55,089 bases of DNA from a virus: the IMG/VR virus record IMGVR_UViG_3300028388_002422, positions 1 through 55,089 of that record. One strand, given 5' to 3'. The first letter of the stretch is position 1. Every line of letters starts with the position of its first letter. The notes below the pieces were generated by a model. That model was not told where the DNA came from. It searched no databases and saw nothing but the letters and a program-made list of their open reading frames with translations. A program made the position numbers and the translations under genes. This document shows, piece by piece, positions 1 to 55,089 of the stretch.

Positions 1-136
1 TCGCTAAATTCCCACCGACCCCCAGAGCTGCGGCTGTGAACAACAGAACGATCCTGTTTTCTAAAGCACTAGCGAGATTGCCAAGGCCCCCGCCAGACCT
101 ACCATTGCTGCCAGTAGGATCAGATCCGTTAGCCAC
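1..136 (-). CDS. Partial small membrane protein, runs off the left edge
   Basis: A leftward frame begins at a GTG (136) preceded by AGAGGA at good spacing and stays open to position 1, giving 45 residues. The N-terminal part is Gly/Ser/Asn-rich (SNGRSGGGLGNL), followed by one hydrophobic stretch (IVLLFTAAALGVGG) that looks like a membrane segment. It overlaps the 34-residue frame at 61-165 in another frame. It lies at the distal end of the head-gene cluster. Small membrane proteins here may be holins or other lysis proteins, but nothing proves it. The C-terminus is outside the window. Confidence 0.5.
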   Translation of the reverse strand, partial: MANGSDPTGSNGRSGGGLGNLASALENRIVLLFTAAALGVGGNLA

Positions 137-165
137 TCTTCTATCCTCTGCTTTGTGTTACGCAT
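61..165 (-). CDS. 34-residue single-pass membrane peptide
   Basis: Short leftward frame from ATG 165 to TAG 61. A charged N-terminus (MRNTKQRIEEW) precedes a continuous hydrophobic segment of about 20 residues reaching the C-terminus. The Shine-Dalgarno is weak (GAG). It overlaps the start of the GTG-initiated frame at 1-136 in a different frame, and both encode a membrane segment. A lysis-related role is possible but unproven; it may also be a chance frame. Confidence 0.35.
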   Translation of the reverse strand: MRNTKQRIEEWLTDLILLAAMVGLAGALAISLVL

Positions 166-227
166 TACACTCTGTGTCGTAATCGGTCAAAATCGGATTA
201 GCTCATTTAAATGGTATTACCCTAGCC
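166..227. other. Short gap between small head-distal genes
   Basis: I see no gene and no convincing terminator hairpin in these 62 bases. They separate the 57-residue gene from the small membrane frames, so transcription from the capsid genes probably continues through. Confidence 0.4.
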
Positions 228-401
228 TTATTTAGCTGCCGGCTTTGGTGCTAGTTCTGTTGCCGCTTTTTCTTCCGGCTTCAGCGTGCTGTGAAACTGC
301 TTCAAACAATCGGCCAAAGAAGCTTGCTTTTGTGCTTCAACTTTTTTGCCTTTTATAGCGGCTTCATCATTCGATTTTTTCAAATCTTGAGTAGTTGCCA
401 T
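228..401 (-). CDS. Small charged hypothetical protein downstream of the capsid gene
   Basis: 57-residue leftward frame from ATG 401 to TAA 228, preceded by GAGGA seven bases upstream, a strong ribosome site. The product is rich in Lys, Ala, Gln and Glu, begins MATTQDLKKSND and ends in an Ala/Pro/Lys tail (ELAPKPAAK). It has no membrane segment and no family I recognise. It lies 43 bases after the major capsid gene and is probably cotranscribed. Position suggests a minor head or structural role; that is inference only. Confidence 0.65.
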   Translation of the reverse strand: MATTQDLKKSNDEAAIKGKKVEAQKQASLADCLKQFHSTLKPEEKAATELAPKPAAK

Positions 402-444
402 GATATATCCTCGTTAACTGCACGTCCTTGTGCAAGGTCAAAAC

Positions 445-1455
445 TTAACCGTTGGTTTGCAGGAATGCCATCCCAATGTTTTTACGGTCAGCGTAAACAC
501 GGTTCCAGTTAGCAGCTGCTGCGAGTTCAGCTTCGGTCGGCGAAACGCCAGCAACCGATGCGGACTCAAAAGTAAAGCCAACAGGATGGATGATATGGGT
601 TTGACGGGTGTGGATAATATCTTGGCCACCACCATCACCAGCAGAAGCTTCACGTTCCATTTCTGATGGAACCGGCGGCTGACCAATACCGTGGGCCATT
701 GCACCTTCTGCGAACAGAATCGAGGTGTAGGTAATACGGTTGGTACCAGCAACAGCCGGAAGAGCGTCATCAACAACAACACGATAGCCGAGATAAGTAG
801 GAATCTGAATATCGGTATTGGACGGCTGCAAATATGCAATCAAATCTTGCACTTGCAAACGCTGATAAACAACAGAGTGCATAGCAATGACAGAAAGCAT
901 TGGTGCATGGTCACCCATAGTGCCCGCTGCTGCAATAACTGCTTCGCCACTAATCAGCTCTGAGGCGGCAGGTGCGCCAACTGCGTCCGTTGCAATGCTA
1001 TACAGCATATCGCCGCTGTCATTGGCAACGTTATCGGCTAGAACGCCCATTGCAGACTGAATAACACGACGTGACAGCGTAGTACGCCAGTATTGGCCAA
1101 TACGGCCAGTAATAGCAGCCAGGGGATCAGCAAGAGCAAGCTCACGAGACAGATCCATCGTGGACCAAGATTTGTTCATAGCAGCCAAACGCCAGGTTTG
1201 AATGCCAGAACCGATTTTAGCCGGCGTACTACTGGATGCCGGATCATCAGATGAGTAATTCGGCTCATCGTTAGTCAAACCAGCGTAGAAAGGCAGCTCG
1301 CCAGTGCGACCACCCATGTTAGCCATGCCGGAAAGTTCAGTAGATTCCGCAAGAATACCGCCTCCAACAAAAGTGTTGAGTTCGACGGCCTGTTCTTGCA
1401 TCGTCTGGTTAAAAGTAGTCGGTTCGTAGATGTCAGCAAGTTGTACTGTTGCCAT
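445..1455 (-). CDS. Major capsid protein (HK97-like fold, probable)
   Basis: 336 residues, start ATG 1455 with GAGGA upstream (ATCGAGGAATATC). It forms the head shell. The call rests on its size, its place right after a coiled-coil scaffold and the portal, and features common in phage major coat proteins of this type: an N-terminus with alternating helix and loop (YEPTTFNQTMQEQAVELNTF), a central alpha/beta region (VIAMHSVVYQRLQVQDLI, PTYLGYRVVVDDALP), and a C-terminal strand after GFTFESASVAGVSPT. No signal peptide or membrane segment. I cannot see a protease cleavage site, and a separate scaffold gene fits its absence. The fold is inferred from context and weak motif likeness. Confidence 0.85.
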   Translation of the reverse strand: MATVQLADIYEPTTFNQTMQEQAVELNTFVGGGILAESTELSGMANMGGRTGELPFYAGLTNDEPNYSSDDPASSSTPAKIGSGIQTWRLAAMNKSWSTMDLSRELALADPLAAITGRIGQYWRTTLSRRVIQSAMGVLADNVANDSGDMLYSIATDAVGAPAASELISGEAVIAAAGTMGDHAPMLSVIAMHSVVYQRLQVQDLIAYLQPSNTDIQIPTYLGYRVVVDDALPAVAGTNRITYTSILFAEGAMAHGIGQPPVPSEMEREASAGDGGGQDIIHTRQTHIIHPVGFTFESASVAGVSPTEAELAAAANWNRVYADRKNIGMAFLQTNG

Positions 1456-1503
1456 GATATTCCTCGATTAATTTAAATATTGCGCTAGCACAACTAGCTA
1501 AAT

Positions 1504-2313
1504 TTACTTGTTTGCCTCCGCGGCAAGTTTTTCGGCTAATGCCGGATCAGATTTACGTAGACGAGCTTGCTCAGTCACGTTATAATCTTTAGTACCTTTC
1601 ATAAACGGATTTGGCGTATTCGCCGTACCGCTACCACCTCTTGCGCCACCACTCTGGCTTTCAGGCCAGTAATGAGGATACTTTTCTCGGAGTCCTGCTA
1701 CAAACAGCTCTGGGGTTAAAGGTTTACCGTCGACTACACGTAAATTGCCTTCGTTGTCACGTGCTTCCAACGTTCCATCAGAAGAAACGGTAAATAATCC
1801 CTTGCCACGAAGCAGAATATCGTCAATTGCAGTGTCACGGACACCAGCTTTCGCTGCTACTGCGCGAATAGCATGACCGGCTTCCGACTCATGAAACAAA
1901 GTCTCATATTTTGACCCAGTTTCTTGTGCTTTAGTTAGTTGTTCTGACAAATCTTTTACTTGATTTTGAAAATCAAGCTTTAAACGTTCAGTATGCTTCT
2001 CAAGGACGTCGGTAAACTTACCTTCGGCGACAAGTTTAGCATCTTCGTTATTTTCGAATTGCTTAAGCATGTTGCTAATTGTTTCTGGGTCGCCGAGTCC
2101 TTCAAAAGCCTTGAATTGCTGTTGAAGTTGTTTCTTTTCGTCTAAGATTTTAGCAGAATGGTTACGCAAGCGATCAATTTCTTGACTTTGCTCCGTCATT
2201 TTGCTTTCCATCTCTTTTAAAGATGCTTGTAATGAGCCTAAATCTGGCCCACCAGCACTTCCACCGGTTCCGTCTCCGCCCTCATCTTGTAATTTATGCT
2301 TTAAAACGAACAT
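1504..2313 (-). CDS. Capsid scaffolding protein
   Basis: 269 residues between portal and capsid genes. Residues about 25-135 are a long Glu/Lys/Gln-rich predicted coiled coil (LQASLKEMESKMTEQSQEI onward), the hallmark of tailed-phage scaffolds, which guide procapsid assembly and then leave. The C-terminal third is basic and low in complexity (GGARGGSGTANTPNPFMKG) and ends Lys/Ala/Glu-rich, which fits a capsid-binding tail. It is not homologous to anything else in the window. An AGG-type ribosome site precedes ATG 2313. Confidence 0.8.
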   Translation of the reverse strand: MFVLKHKLQDEGGDGTGGSAGGPDLGSLQASLKEMESKMTEQSQEIDRLRNHSAKILDEKKQLQQQFKAFEGLGDPETISNMLKQFENNEDAKLVAEGKFTDVLEKHTERLKLDFQNQVKDLSEQLTKAQETGSKYETLFHESEAGHAIRAVAAKAGVRDTAIDDILLRGKGLFTVSSDGTLEARDNEGNLRVVDGKPLTPELFVAGLREKYPHYWPESQSGGARGGSGTANTPNPFMKGTKDYNVTEQARLRKSDPALAEKLAAEANK

Positions 2314-2331
2314 TTCTACCTCACAAAGGAT

Positions 2332-3852
2332 TTATCCCGCAGAAGTACCGACTGCGGGGTTAGGTTGAGAACCTTCCGGCAAACCACCATCCGGTCCTTT
2401 AGTGTCACCAGTCTCTTCAACTTCGCCTGCGGCGACAAGAGCGGCATAAGTATGCGTATCATTTTTAATACGCTCTAATTCAGCTTTTGGATCTTCCCCC
2501 TCCTGTAACATACCGGCTCGGCGGAAGTTCTCAAGAGTTGTTTCAGACGAAAGAATACCAGCTTGCCAAGACTGAACAAGAGCAATTTGCTCGTTAGCAG
2601 TCATCTGGAAGCTACTGAATTCTTTGTTGACTAAAATTTCAACATTTGGAGTCCGAGACATCCATTCTGCGATCATGTTGCATAAACGCTGAAGTCCGTT
2701 CCCGGTAGTTGCAACCACTGAAGCCACAGTGGCGGCAGCCATGGATTGACGCAATCGAATGGCTTCACCAGACTCTGCGAGTGTGTTGTCATTACCAAGC
2801 AAATTAGCCCCAAGCCGAATAGCTTCAGACATTTTGTCCTTAATATACATTCGAACATGATCAAGTGCCGAAGTATCAGTTTTAGGATAATAAGCTTTTG
2901 CTTCTGGTTGCTCAAGAATTAAAGCAACATTACTGCCGATAGCCGTTGGAATTTGTTCTGGATCAACTCCAGACAATGTCAACATAGGGTTACAGCTCAT
3001 ATATTGAGCATTTCTTAAATCCGCATCGACCTGGTAGATACTGACTGCGAGATTCGCAAGTGGCCAAAGAGGCGGGGCGTCAATATCCGGCGTGAGGTCG
3101 ACAGTTCCGAGCGCAATGAAAGGTATGTAATTGAGAGGCTTTCCTTGCACGGTGGGCACAATGCTTTCATAAAGCTTGCCATTTTTATACTTACCGATTT
3201 CGTAGACGCCCTCGTTGTTGATAATGAGCAATAAGTGATAGCGGTCGGTATTGCCTGCTTCCCAAAAGCTAGATCTAGTAGCGGTGTCTCGAAGTAAAAC
3301 ACCGGTATAAACCAGATTCTCATCCGACCCTTCCGTTTGCCAGTTTACAATATCTTCCGTTTTGTAAACAACAATTTTAGGCCGGCCAGTAATTGGATCG
3401 GGATCAGCTAAAATGCCACAACGACCCAAGGACATAACTTCAGTATTTAAATAGAGTTCTAGCTCGCTAAAATTTTTACCGTCTGGCGTACAAGAATTTA
3501 AAAATTCTTCGTAGGGCAAATTGTTATATGCGGAAGGATTTCGTAAAATAAGACCAACGATGCCACGTAAAGTAGCATCAGTGAACTCAGGAAAACGTGC
3601 CCGCATTTTATACGACGCATAAGGTTTATTTTTATGGTCGTTATATGGATATGCTTCGTAGTATGAAGTAGAAGTTGGAGCTACAGCCTCAACTTTCTCC
3701 ATAGCCGCCGGCATCGGCAAATAGCGAGTATTCGACGCTTTAATCGCCGTCTCACCTTCTAAAGCATCACGAACGGTTTGCCACTTACTAGCAGCATTAA
3801 TATAATCGCTATGAACTTGCTTTTCTTCAATTTCTAAAGGTAGAGTGCTCAT
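2332..3852 (-). CDS. Portal protein (DUF4055 type)
   Basis: 506 residues, usual length for the DUF4055 portal family. Twelve copies would form the DNA channel at one capsid vertex and dock the terminase. Family-like features: the N-terminal segment with MKVEAV-type spacing, YKMRARFPEFTDATLRGIVGLILRNP-like text (residues about 80-110), a mid region LRNAQYMSCNPMLTLSG and the ESGEAIRLRQSMAAATVAS helix that resembles portal stem helices. The gene overlaps the large terminase by four bases (ATGA), typical of coupled translation. The C-terminus is Gly/Pro-rich. Confidence 0.88.
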   Translation of the reverse strand: MSTLPLEIEEKQVHSDYINAASKWQTVRDALEGETAIKASNTRYLPMPAAMEKVEAVAPTSTSYYEAYPYNDHKNKPYASYKMRARFPEFTDATLRGIVGLILRNPSAYNNLPYEEFLNSCTPDGKNFSELELYLNTEVMSLGRCGILADPDPITGRPKIVVYKTEDIVNWQTEGSDENLVYTGVLLRDTATRSSFWEAGNTDRYHLLLIINNEGVYEIGKYKNGKLYESIVPTVQGKPLNYIPFIALGTVDLTPDIDAPPLWPLANLAVSIYQVDADLRNAQYMSCNPMLTLSGVDPEQIPTAIGSNVALILEQPEAKAYYPKTDTSALDHVRMYIKDKMSEAIRLGANLLGNDNTLAESGEAIRLRQSMAAATVASVVATTGNGLQRLCNMIAEWMSRTPNVEILVNKEFSSFQMTANEQIALVQSWQAGILSSETTLENFRRAGMLQEGEDPKAELERIKNDTHTYAALVAAGEVEETGDTKGPDGGLPEGSQPNPAVGTSAG

Positions 3853-5165
3853 ATACTCACAACACTTAAATAAGACTTACGATCTGTGATCGGCATAATA
3901 TATGCAATTGGATAGCCACCGGCATCATTGATATGATCAAGACCACTGGTCTTATCTGGCCGACCATTTACGTCGTAAGTTTGCTGTTCTAATGCTTGTG
4001 TATATTCAGGACAAGTTTCAGTATTAACATACAGAAGTCCTTTTTCAAAAGCACCATTAACTGCGGCAACGCGATCCTTTACAAAAGGATTGGACGCCCG
4101 CACCTTAACTAAAAATCCAGCTTTCTTTAATAAACTGTGATCACTTTTACCTGCGTTGGTTGTATTACCACTGCGTCCCGTTGCATCAGGATACACATAA
4201 ATTGGGTTATGCGGAAAACGATCTTTTATAACTTTGATCATTTCGGGAGTATCAAGCTGATCTTTAAACTCCCAAACTGCGTGGTACTGTTCTCCTCGCT
4301 CTACATAGACCACCGCCGCTTGTTTACGGACGTTAAAGTCCATACCAATAATTAATTTTTCTTTTTCACCAGGTAACGTGTCAACATGGTGTACGTTACG
4401 ATCAAAAGTATAGTATACAGCGCCAGAAGTAAGATTAACAAACTCTCCATTTAGATATGCCTCGATTAATTGCTCAGGATACGTGTCACGGAGGGACTGT
4501 ACAAAATCACTTGGGAGATAAGGATTATCAGCAGTACGAGCCTTAACCATCCCATAATCAGCGCCTCCCAACTTGACCCAGCGCTTATAGCAGAATTTAA
4601 AGCCTTCAGGTGTACTGAAAGCCCAAACTCTGTTAGATACGACTTCTCCGTTTGCCTGGCGATAAACTTGACGAGTACGAGCTAAGGTTTTATTCCACGC
4701 CACTTCCATTTGAGCAAGTGTAGGAATATCAGCCTCGTCAATGTATGAACGTGCCACTTCAAACGCAACAATGCGAGAAGGATTGTCCATCGATCGACAT
4801 ATAATTTGAGAACCATTCTCTAAATGGATAATATATTCAGATTTATTGAATTGATACTTAACGCCCCATTCGTTAAATATCTCTTGTAAACCAGGTACGT
4901 TATTCAATCGCAACAAGTCGTAAGACGGCGCAAGAACAAGTAAACGAATTCCTGGATATTGAATAGCGTCAAGAGTGACGCAGAGGTGTAATGCGTGGCT
5001 TTTACCTGAACCATAACCAGCAACAAGAAGCATAAACTTCTTATTTGCATTAATCATGGCTGCTTGATGCTTGAGTGCTTTAATACGGCGGACACTACCC
5101 GACTGCCGCTTCCGCGAACGGAAACGGGCCGGATTGGACGTACGCTGTACTGCGCTTAAACTCAT
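3849..5165 (-). CDS. terL: Terminase large subunit
   Basis: 438 residues. The packaging motor ATPase and nuclease. Residues 50-56 carry the Walker A GYGSGKS, followed by a Walker B with catalytic acid in RSYIDEADIP (about residue 140). The C-terminal nuclease half begins with GMDFNVRK (about residue 280), a RuvC/RNase H-like first acidic strand, and has a second acid in YVYPDATG. The order TerS-TerL-portal-scaffold-capsid confirms the call. The N-terminal 30 residues are strongly basic. Start ATG 5165 lies 22 bases after the small terminase stop. Confidence 0.93.
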   Translation of the reverse strand: MSLSAVQRTSNPARFRSRKRQSGSVRRIKALKHQAAMINANKKFMLLVAGYGSGKSHALHLCVTLDAIQYPGIRLLVLAPSYDLLRLNNVPGLQEIFNEWGVKYQFNKSEYIIHLENGSQIICRSMDNPSRIVAFEVARSYIDEADIPTLAQMEVAWNKTLARTRQVYRQANGEVVSNRVWAFSTPEGFKFCYKRWVKLGGADYGMVKARTADNPYLPSDFVQSLRDTYPEQLIEAYLNGEFVNLTSGAVYYTFDRNVHHVDTLPGEKEKLIIGMDFNVRKQAAVVYVERGEQYHAVWEFKDQLDTPEMIKVIKDRFPHNPIYVYPDATGRSGNTTNAGKSDHSLLKKAGFLVKVRASNPFVKDRVAAVNGAFEKGLLYVNTETCPEYTQALEQQTYDVNGRPDKTSGLDHINDAGGYPIAYIMPITDRKSYLSVVSI

Positions 5166-5187
5166 TTACAATGGCGCCTCTTAACCA

Positions 5188-5646
5188 TTATTCCACAACC
5201 TCAATTTTGATGGCTTTAATAGTATTATCACTGCCGCCAACTTCGGATTGGAATGATTGCGCAAAACGGTTAAGATACGCAAGACTTGCCTGTGTGCCTT
5301 GTACTCCTCGCATATTTTCGAAGAGCGCTGCTACTGCGTCTGACTTTGCTTTGACTCGTCCTTGTAGGTAAGTTGATACGAAGTACAGAGCATCATATTC
5401 AGGCAGTACTCCTTGCGTTAGTCCATAATAGTTTAAGGCCTCTTCAATAGTGAGGCCCCGCGCTAATGCTTGAATTTCAGGCTTGTGCTCTACCGGTTTA
5501 AAAAATTTAAGACGCTCATTGTCCCATTGACGAGGGATAGGTTTGCCCCAGTCCATTATGACGGTGCGCGCATAATCCTCATCGGAGAGGACGTCGTCAT
5601 CATCAATGTCGGTACTTACTGGTAATTTATCGTCTGGGACAGCCAT
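5188..5646 (-). CDS. terS: Terminase small subunit (probable)
   Basis: About 152 residues if begun at ATG 5646 (MAVPDDKLPVSTDIDDDD). It sits right before terL, is acidic at the N-terminus, and has a central helical region (ALARGLTIEEALNYYGLT) that could be the DNA-recognition helix-turn-helix. It should recognise the packaging site and regulate TerL. The frame is open back to 5763, but a strong promoter lies inside that extension (5692-5720), so the longer start cannot be used from that promoter. The start is uncertain: GGGGAG sits six bases before an in-frame ATT, while ATG 5646 has only a weak GGA. Confidence 0.75.
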   Translation of the reverse strand: MAVPDDKLPVSTDIDDDDVLSDEDYARTVIMDWGKPIPRQWDNERLKFFKPVEHKPEIQALARGLTIEEALNYYGLTQGVLPEYDALYFVSTYLQGRVKAKSDAVAALFENMRGVQGTQASLAYLNRFAQSFQSEVGGSDNTIKAIKIEVVE

Positions 5647-5691
5647 AACTGGGAATCCAATAAGATTCTCCCCTTCGCACACCTTTTTTAT

Positions 5692-5720
5692 ATTATAGCG
5701 CGTCCTCTGCGAAAAGTAAA
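5692..5720 (-). promoter_or_regulatory. Leftward sigma-70 promoter for the late (head and tail) operon
   Basis: On the minus strand TTTACT (5720-5715), a 17-base spacer, and a perfect TATAAT (5697-5692). Transcription would start near 5685, just upstream of the small terminase. It is the best leftward promoter I found and lacks the TTGTAC -35 box shared by the rightward promoters, so late genes may be controlled differently. Confidence 0.75.
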
Positions 5721-5763
5721 GCGATATTTTCGCCAATTTTTCTCCGCGCGAATGGAAAAACAT

Positions 5764-5970
5764 ATAAGTTGGGGCTATAGGGGGGCCCTAAGTGTAGGTT
5801 CTGATATCGCATGTGCGATAAGGAATACAGAGACCAAGGATAGCGGACGAGTATAATGGTCACCAGGGGCGCCCCATAGGCCCGAGCTATGACCCCATAG
5901 GGCCACCCTATATCGCCAGCTATTAATATTACCAATAAGATTAGCTAATATCAATTATAGAAAATTCGAA
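5764..5970. promoter_or_regulatory. Divergent control region with dyads
   Basis: About 200 bases between the divergent late and early promoters, with no convincing gene. It holds an inverted repeat TATCGCA-TG-TGCGATA (5805-5820), a GGGGCGCCCC palindrome (about 5866-5875), and several short CCCATAGG / CTATAGGG elements on both strands. The position and dyads suggest operator sites controlling the early-to-late switch or a packaging-linked signal. No factor can be named. Confidence 0.4.
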
Positions 5971-5999
5971 TTGTACTTTTTTTAAAAAGGTGATATAAT
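5971..5999 (+). promoter_or_regulatory. Early promoter P1 (TTGTAC family)
   Basis: TTGTAC (5971-5976), 17-base spacer, TATAAT (5994-5999). First of five rightward promoters that share this -35 box. It drives a roughly 140-base AT-rich leader and then the small helical-repeat protein at 6149. Confidence 0.8.
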
Positions 6000-6005
6000 T
6001 ATAAT

Positions 6006-6148
6006 CATAGGGAGTTAAAAATAATTTGATGAGGATAATATAAATTAATTTTATATGATATAAAAATGATTTATCATTAAGTATATTTATATAAGTATAT
6101 TTAATGATACATCATAAGATGTATCTAACACAACGATAGGATAGACAA
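6006..6148 (+). other. Structured AT-rich 5' leader of the first early gene
   Basis: The leader holds two hairpins. One pairs ATCATTAA with TTAATGAT around a TATA-rich loop (about 6072-6111). The other is a perfect seven-base stem ATACATC/GATGTAT (about 6108-6125). Leader hairpins recur after the other TTGTAC promoters, so they may stabilise the mRNA or regulate translation. A weak AGGATAG ribosome site precedes ATG 6149. Confidence 0.5.
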
Positions 6149-6508
6149 ATGACTGACTCATATGAAAAAATGATGGCCTCTGCGGTAGAACTTATTGAAG
6201 CTGGCGCAACTAAAGGTAAAGTTGAAGGCTTCATGAAATATATGTATGATGCATCCACTAATGAAGCTAAAGAATGGAGTGCTAAAGCTTTCGAGCAATG
6301 TGGAATGTCACCAAATGCTTATGGACATGCAGATCATAAGGAAACTGTTGCATACCTAAGAGAAAACTATGGTAAGCTTGCTAAGAAAGATCTCATCAAT
6401 GGAATGTGTGAGGTTAATGGTAAAACTTATAAGACCAACCAACATGCATATAATTATATTGCCATGATGCAAGAATGGGCAAAACAAGAAGTTGAAGCAA
6501 ATAGCTAA
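6149..6508 (+). CDS. Helical-repeat early protein A (paralogue of 7427 and 18275)
   Basis: 119 residues, cytosolic, mostly helical. It contains two copies of a roughly 45-residue unit: residues about 8-50 (AVELIEAGATKGKVEGFMKY...) and about 65-115 (ETVAYLRENYGKLAKKDLIN...). The second unit closely matches the C-terminal unit of the proteins at 7427 and 18275, sharing the pattern (E/K)xVA(Y/F)LR, K(K/Q)(D/E)L, and EWA(K/R)QE near the end. The repeat spacing recalls small DNA-binding helical modules, but I know no named family for it. It is the first gene after promoter P1, so an immediate-early regulator is the natural guess. Confidence 0.75.
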   Translation: MTDSYEKMMASAVELIEAGATKGKVEGFMKYMYDASTNEAKEWSAKAFEQCGMSPNAYGHADHKETVAYLRENYGKLAKKDLINGMCEVNGKTYKTNQHAYNYIAMMQEWAKQEVEANS

Positions 6509-6522
6509 CTTCTAATATGACA

Positions 6523-6544
6523 AGATTCCAAGGATGGAATCTTT
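6523..6544 (+). terminator. Short hairpin with T run (attenuator or terminator)
   Basis: AAGATTCC-AAGGAT-GGAATCTT followed by TT gives an eight-base stem just after the first early gene and just before the ribosome site of the next. The T run is short, so it may only attenuate or protect the 3' end of the first message. Confidence 0.5.
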
Positions 6545-6559
6545 TAATGGAGATATATT

Positions 6560-6673
6560 ATGACATTCTCATATGGTATAATTGTTGAAGAGTTAACTTG
6601 GGAAGAACTGACAGTCGAGGAAATTACGATATTCTTGCGTAGCCTCATGCTTCTACGCCCTCAAGCTGAATAG
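6560..6673 (+). CDS. 37-residue acidic peptide
   Basis: ATG 6560 follows GGAG with good spacing (AATGGAGATATATT) and the frame ends at TAG 6673, just before a strong terminator. The product is acidic and helical (VEELTWEELTVEEITIF), with no recognised family. Its place between attenuator and terminator of the first early transcript suggests it is a real second gene of that unit. Confidence 0.6.
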   Translation: MTFSYGIIVEELTWEELTVEEITIFLRSLMLLRPQAE

Positions 6674-6687
6674 CATCATACACTAAT

Positions 6688-6723
6688 ATAGCCAGGTCCT
6701 TCGGGGTCTGGCTATTTTTTTTA
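6688..6723 (+). terminator. Strong rho-independent terminator of the first early transcript
   Basis: Perfect eight-base stem ATAGCCAG / CTGGCTAT (6688-6695 with 6708-6715), 12-base loop, then a run of eight T. It ends the P1 transcript before the repeat-rich gap. Confidence 0.85.
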
Positions 6724-6790
6724 ACTCGTCATAAGCCAGCGGGAGGAAAGCTTCGATACTACTACAACCCTGCGCGACGTTTACCGTATT

Positions 6791-6818
6791 GCCATACCAT
6801 ATGCGGCCATACCATATG
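6791..6818. repeat. Tandem direct repeat GCCATACCATATG x2
   Basis: Two identical 13-base copies at 6791-6803 and 6806-6818. The core GCCATACC also occurs twice at about 12760-12805 inside a coding repeat, so it may be a binding site or only coincidence. Confidence 0.6.
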
Positions 6819-7017
6819 AGGGGTGCGCGAGGTGATGTAGTGTGGAACGCGGTGCGTGATGTGGTGCGGCTTGAGGTGCGCTGCGCTGAATACGGCGCAC
6901 ACTTATGGCTTGAGGCAGTATAATTTGGACTAGGGCCTGGCAATAATCATCAGGTATTAGTATTAATTATATTATATATATATTTTTTTTTTTTTTTTTT
7001 TTTATTATAAAATGCTT

Positions 7018-7068
7018 ATCAGAGCCTAGGTTCCTGAGCCCACTCAAGCCCGGACACTAGGCTCTGAT
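7018..7068. repeat. Perfect 12-base inverted repeat
   Basis: ATCAGAGCCTAG (7018-7029) and CTAGGCTCTGAT (7057-7068) flank a 27-base loop that itself holds a TGAG/CTCA stem. It lies just after the 21-T tract. It could form a cruciform or RNA stem; no T run follows, so it is not a terminator on the plus strand. Confidence 0.7.
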
Positions 7069-7294
7069 GGCCTCCGGGGGTGTCAAGCACGCTAGGCACT
7101 CTCGCTTAGCCTGCTAACTGCACAATGCAAAGCGCTTGCTTAATCGCACAATGCGAAAGAAAAAAGGCAGATAAATCAAAGACTTACGACAACTAGTGAC
7201 TTTACATTAGCTCTGAAAGGGCCAAGCGCTTACTCAAGCACTACCTTGCAGAAGCGTTATTAGTCAAACTTATAGGGTCAATAAGAATTTTTAA

Positions 7295-7324
7295 TTGTAC
7301 AAATTTTAATTTATAGGCTATAAT
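7295..7324 (+). promoter_or_regulatory. Early promoter P2 (TTGTAC family)
   Basis: TTGTAC (7295-7300), 18-base spacer, TATAAT (7319-7324). The leader to 7427 holds hairpins ACTGCG/CGCAGT (about 7361-7383) and AATGGC/GCCATT (about 7397-7412), the second directly beside the GGAG ribosome site. It drives the second helical-repeat paralogue and the following block of small genes. Confidence 0.8.
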
Positions 7325-7426
7325 TAAATTGAAAGTGGGGAAAATGTCCTCGCTACAACCAAACTGCGGTAATGTCTATCGCAGTATATAAACTTTAATG
7401 GCACAGCCATTATAATGGAGATTATT

Positions 7427-7783
7427 ATGTCAAAAGCAACTGAAAACACCATGAAAACCAAAGTTACCGAAATGTTGACCGCAGGTGAGCGTATTGGCAA
7501 GATCGAAGGCTACTTGCTGTATGAGCATGATCTTTCCACGAACGAGGCCAAGCAGTTTGTTTCTGATACGCGGGAAGAGCTTGGAATTGAGTCTAGGGGC
7601 CAAGGTCCTGTGAAGCTACCTGAGATCGTGGCCTACCTGCGTGCCAACACTGGCAAGCTTGAAAAGAAAGAGCTGATTAACGGTATGATGGAAGTCAGCG
7701 GTCATACCTACAGCACGTGCCAGCATATGTATAACTATATCGCAATGGCACAAGAGTGGGCACGGCAAGAGACAGAAGCATGA
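7427..7783 (+). CDS. Helical-repeat early protein B (paralogue of 6149 and 18275)
   Basis: 118 residues. The start is ATG 7427, placed seven bases after GGAG; the ATG four codons upstream overlaps that ribosome site. Two helical units: residues about 8-50 (KVTEMLTAGERIGKIEGYLLY...STNEAKQF) and about 65-118 (PEIVAYLRANTGKLEKKEL...). The first unit shares GKIEG/GKVEG and STNEAK with the protein at 6149, the second shares VAYLR, the KKEL/KKDLINGM block and EWARQE. First gene after promoter P2. Function unknown; a regulator is inferred from position and duplication. Confidence 0.8.
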   Translation: MSKATENTMKTKVTEMLTAGERIGKIEGYLLYEHDLSTNEAKQFVSDTREELGIESRGQGPVKLPEIVAYLRANTGKLEKKELINGMMEVSGHTYSTCQHMYNYIAMAQEWARQETEA

Positions 7784-7986
7784 ACCTGCTCGAGGCTCTC
7801 AATACCGTCCAATTTGATTGCCCTTCAGAGTATGCCCGGTCATACGCCGGGTATGCTCTTAAGATGGATGTAACAGATGAAGGGTTCAGAACACAGCTGT
7901 TATATGTACGCAGTAATTTGAGTTCATGGCGCGGGCCACTCGCACGACAAGCAAGGGCCGCCATAGATGAAGCGCTAAAATCCTGA
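7780..7986 (+). CDS. Small hypothetical protein
   Basis: 68 residues from ATG 7780, whose first bases overlap the stop of the preceding gene (ATGA), so translation is probably coupled. Helical with an Arg/Ala-rich C-terminus (RGPLARQARAAIDEALKS). No family recognised. Member of the run of small early genes that often carry host-takeover functions in phages. Confidence 0.65.
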   Translation: MNLLEALNTVQFDCPSEYARSYAGYALKMDVTDEGFRTQLLYVRSNLSSWRGPLARQARAAIDEALKS

Positions 7987-8055
7987 TTCGCACGCGCGAA
8001 TTAGTACCTGCACAGGGACGTGCTCTTTCTTATAACATGTCTTCAGGAGTATAAC

Positions 8056-8283
8056 ATGTCATCACCTACTACTATCCGTTACGCCGCATCAAAAGATGAG
8101 ATCTACATTGTTACCACTTACTTTGATAAAAGCGGCCTAGGTTCTGGTCGGTTTTTGTCGGTGTTTCAGGTATACAATGTTTATGACACGGGCCGCACCG
8201 TGCTTACACTTAGCCAAGTGTATATGACGGAAGCCGGCGCCATCGCAGAATGGCAATCGCACGTCGCAGGTTTGGTAGCATGA
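8056..8283 (+). CDS. Small hypothetical protein, beta-rich
   Basis: 75 residues, start ATG 8056 after AGGAG with six-base spacing. Alternating strands (TIRYAASKDEIYIVTTYF, GRFLSVFQVYNVYD) and a C-terminal helix. No motif recognised. Upstream 7987-8055 is a short spacer with no clear terminator. It overlaps the next tiny membrane gene by four bases. Confidence 0.65.
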   Translation: MSSPTTIRYAASKDEIYIVTTYFDKSGLGSGRFLSVFQVYNVYDTGRTVLTLSQVYMTEAGAIAEWQSHVAGLVA

Positions 8284-8369
8284 ACTTTCCTGGTTGGCTA
8301 CTGTTTTTGATCGGTCTTAATCTTGGGGCCGCCTTAGTCGGGGCCGCATTAACTTTGGTATGTGTTTGA
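8280..8369 (+). CDS. 29-residue membrane peptide
   Basis: ATG 8280 overlaps the preceding stop and ends at TGA 8369. Nearly the whole product is hydrophobic (WLLFLIGLNLGAALVGAAL), one membrane helix. Tightly overlapped with both neighbours, which supports a real gene. Function unknown. Confidence 0.5.
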   Translation: MNFPGWLLFLIGLNLGAALVGAALTLVCV

Positions 8370-8388
8370 TAAACAAAAAGGCATAATT

Positions 8389-8571
8389 ATGACGTTAGAT
8401 AATGTACAATTTGACGTACGGTGGGCATTCGGTAATCTTACGCTTTCATGTAAAGTCGAAGAGCTGCCGCGTGACTTTTGGATCGAGGCCATCCGGTATC
8501 TTGAAACGAAAGGCCTTGACCTCACTACGGATCAATACTTTGCTTTGGAGAGCTGGTTAGATGATGAATGA
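8389..8571 (+). CDS. Small hypothetical protein
   Basis: 60 residues from ATG 8389, with AAGG upstream. Acidic C-terminus (LESWLDDE). It has the look of a strand-helix fold (VQFDVRWAFGNLTLSCKVEE then DFWIEAIRYLETKG). Overlaps the next start by 11 bases. No family recognised. Confidence 0.6.
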   Translation: MTLDNVQFDVRWAFGNLTLSCKVEELPRDFWIEAIRYLETKGLDLTTDQYFALESWLDDE

Positions 8572-8812
8572 AATACCGATGAAATTAAAGCTTCTTATTC
8601 TGCGTGCAATAGCTGAACGCGCGGCACAGTTAGAATGGGGCACAGACGAACAAATCGATACCGAGGATGCATTTTATACTTTATCAGAGCGCTGGTTTGG
8701 TATTGATTGGGAAAATCATACTTACTTATTAAAAGCCACTACGTCTGAAGCTATGGCTTACGGTTTGAAAATAATTGCAGCTATAATTGAAGGATTAGGT
8801 TATGAGGTTTGA
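8561..8812 (+). CDS. Small helical hypothetical protein
   Basis: 83 residues, ATG 8561 inside the end of the previous gene. Predicted mostly helical (KLKLLILRAIAERAAQLEW, TSEAMAYGLKIIAAIIEGL). No motif recognised. Its overlaps on both sides suggest translational coupling in the P2 transcript. Confidence 0.6.
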   Translation: MMNEIPMKLKLLILRAIAERAAQLEWGTDEQIDTEDAFYTLSERWFGIDWENHTYLLKATTSEAMAYGLKIIAAIIEGLGYEV

Positions 8813-9284
8813 ATCTTACATTAGCCAAGCTACTATAGTACGCGGCGATGAACTTGACCAATATGGCATCAGTGATGATTGTTTGTATGCTTTAGTCTAT
8901 CCTGGCGGTTCACATATTGTGCGGTCTGATGGTGATGATGGCTCCTGGTGTCTGACAATAGGCAATGAAAGTGAATTGTCCGAGGATTTATTAACGCTCG
9001 AGGCGCAGCTTTACCTTTGGGCCGCAGACGAGGGCCACTTCGACGATACCATTAATACTGACACTCTTTTTGAATGGATAATTGCTCATTGTGCTCAAGC
9101 TAGGCGATCGGCTATCGATACAACAGAATATGTTGTAAGCTACGAAAATTTTCGTGGCTATATTAAAACTGAAAAGCATTTTAGCCCACGGTCTGCGTTA
9201 ACTCTGGCATATTGTAAAGATACAGTACAAGAGTATTTTAACTTAATCAACCGCAGTATCTATACGATTAAGGGGCTGTCATGA
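8802..9284 (+). CDS. Hypothetical protein, 160 residues
   Basis: Starts at ATG 8802, overlapping the upstream gene by 11 bases. Acidic N-terminal two-thirds (GDELDQYGISDDCLYALVY, GDDGSWCLTIGNESELSED), then a more basic C-terminal part (YENFRGYIKTEKHFSPRSA). No membrane segment or catalytic motif seen. Largest gene of this small-gene cluster; function unknown. Confidence 0.65.
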   Translation: MRFESYISQATIVRGDELDQYGISDDCLYALVYPGGSHIVRSDGDDGSWCLTIGNESELSEDLLTLEAQLYLWAADEGHFDDTINTDTLFEWIIAHCAQARRSAIDTTEYVVSYENFRGYIKTEKHFSPRSALTLAYCKDTVQEYFNLINRSIYTIKGLS

Positions 9285-9478
9285 CAATTAAGCACGAAGA
9301 CTTCATTATCACTTATCATCCTAGTGCAGGTTGGAAAGCGGTATATTATTGGTGGAATCCCGATCTTAAAATGATGGAACCACTTAATACCAGTCCAATT
9401 GCATTTAACACAAAAGACGGGGCAATACGATATGCCAAACAGTGGGCTATTGATGAGGGCGTCCGATATGTGGACTAA
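9281..9478 (+). CDS. Small hypothetical protein
   Basis: 65 residues, ATG overlaps the preceding TGA (ATGA). Aromatic-rich (WKAVYYWWNPDLKMMEPL), ending in a helical segment. Text of this type (a row of Trp/Tyr strands then KDGAIRYAKQWA) suggests a small alpha/beta fold; no family recognised. Confidence 0.6.
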   Translation: MTIKHEDFIITYHPSAGWKAVYYWWNPDLKMMEPLNTSPIAFNTKDGAIRYAKQWAIDEGVRYVD

Positions 9479-9668
9479 ATCTGCCATTGAACATTTTATG
9501 CAGCAAATACATAAAGCTACTCTAGACGAAAGCAAAATATGTAAAAGCTGTATTCACGTTGACGGTGATGTTTGCGGTTTGGATAGCGGGCTAGATAACT
9601 GCTTAGGCGTGCAGTACGCATCGCAGCAGTTTGTACGATACATTGACAGCGAAGGAGAATGGATATGA
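9468..9668 (+). CDS. Small four-cysteine protein
   Basis: 66 residues taking ATG 9468 (MWTKSAIEHF). A cysteine cluster CKSC...C...C (residues about 23-43) resembles a compact zinc-binding knuckle. Overlaps both neighbours by a few bases. The start is a choice: the frame is open further upstream, but the earlier part overlaps the previous gene. Function unknown. Confidence 0.6.
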   Translation: MWTKSAIEHFMQQIHKATLDESKICKSCIHVDGDVCGLDSGLDNCLGVQYASQQFVRYIDSEGEWI

Positions 9669-9871
9669 CTAACAAGCAAGGTGAATTACCTGTAACACTC
9701 GGTTTCTTTGCCACACCAGAAAACTGGGTAGAGCTTAGTGCTTGGATCGAGAGCCACCCTAGAGAGGAACATATTCATCTTTATACGGCGGCATGTATGG
9801 CCTGGAATCTTTGCGTTAAATATATGGAGATTGCAACAGCTAATGTAAACGAGCCACATAAGCCAAACTAA
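9665..9871 (+). CDS. Small hypothetical protein
   Basis: 68 residues from ATG 9665, seven bases after GGAG. N-terminus LPVTLGFFATPENWVEL, central helix (HIHLYTAACMAWNLCVKY). No known motif. Last gene before promoter P3; a seven-base hairpin ATAAGCC/GGCTTAT follows its stop (about 9857-9880) but lacks a T run. Confidence 0.6.
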   Translation: MTNKQGELPVTLGFFATPENWVELSAWIESHPREEHIHLYTAACMAWNLCVKYMEIATANVNEPHKPN

Positions 9872-9892
9872 TAGGCTTATAGGAACAATTGA

Positions 9893-9922
9893 TTGTACAA
9901 ATTCTTTGTAATTTGTTATAAT
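9893..9922 (+). promoter_or_regulatory. Early promoter P3 (TTGTAC family)
   Basis: TTGTAC (9893-9898), 18-base spacer, TATAAT (9917-9922). A leader hairpin AGTAGC-CA-GCTACT (about 9929-9942) follows, then CGGAGACTGTT before ATG 9963. Confidence 0.8.
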
Positions 9923-9962
9923 ATAATAGTAGTAGCCAGCTACTTTAACTACGGAGACTGTT

Positions 9963-10169
9963 ATGCCTACGTTAACACAACGCCAAATTCTAGCACGGCG
10001 CAATGTTATTGATTTTCTCATTAACGTATGTGAAAATTCACCACTTGCTGATGACACCGAAGACTGGGTTGAATCTCAAAACATTACCGAATTCAATGCA
10101 GCCGACCTTGACGAAGCACTACTCGACGTCAAAGTTGCACTCGAAGCAATGCGGAGTTTTCTTTCATGA
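9963..10169 (+). CDS. Small acidic hypothetical protein
   Basis: 68 residues, first gene after promoter P3, with GGAG upstream. Helical and acidic (DDTEDWVESQNITEFNAADLDEA is its middle in part). No family recognised. Overlaps the next gene by four bases. Confidence 0.65.
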   Translation: MPTLTQRQILARRNVIDFLINVCENSPLADDTEDWVESQNITEFNAADLDEALLDVKVALEAMRSFLS

Positions 10170-10417
10170 AACATCGCAAGCCGTGTTATACGACACCATT
10201 CTATTCTATGCGTACTACTGGTCCATTACGTCCGGGCGCTGATGACTATCGTAAGCTACCCAGCGGCGACGGCATTGGCACTACTGCGCGCGTTGACTTA
10301 CCATACTACACCGGCACCGAACTACTCGGTATTGCCACAATGCATAAATCCAATGCTGTGCCGATTACTCGCAGCAGCGACATGGCAATTGCTATATCTA
10401 AAATGAGACGAAGTTAA
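10166..10417 (+). CDS. Small basic hypothetical protein
   Basis: 83 residues, ATGA overlap with the previous gene. Pro/Tyr/Arg-rich N-terminus and a middle with GDGIGTTARVDLPYYTGTE. The text IGTTARVDLPYYTGTELLGI then repeats small strands, which I have seen only as a conserved uncharacterised phage type. No catalytic motif. Confidence 0.6.
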   Translation: MKHRKPCYTTPFYSMRTTGPLRPGADDYRKLPSGDGIGTTARVDLPYYTGTELLGIATMHKSNAVPITRSSDMAIAISKMRRS

Positions 10418-10608
10418 TGTATGATGAACATGATTGGTATTGCGAAGAATGTCAGCAAAAATGTGAAATAATCGAGGAGTCATTTGATTATGCGGGTACC
10501 CATTGCACTTATGGTAAAAGTGGGACGCATTATACTGGGCATTTTGTTAGTAAGTGCTGTAATGCTCCATTGGTAGATTTTGAAGACTTAGGCTACGCAG
10601 AAGAATGA
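10417..10608 (+). CDS. Small cysteine-rich protein, probable zinc ribbon
   Basis: 63 residues. CEEC near residue 7, further Cys and His in the middle (THCTYGKSGTHYTGH) and KCCNAP near residue 47 give two cysteine knuckles spaced as in zinc ribbons. One-base overlap with the previous stop. Might bind nucleic acid or a host protein; unproven. Confidence 0.65.
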   Translation: MYDEHDWYCEECQQKCEIIEESFDYAGTHCTYGKSGTHYTGHFVSKCCNAPLVDFEDLGYAEE

Positions 10609-10832
10609 AATATATACTGCTAACTATGGGCTTAGGTTGGGCTATTTTGGTTATTCCATCATGGCCCTTACCAGATGACGGCGGGTCTCGATCATTATTA
10701 GACAGCGCGATATTAAGTTTAGGTTATATATTGGCCTTTGGTTCGCCAGGAGCTTTACTGTTACTTATTCTTAATAGACTTATCAATGTGTCTTTTGATA
10801 TTCATTATGGTAAAAATAAACATGACAAATGA
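10605..10832 (+). CDS. Small two-pass membrane protein
   Basis: 75 residues, ATG overlapping the previous stop. Two hydrophobic segments: residues about 3-20 (YILLTMGLGWAILVIPSW) and about 34-62 (ILSLGYILAFGSPGALLLLI), with a charged tail (HYGKNKHDK). Probably inner-membrane. In the early region a superinfection or host-membrane role is more likely than lysis, but neither is shown. Confidence 0.6.
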   Translation: MKYILLTMGLGWAILVIPSWPLPDDGGSRSLLDSAILSLGYILAFGSPGALLLLILNRLINVSFDIHYGKNKHDK

Positions 10833-11016
10833 TTACGATTATATATTAATGAATGATGGATGGCAAGCATTCTTAAACGGCAAGCCAGAAAGTACTTGTC
10901 CTTATTGGGACGACGGTGAAGCGGCAGAACTTTGGCTTAAGGGCTGGCGTAACGCAGATTGGTACCACAACCGAAAGGAGAACATAGATGAGCGTTGGAA
11001 AAACATACAGTCCTAA
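10822..11016 (+). CDS. Ribosome modulation factor-like (Rmf/CrpP type) protein
   Basis: 64 residues from ATG 10822. The pattern GWQAFLNGKPESTCPYWDD, then WLKGWRNADWY, matches the Rmf/CrpP family layout: G-x-x-A-x-x-x-G, a CPY turn, and a WxxGW(R) helix. Bacterial RMF joins 70S ribosomes into inactive dimers; phage members of this family are common but poorly studied. The longer frame upstream overlaps the membrane gene and was not used. Overlaps the next gene by 29 bases. Confidence 0.6.
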   Translation: MTNDYDYILMNDGWQAFLNGKPESTCPYWDDGEAAELWLKGWRNADWYHNRKENIDERWKNIQS

Positions 11017-11290
11017 TTATATAATGCATCCTAATTGGCATAAATTTATTTGCTTTGAAGGTAAAGCCGCAGGTATGCCATGCACAATTGGATTTACGTG
11101 GAGTCGTGGCTATCGGGGCTACCGTGAACCTGGCGGCCTTCAACTCGAGCCTGATGAACCGGCAGGTGTAGATGAAATAGTATTGTTTGATCGTCAAGGC
11201 TACCGGGCAGAATGGTTAGCAAAGCGTGTTGATCAGATGGATGATTGGGACAATATTTACGATCAAATTGAGGATTACATGCATGACTAG
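10988..11290 (+). CDS. Hypothetical protein, 100 residues
   Basis: ATG 10988 follows AAAGGAG, a strong ribosome site. Gly/Arg-rich centre (RGYRGYREPGGLQLEPDEP) then a charged C-terminal helix (AKRVDQMDDWDNIYDQIED). The C-terminal part resembles a common phage conserved type but I cannot name it. Seven-base overlap with the next start. Confidence 0.6.
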   Translation: MSVGKTYSPNYIMHPNWHKFICFEGKAAGMPCTIGFTWSRGYRGYREPGGLQLEPDEPAGVDEIVLFDRQGYRAEWLAKRVDQMDDWDNIYDQIEDYMHD

Positions 11291-11507
11291 GGAATTCAAA
11301 ATTACGTCAACCAATCCGCAGACAAACGAATTGTTACAGCGAACCATACCGTGTACTTGTGGCGGGATTAAGCGTTGCTATCACTACGAGCCGCCTTGGT
11401 ATCTGAGAAATAAACGTCGGTGGACTGAGCCGTACTTCTGTTTTGTTTGTGATGAATGTGATGCAAGCGACGTGCTTACAGCTTTGGAGTTAGGCATAGA
11501 TGACTGA
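11283..11507 (+). CDS. Small cysteine-rich protein
   Basis: 74 residues from ATG 11283. Cysteines at CTCGG, RCYH and CFVCDEC could bind one or two metal ions. Overlaps the neighbouring stop and start. No named family. A nucleic-acid or protein-binding zinc protein is a reasonable guess. Confidence 0.55.
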   Translation: MTREFKITSTNPQTNELLQRTIPCTCGGIKRCYHYEPPWYLRNKRRWTEPYFCFVCDECDASDVLTALELGIDD

Positions 11508-11772
11508 CAATATTTATGTAAATAAGAACGATTATCTTAAGCTTAAAGCTAATGTAAATCGTTTACGGGCGCAAGTTGGTGGTTTATCAAAATCTAATGA
11601 AAATTTACGTAGAGTAAATAAAACGTTAGAAGCTGAAAACGAGCGGCTACGTAGAAACGCCAAGCGGTATCAATGGGTGCGGGATAACCACACCGTGCTG
11701 ACAACAAGTCAGTACAGCGACCTTTACGACCAAGCTGTGGACGAGGCGATGAAAGATGAAAAACAAAATTAG
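11500..11772 (+). CDS. Small coiled-coil protein
   Basis: 90 residues. Residues about 13-55 form a coiled coil (LKANVNRLRAQVGGL, LEAENERLRRNAKRYQWV). The tail WVRDNHTVLTTSQYSDLYDQ-x-VDEAM is a pattern found in many small phage proteins whose role is unknown. It shares ENERLRR-like text with the gene at 11947, which may be distantly related. Confidence 0.65.
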   Translation: MTDNIYVNKNDYLKLKANVNRLRAQVGGLSKSNENLRRVNKTLEAENERLRRNAKRYQWVRDNHTVLTTSQYSDLYDQAVDEAMKDEKQN

Positions 11773-11950
11773 GTACATCTTGCTAATGGCGACCTATCGA
11801 ATTTGGCATCCAGTGGTATTTTCGATACTCAGCTACGCCTATCGTAAGCGCATTATTGACTCGCACAAACTGCATGAATTGCTGGCGTTATTTGACAGGA
11901 CACAAGTTAATAATGTGCTGCGCACAGCCGCGCATAGGTGTTTGCCATGA
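11756..11950 (+). CDS. Small basic hypothetical protein
   Basis: 64 residues, overlapping the previous gene by 17 bases. Basic, with a hydrophobic N-terminal half (YILLMATYRIWHPVVFSIL) that could be membrane-associated. No family recognised; the start has a GATGAAA-type weak ribosome site. Confidence 0.45.
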   Translation: MKNKIRYILLMATYRIWHPVVFSILSYAYRKRIIDSHKLHELLALFDRTQVNNVLRTAAHRCLP

Positions 11951-12309
11951 CTGACACTATCGGATCAATAGACGGCCCAACGCATCTCGCAGCCGTTCAG
12001 CGTATTGCCGAACTTGAAGCAGAGTGTGAGGCACACGTAGACCGTCTAGCCGCGCTTATGGATGAAAACACTAGGCTCAAAAAAGAAAACGAGCGGCTGC
12101 GTAATAGGATTGAATGGCTTGAAGATAAGTGTGAGGGACACATAGACCGCCAGGCTCGTTTAATAGACGAAAACAAGCGGCTGCGTAATGCACTGGAGCG
12201 ACTTTTAGATGCCGTTGAGACTTACAGCTCTGGATCGCTGGGGGATGCAGAAGACCAAGCTCGAGACATCTTAGAAAAAGCAAGAGGCGATAAAAATGAC
12301 CACACATAA
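11947..12309 (+). CDS. Coiled-coil protein with internal repeat
   Basis: 120 residues from ATG 11947 (AGGTG upstream). A long coiled coil contains a duplicated block: ECEAHVDRLAALMDENTRLKK and KCEGHIDRQARLIDENKRLRN, period about 34 residues. It ends with an acidic/basic helix. The product likely dimerises. Similar small coiled-coil genes are common in phage early regions; role unknown. Confidence 0.65.
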   Translation: MTDTIGSIDGPTHLAAVQRIAELEAECEAHVDRLAALMDENTRLKKENERLRNRIEWLEDKCEGHIDRQARLIDENKRLRNALERLLDAVETYSSGSLGDAEDQARDILEKARGDKNDHT

Positions 12310-12448
12310 ACACGCTGATCTGATGGCTCTGTACGCAGAGGATGCAAAGAAGACTGAGACCCCTTGGAAACAATGGGAGTTTCGTCAGCATAGTAAATAT
12401 GCCTGGGAGCCTGTGAAATACCACCCTGGATGGCATGAAAAGTTTTGA
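12296..12448 (+). CDS. 50-residue hypothetical protein
   Basis: ATG 12296 to TGA 12448, overlapping the end of the coiled-coil gene by 14 bases. Begins MTTHKHADLMALYAEDA and contains PWKQWEFR and a W/H-rich end. This HADLM...YAxDA...PW-xxWE(F/Y) pattern recurs in small phage proteins of unknown role, which supports it as real. Confidence 0.65.
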   Translation: MTTHKHADLMALYAEDAKKTETPWKQWEFRQHSKYAWEPVKYHPGWHEKF

Positions 12449-12527
12449 TCGCATTATTGGCCCAGCCGAATGGACAAGGATCGAAGTAGATGAATCACAA
12501 ACTTATCGGAGATTGAAGAATGACTGA
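12435..12527 (+). CDS. 30-residue candidate peptide
   Basis: ATG 12435 to TGA 12527, overlapping the previous gene by 14 bases and the next by eight. Content MKSFDRIIGPAEWTRIEVDE is balanced and not low-complexity. Its ribosome site is weak (GGATGGC). Possibly real, possibly a chance frame. Confidence 0.35.
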   Translation: MKSFDRIIGPAEWTRIEVDESQTYRRLKND

Positions 12528-12843
12528 CAACATCAACCGCCCTAAGCACTACACAGAACACCCTTCTGGAGTTGAATGCATCCAGATAACCGAACACATG
12601 GGTTTCAACCTCGGCAACGCATTGAAGTATATCTGGCGCTGCGATCTAAAAGATGACGCCATCGAAGACTTGCGCAAAGCGATCTGGTACATCAACCGTG
12701 AGATCGAAAAGCGTCAGCAAGCCACGTTAAAGCAGGCCACGTTAAAGCAAGCCCATGTTAGTGGTGTGCCATACCGCGTGGATGTGAGCGGTATGCCATA
12801 CCGCGTGGATATGACCGATGATCTGCGCACACGAACGAGTTGA
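12520..12843 (+). CDS. DUF3310 protein (phage T7 gp1.7-like domain)
   Basis: 107 residues. Residues 1-65 match DUF3310: INRPKHYT-x-HPSGVECIQI, then NLGNALKYIWRCD and DLRKAIWYINREIEK. The T7 relative gp1.7 has been linked to nucleotide kinase activity and dideoxy sensitivity; whether that applies here is unknown. The C-terminal 40 residues are an added tail made of in-frame DNA repeats (see 12721-12811). TTGAAGA lies upstream of the start. Confidence 0.8.
   Translation: MTDNINRPKHYTEHPSGVECIQITEHMGFNLGNALKYIWRCDLKDDAIEDLRKAIWYINREIEKRQQATLKQATLKQAHVSGVPYRVDVSGMPYRVDMTDDLRTRTS
12721..12811 (+). repeat. In-frame tandem repeats in the DUF3310 tail
   Basis: CCACGTTAAAGCA is repeated with a 15-base period (five residues, ATLKQ twice), followed by a 27-base unit containing GCCATACCGCGTGGAT repeated twice (nine residues, GVPYRVDVS / GMPYRVDMT). 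Both periods keep the reading frame. They probably grew by slippage, giving a variable tail. Confidence 0.75.
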
Positions 12844-12863
12844 AAAGTGCGGGAGAGTGAGTT

Positions 12864-13061
12864 ATGGCAATTTATAACTGTGAAATTTGTGATGAAATGA
12901 TTGATGATGATTATAATTCTGGTATTGAATATGGGGAGGGTTTAATTTGCGAAGACTGTGTAACCAACTGCCATGCTGACGTTGAAGACGAACTTGGGTC
13001 AGCGCGTTATGAACAAATGTCGGACGAGGAAGTGTTGACATTTCACTTGAGGAACTTATAA
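12864..13061 (+). CDS. Small zinc-ribbon protein
   Basis: 65 residues, with GGGAG upstream of ATG 12864. CEIC at residues about 6-9 and CEDC at about 31-34 form a typical two-knuckle zinc site; the rest is acidic (EDELGSARYEQMSDEE). Probably a small zinc-binding protein of the early cluster. Function unknown. Confidence 0.65.
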   Translation: MAIYNCEICDEMIDDDYNSGIEYGEGLICEDCVTNCHADVEDELGSARYEQMSDEEVLTFHLRNL

Positions 13062-13175
13062 ATTGAAGCTGAAAAACATGTTGCACGTAAGAAAATGGTA
13101 GATTTATATACTGAGGCATTGCAACTGACGGGCGACCAAGATCTGAAGAAATTGCTTAAAGGCCAGATAGAATAA
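13062..13175 (+). CDS. Possible small frame with non-ATG start
   Basis: An open frame follows the zinc-ribbon stop at once and reads IEAEKHVARKKMVDLYTEAL then DLKKLLKGQIE, ending at TAA 13175. It looks like a helical protein, but the first ATG (13095) would give only 26 residues. AGGA sits upstream of an ATT at 13062. It may be a rare-start gene, a frameshifted tail of the previous gene, or a remnant. Confidence 0.3.
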   Translation: MEAEKHVARKKMVDLYTEALQLTGDQDLKKLLKGQIE

Positions 13176-13201
13176 TTTTATGGGCGCATAAAAATAAATG
13201 A

Positions 13202-13231
13202 TTGTACAAAAGGTTACAATTGCGCTATAAT
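13202..13231 (+). promoter_or_regulatory. Early promoter P4 (TTGTAC family)
   Basis: TTGTAC (13202-13207), 18-base spacer, TATAAT (13226-13231). It precedes a structured RNA and a tRNA rather than a protein gene. Confidence 0.8.
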
Positions 13232-13237
13232 TAAATT

Positions 13238-13333
13238 TTGTTAGCTAACTTGGCTTAGCCCCACTCCAAGAATGATATGTATGAATGCGTCTATCCTCAG
13301 AAGTTACAATCATTCGGGGGCTAAGTCTTTTTT
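13238..13333 (+). ncRNA. Candidate structured small RNA ahead of the tRNA
   Basis: From the predicted start of P4, about 95 bases hold no gene. CTTAGCCCC (13254-13262) pairs perfectly with GGGGCTAAG (13317-13325), and inside it GAATGAT (13270-13276) pairs with ATCATTC (13309-13315). TCTTTTTT follows at once (13326-13333). So the element is shaped like a free-standing terminated RNA. Alternatively it is an attenuator or processing hairpin for the tRNA that begins at the next base. Confidence 0.55.
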
Positions 13334-13423
13334 GCCGGGGTGGTGGAATAGGTAGACACAGCAGACTTAAAATCTGCCGCTCAAAAGTTTAGCGTGCGGG
13401 TTCAAGTCCCGCCCCCGGCACCA
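13334..13423 (+). tRNA. tRNA-Leu (anticodon UAA)
   Basis: Complete cloverleaf of 90 bases with encoded CCA. The acceptor stem GCCGGGG/CCCCGGC is perfect, with discriminator A. The anticodon loop CTTAAAA (13366-13372) gives anticodon UAA, stem GCAGA/TCTGC. It has a long variable arm (class II) and TTCAAGT in the T loop. It reads TTA, a frequent codon in this AT-rich genome. It cannot read TAG. Confidence 0.95.
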
Positions 13424-13438
13424 TATTTGAGGTATTTT

Positions 13439-14011
13439 GTGAATATCTTTGTATTAGATTTAAACTTTCAACTCAATGCGCAGTATCATGTTGATAGGCA
13501 CGTTGTAAAAATGCCAAGTGAAGCCGCACAAATGTTAGGCACGGCATATCGTTTAACACATGGCGAAGAGTTAGATGTTTATGTATTATTTAGTGACGGC
13601 TTCCATTTAAAAAAATGGTGGTTAATCGATTCAGACGAATATCGTTTAAGTAAAGGCAATATTTATTTGGATAGATGGAAAGTAATGGGGGTAGGCTATC
13701 CCCATCATCCATGCACACAATGGGTATTAGCAAGTAAAGCTAATTTTCGTTGGCTGCAGCAATATGCTCTTGCTTTAAATGCAGAGTGGAAATATCGTTA
13801 TGGACATACAAAAAATCACGCAAGTATTAATCGAATGATCCAAACGCCAACTCCTGACATTCCTGATATTGAACTTACGCTTTTTGCGCAAGCAATGCCA
13901 GATGAATGTAAAGATTCAGATCCAGTCATCGCTTATCGTAATTATTATTCTAAGCACAAGGGCCACTTGTTCGCTTGGAAGAAACGATCAAAACCTGACT
14001 GGTTAGACTAA
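13439..14011 (+). CDS. Conserved phage protein of unknown function (AQYHxD type)
   Basis: About 190 residues from GTG 13439, with GAGGT five bases upstream; the frame open further back runs into the tRNA and is not used. It starts with NIFVLDLNF then AQYHVDRHVVKMPSEAAQMLGTA, a signature seen in many lytic phages (also in the form LDxDPxxAAQYHCDKHVVKM). His, Asp and Lys in it could be catalytic, but the function is not established. A C-terminal Y(R)NYYSKHKGHLFAWKKR is shared with that family. Confidence 0.75.
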   Translation: MNIFVLDLNFQLNAQYHVDRHVVKMPSEAAQMLGTAYRLTHGEELDVYVLFSDGFHLKKWWLIDSDEYRLSKGNIYLDRWKVMGVGYPHHPCTQWVLASKANFRWLQQYALALNAEWKYRYGHTKNHASINRMIQTPTPDIPDIELTLFAQAMPDECKDSDPVIAYRNYYSKHKGHLFAWKKRSKPDWLD

Positions 14012-14029
14012 TCTCTTGTGGAGATAATT

Positions 14030-14284
14030 ATGCTTAGTAAAAGACAATACGAGGTTCTTAGCCATATTGAAGCACATCAGCGTCCAATTGAAAAATGGAT
14101 GCACACCGCAACGATTGCTTCTTTAATCAAGCATCGGTACGCAGTGGTGGTTTGTAATCGTAAATCAATTTCACTGAAAATTACCGATCTAGGTAAAATG
14201 GTTAGAACAAGCAAAGAATTGGATTACCGCGCAACGTTAAAAGATACGGCGGCTCTTCGGAGAAAATACCGTAATGTCGCGTGA
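14030..14284 (+). CDS. Small hypothetical protein, possible winged-helix
   Basis: 84 residues from ATG 14030, after GGAG. LSKRQYEVLSHIEAHQRP then ATIASLIKHRYAVVV and LKITDLGKMVRTSKEL follow the order of a winged helix: helices, then a two-strand wing ending in a TxLG motif. It may therefore bind DNA. Eleven-base overlap with the next gene. Confidence 0.55.
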   Translation: MLSKRQYEVLSHIEAHQRPIEKWMHTATIASLIKHRYAVVVCNRKSISLKITDLGKMVRTSKELDYRATLKDTAALRRKYRNVA

Positions 14285-14753
14285 TCCAATAATTTGTAGC
14301 TATGCCGAGGTTGTATCTTTCATCGAAGGATACATCCGGCGCGCTGAATCTCTCGAGTCTTTAATTGACGACATTGACCAGGGTGTCCTTGAGAAAGAAA
14401 TAAAAATCGAGGTGGAACTAGAGACAGCATCAAATGAGCTACTATTGGCTATAGAACGATTAAAAGAATTATCGAGCTTAGCTGATGACCGTCAAGCTCT
14501 TGTTTTGAAGACTTTCAATTTACAAAAAGAGTATTTTGCAAAGTTTAAAGAAATGGATGCTGTTGTAAATTCTGTTGTACAAGATGTTATTGATGATAGA
14601 AATGCAAAACTTGAAACAGACGTAGCACATACTAAAATATGTGAGAATCCAGAATGTAAAAAAGCTTTTGTACCTTCTACACCAACAGCCAAATATTGCA
14701 GCATGAAATGTAGTTCTAGAGTTAGATACCTGAGAATGAAAACAGCCAGATGA
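14274..14753 (+). CDS. Helical protein with C-terminal zinc finger
   Basis: 159 residues. Residues about 1-115 are mostly long helices, probably a coiled coil (KEIKIEVELETASNELLL, LVLKTFNLQKEYFAKFKEM). Residues about 122-150 form a treble-clef-like zinc finger CENPECKKAFVP...KYCSMKCSSRVRYLR, close to the CGNR type, with a basic tail that suggests nucleic-acid binding. Role unknown. Overlaps the next gene by four bases. Confidence 0.65.
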   Translation: MSRDPIICSYAEVVSFIEGYIRRAESLESLIDDIDQGVLEKEIKIEVELETASNELLLAIERLKELSSLADDRQALVLKTFNLQKEYFAKFKEMDAVVNSVVQDVIDDRNAKLETDVAHTKICENPECKKAFVPSTPTAKYCSMKCSSRVRYLRMKTAR

Positions 14754-15037
14754 GTAATGATAGTGACATTTCAGAAGCTTTCAAAGATTTAAGGAAAGCC
14801 GCGCAACAAAAACGTGAGCATAATCGTAGATATAGCACAAAGTTACTTTCTGCGAAAAGAATAAAATTTAGGTCTGCTAATAATGGGTACCATCTCATTA
14901 TTGCGGTCCATGAAGACACCATTGACTTCTGGCCTACAACAGGGCTATGGAAGATAAGGTCGACAAACACTAGTCGGCGCGGAGTGAGACAGTTGTTGGA
15001 GTATATACAAAATAATGAACCTCGCAGCACTGATTGA
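14750..15037 (+). CDS. Small basic hypothetical protein
   Basis: 95 residues, ATGA overlap. N-terminal charged helix (SEAFKDLRKAAQQKREHNRR), then strands (YHLIIAVHEDTIDFWPTTGLWKI) like a small double-psi or anti-restriction fold, but no family is certain. The W-xxTGLW pattern resembles a conserved phage type. Function unknown. Confidence 0.6.
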   Translation: MSNDSDISEAFKDLRKAAQQKREHNRRYSTKLLSAKRIKFRSANNGYHLIIAVHEDTIDFWPTTGLWKIRSTNTSRRGVRQLLEYIQNNEPRSTD

Positions 15038-15269
15038 TAAAGAAAACAAGGTAATTTATATTCCATTAACTGATGACATTTATGATCAAATACATTCTGT
15101 GCAATCATATGGTGAAAGATTTCTACCTGAGTTATTAATACTTGGTTCTGCGCCAGGTGAGGTAGAACTAAGCCCTCATTGGACTTGGAAGTTTATTGTA
15201 GATCCAGGTCTTTATGACTTAGATCAATCACTAACGGGGATACCGATGTATAAAGATCAACAACATTAG
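15015..15269 (+). CDS. Small hypothetical protein
   Basis: 84 residues, overlapping the previous gene by 23 bases. Strand-rich (KVIYIPLTDDIYDQIHSVQ, GEVELSPHWTWKFIVDPGL). No known motif. The ribosome site is weak. Confidence 0.5.
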   Translation: MNLAALIDKENKVIYIPLTDDIYDQIHSVQSYGERFLPELLILGSAPGEVELSPHWTWKFIVDPGLYDLDQSLTGIPMYKDQQH

Positions 15270-15278
15270 GCCGAAAAC

Positions 15279-15449
15279 ATGAAACAGAAAACTGCATTAG
15301 AATTGCTAGAAGAATTATTAGAGGGTAATTCATCGAATACCTTGATTGTGTCGAGATTCGCTATACTAGCAGTTATCAAGCAACTAAGAAAAGAACAGAA
15401 CTTGACTTGCGAATCATATGAGCTTTCAGACAGAAGTAGAGCAGTCTAA
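15279..15449 (+). CDS. 56-residue hypothetical protein
   Basis: ATG 15279 to TAA 15449; the end overlaps the primase-helicase start by 32 bases in another frame. Helical (TALELLEELLEGN, FAILAVIKQLRKEQ), resembling small accessory proteins found before replication genes. No family recognised. Confidence 0.5.
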   Translation: MKQKTALELLEELLEGNSSNTLIVSRFAILAVIKQLRKEQNLTCESYELSDRSRAV

Positions 15450-18144
15450 AGAACTATTCAAGAATAGGAAACCAATAGACCTGGTCCAACCCTATCTTGA
15501 ACATATTGAATTATTTTTGTCATGTATATCGCCAGAGTACGCAGATGAAGCTATAAAAAAGTTAACCCAATACCAGCTAGAAAAGACAAAGCCAGAGGAT
15601 TTTATTGTCCCTGACTCGAGAGTCTCTTTTAATTGGCAAACCACTGATGATGCTGGTGATACAATTAAGGGAGAAAAAGTTCTTAATGATTATGCTGCTC
15701 GAGCAATATACGGACCGCTATATGATGTTTATCCGCGGCTGTATAGTCTTAATCGAAAGGCCGCTGCTGTTTATGTGGCAATTAATAAGCTACAAGGTTC
15801 GCGGCGTGTAAAAGATGCCGTTACTGCGTGCCGAGCAATATGGGTTGAAGATGATGAAAAACAATCACGCGGCCCTCGGTCACCAAAAGATTTTCCTTTA
15901 CCTTATTCGCTTGTCGTAGAATCAAGTGATAAGAAATATCATTACTATTGGCTGACTTATACTGAGGATTTACGTACGTGGGAACGTATACAAAAAGAAG
16001 TAATGTCCGAAAAGTTTGGGTCAGATCGGGGAGCCAATGGTCTGAATCGTGCAATGCGCGTACCAGGCTTCTGGCATAAAAAGACAAATAAATTTGCAAC
16101 AAGAATCGTCTACATGCTTGATCATGAGCATGTTAAAATTGAACCTGTACCTTCAGACGATTTCTTGGAATTCTCAATACCAGCCGGAGGTAAAGAAGAA
16201 TATGCGTTCACATGCAACCTCGCAACCGAAGTACGTCGTTATGATTGGGAAGAAATCATGGCCACCTTCGGAGAGCATCTTACCACTTCATCTGAGGTCA
16301 CGGGAGAACTTGCCGCGTCATATGCGATCTTCGACCCAATTGAAGCCATGGAGCGCGTATTTACGGGCAACGATTATCATAGCTCTCTTCATAGCTTATG
16401 TATGCATTTTGCTAATTTTGTACAAGACACTACTTATGTCACTGATGTAGTTCAGTCATTAATGTGTCGTGTACCAGAGGGCTCACGAGATTCCCGATGG
16501 AACGCACGTTTTAATGACGTCAAGCGATCGGCGCGTGCTGCTGTAATGCGCAAAGTCGATGAAATGACAGCACAAACACTTGAAGTAAAACCAACAATCG
16601 GTGCATCATCTGATGTTGGTATTCATGATGGTAATTGGGTTATTGATTTTCCAGATGTCAGCGATGCATGTGTGCCACTTGATTTATTGATGAACGATTT
16701 TGATCGGATCCTGATCAATCCTATTCGTTCTTTTAATTTTGCTGCGATCATATCGCTTTTTTCACTAATTGCACAGAACATACCAGTTATGCCTGTGTTA
16801 AAGACACGGAAAGCAAATGGCTGCCATTTATTACTCGCACGGTCGGCAGGAGGGAAAGACATTAATGTATCAGGACCTCTTAGAGCACTTGCTCACAATA
16901 TTCTCCAAGGTGGTCATATTAGCCCCACCGACCTCCGGTCCAATGAGATTGTGTATTCATTGTTATCTGGAAACACGGAAATCACCAGTCTATCGGCTTT
17001 TCATAAGTGGGCACACGGCGGTCACAACAATTCTGGAGCAATATGGAGAAATACAGAATGCACGTCTATCATTGCAAAGATGACCGATGAAAACGCGTCC
17101 GTTGCCAATCTTTCAGAAACTGTTATTTCCATTCAAGACGGTCTCCCGATACCCCCGGTCACAAAATCGACTGGCAAGGAAAAGAAAGAGGTAGATCATC
17201 CACTGGTTGAATCATATAGTTTGCTCTTTGCAACACAGCCTGCTTCAATCAAAAAGTACATGAACCCGCGCCTTTTATACAAAGGGGTCATTGGTCGGTT
17301 TGATTATTACGTTCCAGAACAAGAAGAATCAGATGAAATTATATCATTTCTGGACGCAGAAGTTACAAATGATTATGTATTTAGCGACGAAACAATTGAC
17401 TTTATTCGGTACGCCTTGACCGTTTGCAGTAGTCATGTAAGACACACTTCTAAAGATGTGTCGGACGAAATCTCTCGTAACGTAATATTACAGTATGATA
17501 AAGACTGGGTAAATGGGAAGAAAAATGGACCAAACCGTCAGATGCACGTTGACTGGGATCGCAAACGTCGTGAAGAGTATTACTCGGACGATATCGAGTT
17601 TAGAACCTTCATCGATCGTGTCGCCATGTCAACTGAGCGGTACCTTACCATATTATCTTTTATGCAGCACCTCTATACGCATTACAAAGCAGGAACAGAT
17701 CCTTTCGCAGAACAATTTGCTGCGACGCCTGAGCTTATCACCCTTGCTACCAAGCTCGGAGACTATCAGTATGAGGTCCGTGTGCACCGCATATGGAGTC
17801 TTATCGCGCGAGACAAGGGACTTGACGAAAAGCATCAGGGGATGCTTGATGCCATTAAGCAGGCTGATGCAAAGCCTGACCGATGGCAAAAAATCATTGC
17901 TGGAACACCCCAGGAACGGGCCTATATGCATTTATTCGAAAAAGAAAGATACATACCAATGAGTGGTGTGTTGCGCTATTTGAATAAAGATAGCACAATT
18001 TTAACTAAGGATGGTATAAGTATTTGCTTAGCACTGGCCGATTTTGGCTATGTTGAATTTGCCAAGCTTAAGCAAATTGATGTACGGATATCAGATAAAC
18101 CTATCAAAAATGTGGTTCGATTGACAGCCCAAGGTAGGTCATAA
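15418..18144 (+). CDS. DNA primase-helicase (RepB-like AEP primase plus helicase-like region)
   Basis: 908 residues. N-terminal archaeo-eukaryotic-type primase: a catalytic acidic strand AIWVEDDE (about 140-147), an SxH-type motif SSDKKYHYYW (about 168-177) and RVPGFWHKK (about 215-223), as in RepB/D5-like phage primases. Residues about 420-800 look like a DUF3987-type helicase, but the P-loop LLARSAGGKD lacks the first Gly and the usual Ser/Thr after GK. A C-terminal winged-helix is likely. It should prime and perhaps unwind DNA at replication forks. No internal stop or shift seen. Confidence 0.75.
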   Translation: MSFQTEVEQSKELFKNRKPIDLVQPYLEHIELFLSCISPEYADEAIKKLTQYQLEKTKPEDFIVPDSRVSFNWQTTDDAGDTIKGEKVLNDYAARAIYGPLYDVYPRLYSLNRKAAAVYVAINKLQGSRRVKDAVTACRAIWVEDDEKQSRGPRSPKDFPLPYSLVVESSDKKYHYYWLTYTEDLRTWERIQKEVMSEKFGSDRGANGLNRAMRVPGFWHKKTNKFATRIVYMLDHEHVKIEPVPSDDFLEFSIPAGGKEEYAFTCNLATEVRRYDWEEIMATFGEHLTTSSEVTGELAASYAIFDPIEAMERVFTGNDYHSSLHSLCMHFANFVQDTTYVTDVVQSLMCRVPEGSRDSRWNARFNDVKRSARAAVMRKVDEMTAQTLEVKPTIGASSDVGIHDGNWVIDFPDVSDACVPLDLLMNDFDRILINPIRSFNFAAIISLFSLIAQNIPVMPVLKTRKANGCHLLLARSAGGKDINVSGPLRALAHNILQGGHISPTDLRSNEIVYSLLSGNTEITSLSAFHKWAHGGHNNSGAIWRNTECTSIIAKMTDENASVANLSETVISIQDGLPIPPVTKSTGKEKKEVDHPLVESYSLLFATQPASIKKYMNPRLLYKGVIGRFDYYVPEQEESDEIISFLDAEVTNDYVFSDETIDFIRYALTVCSSHVRHTSKDVSDEISRNVILQYDKDWVNGKKNGPNRQMHVDWDRKRREEYYSDDIEFRTFIDRVAMSTERYLTILSFMQHLYTHYKAGTDPFAEQFAATPELITLATKLGDYQYEVRVHRIWSLIARDKGLDEKHQGMLDAIKQADAKPDRWQKIIAGTPQERAYMHLFEKERYIPMSGVLRYLNKDSTILTKDGISICLALADFGYVEFAKLKQIDVRISDKPIKNVVRLTAQGRS

Positions 18145-18187
18145 TTCTGATATAAGCAAAATTTATTGGAAGGATAAAAACATTCTA

Positions 18188-18217
18188 TTGTACTTTTAAT
18201 TTTTTCCGGCCTATAAT
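18188..18217 (+). promoter_or_regulatory. Early/middle promoter P5 (TTGTAC family)
   Basis: TTGTAC (18188-18193), 18-base spacer, TATAAT (18212-18217). A perfect eight-base leader hairpin AACAGTTG/CAACTGTT follows (about 18223-18246), then GGAG before ATG 18275. It drives the third helical-repeat paralogue and the recombination genes. Confidence 0.8.
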
Positions 18218-18274
18218 TTATTTAACAGTTGAGCAAAACAACTGTTGTGGACAACCTAACTAATGGAGCTCAAA

Positions 18275-18853
18275 ATGAGTGAAGCACTTGAAACCATGAC
18301 CGAAGAAACTGAAGTTGAAGCTGCGCCTGTCAAAGAAGACGAGCTGCTGCCTACCTTCCAGGCCTGGATTGACGAAGGTATAGAGGAAGACGAGATTATC
18401 ATGAAGCTCCACAAGGAGCATAATTTGTCGCTTCCTTCTGCTGTGTCTCGCTTCCGTAAGCTGAAAAGTCAAGCTGGCCTGACTTCGCCTCGTGGCCACA
18501 AGTCGGAAGATGTCCAAGCGTTTATCCAAGAGCGTGTTGACGCTGGTGACGAGCGTGCTGTTATCATTGAAGCAATGGTGGAGAAGTTTGGTTACACCAA
18601 AAACTCCGCCGCTTCTACTTTCAGCACGCAAGGCAAAAAGCTTGGTCTCACCGGTGAAGGCGGCGCAAGCGTGCGTGTTCCGATGGAAAAGACTGTTGCT
18701 TTTTTGCGTGCTAACAAAGACCTCAAGAAGCAAGAGCTGGTTGCAAAAATGTCAGAAGAATTGGGCTATGCTCAGTCGACCTGCGGCGCGTTCTATACGT
18801 ACATTCCGATGGCCGAAGAATGGGCCAAGCAGGAACTGGCAGCTGCTGAATAA
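18275..18853 (+). CDS. Helical-repeat protein C, three-unit paralogue of 6149 and 7427
   Basis: 192 residues from ATG 18275, six bases after GGAG. An acidic N-terminus (ETEVEAAPVKEDE) precedes three units of about 45 residues: about 25-68 (FQAWIDEGIEEDEIIMKL...), about 75-125 (VQAFIQERVDAGDERAVI...KNSAASTF) and about 135-190 (KTVAFLRANKDLKKQELV...). The last unit matches the C-terminal unit of the other two (VAFLR, KKQEL, QSTC, EEWAKQE). It is thus a longer version of the same family. GC content is higher than its neighbours. Placed before a Sak4-like ATPase and an SSB, so DNA binding is plausible. Confidence 0.8.
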   Translation: MSEALETMTEETEVEAAPVKEDELLPTFQAWIDEGIEEDEIIMKLHKEHNLSLPSAVSRFRKLKSQAGLTSPRGHKSEDVQAFIQERVDAGDERAVIIEAMVEKFGYTKNSAASTFSTQGKKLGLTGEGGASVRVPMEKTVAFLRANKDLKKQELVAKMSEELGYAQSTCGAFYTYIPMAEEWAKQELAAAE

Positions 18854-18867
18854 GTAGCATTTGAAAT

Positions 18868-18928
18868 TACTCTTGCCCCTTCTATTAAAACATAGTTACC
18901 TCCTGGCTATGTAGAAGGGGCGAGAGTA
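18868..18928 (+). promoter_or_regulatory. Long RNA hairpin with anti-Shine-Dalgarno-like loop
   Basis: TACTCTTGCCCCTTCT (18868-18883) pairs with AGAAGGGGCGAGAGTA (18913-18928) with one G-U pair; after a bulge on the 5' side, ACATAG (18890-18895) pairs with CTATGT (18907-18912). The loop is TTACCTCCTGG (18896-18906), which contains ACCTCCT, complementary to GGAGG ribosome sites. No T run, so not a terminator. Lies between the repeat protein and the ATPase start. Confidence 0.65.
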
Positions 18929-18945
18929 TCTAATTGGAGAAGCTT

Positions 18946-19638
18946 GTGGCTTTGAAGATTCAATCAACCCGTGATACAGCTACGTCGCAATACATTAATG
19001 CGATTATTTATGGCCAAGCGGGTATCGGTAAAACTGTACTTTGTAGTACAGCTCCTCACCCAATTATACTTTCTGCCGAAGATGGTCTATTGTCACTTGC
19101 TGGCAAAGATATTGACTTCGTTAAAATCACATGCTTCCAAGATCTCATTGAGGCTTATAATGAGCTAAAGAAAGGTGAGCATGATTATCAAACGGTTTGC
19201 ATTGATTCTTTATCAGAAGTAGCAGAGACAATTCTCGCAGAACGTAAGAAAAACGAACGTGATCCACGTCGTGCTTATGGCGACATGGCAGAAGAAATTA
19301 TTGCTGCGGTTCGTAAATTCAAACGTCTTCCTATGCACACCTTCTTTATTGCAAAGCAAGGGCGTATTGAAGATGCTTTCACTGGTAAGCAAAGCTTTGG
19401 GCCATCTTTTCCTGGCCAAGTATTGCAGGCTAATCTACCCTACCAAGTCGATTTACTTTTTCCCATGCGTTTAGGCAAGCATGAAGGTAAAGAGTATCGT
19501 TATATCCAAACTGCGCCTGATATTCAATATGAGGCGAAAGATAGATCTGGAATCTTTGATGCAAAAGAGAAGCCAGATTTAGGCGTCATGATCGAAAAAC
19601 TTCGCAATCATGTCCAAACTACTCAAACAGGAAATTAA
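18946..19638 (+). CDS. Sak4-like RecA-fold ATPase, phage recombination
   Basis: About 230 residues from GTG 18946 (six bases after GGAG; a TTG lies four codons earlier). Walker A GQAGIGKT at about residues 23-30, acidic Walker B region TVCIDSLSEVAE (about 83-95). Size and motifs fit phage AAA_24 / Sak4 proteins, which anneal or load single strands with an SSB partner. An SSB-like gene follows directly and a PD-(D/E)XK nuclease soon after, forming a recombination set. Confidence 0.82.
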   Translation: MALKIQSTRDTATSQYINAIIYGQAGIGKTVLCSTAPHPIILSAEDGLLSLAGKDIDFVKITCFQDLIEAYNELKKGEHDYQTVCIDSLSEVAETILAERKKNERDPRRAYGDMAEEIIAAVRKFKRLPMHTFFIAKQGRIEDAFTGKQSFGPSFPGQVLQANLPYQVDLLFPMRLGKHEGKEYRYIQTAPDIQYEAKDRSGIFDAKEKPDLGVMIEKLRNHVQTTQTGN

Positions 19639-19641
19639 AAC

Positions 19642-20085
19642 ATGGCACTACTTGATAAAACGTTTGTAACTGATGACGAGGCTGATGCCAACCTTGATCC
19701 TATTCCGGCTGGTACAGTTGCAACTGTAATCATCAAAGATTCAGAAATCAAAACAACTCGCGCTGGAACCGGTGAGTATATCAAAATTACAATGGAAGTG
19801 GCGGAACCCGAGGAATACGCCGGTCGGCTTGTTTGGCACAACTTCAATGTTGTAAACCCAAACGAGAAAGCTGTACAAATTGGTCGTGGCCAACTAAAGC
19901 GGCTAAATCAAATTCTCGGTATTAAAGAATTGCAGGATACTGCTGAGCTGCATGGGCAACCATTTAAAGTCTCTCTTGGAATCCAAAAGAGCGAAGGTTA
20001 TGATCCGCAGAATACCGTCAAAAAGTTTCTGCCACTGACAACTGAAGAATCTTCTGCCGAGAGTGACGATCCTTGGGATAGTTAA
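19642..20085 (+). CDS. Phage single-strand DNA-binding protein (DUF669 type)
   Basis: 147 residues, four bases after the ATPase stop. DUF669-like: LDPIPAGTVATVIIKDSEIK, GTGEYIKITMEV, VWHNFNVVNPN, then RLNQILGI. The extreme C-terminus is acidic with an aromatic residue (ESDDPWDS), like SSB tails that recruit replication partners. It probably coats single strands during replication and recombination. Confidence 0.8.
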   Translation: MALLDKTFVTDDEADANLDPIPAGTVATVIIKDSEIKTTRAGTGEYIKITMEVAEPEEYAGRLVWHNFNVVNPNEKAVQIGRGQLKRLNQILGIKELQDTAELHGQPFKVSLGIQKSEGYDPQNTVKKFLPLTTEESSAESDDPWDS

Positions 20086-20260
20086 GGAAGTGATGCAATG
20101 TAAACAGTCAAGATGACTGCATTTCACGAGTGAGCTAAGGTGGTTCCTTAAAGCTGGACGTAAGCGGGAATAACAGTGTCAAAGCCTTTGCTGCCCGGCC
20201 ACCATCTAATATTATGCGATTACAAAAATACATTGCAACTGTAATAATTTTGACTCGCTA
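20086..20260 (+). other. Intergenic gap with secondary-structure potential
   Basis: 175 bases without a credible gene. CTAAGG/CCTTA(A)AG (about 20134-20154) and GGTGG/CCACC (about 20139 with 20200) can pair. No clear promoter or T run. It might be a leader, a processing site, or a small RNA; nothing decisive is visible. Confidence 0.3.
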
Positions 20261-20398
20261 ATGCAGGCCAATTTAGATTTGATAAAAGAAAATCAAAGAT
20301 TGTTTACTGCCTTGGTTCAAATCAGTTGTCTTAATAAAGACCACATAAAGCTTATTATAGAAATAGCAGAGAATGCAATTAAGAATAATGCCAAGTAA
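20261..20398 (+). CDS. 45-residue hypothetical protein
   Basis: ATG 20261 to TAA 20398. Helical and amphipathic (LDLIKENQRLFTALVQ, IKLIIEIAENAIKN). No recognised family. The ribosome site is weak. The end overlaps the next gene. Confidence 0.45.
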   Translation: MQANLDLIKENQRLFTALVQISCLNKDHIKLIIEIAENAIKNNAK

Positions 20399-20570
20399 TC
20401 CACAAATGATGCTACTTTCACCACAGTATGAAGAAGAATATGTAAGACGTTATGGCAAGCAACCAAAATTTATACCAGTTGATTTTGTATCAAATCATTT
20501 TTTACCCCGTGGTATAGAAGTACGTCGCAATTATAGTCGAGTATGGATTAAAAATGCCAAATCTAAGTGA
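20388..20570 (+). CDS. Small basic hypothetical protein
   Basis: 60 residues from ATG 20388 (MPSNPQMMLLSPQYEEEY). Basic C-terminal half (RGIEVRRNYSRVWIKNAKSK). Overlaps both neighbours by about 11-17 bases. No family recognised; possibly an accessory factor for the nuclease that follows. Confidence 0.5.
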   Translation: MPSNPQMMLLSPQYEEEYVRRYGKQPKFIPVDFVSNHFLPRGIEVRRNYSRVWIKNAKSK

Positions 20571-21366
20571 TGTTGCCTTAGGCATCAAAATTGCAATGAA
20601 TGCGGGAACTATCACAGAGTTTCCGCGTCCTTATTTGGGAATGAGCCAACTCGGCAATCCTTGCGCGAGGCGCTTGTGGATGTACTTTCGTTGGGCTGCG
20701 CAAACCAAATATAAAAAGAAAAGTAGACGTATATTTGAACGCGGTGATATTGAAGAGCAACGTGTACTACAATATTGGCGTGAAATAGGAATAAAAATTG
20801 AAGATACTCAACGCACGTTAATTGGTTGTGATGGGCACCTTAAAGGACATACTGATGGTGTGCTACGAAATATACCTGGCATAGAAGATGTACCGATGGT
20901 CGGTGAAATAAAAAGTATGGCTCATAAATATTTTGTGCCACTAACTAAAAAAGGTTTAAAAGCGTCTAAACCTGAATATTATTCACAAGCCCAAATTTAC
21001 ATGCACTATGAAGGCCTGAAACATTGTTTACATCATACTACAAATAAAAATGACGAAGATTTCTACATTGAAATAATTGAATACGATAAAGATCATGCTG
21101 AAGACCTCGACAACAAAGCACGAGATATTATCTTTTCCGCTATGCCGCCTCGAAAAATATCAGAAGACCCTACCTACTGGATGTGTCAATGGTGTGATTT
21201 TTACGGGCCCTGCCAGCTTAACGATAACTTTCTGCGAACCTGTAGAACCTGTCAGCACTCAACACCTGCGCCTGGTGGTAAATGGGAATGTTCCGAGCAT
21301 AGTAAAGAGTTAACGATTGACGAGCAAAAAGCAGCTTGTACAAAATATGACTGTCTTAAAGTATGA
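20554..21366 (+). CDS. PD-(D/E)XK exonuclease-like protein with cysteine clusters
   Basis: 270 residues. Nuclease core: FERGDIEEQRVL (about 68-80, an early acidic helix), GHTDGV with the Asp (about 95-100), GEIKS with Glu and Lys (about 117-121), and a following Q-AQIYMHYEG helix, the usual order in PDDEXK_1 / Cas4-like nucleases. The C-terminus has CQWCDFYGPC, then CRTCQHS and further Cys, which may hold a zinc or iron-sulfur centre. With Sak4-like ATPase and SSB nearby, it is the likely strand-resecting nuclease of phage recombination. Confidence 0.75.
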   Translation: MPNLSDVALGIKIAMNAGTITEFPRPYLGMSQLGNPCARRLWMYFRWAAQTKYKKKSRRIFERGDIEEQRVLQYWREIGIKIEDTQRTLIGCDGHLKGHTDGVLRNIPGIEDVPMVGEIKSMAHKYFVPLTKKGLKASKPEYYSQAQIYMHYEGLKHCLHHTTNKNDEDFYIEIIEYDKDHAEDLDNKARDIIFSAMPPRKISEDPTYWMCQWCDFYGPCQLNDNFLRTCRTCQHSTPAPGGKWECSEHSKELTIDEQKAACTKYDCLKV

Positions 21367-23084
21367 TCTTTGAACCTTTCTTTTACCAGGAAGAAGCCGT
21401 AAAAGCATTCTTCCGCTTTATTGGTAATAAACCGAATAAAGGAAAGAATCCACTTATTGTCGCACCGACAGGTTCAGGCAAGAGTCACATATTAGCTTTA
21501 ATTTGTGCTCGCATTATTGAAAAGTGGCCACATACTAATATAGTTATCCTTTCGCATACGCGAGATATACTAGTTCAAGACTACGAAAAACTCGTAGCGT
21601 ATCTTAGCGATGAGTCGTTGGTCGGTTTGTACAGTGCCGGCTTAAAACAACGAGATAAGCGCCAAATAACAGTAGCAGGAATACAATCTGTATACAAGAT
21701 GAAGTCATTATTCTCTGACACTAATCTTGTAATTGTTGATGAAGCGCATATGATTCCTCCAACTGGAGAAGGTCGCTATCGCACATTTCTTGCTAATAAC
21801 TCGCCGCAGTTTGTTTTAGGTTTAACTGCGACGCCCTATCGTTTAGGTACAGGTATGCTCACAGATGAAGGGCATATATTTGATCGTATCATTTATGATA
21901 TAGATATACGTAAATTAATTGATGAAGGTTTTTTGTCTAAATTAAAGTCGAAGCAACCTGACGCACGCATGGATACAAAAGGTATAAAGGTTGTTGCTGG
22001 TGATTATTCAGCTAAATCTCTGGCAGAAAAATTTGACAGAACTAATATTTCTGATCGCATCTGCGAAGAATTGTCTTACTATAAAGATAAGCGTAAACAT
22101 TGGCTAGTATTTGCAATTGATATTGATCACGCCGAGCATATAGCAGATAAATTAAATGAGTACGGTATTACAGCAGTTAGCGTACATAGTCGTCAAGATA
22201 ATTCTATTAATACTTCATTACTTCGCCTATATAAGGCAGGTCAAATCCAAGCTCTGGTAAATGTTGAAAAATACACAACTGGTTTTGATTTTCCTGGCAT
22301 TGATTTAATTGCAATGTTACGACCAACTAAATCACCTGTTTTACATGTACAAACTATAGGACGTGGGTTACGTGTTAATTATAATACTTCTGCTGTTGAC
22401 AATTTTGATATACACAATCGTAAGCATCGTATGTTGGCTATCGAACAATCAGATAAGCGCGATTGTCTAATCCTTGATTTCGCCGGAAATATCGAACGGC
22501 TTGGACCAATCGACAAAGTCGAAATTATTAAAAGAAAAGGCAAAGGTGGTGGAACTGCGCCCACAAAAACATGTCCAGACTGTTCAGAAATAGTTCCATT
22601 ACATATAATGGCCTGCCCTGATTGTGGGTATGAATGGCCAAAGATTGAAAAACTTGAATTACAAGCAACAAGTGCGTCAGTATTAAGTGAACCAAAAGCG
22701 CCAAAAACATATAATGTAAAACATGTTTACTATATAAAGCATAATAAAATTGGTGCAAGGCCCACGCTTAAAGTAACTTACGCTTGTGGTATAATGGATT
22801 CATTTAATGAATGGATTCATTTTGAAAATCCAAGACTGCGGAGTCATGCTCACCACTGGTGGAAATTCCGTGCTGGTACAGCTGCGCCGTCTACAGTAGA
22901 CGAGGCGTTAGAAAGAATTAACGAATTATCAACACCTGCCCAAGTAGAGGTAGATTTTAATGAGCGATGGCCAAAGATCAAGCGATACCACTTTAGGTAC
23001 GATAAACGGCTTGAAAACGTTAGACGCAGTCTTTCGTCGCCAAGCGGAATACCAAAGGGTGAAGAAGTATCCAATGGGACATGA
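21363..23084 (+). CDS. SF2 DNA helicase with zinc ribbon
   Basis: 573 residues; ATG overlaps the nuclease stop. Walker A APTGSGKS (34-41), DEAH box (about 128-131), LTATPYR (about 150-156), and a second RecA-like domain ending in IGRGLRVN (about 335-342). After that CPDCSE...CPDCGYEW (about 403-423) is a four-Cys zinc ribbon, followed by a 150-residue unique C-terminal domain. Layout fits phage Res/DEAD-type replication helicases. Its last 125 bases are overlapped in another frame by the NTP-pyrophosphohydrolase gene. Confidence 0.85.
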   Translation: MIFEPFFYQEEAVKAFFRFIGNKPNKGKNPLIVAPTGSGKSHILALICARIIEKWPHTNIVILSHTRDILVQDYEKLVAYLSDESLVGLYSAGLKQRDKRQITVAGIQSVYKMKSLFSDTNLVIVDEAHMIPPTGEGRYRTFLANNSPQFVLGLTATPYRLGTGMLTDEGHIFDRIIYDIDIRKLIDEGFLSKLKSKQPDARMDTKGIKVVAGDYSAKSLAEKFDRTNISDRICEELSYYKDKRKHWLVFAIDIDHAEHIADKLNEYGITAVSVHSRQDNSINTSLLRLYKAGQIQALVNVEKYTTGFDFPGIDLIAMLRPTKSPVLHVQTIGRGLRVNYNTSAVDNFDIHNRKHRMLAIEQSDKRDCLILDFAGNIERLGPIDKVEIIKRKGKGGGTAPTKTCPDCSEIVPLHIMACPDCGYEWPKIEKLELQATSASVLSEPKAPKTYNVKHVYYIKHNKIGARPTLKVTYACGIMDSFNEWIHFENPRLRSHAHHWWKFRAGTAAPSTVDEALERINELSTPAQVEVDFNERWPKIKRYHFRYDKRLENVRRSLSSPSGIPKGEEVSNGT

Positions 23085-23331
23085 TGCAGGCGAAGCAATT
23101 CGTAATAATTGTCTTGCTTTAATTGTAGAAGCAACAGAGGTGCTAAATGAAACACACTGGAAGCCGTGGAAGAAATATGACAACCCACCTAATCTTGATT
23201 TATTGCAAGAAGAAATCGCCGATTGTTTGGCCTTCATTTTTAATTTAGCATTTGAAGCGGGATTAGACGCGCAAGATTTAGCAAAAATATTGTATGATAA
23301 GCAAGATAAGAATATGGAGAGATTTCCATGA
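22960..23331 (+). CDS. All-alpha NTP pyrophosphohydrolase (dUTPase_2 / MazG-like)
   Basis: 123 residues. ALIVEATEVLNETHWKPWKK gives the ExxE metal site and EEIADCLAFIFNLA the ExxD half, typical of dimeric dUTPases; T4 dCTPase belongs to this fold. It would hydrolyse dUTP and/or dCTP to the monophosphate. With the TS homologue that is predicted to act on dCMP (24629), dCTP removal is a real possibility. GAGG precedes ATG 22960 well, so the 125-base overlap with the helicase seems genuine. Confidence 0.75.
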   Translation: MSDGQRSSDTTLGTINGLKTLDAVFRRQAEYQRVKKYPMGHDAGEAIRNNCLALIVEATEVLNETHWKPWKKYDNPPNLDLLQEEIADCLAFIFNLAFEAGLDAQDLAKILYDKQDKNMERFP

Positions 23332-23822
23332 GCGGATGTAAAAATGATTCAGACAAACCAATTGCTGGCACGGTACTGCAGGATTTTGGTAATGCGCTTA
23401 CAGCCGTATCAGTTGTTGGCACATTTGGTGCAAAAAAATATGCAAAAAGTAATTGGCTTAAAGTAGAAAGTGGCATCGAACGTTATACCGATGCAATGGC
23501 TCGTCATTTTTTAATTGAAGCTTATCAAACATACGACCCAGAATCAAATATTATTCATGCAGCGCACACGGCATGGAACGCTCTTGCACGTCTTGAATTG
23601 ATGCTGCGAGCCGGTGATAACATAATGGATATGGGTGACAAATATTATGAGCAAGCCAAAAACGACTTCCTCCAGGGTGTTGGACGACGAGAAGGAACAA
23701 ATACTCGCGGACAAGTTCCTTCGACAGTGCATCACTCACATCAGCCAGGCGTCAGAGACCCAGAAGAAGATTTTGATGAGGACATTATTATCACGACCTC
23801 CGGAAGCCCAACAAACACTTGA
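23328..23822 (+). CDS. DUF5664 protein (dATP/dGTP diphosphohydrolase-like)
   Basis: 164 residues, ATGA overlap with the previous gene. DUF5664 signature: SDKPIAGTVLQDFGNALTAVS, FGAKKYAKSNW, RYTDAMARHFLIEA, and HAAHTAWNALARLEL. Members are annotated as dATP/dGTP diphosphohydrolases of phages, so it probably shapes the dNTP pool. The last 50 residues are Gly/Asp-rich and overlap another frame (23647) by about 176 bases, so they may be less constrained. Confidence 0.72.
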   Translation: MSGCKNDSDKPIAGTVLQDFGNALTAVSVVGTFGAKKYAKSNWLKVESGIERYTDAMARHFLIEAYQTYDPESNIIHAAHTAWNALARLELMLRAGDNIMDMGDKYYEQAKNDFLQGVGRREGTNTRGQVPSTVHHSHQPGVRDPEEDFDEDIIITTSGSPTNT

Positions 23823-23943
23823 GGCAGCTTATTCTATTTGGAATGGTTTAAATCAAGCTGAGATAATGAAATTGCTTGGAATAGTTCAGAAGCAATTTGA
23901 TCAAGAAACATGGGAGTTTATATCTAGATGGCGAACGAAATAG
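23647..23943 (+). CDS. Helical hypothetical protein overlapping the DUF5664 gene
   Basis: About 98 residues if begun at ATG 23647. The part outside the overlap (QQTLEAAYSIWNGLNQAEI, LGIVQKQFDQETWEFISRW) looks like a genuine helical protein. It overlaps DUF5664 by about 176 bases in another frame. No strong ribosome site is seen at that start; a later ATG (about 23773) would shorten the overlap. Function unknown. Confidence 0.5.
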   Translation: MSKPKTTSSRVLDDEKEQILADKFLRQCITHISQASETQKKILMRTLLSRPPEAQQTLEAAYSIWNGLNQAEIMKLLGIVQKQFDQETWEFISRWRTK

Positions 23944-24632
23944 CTGAAATTGATAACCTTGTAACATCAGAAGATAGTTATGAAGAAATAAAACGAGTTG
24001 GTATTTTATATCAGAAAAAGACTGTTGAATCTATTCTTGCCTTTGCTCGTGTTGTATTTACATTGAAACAAAAATGTGATAAAGATGAAGACAAAGATTT
24101 TAGCCAAGCGGCAAACGAATTCTTTGGCCTCTCTCAATCCGGCGCAAGTCAGTTTGCAAAGACGGGACAGAATGCAGAAAAACTTGTTGCATATGCCCAA
24201 AGTTTACCGCCAAGCTCACGTACATTATATGAGCTCACGCAGCTATCCTTAACTGATCTTGATAAGCACATTAATACAGGTGATATCAATCCTAATAGTA
24301 CAGTCAATGATATCAAAGCGATCAAAGACACAATTAAAGACACAAAGAAAGCAAAAAAAGGAAAATCTGATGATGTCAATCCTTTCAACGTGGAAGCTGA
24401 GGACGAAGATGGAAATCCTATTGATGCAGAGTTGGTGGACGATGAGACAGGCGGAGAAGAAAATACTAAAGCACCAAAAAAATCAAAAGATAATAAAAAA
24501 ATGTCAATAGTGGAAGCACTTGCTATTTTTGATATTGACATGAATATGTTATATATGGAGCATCTGCAAAAAGGTAAGGATAAAGAAGTACTAGATAAAG
24601 CTTTCTTCATTATTACAGGTGAAAAGCTGTGA
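23928..24632 (+). CDS. DUF3102-like helical protein
   Basis: 234 residues. N-terminal 110 residues (YQKKTVESILAFARVVFTL, FFGLSQSGASQFAKTGQNA, LPPSSRTLYELTQLS) follow the pattern of DUF3102 / KorB-like helical proteins that carry a helix-turn-helix-like segment. The middle is acidic and Lys-rich (DTKKAKKGKSDDV, EDEDGNPIDAELVDDE), the C-terminus helical. DNA binding is plausible; exact role unknown. Confidence 0.55.
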   Translation: MANEIAEIDNLVTSEDSYEEIKRVGILYQKKTVESILAFARVVFTLKQKCDKDEDKDFSQAANEFFGLSQSGASQFAKTGQNAEKLVAYAQSLPPSSRTLYELTQLSLTDLDKHINTGDINPNSTVNDIKAIKDTIKDTKKAKKGKSDDVNPFNVEAEDEDGNPIDAELVDDETGGEENTKAPKKSKDNKKMSIVEALAIFDIDMNMLYMEHLQKGKDKEVLDKAFFIITGEKL

Positions 24633-25438
24633 TTAATTATCAAGCACTACTCACGGATGTATATCTGCGGGGGGAAGATCGGCCAAGTCGCACTGGGATT
24701 GGTACAAGGAGTTTGTTTGGAACTCGTCTTAGTTTTAATCTTGAAGAAGGTTTTCCAGCTGTAACAATTAAAAAATTATATTTTAAATCCGTAGCAGCGG
24801 AATTAGCAGGTTTCCTTGAAGGCACAGAAAGTGCTGCTCGCATGCGCGAATTGGGAACTAAGATTTGGGACGCAAATGCAAACGCAAAAACATGGCAAAA
24901 TAACCCTGCTTGTCGCGGGCCTGATGATATGGGTGTCGTTTATGGCAGTCTCTGGCGCAGCTTTCATGGTGTTGACCAGCTTGACAGATTGGTTAGAACA
25001 CTTATTGAAAATCCCTACGACAGAAGACAAATTGTTACTGCTTGGGACCCCAGTGAGTCTCGTCAGTGCTTACCTCCTTGTCATATATTCTGGCAAACCT
25101 ATCTTAGGGAAGGTCACCTTCTTGATCTCCAGTTCTATATGCGCTCTGTTGATCTATTCTTGGGCTTGCCGTTTGACATCGCATCCTATGCTTTGCTCAT
25201 GCACATAATTGCACAGCAAGTTGATTTGGGCGTTGGTCGGCTTACAATTATTATGGGTGATACTCATATTTATCACAGCCATTTTGAACAAGTAGAACTT
25301 GTTCTTTGGCGTAAACCGTATAAACTACCGCGGCTGGATCTGTGTGAAAGCGCTTCCATTGATAATTTCCATCCAGATATGGCACGTCTTGTGGACTATG
25401 AACATCATCCTGCGGTGGAGGCACCCATGGCCGTGTAA
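24629..25438 (+). CDS. Thymidylate-synthase homologue with Asp183: probable dCMP hydroxymethylase or methylase
   Basis: 269 residues, full TS fold: SRTGIGTRSLFG (20-31), VYGSLWRSF (104-112), catalytic Cys151 in QCLPPCH, RSVDLFLGLPFDIASYALL (172-190), GDTHIYHSHFEQ (210-221). In thymidylate synthases the residue in LPFNIAS is Asn (E. coli Asn177), which reads dUMP; T4 dCMP hydroxymethylase has Asp there. Here it is Asp183. Also the WFL motif (ELLWFL) is ELAGFL. So the substrate is probably dCMP, giving hydroxymethyl- or methyl-dCMP. A plain dUMP enzyme cannot be excluded. Four-base overlap upstream. Confidence 0.82.
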   Translation: MINYQALLTDVYLRGEDRPSRTGIGTRSLFGTRLSFNLEEGFPAVTIKKLYFKSVAAELAGFLEGTESAARMRELGTKIWDANANAKTWQNNPACRGPDDMGVVYGSLWRSFHGVDQLDRLVRTLIENPYDRRQIVTAWDPSESRQCLPPCHIFWQTYLREGHLLDLQFYMRSVDLFLGLPFDIASYALLMHIIAQQVDLGVGRLTIIMGDTHIYHSHFEQVELVLWRKPYKLPRLDLCESASIDNFHPDMARLVDYEHHPAVEAPMAV

Positions 25439-25690
25439 ATGTTCACTGAACTATTAAAAGCAAAACGTAAATGGTATGGCAAAGAAGGTAATTATCCTAC
25501 TGCTATTAAAATGACAAAAAGGGCTTATAAAGAACTAGATGAAGAGGCTAAAGTTTTAAAAATTGGCATTAATCAATCTTATACAGGATACAGTGTTAAC
25601 GGAATGCGTATTTTTATTGACGATAAACAAAAAGAATTGTTTATTTTTGGTTATCATTATAAAGATAAATTTGAGCTACAGGTGTTTTAA
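25439..25690 (+). CDS. Small basic hypothetical protein
   Basis: 83 residues, starting right after the TS-homologue stop. N-terminal basic helix (FTELLKAKRKWYGK), then strands (NQSYTGYSVNGMRIFID, KELFIFGYHYKDKFELQVF). No catalytic motif. One-base overlap with the next gene. Confidence 0.55.
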   Translation: MFTELLKAKRKWYGKEGNYPTAIKMTKRAYKELDEEAKVLKIGINQSYTGYSVNGMRIFIDDKQKELFIFGYHYKDKFELQVF

Positions 25691-25872
25691 TGAAATTCAA
25701 AGTAGGTGACAGAGTAGTTAAAGTAACAGGCGATTATTCAATAATTGGTACTATTATCGCGGCGTTTAAAACATTATGTGGTAACGAACGTTACGTACTA
25801 GAAGCCGAAGTTCCGCCAGGTCTTTTACATATTTACGGACCAAATAATTTGGAACCTTACCGTGAGACCTAA
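25690..25872 (+). CDS. Small SH3/KOW-like phage protein
   Basis: 60 residues. MKFKVGDRVVKVTGDYSIIGTII, then RYVLEAEVPPGLLHIYGPNNLEPY, a small beta-barrel pattern found in many phage genomes as a conserved protein of unknown role. Overlaps the next gene by 11 bases. Confidence 0.6.
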   Translation: MKFKVGDRVVKVTGDYSIIGTIIAAFKTLCGNERYVLEAEVPPGLLHIYGPNNLEPYRET

Positions 25873-26317
25873 TATACATCAGTATTATATAGACATGGCG
25901 TTTATTGCTGCGTCTCGCGCCGGATGCCCTAAGCGTAAAGTCGGTGCAATAATAACTGATAAAAATAATCGTGTATTAAGCATAGGTTATAATTCGCCTC
26001 CACGGAATCTACCAACTTGTTTTGAAGTTCCTTGCGGCGCAGGAATAGACGACAATCCTTGTATCGCAGCACACGCAGAGATCGCAGCTTTAACTGCGTG
26101 CCGCTCAATACAAGAAGCACATAATATTTATATTACATGTAGTCCCTGTGTTGATTGCACTAAAGCTGTCATGACTACACCAATACAAAATTTATATTTT
26201 GCAGAGTTTCACAAAACGTGGAGCAGGTCTAAACTTATATGGACAGGCCATTGGGAGCTAACACCATATTATGAAATTCCTAACACAAATGAAGTCATGC
26301 GACGTCGTGACGGTTGA
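25862..26317 (+). CDS. dCMP deaminase
   Basis: 151 residues. Zinc site HAE (71-73) with CSPCVDC supplying Cys96 and Cys99; the N-terminal KRKVGAIITDKNNRVLSIGYNSPPR motif and an extra Cys-rich insert (TCFEVPCGAGIDDNPC) are as in deoxycytidylate deaminases. It would turn dCMP into dUMP for host dTMP synthesis. Its nearness to the TS homologue makes a nucleotide module, and the two enzymes would compete for dCMP if the homologue also uses dCMP, as in T4. Confidence 0.88.
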   Translation: MRPNIHQYYIDMAFIAASRAGCPKRKVGAIITDKNNRVLSIGYNSPPRNLPTCFEVPCGAGIDDNPCIAAHAEIAALTACRSIQEAHNIYITCSPCVDCTKAVMTTPIQNLYFAEFHKTWSRSKLIWTGHWELTPYYEIPNTNEVMRRRDG

Positions 26318-27122
26318 TGATGGCACAATACAAGCTATCAAAGGACCCATTGCTTATTTTGGCTATCACCCAGCATTTAAAAAGAAGCAATTTGCTGTTG
26401 ATGCCAAAATGTTTGTTGCCGCACTTAAGAAATTCAAAGGCGACTTCTTTGTCTCGCAGTCAGTCGATAGAGTGGTATTTGCCGATGACCAGCAGGAAGT
26501 TGATTTTGTTCACCAACCAGCGGAAATCTTGCTTGACCAGTCTCGTATCGATTGGTGTCATTTGCCTGGTTTTGCTAACGCCTGGAATATTGCACAGAAA
26601 TTTATTAGCGCCGACTTTCCCGGTGTTCGAGTTGAAGACTATAATTATTTAGAAGTTGTATCCGATGCGTCAATTGTAAGAATTGCAACCGAAACCAACG
26701 GTATAAACGGTATTTTTGCATCTGTTAAGCTACCTGCTGGGGTTAAATTTATATCACATTATAACAATAAATTATGGTTCAGTGTTACACCAACTGACAT
26801 AATTGTTGTTAATGCACTTGATGTTGTGTTCCCAACAACAAATCGTTATTTTAACGATTGGGAACAGTATACAATGGAGTCTATTCCATATATCCTGCGG
26901 GAACGATTTGTAGAAACCGATCAAACAGTTTTTTCAAATAACGAGGTGCAATTTGTACAAAAAGAAAAAGCAACAGCTGTCGTGGAAGGCGTCTCTGGTA
27001 CTGGCACTTATAGCGGCAAGTTGTTTCGTAATATTATTGAGCATGGCCAACGGTATGCTTTTTTAGATCAATTTGTTGCTTTTGAATCTGACTGTATTAA
27101 AGGTATAGTTGCCCGTGTTTAA
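26271..27122 (+). CDS. Possible sliding-clamp-like protein next to DNA polymerase
   Basis: 283 residues, overlapping dCMP deaminase by 47 bases. Segments resemble DnaN-type clamp domains: FAVDAKMFVAALKKFKGDFFVS (about 41-62), strands SIVRIATETNGINGIFASV (about 138-156), and an end FVAFESDCIKGIVARV like the terminal strand of clamps. It stands directly before the family A polymerase. The likeness is by eye and weak; it could be another replication accessory. Confidence 0.45.
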   Translation: MKFLTQMKSCDVVTVDDGTIQAIKGPIAYFGYHPAFKKKQFAVDAKMFVAALKKFKGDFFVSQSVDRVVFADDQQEVDFVHQPAEILLDQSRIDWCHLPGFANAWNIAQKFISADFPGVRVEDYNYLEVVSDASIVRIATETNGINGIFASVKLPAGVKFISHYNNKLWFSVTPTDIIVVNALDVVFPTTNRYFNDWEQYTMESIPYILRERFVETDQTVFSNNEVQFVQKEKATAVVEGVSGTGTYSGKLFRNIIEHGQRYAFLDQFVAFESDCIKGIVARV

Positions 27123-29136
27123 CATTAAACCATTTAAGGACATTAAACGTGGATCGAGAATTACTTTACCTCAATATAATAGATCGTGGAGGCCACCACG
27201 CGACTTCCCCAATCTTGATGCCGCGAGCACTCTGGCAATTGATACAGAAACGTGGGATCCAGAACTTATTGAAATCGGCCCAGGATGGGGTCGTAAAGTT
27301 GGACATATCGTTGGAGTCTCAATCGCTACAAATGATCACAGCTGGTACTTCCCGGTCCGACACACAATTGACAAAGAAGACAATCTCGAACCAGAAGCCG
27401 TCTTTAAATTTCTTAAAGATTACCTTGAAAGGGATACGACCAAAGTCGGAGCTAATTTAATTTATGACTGCGGGTGGTTCCTTACTGAAGGTATTCGTGT
27501 AGGCGGGCCAAAATACGATGTGCAATTTGCAGAGGCTATATTAGACGGTAACGCATATAGCTATGCGCTAGATAATATAGCTAAACACTATCTCGGTGAA
27601 GGTAAAGTATCAAATGACTTATATGAGTGGAGTGCTAGGGCATACGGTGGTAAACCCGACGGGACCCAACGGGCCAACATATATCGTTGTCCACCAGCAT
27701 TGGTCGGACCCTACGCAGAATCTGATGCCTATCTCCCTTTTCAAATCTTACGTCGGCAGTGGACCCAACTCGACCTTGCTAATTTGGTGGACGTCTTCAA
27801 ATTGGAATGTGAGCTCATTGATGTATTGGTTGACACCCGTTGGCGAGGAATGTGTATCTCAGAAGAACGCGCCGCTATCGCTGAACGAAACCTTGATAAG
27901 GTCATTAATAAGCAACAAAAAGAATTAAATGATATTGCCGGCTTTCGTGTTAATGTAAATGCTGGGCAAACTGATCTTGCTCAATTATATGATAAATTAG
28001 GAATAGAATACAATGTCACAGAAAAAGGAAACCCTTCCTTTACTCGAGACTGGCTCGAGCAACAAATTGATCCAGCTTCTCATCTCATTGTGGACATTAG
28101 GAAGAGCACTAAAGCGCGTGACACGTTTATTAAAAATGCAATCCTGGATAAACACACCAACGGAAGAGTTTACCCGTCATTCCATCCACTCAAGGGCGAA
28201 GGAGGTGGCGCGGTCACAGGTCGCTTTGCGGCGAGCAATCCGCCAGTACAACAGATACCTAGTCGTGACAAAGTCCTCGCCCCAATCATTCGTTCCTGCT
28301 TCGTACCAGAAGAAGGAATGGAATGGGTAAAAGCTGACTTTAGTTCAATTGAACTGCGTATGATGGCACATTATAGTGGCGATGCGCGGCTCATAAAACA
28401 ATATAATGATGATCCATTTACTGATTATCATGCTTATGTAGGTAAAATGCTAGGTGGTAAACTCCCTCGTATAGCTGTTAAAACAATGAACTTTTCATTG
28501 ATTTATGGTGGCGGGGTACGCACAATAAGTGTACAGATGGCGCGAATCTTTAGTAAAGAACAGCGTATCAAAATGATAAAGGAGCTCGGACACAAGCCAC
28601 TAACTAATACTGCTGAACAATTAGCTATTCTATTTATGAATATCTATTTTGAAAAATTCCCAATAGCTAAAGATTTGTTAGATGAATGTTCAGCTATTGC
28701 CACGGCTTCTGGCCAAATGCGTACAATACTTAATCGGCGGACAACATTCGATACGTGGGAGCCAGCAAGAGGTAAAGGAATACCGCTGCGTTTGGATTTG
28801 GCACAAGCTCGTTATGGACGGGCTATTCGTCGTGCTTATACGTATAAAGCATTAAATTATCGCTTACAAGGTTCTGCTGCTGACTTGATTAAGAAAGGCA
28901 TGGTGAACGCCTACAAAGCTGGTTTATTTAAATCGATACCTTTACATGGAACAGTTCATGATGAATTATGTCTTTCTTATCATCCCGATTTATTGCCTCA
29001 ATTACGTCAATTAATTGAGTGTATGGAAACAGCAATAGAATTTAATGTGCCCATTATTATGGAACCAGATAAAGGTCCAACATGGGCAGATGCAAAAGAA
29101 CCCATCGATATTGGAGAAAGAACATGGCTGAATTAA
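27109..29136 (+). CDS. polA: DNA polymerase I (family A) with 3'-5' exonuclease
   Basis: 675 residues. Exonuclease motifs: DTET (45-48), a middle Asp in NLIYDCGWF (about 118) and YAESDAYLPF (about 202-211). Polymerase motif A ADFSSIELRMM (about 404-414), motif B RIAVKTMNFSLIYGG (about 448-462), motif C HGTVHDELCLS (about 613-623). No 5'-3' exonuclease domain, as usual for phage replicases. Start is TTG 27109 or GTG 27115: AAAGG stands five bases before the TTG. Overlaps the clamp-like gene by 14 bases. Confidence 0.95.
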   Translation: MPVFNIKPFKDIKRGSRITLPQYNRSWRPPRDFPNLDAASTLAIDTETWDPELIEIGPGWGRKVGHIVGVSIATNDHSWYFPVRHTIDKEDNLEPEAVFKFLKDYLERDTTKVGANLIYDCGWFLTEGIRVGGPKYDVQFAEAILDGNAYSYALDNIAKHYLGEGKVSNDLYEWSARAYGGKPDGTQRANIYRCPPALVGPYAESDAYLPFQILRRQWTQLDLANLVDVFKLECELIDVLVDTRWRGMCISEERAAIAERNLDKVINKQQKELNDIAGFRVNVNAGQTDLAQLYDKLGIEYNVTEKGNPSFTRDWLEQQIDPASHLIVDIRKSTKARDTFIKNAILDKHTNGRVYPSFHPLKGEGGGAVTGRFAASNPPVQQIPSRDKVLAPIIRSCFVPEEGMEWVKADFSSIELRMMAHYSGDARLIKQYNDDPFTDYHAYVGKMLGGKLPRIAVKTMNFSLIYGGGVRTISVQMARIFSKEQRIKMIKELGHKPLTNTAEQLAILFMNIYFEKFPIAKDLLDECSAIATASGQMRTILNRRTTFDTWEPARGKGIPLRLDLAQARYGRAIRRAYTYKALNYRLQGSAADLIKKGMVNAYKAGLFKSIPLHGTVHDELCLSYHPDLLPQLRQLIECMETAIEFNVPIIMEPDKGPTWADAKEPIDIGERTWLN

Positions 29137-29345
29137 AAATGTATGCGGTAGCACACATTAATTTTATGAATAATGAATTACATATTGAATTTATAGAAGC
29201 TGAATCAGAATTCTATGCTATGACGCAGTGTAAATTTTTTCATGAATGTAGTGAGGAAGAGTTTGAAGATTTTGGCGAGGACGAAGAGCAACTAAAACAA
29301 TTTGCTTTTGATATGGATGGAATGGTAGCAGCAAAATTATGTTAG
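29124..29345 (+). CDS. Small acidic hypothetical protein
   Basis: 73 residues from ATG 29124, seven bases after GGAG; earlier ATGs lie within polA. Strand (KMYAVAHINFMNNELHIEFI) then helix and an acidic part (CSEEEFEDFGEDEEQLKQF). No known motif. Seven-base overlap with the resolvase gene. Confidence 0.55.
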   Translation: MAELKMYAVAHINFMNNELHIEFIEAESEFYAMTQCKFFHECSEEEFEDFGEDEEQLKQFAFDMDGMVAAKLC

Positions 29346-29845
29346 ACTATGTAATTGGTATTGACCCAGGGGCATCTGGTGCTTTAGCTTTATATTGCCC
29401 GCAAACAGCTGAAGTATTAGATCTACAAGACACACCAAATAGTGTAAGAATCTTAACAACAGGAAAAAGATCTACACGTATCGATGTTGGTGGTTTTATT
29501 AAAATTATCGATACATGGCAAGAAAAAGCGTTAAGAATGAATGCGCACTTACATGTACATATCGAGGATGTAGCCGCTTATGGAAAACAATCTGCTCCCG
29601 CTGCCTTTAATTTTGGATATTCTGCTGGGCTTGCTTACGGTATTTGTGCTGCGTATGGTATGGATATACTTCTTGTGCATCCTGCCACGTGGAAAAATCA
29701 ATTTGGTCTTAAAGCGTCCGAAAAAGATGAAGCCCGTATCTTGGCTTTAAAATTGTTTCCTTATTTAAACATGCATCTTAAAAGAAAAATGGATGTAGAC
29801 AGAGCTGATGCAGTACTTATTGCAGCATATAAGAGATCAATATAA
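29339..29845 (+). CDS. RuvC-like Holliday junction resolvase
   Basis: 168 residues. GIDPGASGAL (about 6-15) gives the first catalytic Asp, HIEDV (about 80-84) the Glu, and DVDRADAVLIAA (about 153-164) the last two Asp. Size and order match phage and bacterial RuvC-like resolvases, which cut branched DNA before packaging or in recombination. The text AAFNFGYSAGLAYGI...HPATWKNQFGL is typical of phage members. Confidence 0.85.
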   Translation: MLDYVIGIDPGASGALALYCPQTAEVLDLQDTPNSVRILTTGKRSTRIDVGGFIKIIDTWQEKALRMNAHLHVHIEDVAAYGKQSAPAAFNFGYSAGLAYGICAAYGMDILLVHPATWKNQFGLKASEKDEARILALKLFPYLNMHLKRKMDVDRADAVLIAAYKRSI

Positions 29846-30909
29846 TGTTACATGAACTTGAATCTGTGACACTTTATTATCTTGGTGCTAATAATGCCAT
29901 TTACGAATGGACAATAAGCGTTGATGATAATGTGTTAATCATTAAACACGGGCAAGCTGGTGGAGCAAAAATTACAACCTATGAAGAGATAGATCGAGGT
30001 AAAGGCGGCCGGTCTCTTTATGGGCAGATTGCGTCGCGGATGAAAAGTCGTATTAATGCGCAAAAGCTGAAGGGATATAAAGGAACGGAAGAAGAAGCGA
30101 AAGAAGGCCGCACAAATGCTTTGGATCTCCCTAAACCAATGCTTGCGCAGCCTTGGAATAAAGTTAAAAATATTTTATTAAATGACTGTTTTGTTCAATA
30201 TAAGTATGATGGGAATCGTTGTTTAATCGTTCGGCGAGGAAATGAGGTATTAGCTTATAGCCGTAAAGGTAAATTAATTACTTCAATTAGCCACATTTTA
30301 CAAGACATAGACATACCAGAAGATGTCGTTATAGACGGTGAGTTGTATGCTCACGGTGTGCCTTTACCTACTATACGGTCTTGGATTTCAAAAGAGCAAA
30401 AAGATACATCTAAATTACATTATCATGCATATGACGCGATACTACCGCTCGAATATAAGTATCGACTAAAATTTCTCGAACAATGTAAATTTGGGGGGGC
30501 AGTATCAATTGCACCAACGACCTTATTTCGCGAACGCGAATTAAGTCTTAGTTCATTAATGGACGAATCTCGTAACGCAGGCTACGAAGGATTAATATTG
30601 CGGGCGCCTGGTACAGGATATGAAATTGGCAAACGATCTAAGTCTTTAATTAAAGTTAAATCTTTTCTAGACGCTGAATTTGTTGTTGAAGATATATACC
30701 TTTCTGAAAAAGGTATGCCAATGGCTATGTGTAGAGTTGACGAGCATCAATCATTTGATGTGGTATTACCTGGTACACATGAAGAAAAATTTATGCAGTA
30801 TAAAAACAAAGAACACCATATTGGTAATGTTTTAACTGTTGAATTTAGTCAATGGACTCCAGACGGAATCCCCTTCCACGCAGTTGCTAAATCTTGGAGA
30901 GAAGTATGA
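29845..30909 (+). CDS. ATP-dependent DNA ligase with N-terminal WGR-like domain
   Basis: 354 residues. N-terminal about 85 residues resemble a WGR domain (IYEWTISVDDNVLIIKHGQ), often fused to phage ligases. Catalytic Lys120 in KYDGNR, motif III-like VIDGELYAHG (about 160-169), motif IV EGLILRAPG (about 250-258), motif V LIKVKSF (about 270-276). A C-terminal OB-fold follows. One-base overlap with the resolvase stop. It would seal nicks in replication and recombination. Confidence 0.92.
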   Translation: MLHELESVTLYYLGANNAIYEWTISVDDNVLIIKHGQAGGAKITTYEEIDRGKGGRSLYGQIASRMKSRINAQKLKGYKGTEEEAKEGRTNALDLPKPMLAQPWNKVKNILLNDCFVQYKYDGNRCLIVRRGNEVLAYSRKGKLITSISHILQDIDIPEDVVIDGELYAHGVPLPTIRSWISKEQKDTSKLHYHAYDAILPLEYKYRLKFLEQCKFGGAVSIAPTTLFRERELSLSSLMDESRNAGYEGLILRAPGTGYEIGKRSKSLIKVKSFLDAEFVVEDIYLSEKGMPMAMCRVDEHQSFDVVLPGTHEEKFMQYKNKEHHIGNVLTVEFSQWTPDGIPFHAVAKSWREV

Positions 30910-31127
30910 GCCTTGAAATAAATAATGTTATTTTAAAGATTGAAACTATACATAAAGATCTTGTTTTATTATATCAATTAAAAGCAATAGGTCGTAATCG
31001 TGCTGCGACTGATTTGTCGTTAAAGATTAATAATGATATGTTAGAAGCAGCTGTATTATTTGCTAATGTGACAAAAAACACATTGTCAGATGAAATTAAT
31101 AAACAGCCACAATTAAGATTAATTTAA
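30906..31127 (+). CDS. Small helical protein, last gene of the rightward block
   Basis: 73 residues from ATG 30906 after GGAGAG. Helical (LEINNVILKIETIHKDLVL, MLEAAVLFANVTKNTLSD). No family recognised. Overlaps the ligase stop by four bases. The opposed late operon ends within 60 bases of it. Confidence 0.55.
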   Translation: MSLEINNVILKIETIHKDLVLLYQLKAIGRNRAATDLSLKINNDMLEAAVLFANVTKNTLSDEINKQPQLRLI

Positions 31128-31155
31128 AGAAAAAAGACCCCCCCGGAGAGGGGCC
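31128..31155 (-). terminator. Rho-independent terminator of the leftward late operon
   Basis: On the minus strand GGCCCCTCTCCGGGG forms a GC stem, followed by TCTTTTTTC. It directly follows the last tail gene, before the end of the opposed early block. The plus strand has no T run there, so rightward transcripts may run on into the tail genes as antisense. Confidence 0.7.
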
Positions 31156-31185
31156 AAAGGGCGGACAACCTTATTTACAGAGCTG

Positions 31186-32649
31186 CTATACAACTACGCC
31201 TGTTGTTCTTCTATAAATGTTTAAAACTTCTGCTGAAGATAGAGCACGAGTCCAAAACGAAAAGTCATTATAATATCCTTCAAAAGTTGTACCGTTAGCA
31301 GAAGCTGGATCGCCAGTTGTTGTATCAATATTTATAAATGCTGTTGCAACATTCGGCGCGCCAGGTGTACCATCAGTCCAGTCTATGGTATAAGGGGTGC
31401 CACCACTATCACAAACATTGCTTCCATTCAAATAAAGAGTCACGCCTGCTATTGAATCGACGGTTAAACAAACATGATAAATCGTGCTTGTGCTACTTAT
31501 ATTTGGTGTACCGCTATTGTTTGTTATCATAGACGCGCCACCTGTACCTATCTCATATCCTAATCCATTAGTGTTGTGTGCTGTTATTACAACTCCTTTC
31601 CTTGCAGAACCATTCCAATCGACGGGTAAAAATGCAGCAATGACTTCTCTGCTAGCTACACTGTTATAGGATTTAACAAGTATAGAAAATGTAAAATCTT
31701 GTACTTTCCAATCATTCGGCAGACTTCTATACATATATTGGCCAGTACCGACAGCTCTATTAGAATAATCTGCTCCTAAGCTAATGCTTGGATAATCAGC
31801 AGGTACAGCTTTGTTTGTAAAATCATAACCTTTTATTGCTGGCCAAGTTACAACAACTTGAGAAGGCAAACTAAATTGATTATATGTTTGACAAGTTACG
31901 TCGTCTGTATAAATTGATGTAACGCCTTTCCGATGTGCCTCAGTTAAGCTTGCTACTTCTGTGTCACTTAAAGCATGATCAACTACAGCTATAAAACCAG
32001 TAAGTGCATTACCACTAGCTATATTAGACGGTGTTGAATCAGTCGTTCCATGTATTGTGTCTTCGTATGATGTATCGCGAGTTTCATCTTGAAATGTACT
32101 GGCCCAAGCGCTGTTACCAGTTCCAGGATTATAATTATAAACTAGATCTCCATTTATCCATGTTTTCATCCTAAATTCATTTACAAGATTACAAGTATTT
32201 ATCCACATAGCACCAAGTCCTGTAACACGGTCGCCAGGTGTTGACATTAGAAGACTTGTCGGCGAAGCACCAGCTTTCGCAGCCCATTGTACCCTAAAAG
32301 ATCCTGAACTGGGATAAAGTCTAAATCTTTCTCTTGCGCCTTTTTGTGACAACTCCATAACATAGCCACTATCTGCTGTGTTAACATTAGTGCAAAGAAT
32401 TATTGAACCGCTGGTTTGTCCACTTAAAATATCAGTTAGCCCTATTCCGCATTTTACATAGCCTGAACCATTTTGAACTATAGACGCAAAATTTTCTGAA
32501 CAAATAGAGCGAGAAGTAGATATGTTAGTACATGTACCAAAAGTAGTGCTGCCGCTTACCCAATCTTTAACATTGCCACTAGTTGTAGCGTCATCTAATG
32601 GAACTATTGCCCCTGCACCTACGCTAAATAATGCATTAATTAAATAGCC
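31186..32649 (-). CDS. C-terminal part of tail-tip protein 2, behind an in-frame TAG
   Basis: 487 codons in frame with, and directly after, the TAG of the upstream tail gene. The first ATG is only at 32358; the preceding 97 codons have no ATG, GTG or TTG, yet match the first copy (VPLDDATTSGNVKDW against GLDDVTASGSAFDY). The rest holds two LamG-like (jelly-roll) units around YPSSGSFRVQWAAK and LPNDWKVQDFTFSILV, as in the C-terminus of the 36201-41294 protein. It is best viewed as the distal, receptor-facing part of one 1671-residue protein made by readthrough, or as part of a gene just broken by a nonsense change. Confidence 0.75.
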   Translation of the reverse strand, partial: GYLINALFSVGAGAIVPLDDATTSGNVKDWVSGSTTFGTCTNISTSRSICSENFASIVQNGSGYVKCGIGLTDILSGQTSGSIILCTNVNTADSGYVMELSQKGARERFRLYPSSGSFRVQWAAKAGASPTSLLMSTPGDRVTGLGAMWINTCNLVNEFRMKTWINGDLVYNYNPGTGNSAWASTFQDETRDTSYEDTIHGTTDSTPSNIASGNALTGFIAVVDHALSDTEVASLTEAHRKGVTSIYTDDVTCQTYNQFSLPSQVVVTWPAIKGYDFTNKAVPADYPSISLGADYSNRAVGTGQYMYRSLPNDWKVQDFTFSILVKSYNSVASREVIAAFLPVDWNGSARKGVVITAHNTNGLGYEIGTGGASMITNNSGTPNISSTSTIYHVCLTVDSIAGVTLYLNGSNVCDSGGTPYTIDWTDGTPGAPNVATAFINIDTTTGDPASANGTTFEGYYNDFSFWTRALSSAEVLNIYRRTTGVVV

Positions 32650-35600
32650 CTAGCCGCGATCAAATTCACCAGTACCTTTTCTTCCTCTACCCATAATAGC
32701 ACTTAATTGATATATATCAACAGCAAAGGTGCCAAGAGTATCAGTTCCATCACTCTGTTGCTGCGCTAAAGTATATGTGTAAGCAGTAGATGCTGATACA
32801 GAATATGTACCTAATACAGCTTGAGTTGATGTGTTAACTATGTCTATTTCATATGCTTCTACATCTTCATTTATTGGTCCGCCAACATTATCAGTGAGAT
32901 TATTATCCCCGCCTAAACTTCCACCTTTTCTTGTTCTGCGGGTCCATGATATATCAATATCATCACCGTCTAATACAACGTCTATTTGAATCGGACTATA
33001 TGGCAATAATTGTTGCCCAGATAGATATACTTCGTTTCTTTGAACATCAGCTATTGTTTCATAGCTTTTTAGCGTTTTGTAATAAACAGTTGTATTCAGC
33101 TGGTTTATTTGAAGTGAATGGCGAGTAATATAAGCAGGGTCAAGTTTGATTAAATAATCTTTTTCTTCATGTGAATCAATATATACATTTGTGCCACGTC
33201 TTCCACGTAATAAATTACTTAATTGATATATTGTTTGTGTTCCTGATGAAATGAGTGTGACAGTAGCAGCATTTAATAATTCCCATCTTCCTTGTCGTCC
33301 ATAAGCAAAAGCATTTATTGTTGGGTCAGCCTCTATTGCTGCTTTTGTGGAACTAGCTATTGTTTTATTATTGTATGCTTGTACAACGATAGTTTCTACG
33401 TCGTCCCAATTTTCCCATGTTGTCGAATTACTTGCTTCTTGGACAAGACCAACAAATGGTTGATCAGCTTGCGAGTCAATTGGAAAATAATTTACGTCAT
33501 CAAAAGAATAAAAATGTGTTACTTGAGGGAAGTTATCGCCATAAATGTAACTTGTTAAATATGGTCCTGGGTGGTCAAGATCAATGTCTTGTAATAATGT
33601 AACATCAATTAATTCAGTTCTTATTGGTAAAGAATAAGCTATATTGCTTAAAAAGGCTTCATTACCAAAAGCAGTAGCATTTGTCGTAGAAAATTCTGCT
33701 GCGTCAGTTATTCCTTTACATTTTAGTATCCAATTAACGCCACGATCAATACTAACAATTCTTACTCTTTCATTTACGCCATTTACTGGTAATTCTATTA
33801 TGTCTGTTGGTTCAAGATACGAATAAATAATTGGTAAATAAAATTCATAAACAGTTGTGTCAACCATTTGATTATGTAATCTTGCTACTGTATCTACTGC
33901 TTGTTGATCAGATAGAAGTAGAGCAAGTTCAAATGAACTTTTTGATAAAGCATCTCCAGTAGCATAATAAGATTGAGCAATACTTCTTGTTAATATATTC
34001 TCCAATGAAATGTAATTCATTTCATAAATTTTTGGTACAGACAAATGGTCTGGTTTAACTATTTTTACTAATGGATAGTTACTTGTTGGTCCAGACGGTT
34101 CAGTAACGTCTAAGTGTTCGGGATTTATTGTTACGTCAGTATTGCCTCCTCTTAATTTAAATTTTATTTTGTTATCACTTTGGTAACCATCTGCATTAGC
34201 AAATAATAAAAGAGCTTCAATTGCTGCTCTTGCGCTATATGTTCTATTTTTTACGTAGCCATAAATATATGATGATGTGAGACCTGTAGTATCAATTTCA
34301 TTTGTTGTTAATCCAACTTTTTGACATAGGTCAGATACTATATCACTTACTGCAATTTGGCTAGTTGTTACATATGCTGTTACTTCTCGCATTAAATATT
34401 CATAATCAGGAGCTTTATATTCCGTTAATGAGCACCAAAATGAATTTCTGCCAGGATAGTAAACAGCTGGTCTACCATGTAAACCATTCGCTGGATATTT
34501 TTTGACAGCATGGCTGTATATATTTATTCCAAAAACAGAGTCTAACGCAAGCATAAAATATACTTCGTTTGAATTTATGCTATAATCAAATACACCATCA
34601 CCATCAAAAGTGCTCCAAGTAAGGTTATTCCCAGAATCATAACCTTCTCTGTATGCATTAAAGTGATTAATAATGCTGCCATCATCTGGATTCATCATTA
34701 ATACACCAACAGTGTATCCAGAAGCAACAGGCGCTGTGCATTTGTATCCAAACCAAACTTCATTTGTTTCTTTTATATATACGCCACGTCTTACACCAAA
34801 AGCAAAATCTGCTGAAGTTACACCAAAATTAAGATAATCTGGAAAATAATTTTCATCGGCGAATGGATGAGATAGACGGAATATATTTCCGTTCGCGTCA
34901 AATTTAAAAAGCTCATAATCTATTTGATTAGAATCTTTTCCAACAAAACACCACTCAGCTTCAAACCAATTGACACAAGTAGCGGTTCTTGCTAATACAC
35001 TACTATATAAGTTGCTTGTCCCGGCATTGGTGTTTATGTTATAGGCTGTATTTACCTCTGGTAAAACTAAGCCTGTGTTTCCTTTACTTAAAACCCAAAA
35101 ACTGACGCTGAGGTTTCTAACACCACAAGGAACGTGAGAAGCTGATTGTTCGCCTAAAAAAACACCACCATCAGCTTGACTCCATGATGTTGTTCCTGTA
35201 TGCTTTCCAGAAGGATATTCAATACGATGTACTGTTGCTGTAAAGCCAGTATCTCTTTCACTTATATAAAAAGCATCAGGATAAAGTTCATAACTAATAC
35301 CAGTTAAAATATCAAAGCGGCTGTCCCATGTTGAATTTAATATAGTATCAGTTGCTGTTTCATTGATAATTGAAACATTACGTGAGCCCATGTCCGTCAT
35401 GTAAACTGGCTCAGTTGCCACGGCAGGAGTAAAGTTATGAGTTACAGTTGTTAAAAAAACATTTTCACTTGGATGACGGAGAACAGAAACAGCATATATA
35501 TTTTCAACACTACCACCATAATAAATACCTAGATCAATATCTGAGCTTGTATTAGATACTTCTGTGGACCAAAATTCTGCTTCAATATTTGGTAGTCTAT

Positions 35601-36201
35601 TTGCATAATCATTCAATAATAAAGATTCAAAAACAATCACTGTTTGATTTTTATAAGATGGACAATTGCCTTCGCCGACATCTGCTTCAATCAAAGAATC
35701 AATTTCATTTGTGGACGGCGTGTGAACCGTGAAATTAACGCCATCGCCATCAACAGCAGTTTGTGACTCTCCGGATTGATCTAAAACCAATTTTCCATTT
35801 AACCACATTCTGCGTGGTTGCGCTTCAAACATACCAAAGGAAACAGCAAATGTTTGGTAGTATTCATATCTTGTATATGTTTGCTTGGGCGCACCGCCAC
35901 CCTTGCCACCGCCTGATGATGTTTCTATTTTTACTTCTTTTACTTCATCTAACCATATAGGCACGCCTCTAATTCTACCACCGCCCCATAGCTCTGGAAT
36001 GTCCGCGCCTTCTGGCGTTCCAGCATACGTTGAATCATTTAATCTTGGCCCTTCAATATGTAAACCTTTCGGCTGGTCTAATAAACCGCCAATAACAGAG
36101 CCAGCCATCCAGCCCCATGTAGACGCAGCTACGCCAAGAAAAGTTCCACCAATTGACCCACCAATTGTAGCACCGAGAGCAGATATTGCAATTGTTGCCA
36201 T
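32650..36201 (-). CDS. Tail-tip / host-specificity protein 2, ends at an in-frame TAG
   Basis: 1183 residues to TAG 32652-32650. Paralogue of the 36201-41294 gene over its full length: glycine-rich hydrophobic N-terminus (GATIGGSIGGTFLGVAASTWGWMAGSVI), EGPRLNDSTY, IPELWGGGRIRG, GGGKGGG and TFAVSFG near 30-130, then HPGPYLTSYIYGDNFP and LLRGRRGTNVYID, and GGSLGGDNNLTDNVGG near 1100. Family: large baseplate-hub / tail-tip proteins downstream of the NlpC-P60 gene, which open the tail tube and hold receptor-binding parts. The stop falls where the paralogue has Trp. One-base overlap (TAATG) with the upstream gene. Confidence 0.82.
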   Translation of the reverse strand: MATIAISALGATIGGSIGGTFLGVAASTWGWMAGSVIGGLLDQPKGLHIEGPRLNDSTYAGTPEGADIPELWGGGRIRGVPIWLDEVKEVKIETSSGGGKGGGAPKQTYTRYEYYQTFAVSFGMFEAQPRRMWLNGKLVLDQSGESQTAVDGDGVNFTVHTPSTNEIDSLIEADVGEGNCPSYKNQTVIVFESLLLNDYANRLPNIEAEFWSTEVSNTSSDIDLGIYYGGSVENIYAVSVLRHPSENVFLTTVTHNFTPAVATEPVYMTDMGSRNVSIINETATDTILNSTWDSRFDILTGISYELYPDAFYISERDTGFTATVHRIEYPSGKHTGTTSWSQADGGVFLGEQSASHVPCGVRNLSVSFWVLSKGNTGLVLPEVNTAYNINTNAGTSNLYSSVLARTATCVNWFEAEWCFVGKDSNQIDYELFKFDANGNIFRLSHPFADENYFPDYLNFGVTSADFAFGVRRGVYIKETNEVWFGYKCTAPVASGYTVGVLMMNPDDGSIINHFNAYREGYDSGNNLTWSTFDGDGVFDYSINSNEVYFMLALDSVFGINIYSHAVKKYPANGLHGRPAVYYPGRNSFWCSLTEYKAPDYEYLMREVTAYVTTSQIAVSDIVSDLCQKVGLTTNEIDTTGLTSSYIYGYVKNRTYSARAAIEALLLFANADGYQSDNKIKFKLRGGNTDVTINPEHLDVTEPSGPTSNYPLVKIVKPDHLSVPKIYEMNYISLENILTRSIAQSYYATGDALSKSSFELALLLSDQQAVDTVARLHNQMVDTTVYEFYLPIIYSYLEPTDIIELPVNGVNERVRIVSIDRGVNWILKCKGITDAAEFSTTNATAFGNEAFLSNIAYSLPIRTELIDVTLLQDIDLDHPGPYLTSYIYGDNFPQVTHFYSFDDVNYFPIDSQADQPFVGLVQEASNSTTWENWDDVETIVVQAYNNKTIASSTKAAIEADPTINAFAYGRQGRWELLNAATVTLISSGTQTIYQLSNLLRGRRGTNVYIDSHEEKDYLIKLDPAYITRHSLQINQLNTTVYYKTLKSYETIADVQRNEVYLSGQQLLPYSPIQIDVVLDGDDIDISWTRRTRKGGSLGGDNNLTDNVGGPINEDVEAYEIDIVNTSTQAVLGTYSVSASTAYTYTLAQQQSDGTDTLGTFAVDIYQLSAIMGRGRKGTGEFDRG

Positions 36202-39200
36202 TAAATTTCCCCAAACATTGGTTCAGTCAATGTTTCAATATCTGTCAAAGATAATTCTTTTGACCAAATTAAAATTGATTGCAAATAAGAATAAGCTGAT
36301 GAAGATGGCGAGGTAGTTGAATAGAATGTTGCACCATTATTTGTTAAATGCCAATGCATATTACATGTATCTGGTACGCCAGAAGCTGCATCTGTCCAAT
36401 CAATAGTGTGCGTTGCGCCTGACGACGTTATTACAACGACATTATCAACATAAACTTTGAATCCATTTGTTGCGGAACATGTTATTGCAATATGATATGT
36501 TCTAAAAGCAGTAAATGAACGAGTAGTCCCTTCACTATAGTCAGTCCATGTACCTGTACCGGTGCCAATACGTAATGTTAAACCATTTGTTGTGTCATAA
36601 AATAGATGAATACCTTTTTTAACTGCGCCGTCCCAACCTTTTGGTTCAACACTAAATAAATAATGTCCATTATTGAAGTTTGCCCAGTTATCAGTAGTAA
36701 ATGCCCAATGATAACTTATATCTTGTACTTTCCATGTTGACGGTATATTTTCAAAGCCAAATGCGCAAAGATCTGGGAAGCCACTAATACTTACACTTCT
36801 TCTAGTAAATAAGCAAAGTCCATGTTGACTGCCGCTAACTAATAATACTTTTAAATCTGGACCAAATTCGGAATTTGTTAATAATCCAGTATATGTTGTA
36901 ACATCATTGTCTACTGGATGAAACGCTAGTAAATTATCTGGATCATAATTTTTAATCGCTGTACGCATTGCAGTAAAAAAATTATTACCAATTGTTGCTA
37001 AATTTGAATGACTAAATGAAGCACTTGTACTTATACCAACTACACCAATACTTATATTACTTGGCGCTTCATTTTGGGTATTATCCATATCATTCCCAAT
37101 CATATCGTCATAAGCTGCGTTGTTTGTTTGAGTTTGATATGTTGAAGCATATGTGCTATGACCTGTGTTATAAGCTACGGAGTTTGTTTGTATTCCAAAA
37201 TTGAATGATCTTGTTGCATACTCGCCAACAAGATTAAACCAAATAGATATAATTTGAAATCTACTTCTATAACCGGACGGAGATTCACCAGTTAAGCTCA
37301 TACTAATGCCTGTTCCAACTGAGCCCGATTCAGGCGCATGAAACACTGAAATAGACGTTCCTCTATGTCGTATTTGGAATCTATAGCTTGCTGCACCTTG
37401 GGTGCACTCTAATATATACCCAGTATTTGGAGTAGAAGTTTTTTGATCAAATATATATGCAAATGCAATATGTGCTTGAGTTTTACCTGTTGTTAAATCA
37501 CGAATTGTACGATCTAAATTAAGACCATCACCGGCGGCTGCGCCTGGGTTTTGCATCGTCCCACGGCCATCACCAAATATTGTGCTTGCATTTACATTTG
37601 TATATGTTCCATAAGAATTTCCACTAATATAATCAAAAGCACTGCCACTGGCTGTAACGTCATCTAGGCCAAGTAGCATGTCTATTTCAGGCAGTTCAAT
37701 AAATTCGTTTAATAAAGTTCCCCATCCTTTATCTATTATGCTGCATTCTTCCCATCCTCTGCCTACAACTGCTGAATTTTGATAAACACAATATTTTAAC
37801 TTACCATAAGAATCAGCGCCGTCTGTTGTTTGTTGAGCATCAGTATATATAAGAGCAGTTGTTGACGATTGGAATGAATTTAGAAGTATATCTCCAATGG
37901 TTTTTATATCAATATCATAACTTTCAGAGTCTTCAGATAAACTGCCGCCTACATTATCAATTACACCACTATCACCACCGAGTGACCCGCCTTTTCTGGT
38001 TCGTCTTGTCCAAGTTAAGTTATAATCTCCAGCGTCTTCAGTTGCAGACAATTGTATTGGGCTATATGGTTTTAATGGATAGCCTAATATTACATGCTCT
38101 TCTTCTACTGCTTCTGATAAATACGTTCCTTTTGGCACTATTTTATAATAAATAGTTTGCTCATATTGTGAATTAAGCAAGACATGTCTTACAATACTTC
38201 CATTTGAAGTAAGTACAACAACAAGATCCCATGAATCATGGGTATCTATAAAATTATTAGTTCCTCTGCGGCCACGTAATAAACCAGAGATTTGATAAAT
38301 TTTTGGATTAGCTCGGAGCTGTGTTGCAGTTTCAAAATTTATATATTCCCATCTATTATTTTTGCCATAAGCTATTGAATTAATAGTCGGGTCTGCTTCA
38401 ATAGCTGCTTTTGTTGAACTAGATAATGTAACGTCAGAATTATAAAAAGTAATAGTTATTGTATTGTTATCATCCCAATCTTCCCATGCGGCGCCACTAA
38501 TATTTGATGATGATTCAACATAACCAACGTCTGGTTGCTCGGTTATTGCACTTACTAAATTATAATTAACATTATCAAATGAATAATAAATTGAACTTGG
38601 AGTAAAATTACTACTATATGAATATGCCGTTAAATAAGGTCCTGGGTGATCTTTATCAATATCGCGCAATAATGGCGAGTCAAAAATTAGAAGGTAGGTG
38701 TTAACACCTAAAGAAATATTTGATAAAAATTCTTCAGAACCAGCAGCAGATGTATTTGATATATAATTTTCTGCTGCGTCTAATACAGCCTCACAATTCA
38801 TTATCCAATTCGTTCCTCGTGTAATCTTTGTTAATCTTACACGATGATTGATACCATCAATTGGTATTTCTATTACGTCAGTTGGCTCAAGATTAAAATA
38901 TTTTACAGGTAATTTGAAACTATAAACAATTGATTCAATTATTTGTTGATGCAGTTCTGCTGCTAAATCTGTCGCATCTTGGTCATAAAGAGCAACACTA
39001 ATTTCAATTGTTTTCTTTCCATAAGATCTCGAAACAGCGGTATATGACTGAGCTATAGCGATTGTATAATTGTTATCAGCAGAACGATATTTAATTTCAA
39101 ATTGCCGCGGGATTTCCAATTCCATTGGAATATTAACTGTTGTTTGTTCTTCTTTTTGTATTGGACCAGATAATTCAACACAATTAATTTCATCAGCAGA

Positions 39201-41294
39201 AATTGTTGCTGCGACGCTACCACCTCTTATTTTATACTCAATTTTATTGTCGCCATGATACCCATCTGCATTAGCTGTTGATAGTAGTAATTCTATGTCA
39301 CTTCTGCCTGAGTGCCTTGTAGCATGAACAAAACCTGCTACTTCTTCCGAACCTAAGCCTGAAACATCATATTCTGTTGGGTCGATGCCAGATCTTTCCA
39401 TAATATCAGCAATAATTGATGCAATAGTTACACTTGTCCTTTGTATCTCGGTAAGATAAATTTCCCATATTGATCCAGTGTTCGCATCATAAGTACTTGA
39501 TGCATCATCAAGACAGATAAGTGTATTTCTTGGAGGAAAAGGTGCATAATTAGCAGCTTGGTTAGTACTGCCTGGGAGACTAAGTGAATTATATATTGTT
39601 GCCTTTGGGCCATCTAGATCTATTTTTATAGCTGACTTCACATTACTTGGGTTACATACAGACCATAGCGATCTTGTACGATGATCGTATGACCACTGCT
39701 CAGTATATGCTGGAATGAAACCGTCTACGCCTAATGAAAACCATTTTTCTATTACTCCTGTATCAATATTTACTGCTATTACAAAGTCGTAATCTCCTCC
39801 AGATGCGGTGTATACTTTCCACCATAAAAGTTTATTTTCTTCGTCACAGAAACCAACTTCACTGTCTGCAATTAAATCTGTTGTTCCATTTAAGTCCAAA
39901 ACTTCACGCTTAAAGTCTGGGCTATCTTCAACAATATCAGAAGTTATTAAAGATGCTGTTATGTCAAGAATTTGAAAATATTGTAATTTATAAGAATTAG
40001 TAGGATGGTTTAATATTGTACCAAACTTATCATCAAGAAAATTAATTGGTGTAAAAGTCTCAACAATGTCTCCGCTATAATTGGCTAAAACACTTAATGG
40101 GCCAGTGCCTAAACTCAAAGCATCTTGAGACAGGCCTAATGTACCCGTACCAAAAGTTGGCATAGTGTCAACTCTTGTGCCAAGATTTCTTTGACCAACC
40201 CAAATTCTATTTTGGCTAGGAGCAGATAAGCTAGCACCTCCACTGTAGCCATTAACAACATGTTGTCTAAGTAATTTACCAGAAGGCCAGTCAAAAACTC
40301 TTATATCAGCGTTGTTATTCGTTGTATCTCTTTGTGAGAAATAAACTTGATTTTGACTAAATTGGGGCTGTGGAAAATCTGCATCTTGGGTCGCTGGAAC
40401 AAAACGTAAGTACCAAACTTCGTGCCAACCATAATTACCAAGATAAATTTGTGTTTTTGATTCTAAATCTAAAAAAATTAAAGGGCTTGATACATAATTT
40501 GAACTTCCGGCGGGACACCATGCAACTTTACGATCAGTAGGATGATAACAAAATTCTTGTGTTCCACCGCTCCAGATAGGGCCAGTATCACCACCAATAT
40601 CTTGCCAAGTTCCTAAAAATGTTTCTTCTGTAGATACAACACTTGTTGAAGTAGTTTGAAATTCGCATTCAACAACTGGTATTCTATTACTAAATCTTTC
40701 TGATAGATTCAAATCATCAAAAACAATAACAGTGTGACCTTTATACGAAGGACAATTGCCCTCACCGACATCTTGTTCAATTAGTGAGTCAATAGATTGA
40801 TTTCCAAAAGGATAATATGTGAAACTTATATCAATATCAGAAAGAGTTCCAGCTCCTGACACATCATAAACCAATTCTTGATTTAACCAGATACGTCTTG
40901 GATTATCAGCTGGTACTTCGCCAAAACTTACCGCGAAAGTTTGAAAATATGTATATGTTGTTTGTGTACTTTCGCTACCACCACCACCTTTGCCGCCGCC
41001 AGAAGATGTTACTGTTTTCTTCTCACGAACAGGTTTTACCCAAATTGGTTTACCGCTGAGTCTGTCACCGCCCCATAGTATAGGTAAATCAGAGCCTTCA
41101 ACTTGCCCTGAAAATGTAGAATCATTTAGCCGTGGGCCTTCATAGTCAAAGCCTCCTCCACCACCACTAAATAGCATACTACCTACTGCGGACCCAATCA
41201 TCCATCCCCACGACGCAGCGGTGACTCCTAAAAATGTACCACCAATAGCGCCACCAACAAGACTGCCCGCAGCCGCAACAGCTATTACTGCCAT
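36201..41294 (-). CDS. Tail-tip / host-specificity protein 1, with C-terminal LamG-like domains
   Basis: 1697 residues. N-terminus: Gly/Ala-rich (AAAGSLVGGAIGGTFLGVTAA), EGPRLNDSTF, LWGGDRLSGKPIWV, GGGKGGGG, TFAVSFGEVP. A central hub region carries HPGPYLTAYSYSSNF and LLRGRRGTNNFIDTH, then an FN3-like segment (YSPIQLSATEDAGDYNLTWTRR). Residues about 1250-1690 are two LamG-like jelly rolls. A Trp (DKGWGTLL, near 1210) stands where copy 2 has a stop. Functions: central tail fibre / receptor contact and tail opening. Directly after the NlpC-P60 gene. Confidence 0.85.
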   Translation of the reverse strand: MAVIAVAAAGSLVGGAIGGTFLGVTAASWGWMIGSAVGSMLFSGGGGGFDYEGPRLNDSTFSGQVEGSDLPILWGGDRLSGKPIWVKPVREKKTVTSSGGGKGGGGSESTQTTYTYFQTFAVSFGEVPADNPRRIWLNQELVYDVSGAGTLSDIDISFTYYPFGNQSIDSLIEQDVGEGNCPSYKGHTVIVFDDLNLSERFSNRIPVVECEFQTTSTSVVSTEETFLGTWQDIGGDTGPIWSGGTQEFCYHPTDRKVAWCPAGSSNYVSSPLIFLDLESKTQIYLGNYGWHEVWYLRFVPATQDADFPQPQFSQNQVYFSQRDTTNNNADIRVFDWPSGKLLRQHVVNGYSGGASLSAPSQNRIWVGQRNLGTRVDTMPTFGTGTLGLSQDALSLGTGPLSVLANYSGDIVETFTPINFLDDKFGTILNHPTNSYKLQYFQILDITASLITSDIVEDSPDFKREVLDLNGTTDLIADSEVGFCDEENKLLWWKVYTASGGDYDFVIAVNIDTGVIEKWFSLGVDGFIPAYTEQWSYDHRTRSLWSVCNPSNVKSAIKIDLDGPKATIYNSLSLPGSTNQAANYAPFPPRNTLICLDDASSTYDANTGSIWEIYLTEIQRTSVTIASIIADIMERSGIDPTEYDVSGLGSEEVAGFVHATRHSGRSDIELLLSTANADGYHGDNKIEYKIRGGSVAATISADEINCVELSGPIQKEEQTTVNIPMELEIPRQFEIKYRSADNNYTIAIAQSYTAVSRSYGKKTIEISVALYDQDATDLAAELHQQIIESIVYSFKLPVKYFNLEPTDVIEIPIDGINHRVRLTKITRGTNWIMNCEAVLDAAENYISNTSAAGSEEFLSNISLGVNTYLLIFDSPLLRDIDKDHPGPYLTAYSYSSNFTPSSIYYSFDNVNYNLVSAITEQPDVGYVESSSNISGAAWEDWDDNNTITITFYNSDVTLSSSTKAAIEADPTINSIAYGKNNRWEYINFETATQLRANPKIYQISGLLRGRRGTNNFIDTHDSWDLVVVLTSNGSIVRHVLLNSQYEQTIYYKIVPKGTYLSEAVEEEHVILGYPLKPYSPIQLSATEDAGDYNLTWTRRTRKGGSLGGDSGVIDNVGGSLSEDSESYDIDIKTIGDILLNSFQSSTTALIYTDAQQTTDGADSYGKLKYCVYQNSAVVGRGWEECSIIDKGWGTLLNEFIELPEIDMLLGLDDVTASGSAFDYISGNSYGTYTNVNASTIFGDGRGTMQNPGAAAGDGLNLDRTIRDLTTGKTQAHIAFAYIFDQKTSTPNTGYILECTQGAASYRFQIRHRGTSISVFHAPESGSVGTGISMSLTGESPSGYRSRFQIISIWFNLVGEYATRSFNFGIQTNSVAYNTGHSTYASTYQTQTNNAAYDDMIGNDMDNTQNEAPSNISIGVVGISTSASFSHSNLATIGNNFFTAMRTAIKNYDPDNLLAFHPVDNDVTTYTGLLTNSEFGPDLKVLLVSGSQHGLCLFTRRSVSISGFPDLCAFGFENIPSTWKVQDISYHWAFTTDNWANFNNGHYLFSVEPKGWDGAVKKGIHLFYDTTNGLTLRIGTGTGTWTDYSEGTTRSFTAFRTYHIAITCSATNGFKVYVDNVVVITSSGATHTIDWTDAASGVPDTCNMHWHLTNNGATFYSTTSPSSSAYSYLQSILIWSKELSLTDIETLTEPMFGEI

Positions 41295-41296
41295 TA

Positions 41297-41719
41297 CTAA
41301 TCCTCTATATTTAAATAGTCAAAAACACCACGTAGACGTTTTTGCCATCTTTTATCAAATCTTGTTTTTACAACATTTTTTTCAGGTTCAAATGCATGAA
41401 TAAAAAAATCATTGCCTAAAGATATTCCAACATGTTGAGGAATACGTCCATAAGCAAAAAGTAATATATTTCCTTTTGTAAATTTATTATTTACAAATGG
41501 CACTCTTTTTAAGTGTCTATCAATTTTTAATTGTAATGCTTTTTGTGGATCCATGCTATAAGTTGTATCATCAATATAATTATTCGTGTCTGCGTTAAGT
41601 GACTTGCCAATACAATAAACTAATCCTATACAATCTACACCATGTTTTGATCGTCCTTGATGAGCAAATGGCACACCTAACCAGTCAAAAGATTCATTGA
41701 TTATTTCATCTCTAGTCAT
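41297..41719 (-). CDS. NlpC/P60 tail-assembly peptidase
   Basis: 140 residues. Catalytic Cys30 in HGVDCIGLV, His in PQHVGISLG (about 96), and a third polar residue in HAF further on: the NlpC/P60 triad. In phages with DUF2460 and DUF2163 tails this protein is part of the tail tip and may cut peptidoglycan during entry. Four-base overlap with the DUF2163 gene. Confidence 0.88.
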   Translation of the reverse strand: MTRDEIINESFDWLGVPFAHQGRSKHGVDCIGLVYCIGKSLNADTNNYIDDTTYSMDPQKALQLKIDRHLKRVPFVNNKFTKGNILLFAYGRIPQHVGISLGNDFFIHAFEPEKNVVKTRFDKRWQKRLRGVFDYLNIED

Positions 41720-43554
41720 GTTGCTTTGTCCGCTGGTGCCGCTATTCTATCTATATTAGGCAGTTCTGGCTCGCCACCATAATTTATTACATTATTGAAC
41801 TTTACTCTGCAGTCTCCAGTATATGGCGAGCCTTTTACATCGCCGGGCATTTTTAAAATATGATTACAACCAGCAGTAACAGTAAATGTATCACCAACAC
41901 TTATAGGATAAGGTGGTTTTTGTCTCAATATCATTTGTCCATTTGTAACTTGAGACTGCTTTATATCATTTGTATAACCACTATTATTACCAGTAACCCA
42001 AGTTAACACACCATATGTAAACCACTCAGCAGCATATCCTGTTATATCTGTCTGGAATGAATAGTCACTTGTTACGACAGTGACTTCACCTGCTTGTTTT
42101 AAAGCTTTTTCTGTCGTCCATTCTAGCCCTGACGCTTCTGAAACAGTATTACCAACTGTTGTCGGCCATACCGGTTCTGCTGGTGTTATATCATCAATTG
42201 ATGCACCATATCTTATTGAAACCTCTTCTGCTGTTAAACCAAAATCATATAATGCTACTTCGTCAATTCTTCCATCAATATATAAAGGAGTCGAACCACC
42301 ATTTGGATCTCTCCTACCAATATTAAAATCACAAGCGTCATCTGGCGCAACTAAATGTAAGTCTAATGGTGTCGTCGAACTTGCAATTGTTGCTGCTGAT
42401 CCGTTTATATAAATTATGGGAACATTTAATCTAGTGGAACCATCATAGACAATAACAATATGATAAGTTGTTCCAGTTAAAACACTATTTGTTGCTGTTG
42501 TCCATGAACCGTCACTTACTGCGAGAGACAAGTGTCTAAATCTTTGATAAAATGTTATGCTTTGATCAGAAGAATCATAATGAATGGCCCAACCACGTGT
42601 ATCAGTATCTGTTTGCGTACTAGCTTGATCTTTTGAAACAATTACGCCACTACCATCTAAATTAAGGACCACTTCAACAGAGGCAAGAGTATGAAAAAAA
42701 TTCTCAATAGAAACAGCGCTTGCAGCTGCTAAATTTAAATATTGTGAACTAGCTGCATTAAAATCAATACAAGTATCTGCGTCATTTGTTATAAGACCGG
42801 TTGTACTGAAGGTTGGGCTATTTACAGCAGTTAAATTTATAATACCTTTTCTATCAACAGCTGTTGGGCCAGATGATTCGCCTAGACGCCAATGATTTAA
42901 TGGTCCGCCATTACTATCAACTGCGTCTATATATTCTACTATTTCTGTATTTGATACGCCTGGATTTGTGCATCTATATCTATAGCTATTTAATGTTGTG
43001 GGTTCAACCAGATCATTTAATGAATATGCTGTATTTTCTTGCCAAGTACTTGTCGTAAATATAACGCCACAATTACTGTCGCCTAGTTCCCAGCGGCAAT
43101 ATCTAGAATATTTATCACCAAATTCTTGCGAAAGCATTGTTGTCAATGATCTAAACTCTGCGGTGAAATTTGTTTTTTGAACAGTTATTTCACCAATGTA
43201 GCCATAATCAAGTTTTAAATCACCCCAAGATAAATCTCTAGGTGAAACTAAAAAAATTTGGACTTGTGCGCCTTTATATATACCGGCTAATAAATCTTCT
43301 TCTGTTATTGAATCGTCATCAATAATACCAACAACATCCATATTGTCAACATTTAATCCTTCTTTTTGATCAATAGCCGTACGTTGATAACCACCTGATG
43401 ACTTATATAAAAGTCCATCATATGTAAATTCATCAGGCCAATCTGTGAAGCCAAATATAACACCGTCAGTTCTTTCAATCCGCCAACACGTTGCTATAAT
43501 CGGAGCTCCACTTTCTATCTCAGTTAGTAAGTTAGCACTAATTTCTTTTGTCAT
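41716..43554 (-). CDS. DUF2163 / BR0599-type tail protein with an inserted LamG domain
   Basis: 612 residues, about twice the usual length. Residues 1-190 match the N-terminal part (GAPIIATCWRIERTDG, GFTDWPDEFTYDG, YCRWELGDSNCGV). Residues about 215-445 are a LamG-like insert (NHWRLGESSGPTAVDRKG, YIDGRIDEVALYDFGLT). The BR0599 end resumes after it (GDTFTVTAGCNHILKMPGD, CRVKFNNVINYGGEPELPN). So a carbohydrate-binding-like domain is set into a tail-tip protein, probably projecting from the tip. Overlaps both neighbours by four bases. Confidence 0.85.
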   Translation of the reverse strand: MTKEISANLLTEIESGAPIIATCWRIERTDGVIFGFTDWPDEFTYDGLLYKSSGGYQRTAIDQKEGLNVDNMDVVGIIDDDSITEEDLLAGIYKGAQVQIFLVSPRDLSWGDLKLDYGYIGEITVQKTNFTAEFRSLTTMLSQEFGDKYSRYCRWELGDSNCGVIFTTSTWQENTAYSLNDLVEPTTLNSYRYRCTNPGVSNTEIVEYIDAVDSNGGPLNHWRLGESSGPTAVDRKGIINLTAVNSPTFSTTGLITNDADTCIDFNAASSQYLNLAAASAVSIENFFHTLASVEVVLNLDGSGVIVSKDQASTQTDTDTRGWAIHYDSSDQSITFYQRFRHLSLAVSDGSWTTATNSVLTGTTYHIVIVYDGSTRLNVPIIYINGSAATIASSTTPLDLHLVAPDDACDFNIGRRDPNGGSTPLYIDGRIDEVALYDFGLTAEEVSIRYGASIDDITPAEPVWPTTVGNTVSEASGLEWTTEKALKQAGEVTVVTSDYSFQTDITGYAAEWFTYGVLTWVTGNNSGYTNDIKQSQVTNGQMILRQKPPYPISVGDTFTVTAGCNHILKMPGDVKGSPYTGDCRVKFNNVINYGGEPELPNIDRIAAPADKAT

Positions 43555-44195
43555 ATTCTTATCTCAATAACACTTATATTTGTATTACTAATTAGAGGTC
43601 CAGTTAAAGACATAGGCAAACGGTCATTGTCAAAACGACAAGGAACATGAAAATGAAAACCGCACGTTACAGTATCTGCCTCTGTCAAAGCTGAATTAAA
43701 CGTAATTATACCTGTTGTATAATCAATTGTATAGTCTGTTGTTTCAACTTTAGGAGAACCATTAATTGCTAAAACTACTGTTCCACTAATTGGTTTTTTT
43801 ATTGCTCTAGTAGTTACTTGTCCACCTTCGTTATATTGCTTAAATATTTGTTGTGTTGTTTCACCTCCAACTGCTGATGTGATTAAAGTTATATCCAAAT
43901 TTGAAACTGTTTGATCCATATCTTCAGTTGATTTCCAATCAAATGGATCTTTATAACGAAAGCCATATGTTTTACCTTTCATGGCATGAAAAAATTTAAG
44001 CAAAGCGTAGCCTTGAGCCGGAGTTTTTACGCCATATTGAACTTCATAATAATGACGGCCATATGGCCATGCTTGAATACGTTGCTCGTAGCCACTTTGT
44101 GCACTTTGAACAAAAGTTAAAAAGGTTGGCCCACCAGTACTTCCATTAGAAATTTCCGTAGGAAATATAGCAGCTTCTATAAATGGCGCACTCAT
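43551..44195 (-). CDS. DUF2460 distal tail protein
   Basis: 214 residues. Signature AIFPTEISNGSTGGPTFLTFV then YEQRIQAWPYGRHYYEVQYG, and FHAMKGKTYGFRYKDPFDW, then GTVVLAINGSPK and DYTTGIITFN. This family occurs in siphovirus tails and gene-transfer agents just before DUF2163, as here, and forms the distal tail / hub adaptor. Four-base overlaps on both sides. Confidence 0.88.
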   Translation of the reverse strand: MSAPFIEAAIFPTEISNGSTGGPTFLTFVQSAQSGYEQRIQAWPYGRHYYEVQYGVKTPAQGYALLKFFHAMKGKTYGFRYKDPFDWKSTEDMDQTVSNLDITLITSAVGGETTQQIFKQYNEGGQVTTRAIKKPISGTVVLAINGSPKVETTDYTIDYTTGIITFNSALTEADTVTCGFHFHVPCRFDNDRLPMSLTGPLISNTNISVIEIRI

Positions 44196-47100
44196 GTATA
44201 TTTACCTGCTCTTTTTACCATATCTCTAAGTTGCATTTCCATTTGGCCTCTTGACGCATTAAAACTATCTGCATTAGGACTAGTGACATTAAAGTTCACA
44301 CTTATATTTTGCACAGTGCCACTATTTTTACTTTCTTTTTGTTGTGCTGGAGTCTCAACAGTTACTCTCTCATTTGGCGATGCTTTAAATGCAACAACTT
44401 GTGAATCTGTTCCGCCACTGCCGCCAACTTTAAATTGGCCGCCTGTTGCAAAACCAAGCGAAGCAAATTCTGGGCTAGTCATACCCATTCCAGCTGTACC
44501 TGCTGTAAAGCTACCAATTGATGTTCCTCCAGCTGATCCAATACTGGGCATTGCTGGTACGCCTAAAACGCTGCTGGCAAAAGTACTTACAATAGTATCA
44601 AAAATACCGCCTCCGCCACCACTTTGTCCTACACCCATAATATATTGACTAAGTTGTGCTGCCGCTGCATCTGCTACCATTCTGTTTAACATATTAGTGA
44701 AAGAATCAGCAAGATTATCAAATTCACCATTCATGAAATCAAAGAAAAAGTCTGAGAAACTATTCTGCATTCCTTTCGCAACTTCTTCGGTTATGGCTTC
44801 TATTGATTTTAAACCTGTATTTGACTCATCAACTAATTTTGCCCATTGTTGCTTCATTACATCTGTAATTTGTGCATTTGTGGCGCCAGCTGCTCTCAAT
44901 GCTGGTATTAATTCGCGTACGCGAAGTTGGAACTTTTCTTCTAATGATAAAGTTTCTCGTAGTAGTTCTCTGCCTTTTTCTTCTAATTGCTGGCGCTCTT
45001 TAAGTGCTTCTTTACGTTTCTTTTCAGCTTCTACTAAGTCGATATTTTGTTGTTTCAAATTAGCTAAAGTAACAATTTGATTTTTCATTACAGCAACGCG
45101 CTCAAGCATTGCTGTTGTTGTTGCACGTGTTTCTAATGCTAAAACTTTTTCAGTAATTGCAGCAATTTCGGCTTGAGCATTTGACTCTGCTAATTGACGT
45201 TCATTCATACCAACTTGTTCATTTCGAAGTTTTAATGCTTGTATATTATCTGTAATTGATTCTTCTTGTTGGTTTAAATCAGTAAGCAATTTTTTAACTG
45301 TGGAAGCATAAGCTTTATTAGCTGCGTCTTGTGCTTTTCTTGCTTCGGTAGCATTTACAATAGCTTTACGTAAATCACGTTGCTGATAAATTTGCGCTAA
45401 TGCTTCTTCATCAACTTTATTAGCTCCGCCTGCTTCTAAAGTTAGTTTATTAGCCTCTTCTTGGGCGTCTAGATTTATTTGCTTAATTTTACCTTGCACA
45501 TCGGTTATGCTACCTTTAGCAACAGCTAAATCAATTTCTAAACTTTTTGTTTCAACTTGTGCAGCAAACTGCTTCATTAAATCAACAGCCAAAGCTAATT
45601 GCGTATTTACTTTAGTTGCTTCTTCCTCTAATCTTTCTGTTTCAAGAACATTTTTACCCATTTCTAAACGAAGAGCATAAACTTCTTGATTAATACCGCT
45701 TATTTGGCTAGTCATTCTAGCGCTATTATCTGTGACTAAACCAAATTTTTTGTTAATCCAATCCCATGCAGTACCTTGATCTTCAATGTGTTCTTTCATT
45801 GCGATCAAGCTATCAATATTATTTTGTAGCTGTTGTTGTCTAGTTGATAGCATCGCTGCTTCTGCTGCTAATGCAGCTTGACCGGCATCAGCCATTTTAG
45901 ACATTATTTCTTCAGCTGTAGTAATTATACTCTTTGATTCATTATTAACAGCAGTTAAACTACCTTCTACATCTTTTAATACATTATCTAATTCGTCTGC
46001 GTCGTCAATGAATGATGCCAAAGCAACTGATGCCGCACCTATCGAAGCGGCTATTGCTGTAAACGGATTAGCTAATGCAACCAAAGCTAAACCAGTAGCA
46101 GCAGATTTAAGATAAACAATAAAGCCACTCAAACTTGCACCAAGTTTTGTAACTGCTCCAGCTAGACCTGCGGCGCCAAAAAATTTAACTGCAGTTTTAA
46201 CAGCATTAACTAACGGTACAAATGGTCGTACAAAAGCTAATAAACCAGCCTTTAGCCAATCAAAGCCTTTCTTTAATGCTGCGAATGCTCCACCTAATCC
46301 CGAGGCGCCAACAGTACCAATTAATGCAACGCCTGCCATATCCATGGCATTCATATCTTTTTCTAATATATTAATTTCGCCAGTTAAGTCTCTACTTGCT
46401 TCTGCTACTTGGGTTTCGCCTACACCTAAGGACGTAAAAGTAGACGTAACTTTTGTTGCCGTTTGTTCTAATGAATCTAATGATGTAGTTAGTCTATTTG
46501 ATTCATCACCAAGGATAGTTGTTAACGGAATGATGTCTGTTAATTTTTCAATAAACCAAGTAAAGCCGCGAAGTAACATTCCAAGAACTGGTGTTAATGC
46601 ATCACCAATTTTTACTCTTAATAAATCAAGAGCATTAATTGCTGCTTGTAATTCGGCGCTAAACTTTCTTAATGATGAAGCTAACTGAGGCTCGGTTCGC
46701 ATTCTTACTAATTTACTAAGCTTTGTAACAAGCTCTACTGAATTAACATTACCATTTGCAACTTCTTTAATAAATTTAGCAAGTTCGTCTGTACCATAAC
46801 CCATTGCTTGGGCGGCTAAGTTCATTGCGCCAGGAATATGCTCACCCAACTGCCTACGTAATTCTTCCATAGACACGGTGCCTTTAGAAATCATTTGTTC
46901 TAAGGCAAGAAACATGCCGGCAGTACGTTCTTGGTTTAAGTTTAAGACTCGCGCTGCTACAGCAAAATCTTCAAAAGTACTTGTTGCATCTTTAACAGAT
47001 AATCCAGCGATTGTTGCTGCGTTTGTAAATTTAGAATATTGTCTTGTTACATCAACAATTGATAGTTTTAATTTTTCAGCAATACCAACAGCGGTGTTAA

Positions 47101-48217
47101 GTAAAGTTGATGCTTCTTTTTGATTACCTGTGACCAATGCTAATGCGTTTCTAAAGCCCAGCATTTCAGACGATAGTTGTGGTGCGGCCTTAAATAAATT
47201 AATAAAGCCTTGCCCCATACGTCCTAAAACAGCTAAAAATCCACGCATTGACGTTTGAGCAATATTTGCGATAGAAATAGTTTCTCTAAATTCTTGTTTA
47301 ACCAATTTCCAAGAAGTAGATAGTCTATTAGCAGCACTTGCTTGTGCAAGACCGACTGTCGTTAAACGTTTAGCTGCGGCCGCTAATGTAGTTTGACTTT
47401 GAGCAACATCACGATCAGCCGCAGATTTATTTTTTTGTTCTTTTGCTGCCATGCGAGCTAATGCTGCTTGTTCTTTTAGCAGTGCATTATTTGCGCGCAT
47501 TCCACCCAAAGACGCAGTAGAAGAAAGTCCTGCTGCTGATGTTTTTTGTAAATTAATATAAAGTTGTTTTATGCTCTTTAATTTATCAGCCGTTTCTTTA
47601 GCGTTAACACTAGAATTCATCCGTTGCCAGAATGAATTTACTGCATTTTCTTGATTTTTTAATGCTTGACGTTCTGCTGCGTTATATTGCTGTCTTGCTT
47701 GTATTCTTGCTTGTAACTGTGCCTGTTGCTTAGCTAAAGCACTGCGTCGTAACGATTCAAGATGTTGGTTATGTTTTTGTAATGCTGCTTGTTCTTTCTG
47801 ATAAGATTGTTGCAGCTTAGACATATATTGCTGTCTACGCTTTTCATTGTCGTTTCGTAAACTTGCTGTTGCGGGTACTTGCGAAGCATTAATTTTTGGT
47901 AAGAAATTTTTGCCTATAGATTGAATTGCGTTTTGCGTGTCCTTAACTTTTTTAGTTATTGCATCAAAAGACTTAGCGTAATTTTTATTACCTTTAATAG
48001 CTTTGTCTGTAGCGGATGCAGTTACTGCGCCTAATTTTTTAAGCTCATCCCGAACTTTTTGAGTGGCATCTTTAACTTCATCGCCCCAAATAACACCAGA
48101 ACGTTTTAGTCTATTGTAAAGATCATCGGCTGAGTTTAATTGACGTGCTAAATCACGTAAACCAATTTCAGCACGTTGCTTATTTAGTTCTATTTGAACT
48201 TTGACGTCTTCGCTCAT
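44192..48217 (-). CDS. Tail tape measure protein
   Basis: 1341 residues. N-terminal coiled coils rich in Gln/Ala/Lys, a tape-measure domain around residues 340-530 (FRNALALVTGNQKEASTLL, GTVSMEELRRQLGEHIPGA), hydrophobic membrane-like helices around 630-740 (ALIGTVGASGLGGAFAAL, GLALVALANPFTAIAASIG), then more coiled coil. It sets tail length and may enter the host membrane at injection. It follows the chaperone pair, as usual; the start overlaps the -1 frame chaperone by 38 bases. Confidence 0.93.
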   Translation of the reverse strand: MSEDVKVQIELNKQRAEIGLRDLARQLNSADDLYNRLKRSGVIWGDEVKDATQKVRDELKKLGAVTASATDKAIKGNKNYAKSFDAITKKVKDTQNAIQSIGKNFLPKINASQVPATASLRNDNEKRRQQYMSKLQQSYQKEQAALQKHNQHLESLRRSALAKQQAQLQARIQARQQYNAAERQALKNQENAVNSFWQRMNSSVNAKETADKLKSIKQLYINLQKTSAAGLSSTASLGGMRANNALLKEQAALARMAAKEQKNKSAADRDVAQSQTTLAAAAKRLTTVGLAQASAANRLSTSWKLVKQEFRETISIANIAQTSMRGFLAVLGRMGQGFINLFKAAPQLSSEMLGFRNALALVTGNQKEASTLLNTAVGIAEKLKLSIVDVTRQYSKFTNAATIAGLSVKDATSTFEDFAVAARVLNLNQERTAGMFLALEQMISKGTVSMEELRRQLGEHIPGAMNLAAQAMGYGTDELAKFIKEVANGNVNSVELVTKLSKLVRMRTEPQLASSLRKFSAELQAAINALDLLRVKIGDALTPVLGMLLRGFTWFIEKLTDIIPLTTILGDESNRLTTSLDSLEQTATKVTSTFTSLGVGETQVAEASRDLTGEINILEKDMNAMDMAGVALIGTVGASGLGGAFAALKKGFDWLKAGLLAFVRPFVPLVNAVKTAVKFFGAAGLAGAVTKLGASLSGFIVYLKSAATGLALVALANPFTAIAASIGAASVALASFIDDADELDNVLKDVEGSLTAVNNESKSIITTAEEIMSKMADAGQAALAAEAAMLSTRQQQLQNNIDSLIAMKEHIEDQGTAWDWINKKFGLVTDNSARMTSQISGINQEVYALRLEMGKNVLETERLEEEATKVNTQLALAVDLMKQFAAQVETKSLEIDLAVAKGSITDVQGKIKQINLDAQEEANKLTLEAGGANKVDEEALAQIYQQRDLRKAIVNATEARKAQDAANKAYASTVKKLLTDLNQQEESITDNIQALKLRNEQVGMNERQLAESNAQAEIAAITEKVLALETRATTTAMLERVAVMKNQIVTLANLKQQNIDLVEAEKKRKEALKERQQLEEKGRELLRETLSLEEKFQLRVRELIPALRAAGATNAQITDVMKQQWAKLVDESNTGLKSIEAITEEVAKGMQNSFSDFFFDFMNGEFDNLADSFTNMLNRMVADAAAAQLSQYIMGVGQSGGGGGIFDTIVSTFASSVLGVPAMPSIGSAGGTSIGSFTAGTAGMGMTSPEFASLGFATGGQFKVGGSGGTDSQVVAFKASPNERVTVETPAQQKESKNSGTVQNISVNFNVTSPNADSFNASRGQMEMQLRDMVKRAGKYT

Positions 48218-48533
48218 CTTTTCGCCTCATCTGCTGCCGATAATCTATCGCTGTATCATCCATCCGAACGATAGTTCTAACAAATTGATCTAAGGGGCAC
48301 AATAGATCAAAATAATCGGAAAAGATAAGTATTTCCGAGATGGGAATTGAACCTTGTGGCTGCCGCGATGATTCTAGTAATTTGTATGTGTCTAAAAACC
48401 ATATTACTAGATCGTCATTAACCGGCTTTAATTCGTCCAGGGGAGAAGCTTTACCCCTCCCCTGTAAATCGCGATAGAATGAAATATCATTAGCATACTC
48501 TAAATTCCATCGCAGCAGCCTTATTACTCCTTT
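48180..48533 (-). CDS. T-like extension of the tail assembly chaperone (frameshift product)
   Basis: Open frame in the -1 frame relative to the chaperone at 48524-48988, free of stops from 48548 to TAA 48182-48180, about 115 residues past the shift (KGVIRLLRWNLEYANDISFY ... IFSDYFDLLCPLDQFVRTIV). It has no ATG, GTG or TTG near its 5' end. Position between chaperone and tape measure, and overlap with the tape-measure start, fit the lambda G/T type fusion. The slip would occur at A-AAG or AAG-GAG (48533-48527), just before TAA 48526. Confidence 0.75.
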   Translation of the reverse strand, partial: KGVIRLLRWNLEYANDISFYRDLQGRGKASPLDELKPVNDDLVIWFLDTYKLLESSRQPQGSIPISEILIFSDYFDLLCPLDQFVRTIVRMDDTAIDYRQQMRRKDERRRQSSNRTK

Positions 48534-48988
48534 GTAACTTTGGCTTCTTCATCTTCGAGATAATTATTAATATCACCTGCGTAGTCCATTACGAATAATC
48601 GACAGTCAGGGTCATTAAGTAATAAGTCTATTGCATTTTCTTTTGAATATTCTACTTCACCAGGAAAAGTAGATTTATCCCAATCAACTAAGACACCTTC
48701 TGCTAATGATTCACAAATAATACGATCACTCGTGTCGTCGTCTAATGTATTATTATCAATTTCTTTTTGATAAGGTTTCATTAAACGACGAAAAGCAGCT
48801 TTATATCGATTATTATTTAATCTTGCAATTTTAAGCTTTACATTACGATAATAACCCCACGCACCTAAATCAGCTTTATTACCTACGGGTGTAATCTTCA
48901 ACATTTTAGTCACCTTTATTTGTCCGCGTTTTAGGTTGGCCTCAGAGCTCAGAGCCGGTTCTCTGGAGTTTCGTCGAGCTTTAGCCAA
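48524..48988 (-). CDS. Tail assembly chaperone (G-like)
   Basis: 154 residues between tail tube and tape measure. Basic N-terminus (KARRNSREPALSSEANLKRG), a hydrophobic/acidic middle (KPYQKEIDNNTLDDDTSDR), and an acidic end (NNYLEDEEAKVTKE). Such proteins bind the tape measure during tail assembly. A minority of ribosomes should shift frame near the end to make the longer fusion. No named family seen by eye; the call is by place and the linked -1 frame. Confidence 0.75.
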   Translation of the reverse strand: MAKARRNSREPALSSEANLKRGQIKVTKMLKITPVGNKADLGAWGYYRNVKLKIARLNNNRYKAAFRRLMKPYQKEIDNNTLDDDTSDRIICESLAEGVLVDWDKSTFPGEVEYSKENAIDLLLNDPDCRLFVMDYAGDINNYLEDEEAKVTKE

Positions 48989-49005
48989 TACGACCGGTTA
49001 ACCTG

Positions 49006-50184
49006 TTATGCCGAGTGGAAAGAAAATTGAACCATCATGTTGGTAGTTGTATCACGTAGAGCACGCAATGAACCACTTTCCATTAAAAAGTTGTCTTTTC
49101 CGTCTATTGGCTCACTTAACTCTTCAAATTTACAATAAGGTAAATACATGACAATATTATTACCAGATGTATCTTGTAATGTAAATGCTACACTAAAACT
49201 AGAAGAGTTTTTATATAAGTTATATACACTTGTGTCTTCAAAATATAACTCAATATCAGCCGTTGCCTCTAAACTAAAAGGCACTAGATCGACTGCACCA
49301 AGAGTTCCAATTGCTTCGGCCTGATTGATTTGGTTATTAACAGTTAAATTGAGCGTTTTAAACTCGACGCCAGCCGGAAGGCCAGAAATGTCAACTGACG
49401 TAACCGAATTGACTGAGTTCATGATGTCATAAGATGGAACATCAACAAACGTTTCGCCTGCGATACCCGTATCGGTACCTTCTGACGTCAAACCTACGAT
49501 GTTCATATCACCGTTAAGAATTGAGCCAGTTTCAAAGTTGAATGACATTGAGTTAATCATACAACCACGATAGAAGAAAATTGCATCCGTAGCACCCGGA
49601 GCATTCATCTGTTTACGGAAAGTATACGAATCAGGAGCAGCCGCACCATTACGAATAATTTCAGCATCAATATCAATGCTTTGGCCAGCGCCCTCATCGA
49701 CAAGAGTTGCATTTGCAACTGTCATGCTATTTGCACTAACCGTCACGACACGAAATACGCCATTATTTGCCGCGTTAGAGAAGCCACTAATTTTCACAAA
49801 ATGGCCAACAGCAATACCTTCTGATACAAAATCAGTGGTGCTAGACGTAAATTCGCTGGTCGCATTAACTGCTGCAATATCGGTTGAACCAGTTACAGCA
49901 ATAGTAACAGTTGACGCAGCCTGTAATAATGATGTCAGCAATGGCTTATACGGTGCATAGCTTAATTCGTAAGAGCAATCACCGCCAATCATTGAATTAA
50001 CAACAACAAGATCGTCGGTTTGGCGATCAGAGCGAATCACTTCTGATACTTGCGTATCAATTTGATCAGACAAGCCGACACTAGTGATCGGCAAACGTTG
50101 GAAAGCCGGAGTAGCCGGCGTAACTCCGTTGGTTACCTCTGCGATATACGCAAAGTCAACATAGTTAGTTGACGGAATAGGCAT
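49006..50184 (-). CDS. Major tail tube protein with inserted surface domain
   Basis: 392 residues, larger than usual tube proteins. The N-terminus (NYVDFAYIAEVTNGVTPATPAFQRLPIT) and GGDCSYELSY match phage tail tube proteins of the Phage_tube_2 type. Residues about 95-165 (STDIAAVNATSEFTSSTTDF ... VGHFVKISGFSNAANNGVFRVVTV) look like an inserted, surface-exposed beta domain. The end has WTL-free beta strands and FHSA. It polymerises to make the tail tube. Confidence 0.8.
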   Translation of the reverse strand: MPIPSTNYVDFAYIAEVTNGVTPATPAFQRLPITSVGLSDQIDTQVSEVIRSDRQTDDLVVVNSMIGGDCSYELSYAPYKPLLTSLLQAASTVTIAVTGSTDIAAVNATSEFTSSTTDFVSEGIAVGHFVKISGFSNAANNGVFRVVTVSANSMTVANATLVDEGAGQSIDIDAEIIRNGAAAPDSYTFRKQMNAPGATDAIFFYRGCMINSMSFNFETGSILNGDMNIVGLTSEGTDTGIAGETFVDVPSYDIMNSVNSVTSVDISGLPAGVEFKTLNLTVNNQINQAEAIGTLGAVDLVPFSLEATADIELYFEDTSVYNLYKNSSSFSVAFTLQDTSGNNIVMYLPYCKFEELSEPIDGKDNFLMESGSLRALRDTTTNMMVQFSFHSA

Positions 50185-50186
50185 AA

Positions 50187-50576
50187 CTAAATCCTCTCAT
50201 GAGACCAGTAATTTACACGTACGTTTAATTGGAACCAATCGTGACCTTCGTCACCAGTGCGCTGAACATCAGACGCATAACATACAATGTCATCAAATTG
50301 CACATTACTAAATAAGGCGTCTAACATATCCGCCAGTTCGTAAGCGCGACCCGTGCCGGTAAGTTTAGGTACAAAAATTTGTACCCAGAAAATACCGTAA
50401 TTAATTTTTGACGTACCGATTTCATTATTTTCGGTAGTCGAAGGCAATAAAGTACACCGGATCCATTCTTGCCCTTCAACCGGTGTATAGTCAACGTTAT
50501 CCCAGGCAATAGGAGTTTCAATCCATGTTGACATACGTTGACTAAATGAATTGTTAATTTCGCTAAAATTAGCCAT
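50187..50576 (-). CDS. Tail terminator / completion protein (DUF4128-like)
   Basis: 129 residues from ATG 50576; an in-frame TTG lies three codons upstream. SQRMSTWIETPIAWDNVDYTP, then GIFWVQIFVP, and GRAYELADMLDALFSNVQF follow the DUF4128 / tail-terminator pattern. It caps the tail tube before head joining. Overlaps the previous gene by about eight bases. Confidence 0.75.
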   Translation of the reverse strand: MANFSEINNSFSQRMSTWIETPIAWDNVDYTPVEGQEWIRCTLLPSTTENNEIGTSKINYGIFWVQIFVPKLTGTGRAYELADMLDALFSNVQFDDIVCYASDVQRTGDEGHDWFQLNVRVNYWSHERI

Positions 50577-50931
50577 ACTTTGCAATATTCTTTTGAATGG
50601 CTAGCTGAATAAATCCAGCCGGCGCTTGTTTTGACGACCCTGCATTCAAATCTTCAATGTACGGCGCAGTATTGGCAATATACCATTTTGTCCAATTCCG
50701 CGTATATCTATCAAGATTTGGCGGAGATGGTATGCTATAAGTACCATCTGGAATTTCTTTAGTAAATGGCGCGCCAGGTGATATTTTCCAACTAGCTCGT
50801 GCTTTACCTGTTTTGACTGGCGTAGTCATTACTAAATCTGTCCAAGTGTCAAGAAGAAATTGTCTTGACTTTACATCAACAACTTTAGCAATTAAATTAC
50901 CAGCCTCTCTAAAGTTTTTTACTCGCGGCAT
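50569..50931 (-). CDS. HK97 gp10-like head-tail component
   Basis: 120 residues from ATG 50931 (GGA upstream). The TPVKTGKARASWKISPG motif (about 40-56) is the hallmark of gp10-like neck proteins, followed by NTAPYIEDLNAGSSKQAPAGF as usual near the C-terminus. Role: joins head and tail or completes the tail. Confidence 0.8.
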   Translation of the reverse strand: MPRVKNFREAGNLIAKVVDVKSRQFLLDTWTDLVMTTPVKTGKARASWKISPGAPFTKEIPDGTYSIPSPPNLDRYTRNWTKWYIANTAPYIEDLNAGSSKQAPAGFIQLAIQKNIAKYG

Positions 50932-51278
50932 TTTAATGTCCAAGCTACATCAGCGGGATCGGCCATGACCGCTTCAATTGTGTATGTTGCATCGCTAGTT
51001 ATAATGTTAGCATTTTTAACTGGCGTTACTTCTAGCTCTTCTTTGAGTACAATTACTTTAACTTTAGTATCTAAAACACTTTCATCTTTAACCAAAGATT
51101 CTTTGAAAGCATCAAAAACACCGCGGCTCATATAATCTGCGGTTACAACTGAAGTCGTATTACTTACAGGATCAAACGTTACCGTTTCAACTTGATAAAT
51201 AAATGACTTCACGGCATCTGCTAGCGTCGTATTGAACGCTTTGGCTATAGCTTTGGATGCAGATGCACGTAAACCCAT
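50919..51278 (-). CDS. Head-tail connector (stopper-like)
   Basis: 119 residues. N-terminus GLRASASKAIAKAFNTTLADAV, strand-rich C-terminal half (KVKVIVLKEELEVTPVKNA, SDATYTIEAVMADPADVAW). Size, place between the DnaT-like adaptor and gp10-like gene, and overlap with its neighbour fit the head-closure (stopper) role. Confidence 0.65.
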   Translation of the reverse strand: MGLRASASKAIAKAFNTTLADAVKSFIYQVETVTFDPVSNTTSVVTADYMSRGVFDAFKESLVKDESVLDTKVKVIVLKEELEVTPVKNANIITSDATYTIEAVMADPADVAWTLKCRE

Positions 51279-51280
51279 GA

Positions 51281-51697
51281 CTAACTCCTTATTAAGAATG
51301 TTGACGCTTTAGAAAAGGAGCAGATACCTTTAAGCACGCCTCGAACAATTCCTAATGAAGCGGGCTTGTTACTTGCTCCACTAAAATATTCATTTTCGCT
51401 AATAACTGAGCCCGCTTGAACTAATTCTCTTTTTAAATTTGCACCTGAATCAAAAATAGTTTGATCGCTAATATAATCTAATGCAAGTAGTGAATTAGCA
51501 TATTTTAGTTCATCTGGTATTGTATCTAATTCACCAGGATCAACACATGTAAAATTTTGATCAATATAATATCTACCATAAATTAAGCCATCTAATTTGG
51601 TTTGTTCTTCTGCTTCTAGCCATAAAATTGTATCTTCAAAGTAAAGATCAGCTTCATCTAATGTTGCATATGATTCTTTGACAGTTAATGTAACCAT
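51281..51697 (-). CDS. Head-tail adaptor (DnaT-like connector)
   Basis: 138 residues. Begins VTLTVKESYATLDEADLYFED, then KLDGLIYGRYYIDQNF, then a helical bundle (ELKYANSLLALDYISDQ): the pattern of the phage DnaT-like / gp6-like adaptors that bind under the portal. One-base overlap with the next gene. Confidence 0.8.
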   Translation of the reverse strand: MVTLTVKESYATLDEADLYFEDTILWLEAEEQTKLDGLIYGRYYIDQNFTCVDPGELDTIPDELKYANSLLALDYISDQTIFDSGANLKRELVQAGSVISENEYFSGASNKPASLGIVRGVLKGICSFSKASTFLIRS

Positions 51698-51981
51698 TAC
51701 TGCTCCTGAATTCTAAAAATAATACTACGATCTACTGTCCTACCTTGTACGGTCGTCATTCTGACAGTTACAGTATATCGTTCACCCGCTATTCCACCAC
51801 CTATCCAAACAGTGACTTTTTGATCATCATTTGAAGAACTAACTATTGTAATACCAGCATCAGCGTCAACTGAATGCGACACTATTGTATCGCCAACCGC
51901 CAACCAATTCGTAAAGTCCCAAGTATAGTCTAAGACTGACTGAGGATCTTTAGTAAGTTTAAGATTTTTTCTCCATTCCAT
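51697..51981 (-). CDS. Small Ig-like structural protein (head or neck decoration)
   Basis: 94 residues. TKDPQSVLDYTWDFTNWLAVGDTI, then SITIVSSSNDDQKVTVWIGG-like strands and YTVTVRMTTVQGRTVDRSI: a small beta sandwich common in phage head or neck regions. Probably decorates the head or neck. No enzyme motif. Confidence 0.65.
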   Translation of the reverse strand: MEWRKNLKLTKDPQSVLDYTWDFTNWLAVGDTIVSHSVDADAGITIVSSSNDDQKVTVWIGGGIAGERYTVTVRMTTVQGRTVDRSIIFRIQEQ

Positions 51982-52034
51982 TTAGTCACCTATAATAAAT
52001 ATCCTCAATTAACACCTAAAAATATCAATTTCTC

Positions 52035-52310
52035 TTATTTCGGCGAACTCAAAAATCTTTTTCTGGCGGCTGACTCTTTGAATGTGACGATAGAGTTATC
52101 CGACTTCTTAAAATGCAGGATGCCATCAGCGGTAGTCAGGCCAATCTGCCCATCAACAAGAGCACTCGCTTGCCATGTATTGCTTCCTACATTCTTTCTT
52201 TTGTGCCAGATAGCCCTGACTTAGAACATACCATCATCCACATCCTAGACAAATTCAATTGCATTAGCTACGGCGTTTACCCTTGCAAAAAGGTTGGCTG
52301 ATCCGCTGAA
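52035..52310 (-). pseudogene. Degenerate structural gene remnant with in-frame stops
   Basis: One leftward frame reads SGSANLFARVNAVANAIEFV, then TAG, DVDDGMF, TAA, then VRAIWHKRKNVGSNTWQAS and VDGQIGLTTADGILHFKKSD to TAA 52037-52035. The last part resembles N-terminal segments of phage fibre or collar proteins. No start codon serves the last 60 codons. It looks like a decayed gene, or several sequencing or recoding events. Confidence 0.4.
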
Positions 52311-52312
52311 AT

Positions 52313-52456
52313 TTACAGGATATCATTAAGCGCAACAAACGTCATCGCGCCGCCCCATTGTTCCACCAGAAGGAATAAGATTAACCAAAAGCCAGCAAAT
52401 TCTGTATTTAATGCAGTATATGCAGCTGGCAATTGGCTAATCTCTCTTTTGGACAT
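52313..52456 (-). CDS. 47-residue single-pass membrane protein
   Basis: ATG 52456 after AGGTAAG, TAA 52313. SKREISQLPAAYTALNTEF, then a membrane helix (GFWLILFLLVEQWGG) and a short tail. A small membrane protein inside the structural block might be a holin or spanin-like factor, but that is speculation. Confidence 0.55.
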   Translation of the reverse strand: MSKREISQLPAAYTALNTEFAGFWLILFLLVEQWGGAMTFVALNDIL

Positions 52457-52486
52457 ATCTGCTTACCTAAATAATAACAATAATTA

Positions 52487-52993
52487 TTAAGGTGCGTTGG
52501 CCGCGGTGAGTGTCACAGTTACATTAAGTGTATCGCCACTTTCGACAGATTTATCACCGCCAGTAAACGCGCCTACACCATAAAGTACACCTGACGTACC
52601 CGTAGCTGCGGTACAAACAAATGCTCCACCAACAGTAGCAATACCTGTAATAGAGAATTGAGCTTTATTAGCTGAATTATCAACGGAACCTGCTGACACG
52701 GCGCCAAGAACTAAACCTTGACGATCACCTGAATAATCGGCTACTTCTGTCCAGCCAGGATGAGAAACAAGAGTATCGCCAGCTGCGACAGTAACCGGTG
52801 CGCCACCTGTTAAACCAATATAAAATGCAGCAGTATATGCCGAACCTTTAAAATATTTATCAAGATTATCATTAAGGCCTTCAGTAACTACATCATTTAT
52901 AATTTTATCTGTCCACTTCAAATTACCCTTTTTGTCATAACATTCAATGACATAGTAATTTTCCATTTTCATGCTACTTTGCATTAATTTCAT
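52487..52993 (-). CDS. Phage structural protein (decoration or fibre-associated)
   Basis: 168 residues; AAGGAG six bases before ATG 52993. ENYYVIECYDKKGNLKWTD, then KYFKGSAYTAAFYIGLTGG, then PGWTEVADYSGDR, SITGIATVGGAFVCT and AFTGGDKSVESGDTLNVTV. This is a common conserved phage protein near head-tail genes, probably a beta-rich head decoration; exact role not known. Confidence 0.65.
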   Translation of the reverse strand: MKLMQSSMKMENYYVIECYDKKGNLKWTDKIINDVVTEGLNDNLDKYFKGSAYTAAFYIGLTGGAPVTVAAGDTLVSHPGWTEVADYSGDRQGLVLGAVSAGSVDNSANKAQFSITGIATVGGAFVCTAATGTSGVLYGVGAFTGGDKSVESGDTLNVTVTLTAANAP

Positions 52994-53003
52994 AACTTAC
53001 TCC

Positions 53004-54368
53004 TTAACATTCTGGAAGTTTAGCTGAACGATCGTCATTTTCAGGTGTAACTGTACGATCTTGTATTGTAATCTCAAATGTTCTACATTGAGGGGTAACA
53101 ATTCCAACAACTAATTTAAAACCAACTGTTGAAATAGATTTAATAGCAGATAAATCTAAACCTGCTTCGTAAATTGCTCCAGCTATACTTTGAATAGCTG
53201 CTTGATGGGCTAATGTTGTTTGCACATTTAAATTACTTTGGACATTTGTATTTATTGTTTTATTGACGCCAAACGCAATTAATCCTTCAATAGTTATTGT
53301 TGCATTAGTTACAAAATCATTCTGAAGTGCATAAGTAATTGCACTTTCTATCACATTAGCACCAGTAAAAGTCAGTGCTGCTTGATGATTAAGAACAGTT
53401 ACGGCATAAAGATTAGCAATGTTTAATGCTTCAATACCTTGTACAATACCTATATTTAAAGAGCCTTCAAATGTAACAGGTCCAGTAATTTTTTGACTAT
53501 CTGTTACAAAAGCTTCATTTATTTCAAAATTAATAGCCGCAACAATAGAAGCTATATTTCCACTAGCCGCCGATTGCTGTGAATCTAATGATAAACCAGT
53601 TTCATAAATTGCATTCGCAGAAGATATCGATGAGAGCTGTTTAGACAGCGTAGTAGCAGTATTTAATATTGTTGTTACTGAACTCAGTATTGATAATTGA
53701 GTTCCAATAGTTAAATTACCTTCTAATGTAACAGGGCCGTTAATTACTTCCCCAACAATACCATAGGTTTGTTGAAGTGCAACCGCGACCTCCGCTGACA
53801 GCTCAAGCGTCCGGCTCGTAAGTAGTCCCATTTGCGCTGCGAGCAACAGAGTTGACTGAATATATGACTGCGCAGCATGGTCGTCAGTCAGCGATTGACC
53901 AAGCGTTACTATAGCGTCGTACAACGCCTGTGATTCCAGCAAATCAGAGAGCGTTAGAGAAAGCGTTGTTTCCGGCTGATAGTCTACCGTCTTACCGTGT
54001 CCATCGTCTAACTGCTGCGAAAGCGTTGTACCAGCTTCGAGGATAGTGTCCTTGCTTGGCGCAACGTCCAGTGAGGCACCGAGGGAGAAGCTCGCTTCTA
54101 TCGCCGCACTCAGCGTCGTAAACGCATCGCCAGCCGCAGGGAACACCGCCGTGTCGTTAACGCCATCGGACCAGACGAAATAGGACTTATAGGCTGTGCC
54201 TTCGGTCAGGTTTACCGCGTCGAACGTATACGGTTGCGTCGTACTGGCAGGCTTGCTTGACGCATACGCCGCAGCGCTGCCCGTGCCATCCTGCCCAGCC
54301 TTAACCTGCGCGACACTCGGCGCTGCGGTGGCGCTGGGTTGGACAACGACGTAAAGCAGATCAGCCAT
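53004..54368 (-). CDS. Repetitive structural protein that begins in the middle of an FN3-like domain
   Basis: 454 residues if begun at ATG 54368, which has no good ribosome site. Residues about 5-90 (LLYVVVQPSATAAPSVAQV ... TYKSYFVW-like end) are the second half of an FN3-like domain whose first half ends the upstream frame. The rest is repeats of helical units with the pattern TTL-x-x-Q-x(5)-A (such as TTLSQQLDDGHG, TTLSKQLSSISS, LNHQAALTFTG), perhaps a fibrous stalk. It may be made only as a fusion with the upstream gene by a frame change at TTC-TGA. Confidence 0.65.
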   Translation of the reverse strand: MADLLYVVVQPSATAAPSVAQVKAGQDGTGSAAAYASSKPASTTQPYTFDAVNLTEGTAYKSYFVWSDGVNDTAVFPAAGDAFTTLSAAIEASFSLGASLDVAPSKDTILEAGTTLSQQLDDGHGKTVDYQPETTLSLTLSDLLESQALYDAIVTLGQSLTDDHAAQSYIQSTLLLAAQMGLLTSRTLELSAEVAVALQQTYGIVGEVINGPVTLEGNLTIGTQLSILSSVTTILNTATTLSKQLSSISSANAIYETGLSLDSQQSAASGNIASIVAAINFEINEAFVTDSQKITGPVTFEGSLNIGIVQGIEALNIANLYAVTVLNHQAALTFTGANVIESAITYALQNDFVTNATITIEGLIAFGVNKTINTNVQSNLNVQTTLAHQAAIQSIAGAIYEAGLDLSAIKSISTVGFKLVVGIVTPQCRTFEITIQDRTVTPENDDRSAKLPEC

Positions 54369-54369
54369 G

Positions 54370-55089
54370 TCAGAAAGTCACCGTGCAGCCGACCGTTGCC
54401 GTGGTCTGGCCGATGGATGTGGCGGTTGCGGCTGAGAGGATGGGGGCGCCACCCGCATCAGGTACGGCTACCAAGTAGGGGGTGGCGTTGGCGGATATTA
54501 TTATTTCATTTTGTTGCTTTATAAAATTTTGACAGTCTTGCAACGATTTATCATGGTCAAAAACAAACGCGCTATATATGCGACCAATAGCGCGGCCGCG
54601 TGACCCAAGACAACCGACTACCCATATATCTTTGCCGTACAGACTAAGCGAGGTGCCTTCGCCTGTATTAAGGCTCATATTGCTTGTCCCATTAGTGTTT
54701 CCAATTACCTCCACATACCTCTCATCTCTAAACCGCAGGCCGTATTCATAATATGGATTGGTATATGATGTAAAAGATTTCAATAAAATATGAGCAAAAG
54801 CAAAAGCTCCTGGGTTAGTAACGCGACAATGAACAATCATTGTGACAGAAGAAGTGTTATATATTTGGTTGTATGGATACTCGATATAAGTATTGATTCC
54901 AGTAGACCGCGAATAGCACAATTCATTTACAAATGCGCTATAAGTTGCTTGTTTATTTAGCGCTAAATCAGAAGGAGTTTCTCCGCAGCTTTTATAGTGC
55001 GCTAAAATAAGCCCTTGCGCTAATGGATGCGACCGGTCAATCCCAACTTGGCCGGTAGGCTTTTCCCCAGGCCCAGGCCAACCCCTCGC
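54370..55089 (-). CDS. LamG-like structural protein, missing only its start, FN3-like end split by a TGA
   Basis: Open from the right edge (239 codons). Begins ARGWPGPGEKPTGQVGIDRS, HPLAQGLILAHYKSC, a common N-terminus of phage LamG-type head or tail decoration proteins, so probably just ATG is missing. A jelly-roll follows (YIEYPYNQIYNTSSVTMIV ... RIYSAFVFDHDKSLQDCQ). Residues about 205-239 (APILSAATATSIGQTTATVG) begin an FN3-like domain that is cut by TGA 54372-54370; the other half is in the +1 frame. Confidence 0.7.
   Translation of the reverse strand, partial: ARGWPGPGEKPTGQVGIDRSHPLAQGLILAHYKSCGETPSDLALNKQATYSAFVNELCYSRSTGINTYIEYPYNQIYNTSSVTMIVHCRVTNPGAFAFAHILLKSFTSYTNPYYEYGLRFRDERYVEVIGNTNGTSNMSLNTGEGTSLSLYGKDIWVVGCLGSRGRAIGRIYSAFVFDHDKSLQDCQNFIKQQNEIIISANATPYLVAVPDAGGAPILSAATATSIGQTTATVGCTVTF

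Follow-up and report, generated by a model that had tools for sequence, protein, structure and literature searches.

Does the amber codon at 32650–32652 (−) close a complete phage protein, or does it cut short one whose frame and homology run on behind it? The codon lies in an IMG/VR virus record, a single metagenomic contig whose 55,089 nucleotides were analysed as a whole (the window). Head genes stand at its left end and the remaining head genes and the tail genes at its right end, on the same strand, an order pointing to a genome of about 55 kb that is circularly permuted and nearly complete. Within the tail genes, the start of gene 2 (32650–36201 (−), ATG to TAG, 1,183 aa) overlaps the stop of its paralogue, gene 1 (36201–41294 (−), 1,697 aa), in the sequence TAATG. 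The codons at its end are GAA TTT GAT CGC GGC TAG, then GGC TAT TTA. A sequence-only reading had described this end as EFDRG-TAG with the same frame open for 487 codons beyond, no ATG, GTG or TTG in the first 97 of them, a tryptophan at the same place in the paralogue, and a read-through product (1,671 residues) close to the length of gene 1. Re-checking the sequence agreed on each point and placed the tryptophan at residue 1191 of gene 1 (IIDKG-W-GTLLN; codon 37722–37724 (−)). The in-frame TAG with homology continuing behind it is therefore confirmed.

The gene family defines what the TAG leaves intact. Both genes match PHROG 4271 and the Pfam families Phage-tail_3 and Rcc01698_C, and their cores are 37% identical to each other (660 bits); in gene 2 the PF13550 and PF23666 matches are above cut-off. 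A family profile (A1) matched the RcGTA megatron (6tba) at E = 1.8e-166 over residues 1–1298 of 1304 and the megatron of roseophage R4C (8gtc) at E = 1.2e-133, reaching residue 1438 of 1447, and gene 2 alone matched 6tba at E = 1.8e-33. Next to gene 1 lie an RcGTA g14-like NlpC/P60 tail peptidase (41297–41719 (−); PF00877, E = 7e-13), a baseplate hub protein like phiJL001 Gp84 and RcGTA g13 (41716–43554 (−); PF09931, PF09356 and PF13385) and an RcGTA g12-like DUF2460 tail protein (43551–44195 (−); PF09343, E = 5e-54). By core homology to solved megatrons and by this tail-module order, genes 1 and 2 are assigned to the megatrons of the RcGTA Rcc01698 (g15) kind. In the head–tail region, a 454-aa protein (53004–54368 (−)) had no match in PHROGs or Pfam.

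Judged by alignment, the TAG of gene 2 is at the canonical C-terminus of this family. The match to phrog_4271 (E = 1.9e-136) runs to profile position 1305 of 1309 and gene 2 residue 1178 of 1183; when nine megatrons were aligned, those of most other phages ended no more than about 10 residues from the TAG, and the majority of the relatives surveyed in IMG/VR and among phages stop at its position. The stops that close all megatron frames surveyed are TAA (42), TGA (42) and TAG (8). Because the solved megatrons and most relatives end here, the TAG product is a complete core and what follows an appendage.

This appendage, the extension, spans 31186–32649 (−), 487 codons closed by a second TAG at 31186–31188, and includes the region DWVSGSTTFGTCTNISTSR. 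It is homologous to C-termini that are fused to the core elsewhere. Aligned to the last 500 residues of gene 1, it is 25% identical over 503 columns (E = 4e-32), a likeness far beyond chance that bears out the claimed homology past the stop, and it is 35.5% identical (E about 1e-75) to the extension of a related phage, L014, described below. The LamG domain that had been read in it was recovered as a Laminin_G_3 (ConA-like lectin) match at extension residues 304–475 (31225–31740 (−); PF13385, E = 7.1e-8), with 33.2 bits against a gathering cut-off of 27.6. The extensions of gene 1 and L014 gave no Pfam match, a PDB profile search with the gene 2 extension found no match, and a structure prediction for it (pLDDT 29.5) was set aside and not used as evidence. 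From the LamG match and the tail-tip position, we infer a putative role in receptor binding. The hub protein has a LamG domain too, inserted at residues 311–446 and without a match in L014, and this phage thus carries such domains in more than one of its tail proteins. A GC-rich inverted repeat with a T-run (31126–31160 (−)) directly follows the second stop and probably terminates the tail operon, facing a convergent ligase gene; a similar sequence also follows the L014 megatron.

Could the extension instead be a gene of its own, translated alone from an internal start? Among 76 distinct relatives surveyed, 22 have at least 150 open in-frame codons after the megatron stop, and many relatives do carry a separate gene directly 3′ of the megatron, as such a reading would expect: 20 of the 22 have a start codon no more than 16 codons past the stop, often with a Shine–Dalgarno sequence, and in the other two, L048 and L081, where the start comes at 43 and 74 codons, the frame is spurious and the DNA GC-rich. 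Gene 2 differs from all 22. Its first in-frame start, an ATG at codon 98 (32356–32358 (−)), has no Shine–Dalgarno sequence upstream and lies inside the region homologous to fused extensions; the codons before it already align with them (28 of 95 identical to L014 and 30 of 87 to gene 1), and in both of those proteins the extension is fused. We therefore rejected a separate downstream gene, which we regard as very improbable.

Relatives that carry the same junction were sought as well. A DNA-level search of phage records and IMG/VR pattern searches from gene 2 alone found no relatives, no other IMG/VR contig carried the site in a search with a degenerate DNA pattern over the TAG, and a genome-contig search for a prophage or host lead returned only a distant Limnohabitans megatron. 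One phage, assembled from two metagenomes as IMGVR_UViG_3300017598_000035 (L013) and 3300017613_000438 (L014), belongs to the same phage group: its polymerase, ligase and DUF2460 protein (L014) are 74%, 65% and 65% identical to those of the window, the tail order is common to both, and the adjoining replication genes are shared with L014. It has a homologous extension and the same junction but differs in having one megatron without a duplicate, a single gene of 1,720 aa with TGG exactly at the codon that is TAG in gene 2 and the extension fused. The question whether relatives have TAG or a sense codon here, raised by the sequence-only reading, is thus answered, for this nearest relative, with a sense codon. 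No separate tail-fibre gene was seen after the L014 megatron. The core of that megatron (L014:6932–12094) carries an insertion (ALWVANTAYSLTDVVVGSTNDKRRYICTTAG...) before the TRRTRKGGSLGG motif that is absent from the proteins of the window. The NlpC/P60 peptidases (41297–41719 (−) and L014:6504–6932) are only 39% identical, against 65% for the neighbouring DUF2460 proteins; the peptidase diverges along with the megatron, as if by co-evolution or joint exchange. Two further relatives, L015 (54 kb, polymerase 68% identical) and L016, likewise carry LamG domains in fused extensions, with no detectable homology to that of gene 2. Taken with L013/L014, they indicate that a C-terminal megatron extension is normal in this phage group. 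None of the relatives surveyed combined a stop at this site with an extension of the gene 2 type.

How long the TAG has stood can be gauged from the state of the extension, which shows no damage and has not evolved faster than expected. In a three-way comparison, lineage-specific changes in the extension numbered 102 for gene 1, 67 for gene 2 and 51 for L014, and in the core 142, 166 and 125, respectively. When neutral drift of 487 codons was simulated, the frame stayed free of stops with a probability of 8.5% at 0.05 substitutions per site, falling to 1% at 0.1; with occasional indels it was 2.7% at 0.03. If untranslated, the extension could have tolerated only about 0.03–0.06 neutral substitutions per site. 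Its lack of decay thus implies that the TAG is young or that the extension is still translated, and a nonsense change, if that is what happened, would have to be recent. The change likely ran from TGG to TAG, to judge from the tryptophan in gene 1 and L014. In the core tree gene 2 falls outside gene 1 plus L014 (support 87), so that an ancestral tryptophan is not proven and an older TAG is formally possible.

We put the probability at roughly 60% that a recent nonsense change has stripped the receptor-binding extension from one of two megatron paralogues. Several lines point this way: TGG with a fused extension at exactly this codon in L013/L014 and tryptophan in gene 1; a TAG product that ends at the normal megatron terminus (6tba, 8gtc, phrog_4271 and most relatives); an extension that is neither damaged nor accelerated; and the outcome of the searches for recoding and readthrough signals given below. 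Against it, it takes some luck for a random mutation to put a stop precisely where core and extension meet, and translation of the extension would predict its undamaged state equally well. Of the 177 nonsense changes that the extension could undergo, 2 fall at the border; counting the linker only, it is 2 of 11. The position argument is weak by itself, as only about 11 linker changes would leave a complete core. An assembly error or minority base, the true phage or the bulk of its population having a sense codon, would fit the single contig, the lack of the site in any other IMG/VR contig and the TGG in both L013/L014 contigs. We hold it to be improbable, since a stop visibly interrupts no other gene of the 55 kb, the site is outside any homopolymer and a random error is unlikely to hit the exact junction codon. 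A different meaning of TAG is a scarcely credible explanation. Glutamine is established as its reading in some gut phages (PMC9523058), but a code 15-like recoding in phage or host would be expected to leave in-frame TAGs in many genes. TAG closes 4 of the 41 open reading frames checked, and the three besides the megatron would gain only 0, 17 and 11 residues; with TAG read as sense, no other recognised gene in the window is substantially extended at its C-terminus, and the megatron alone gains a long homologous part. The only tRNA found in the window is Leu(UAA), as had been noted, and none has the CUA anticodon of a suppressor. Genome-wide recoding was rejected on these grounds.

The remaining alternative is amber readthrough, programmed or host-dependent, which would yield mostly core and a minor share of core plus LamG extension, and so a second receptor-binding domain on a fraction of tail tips. 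Coding homology does continue past the stop in the same frame, and 97 codons go by without a restart signal, which sets gene 2 apart from all 22 relatives; the stop is exactly at the natural C-terminus of the family, the extension is long, intact and not accelerated, and minor extended tail proteins made by frameshifting are known, for example SPP1 gp17.1* (PMC6316719). The stop is not conserved, however: the only relative with an extension of the gene 2 type has a sense codon. The 153 nt beginning at the TAG form a less stable fold than shuffled sequence does (z = +1.2), so a stimulatory structure is lacking along with a suppressor tRNA in the window, although neither would be needed if the host suppresses amber codons. 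No precedent was found in the megatron family, and with three megatrons per virion, readthrough at background level would presumably give very few long copies. Of the two readings that had been offered from the sequence, the recent nonsense change is thus favoured, and readthrough, for which nothing specific was found, is kept as an unlikely one. A sense codon in relatives was half of what had been named as evidence against the original proposal, and that half was found, in a relative from two independent metagenomes.

Under the favoured reading of a recent nonsense change, this siphophage would build the trimeric core of its tail tip from two tandem megatrons, and the receptor-binding part in this phage group would be a LamG-bearing extension fused to the megatron C-terminus. 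A single-base change at the junction tryptophan codon of gene 2 would halt translation at the normal C-terminus of the family, so that gene 2 would yield a complete core without a receptor-binding extension while gene 1 keeps one, the long gene 2 product being made no more often than background or amber suppression by the host allows. The direct consequence would be a tandem pair, one megatron with and one (mostly) without a receptor-binding-type extension. We would then be seeing a host-range module switched off in one gene of a tandem tail-tip pair, and the megatron core would be separable from its fused extension. If the amber stop is maintained instead, a dsDNA phage would be controlling a tail-tip receptor-binding domain by a stop-readthrough switch, and host range would depend on amber suppression by the host. 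We consider it doubtful that a dsDNA siphophage exploits amber readthrough precisely where the core of a duplicated megatron meets its extension, equipping a minor fraction of its tips with a lectin-type receptor-binding domain in a share set by host suppression.

Such a switch would be a dsDNA-phage counterpart of the Q-beta A1 protein, in which a core protein with a C-terminal domain beyond its stop is a minor virion copy (PMC12469967). Gene 2 has the same layout of core, stop and further domain, but A1 derives from the coat protein of an RNA phage and its readthrough is proven, whereas that of a dsDNA tail protein is here only putative; among the open-access papers searched, none described a dsDNA phage with a tail-tip protein made by stop readthrough. 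The tail protein pair gp17.1/gp17.1* of SPP1 resembles gene 2 in a C-terminal extension with a surface-binding-type domain and differs in that the extended form is made by a +1 frameshift at CCCUAA (PMC6316719). Caulobacter phage CcrBL9 (MH588546) has two adjacent megatron-family genes, like the tandem pair of the window; both of them, however, end at the canonical stop, and its fibre-like proteins are separate genes. RcGTA Rcc01698/g15 (6tba, 6teh) and the R4C megatron (8gtc) belong to the same family as genes 1 and 2 across the full core and share the hub, NlpC/P60 and DUF2460 neighbours. In both systems the megatron is trimeric, with three copies per baseplate, and its C-terminal domain (985–1304 in RcGTA) binds tail fibres (PMC7296036, PMC10276861). 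The window differs in its two tandem megatrons, with an extension fused in gene 1 and a LamG-bearing one behind an amber stop in gene 2, whereas the fibres of RcGTA and R4C are separate proteins. Under either reading of the TAG, this comparison suggests that RcGTA-like baseplate fibres have been replaced in this phage group by C-terminal LamG-type extensions of the megatron.
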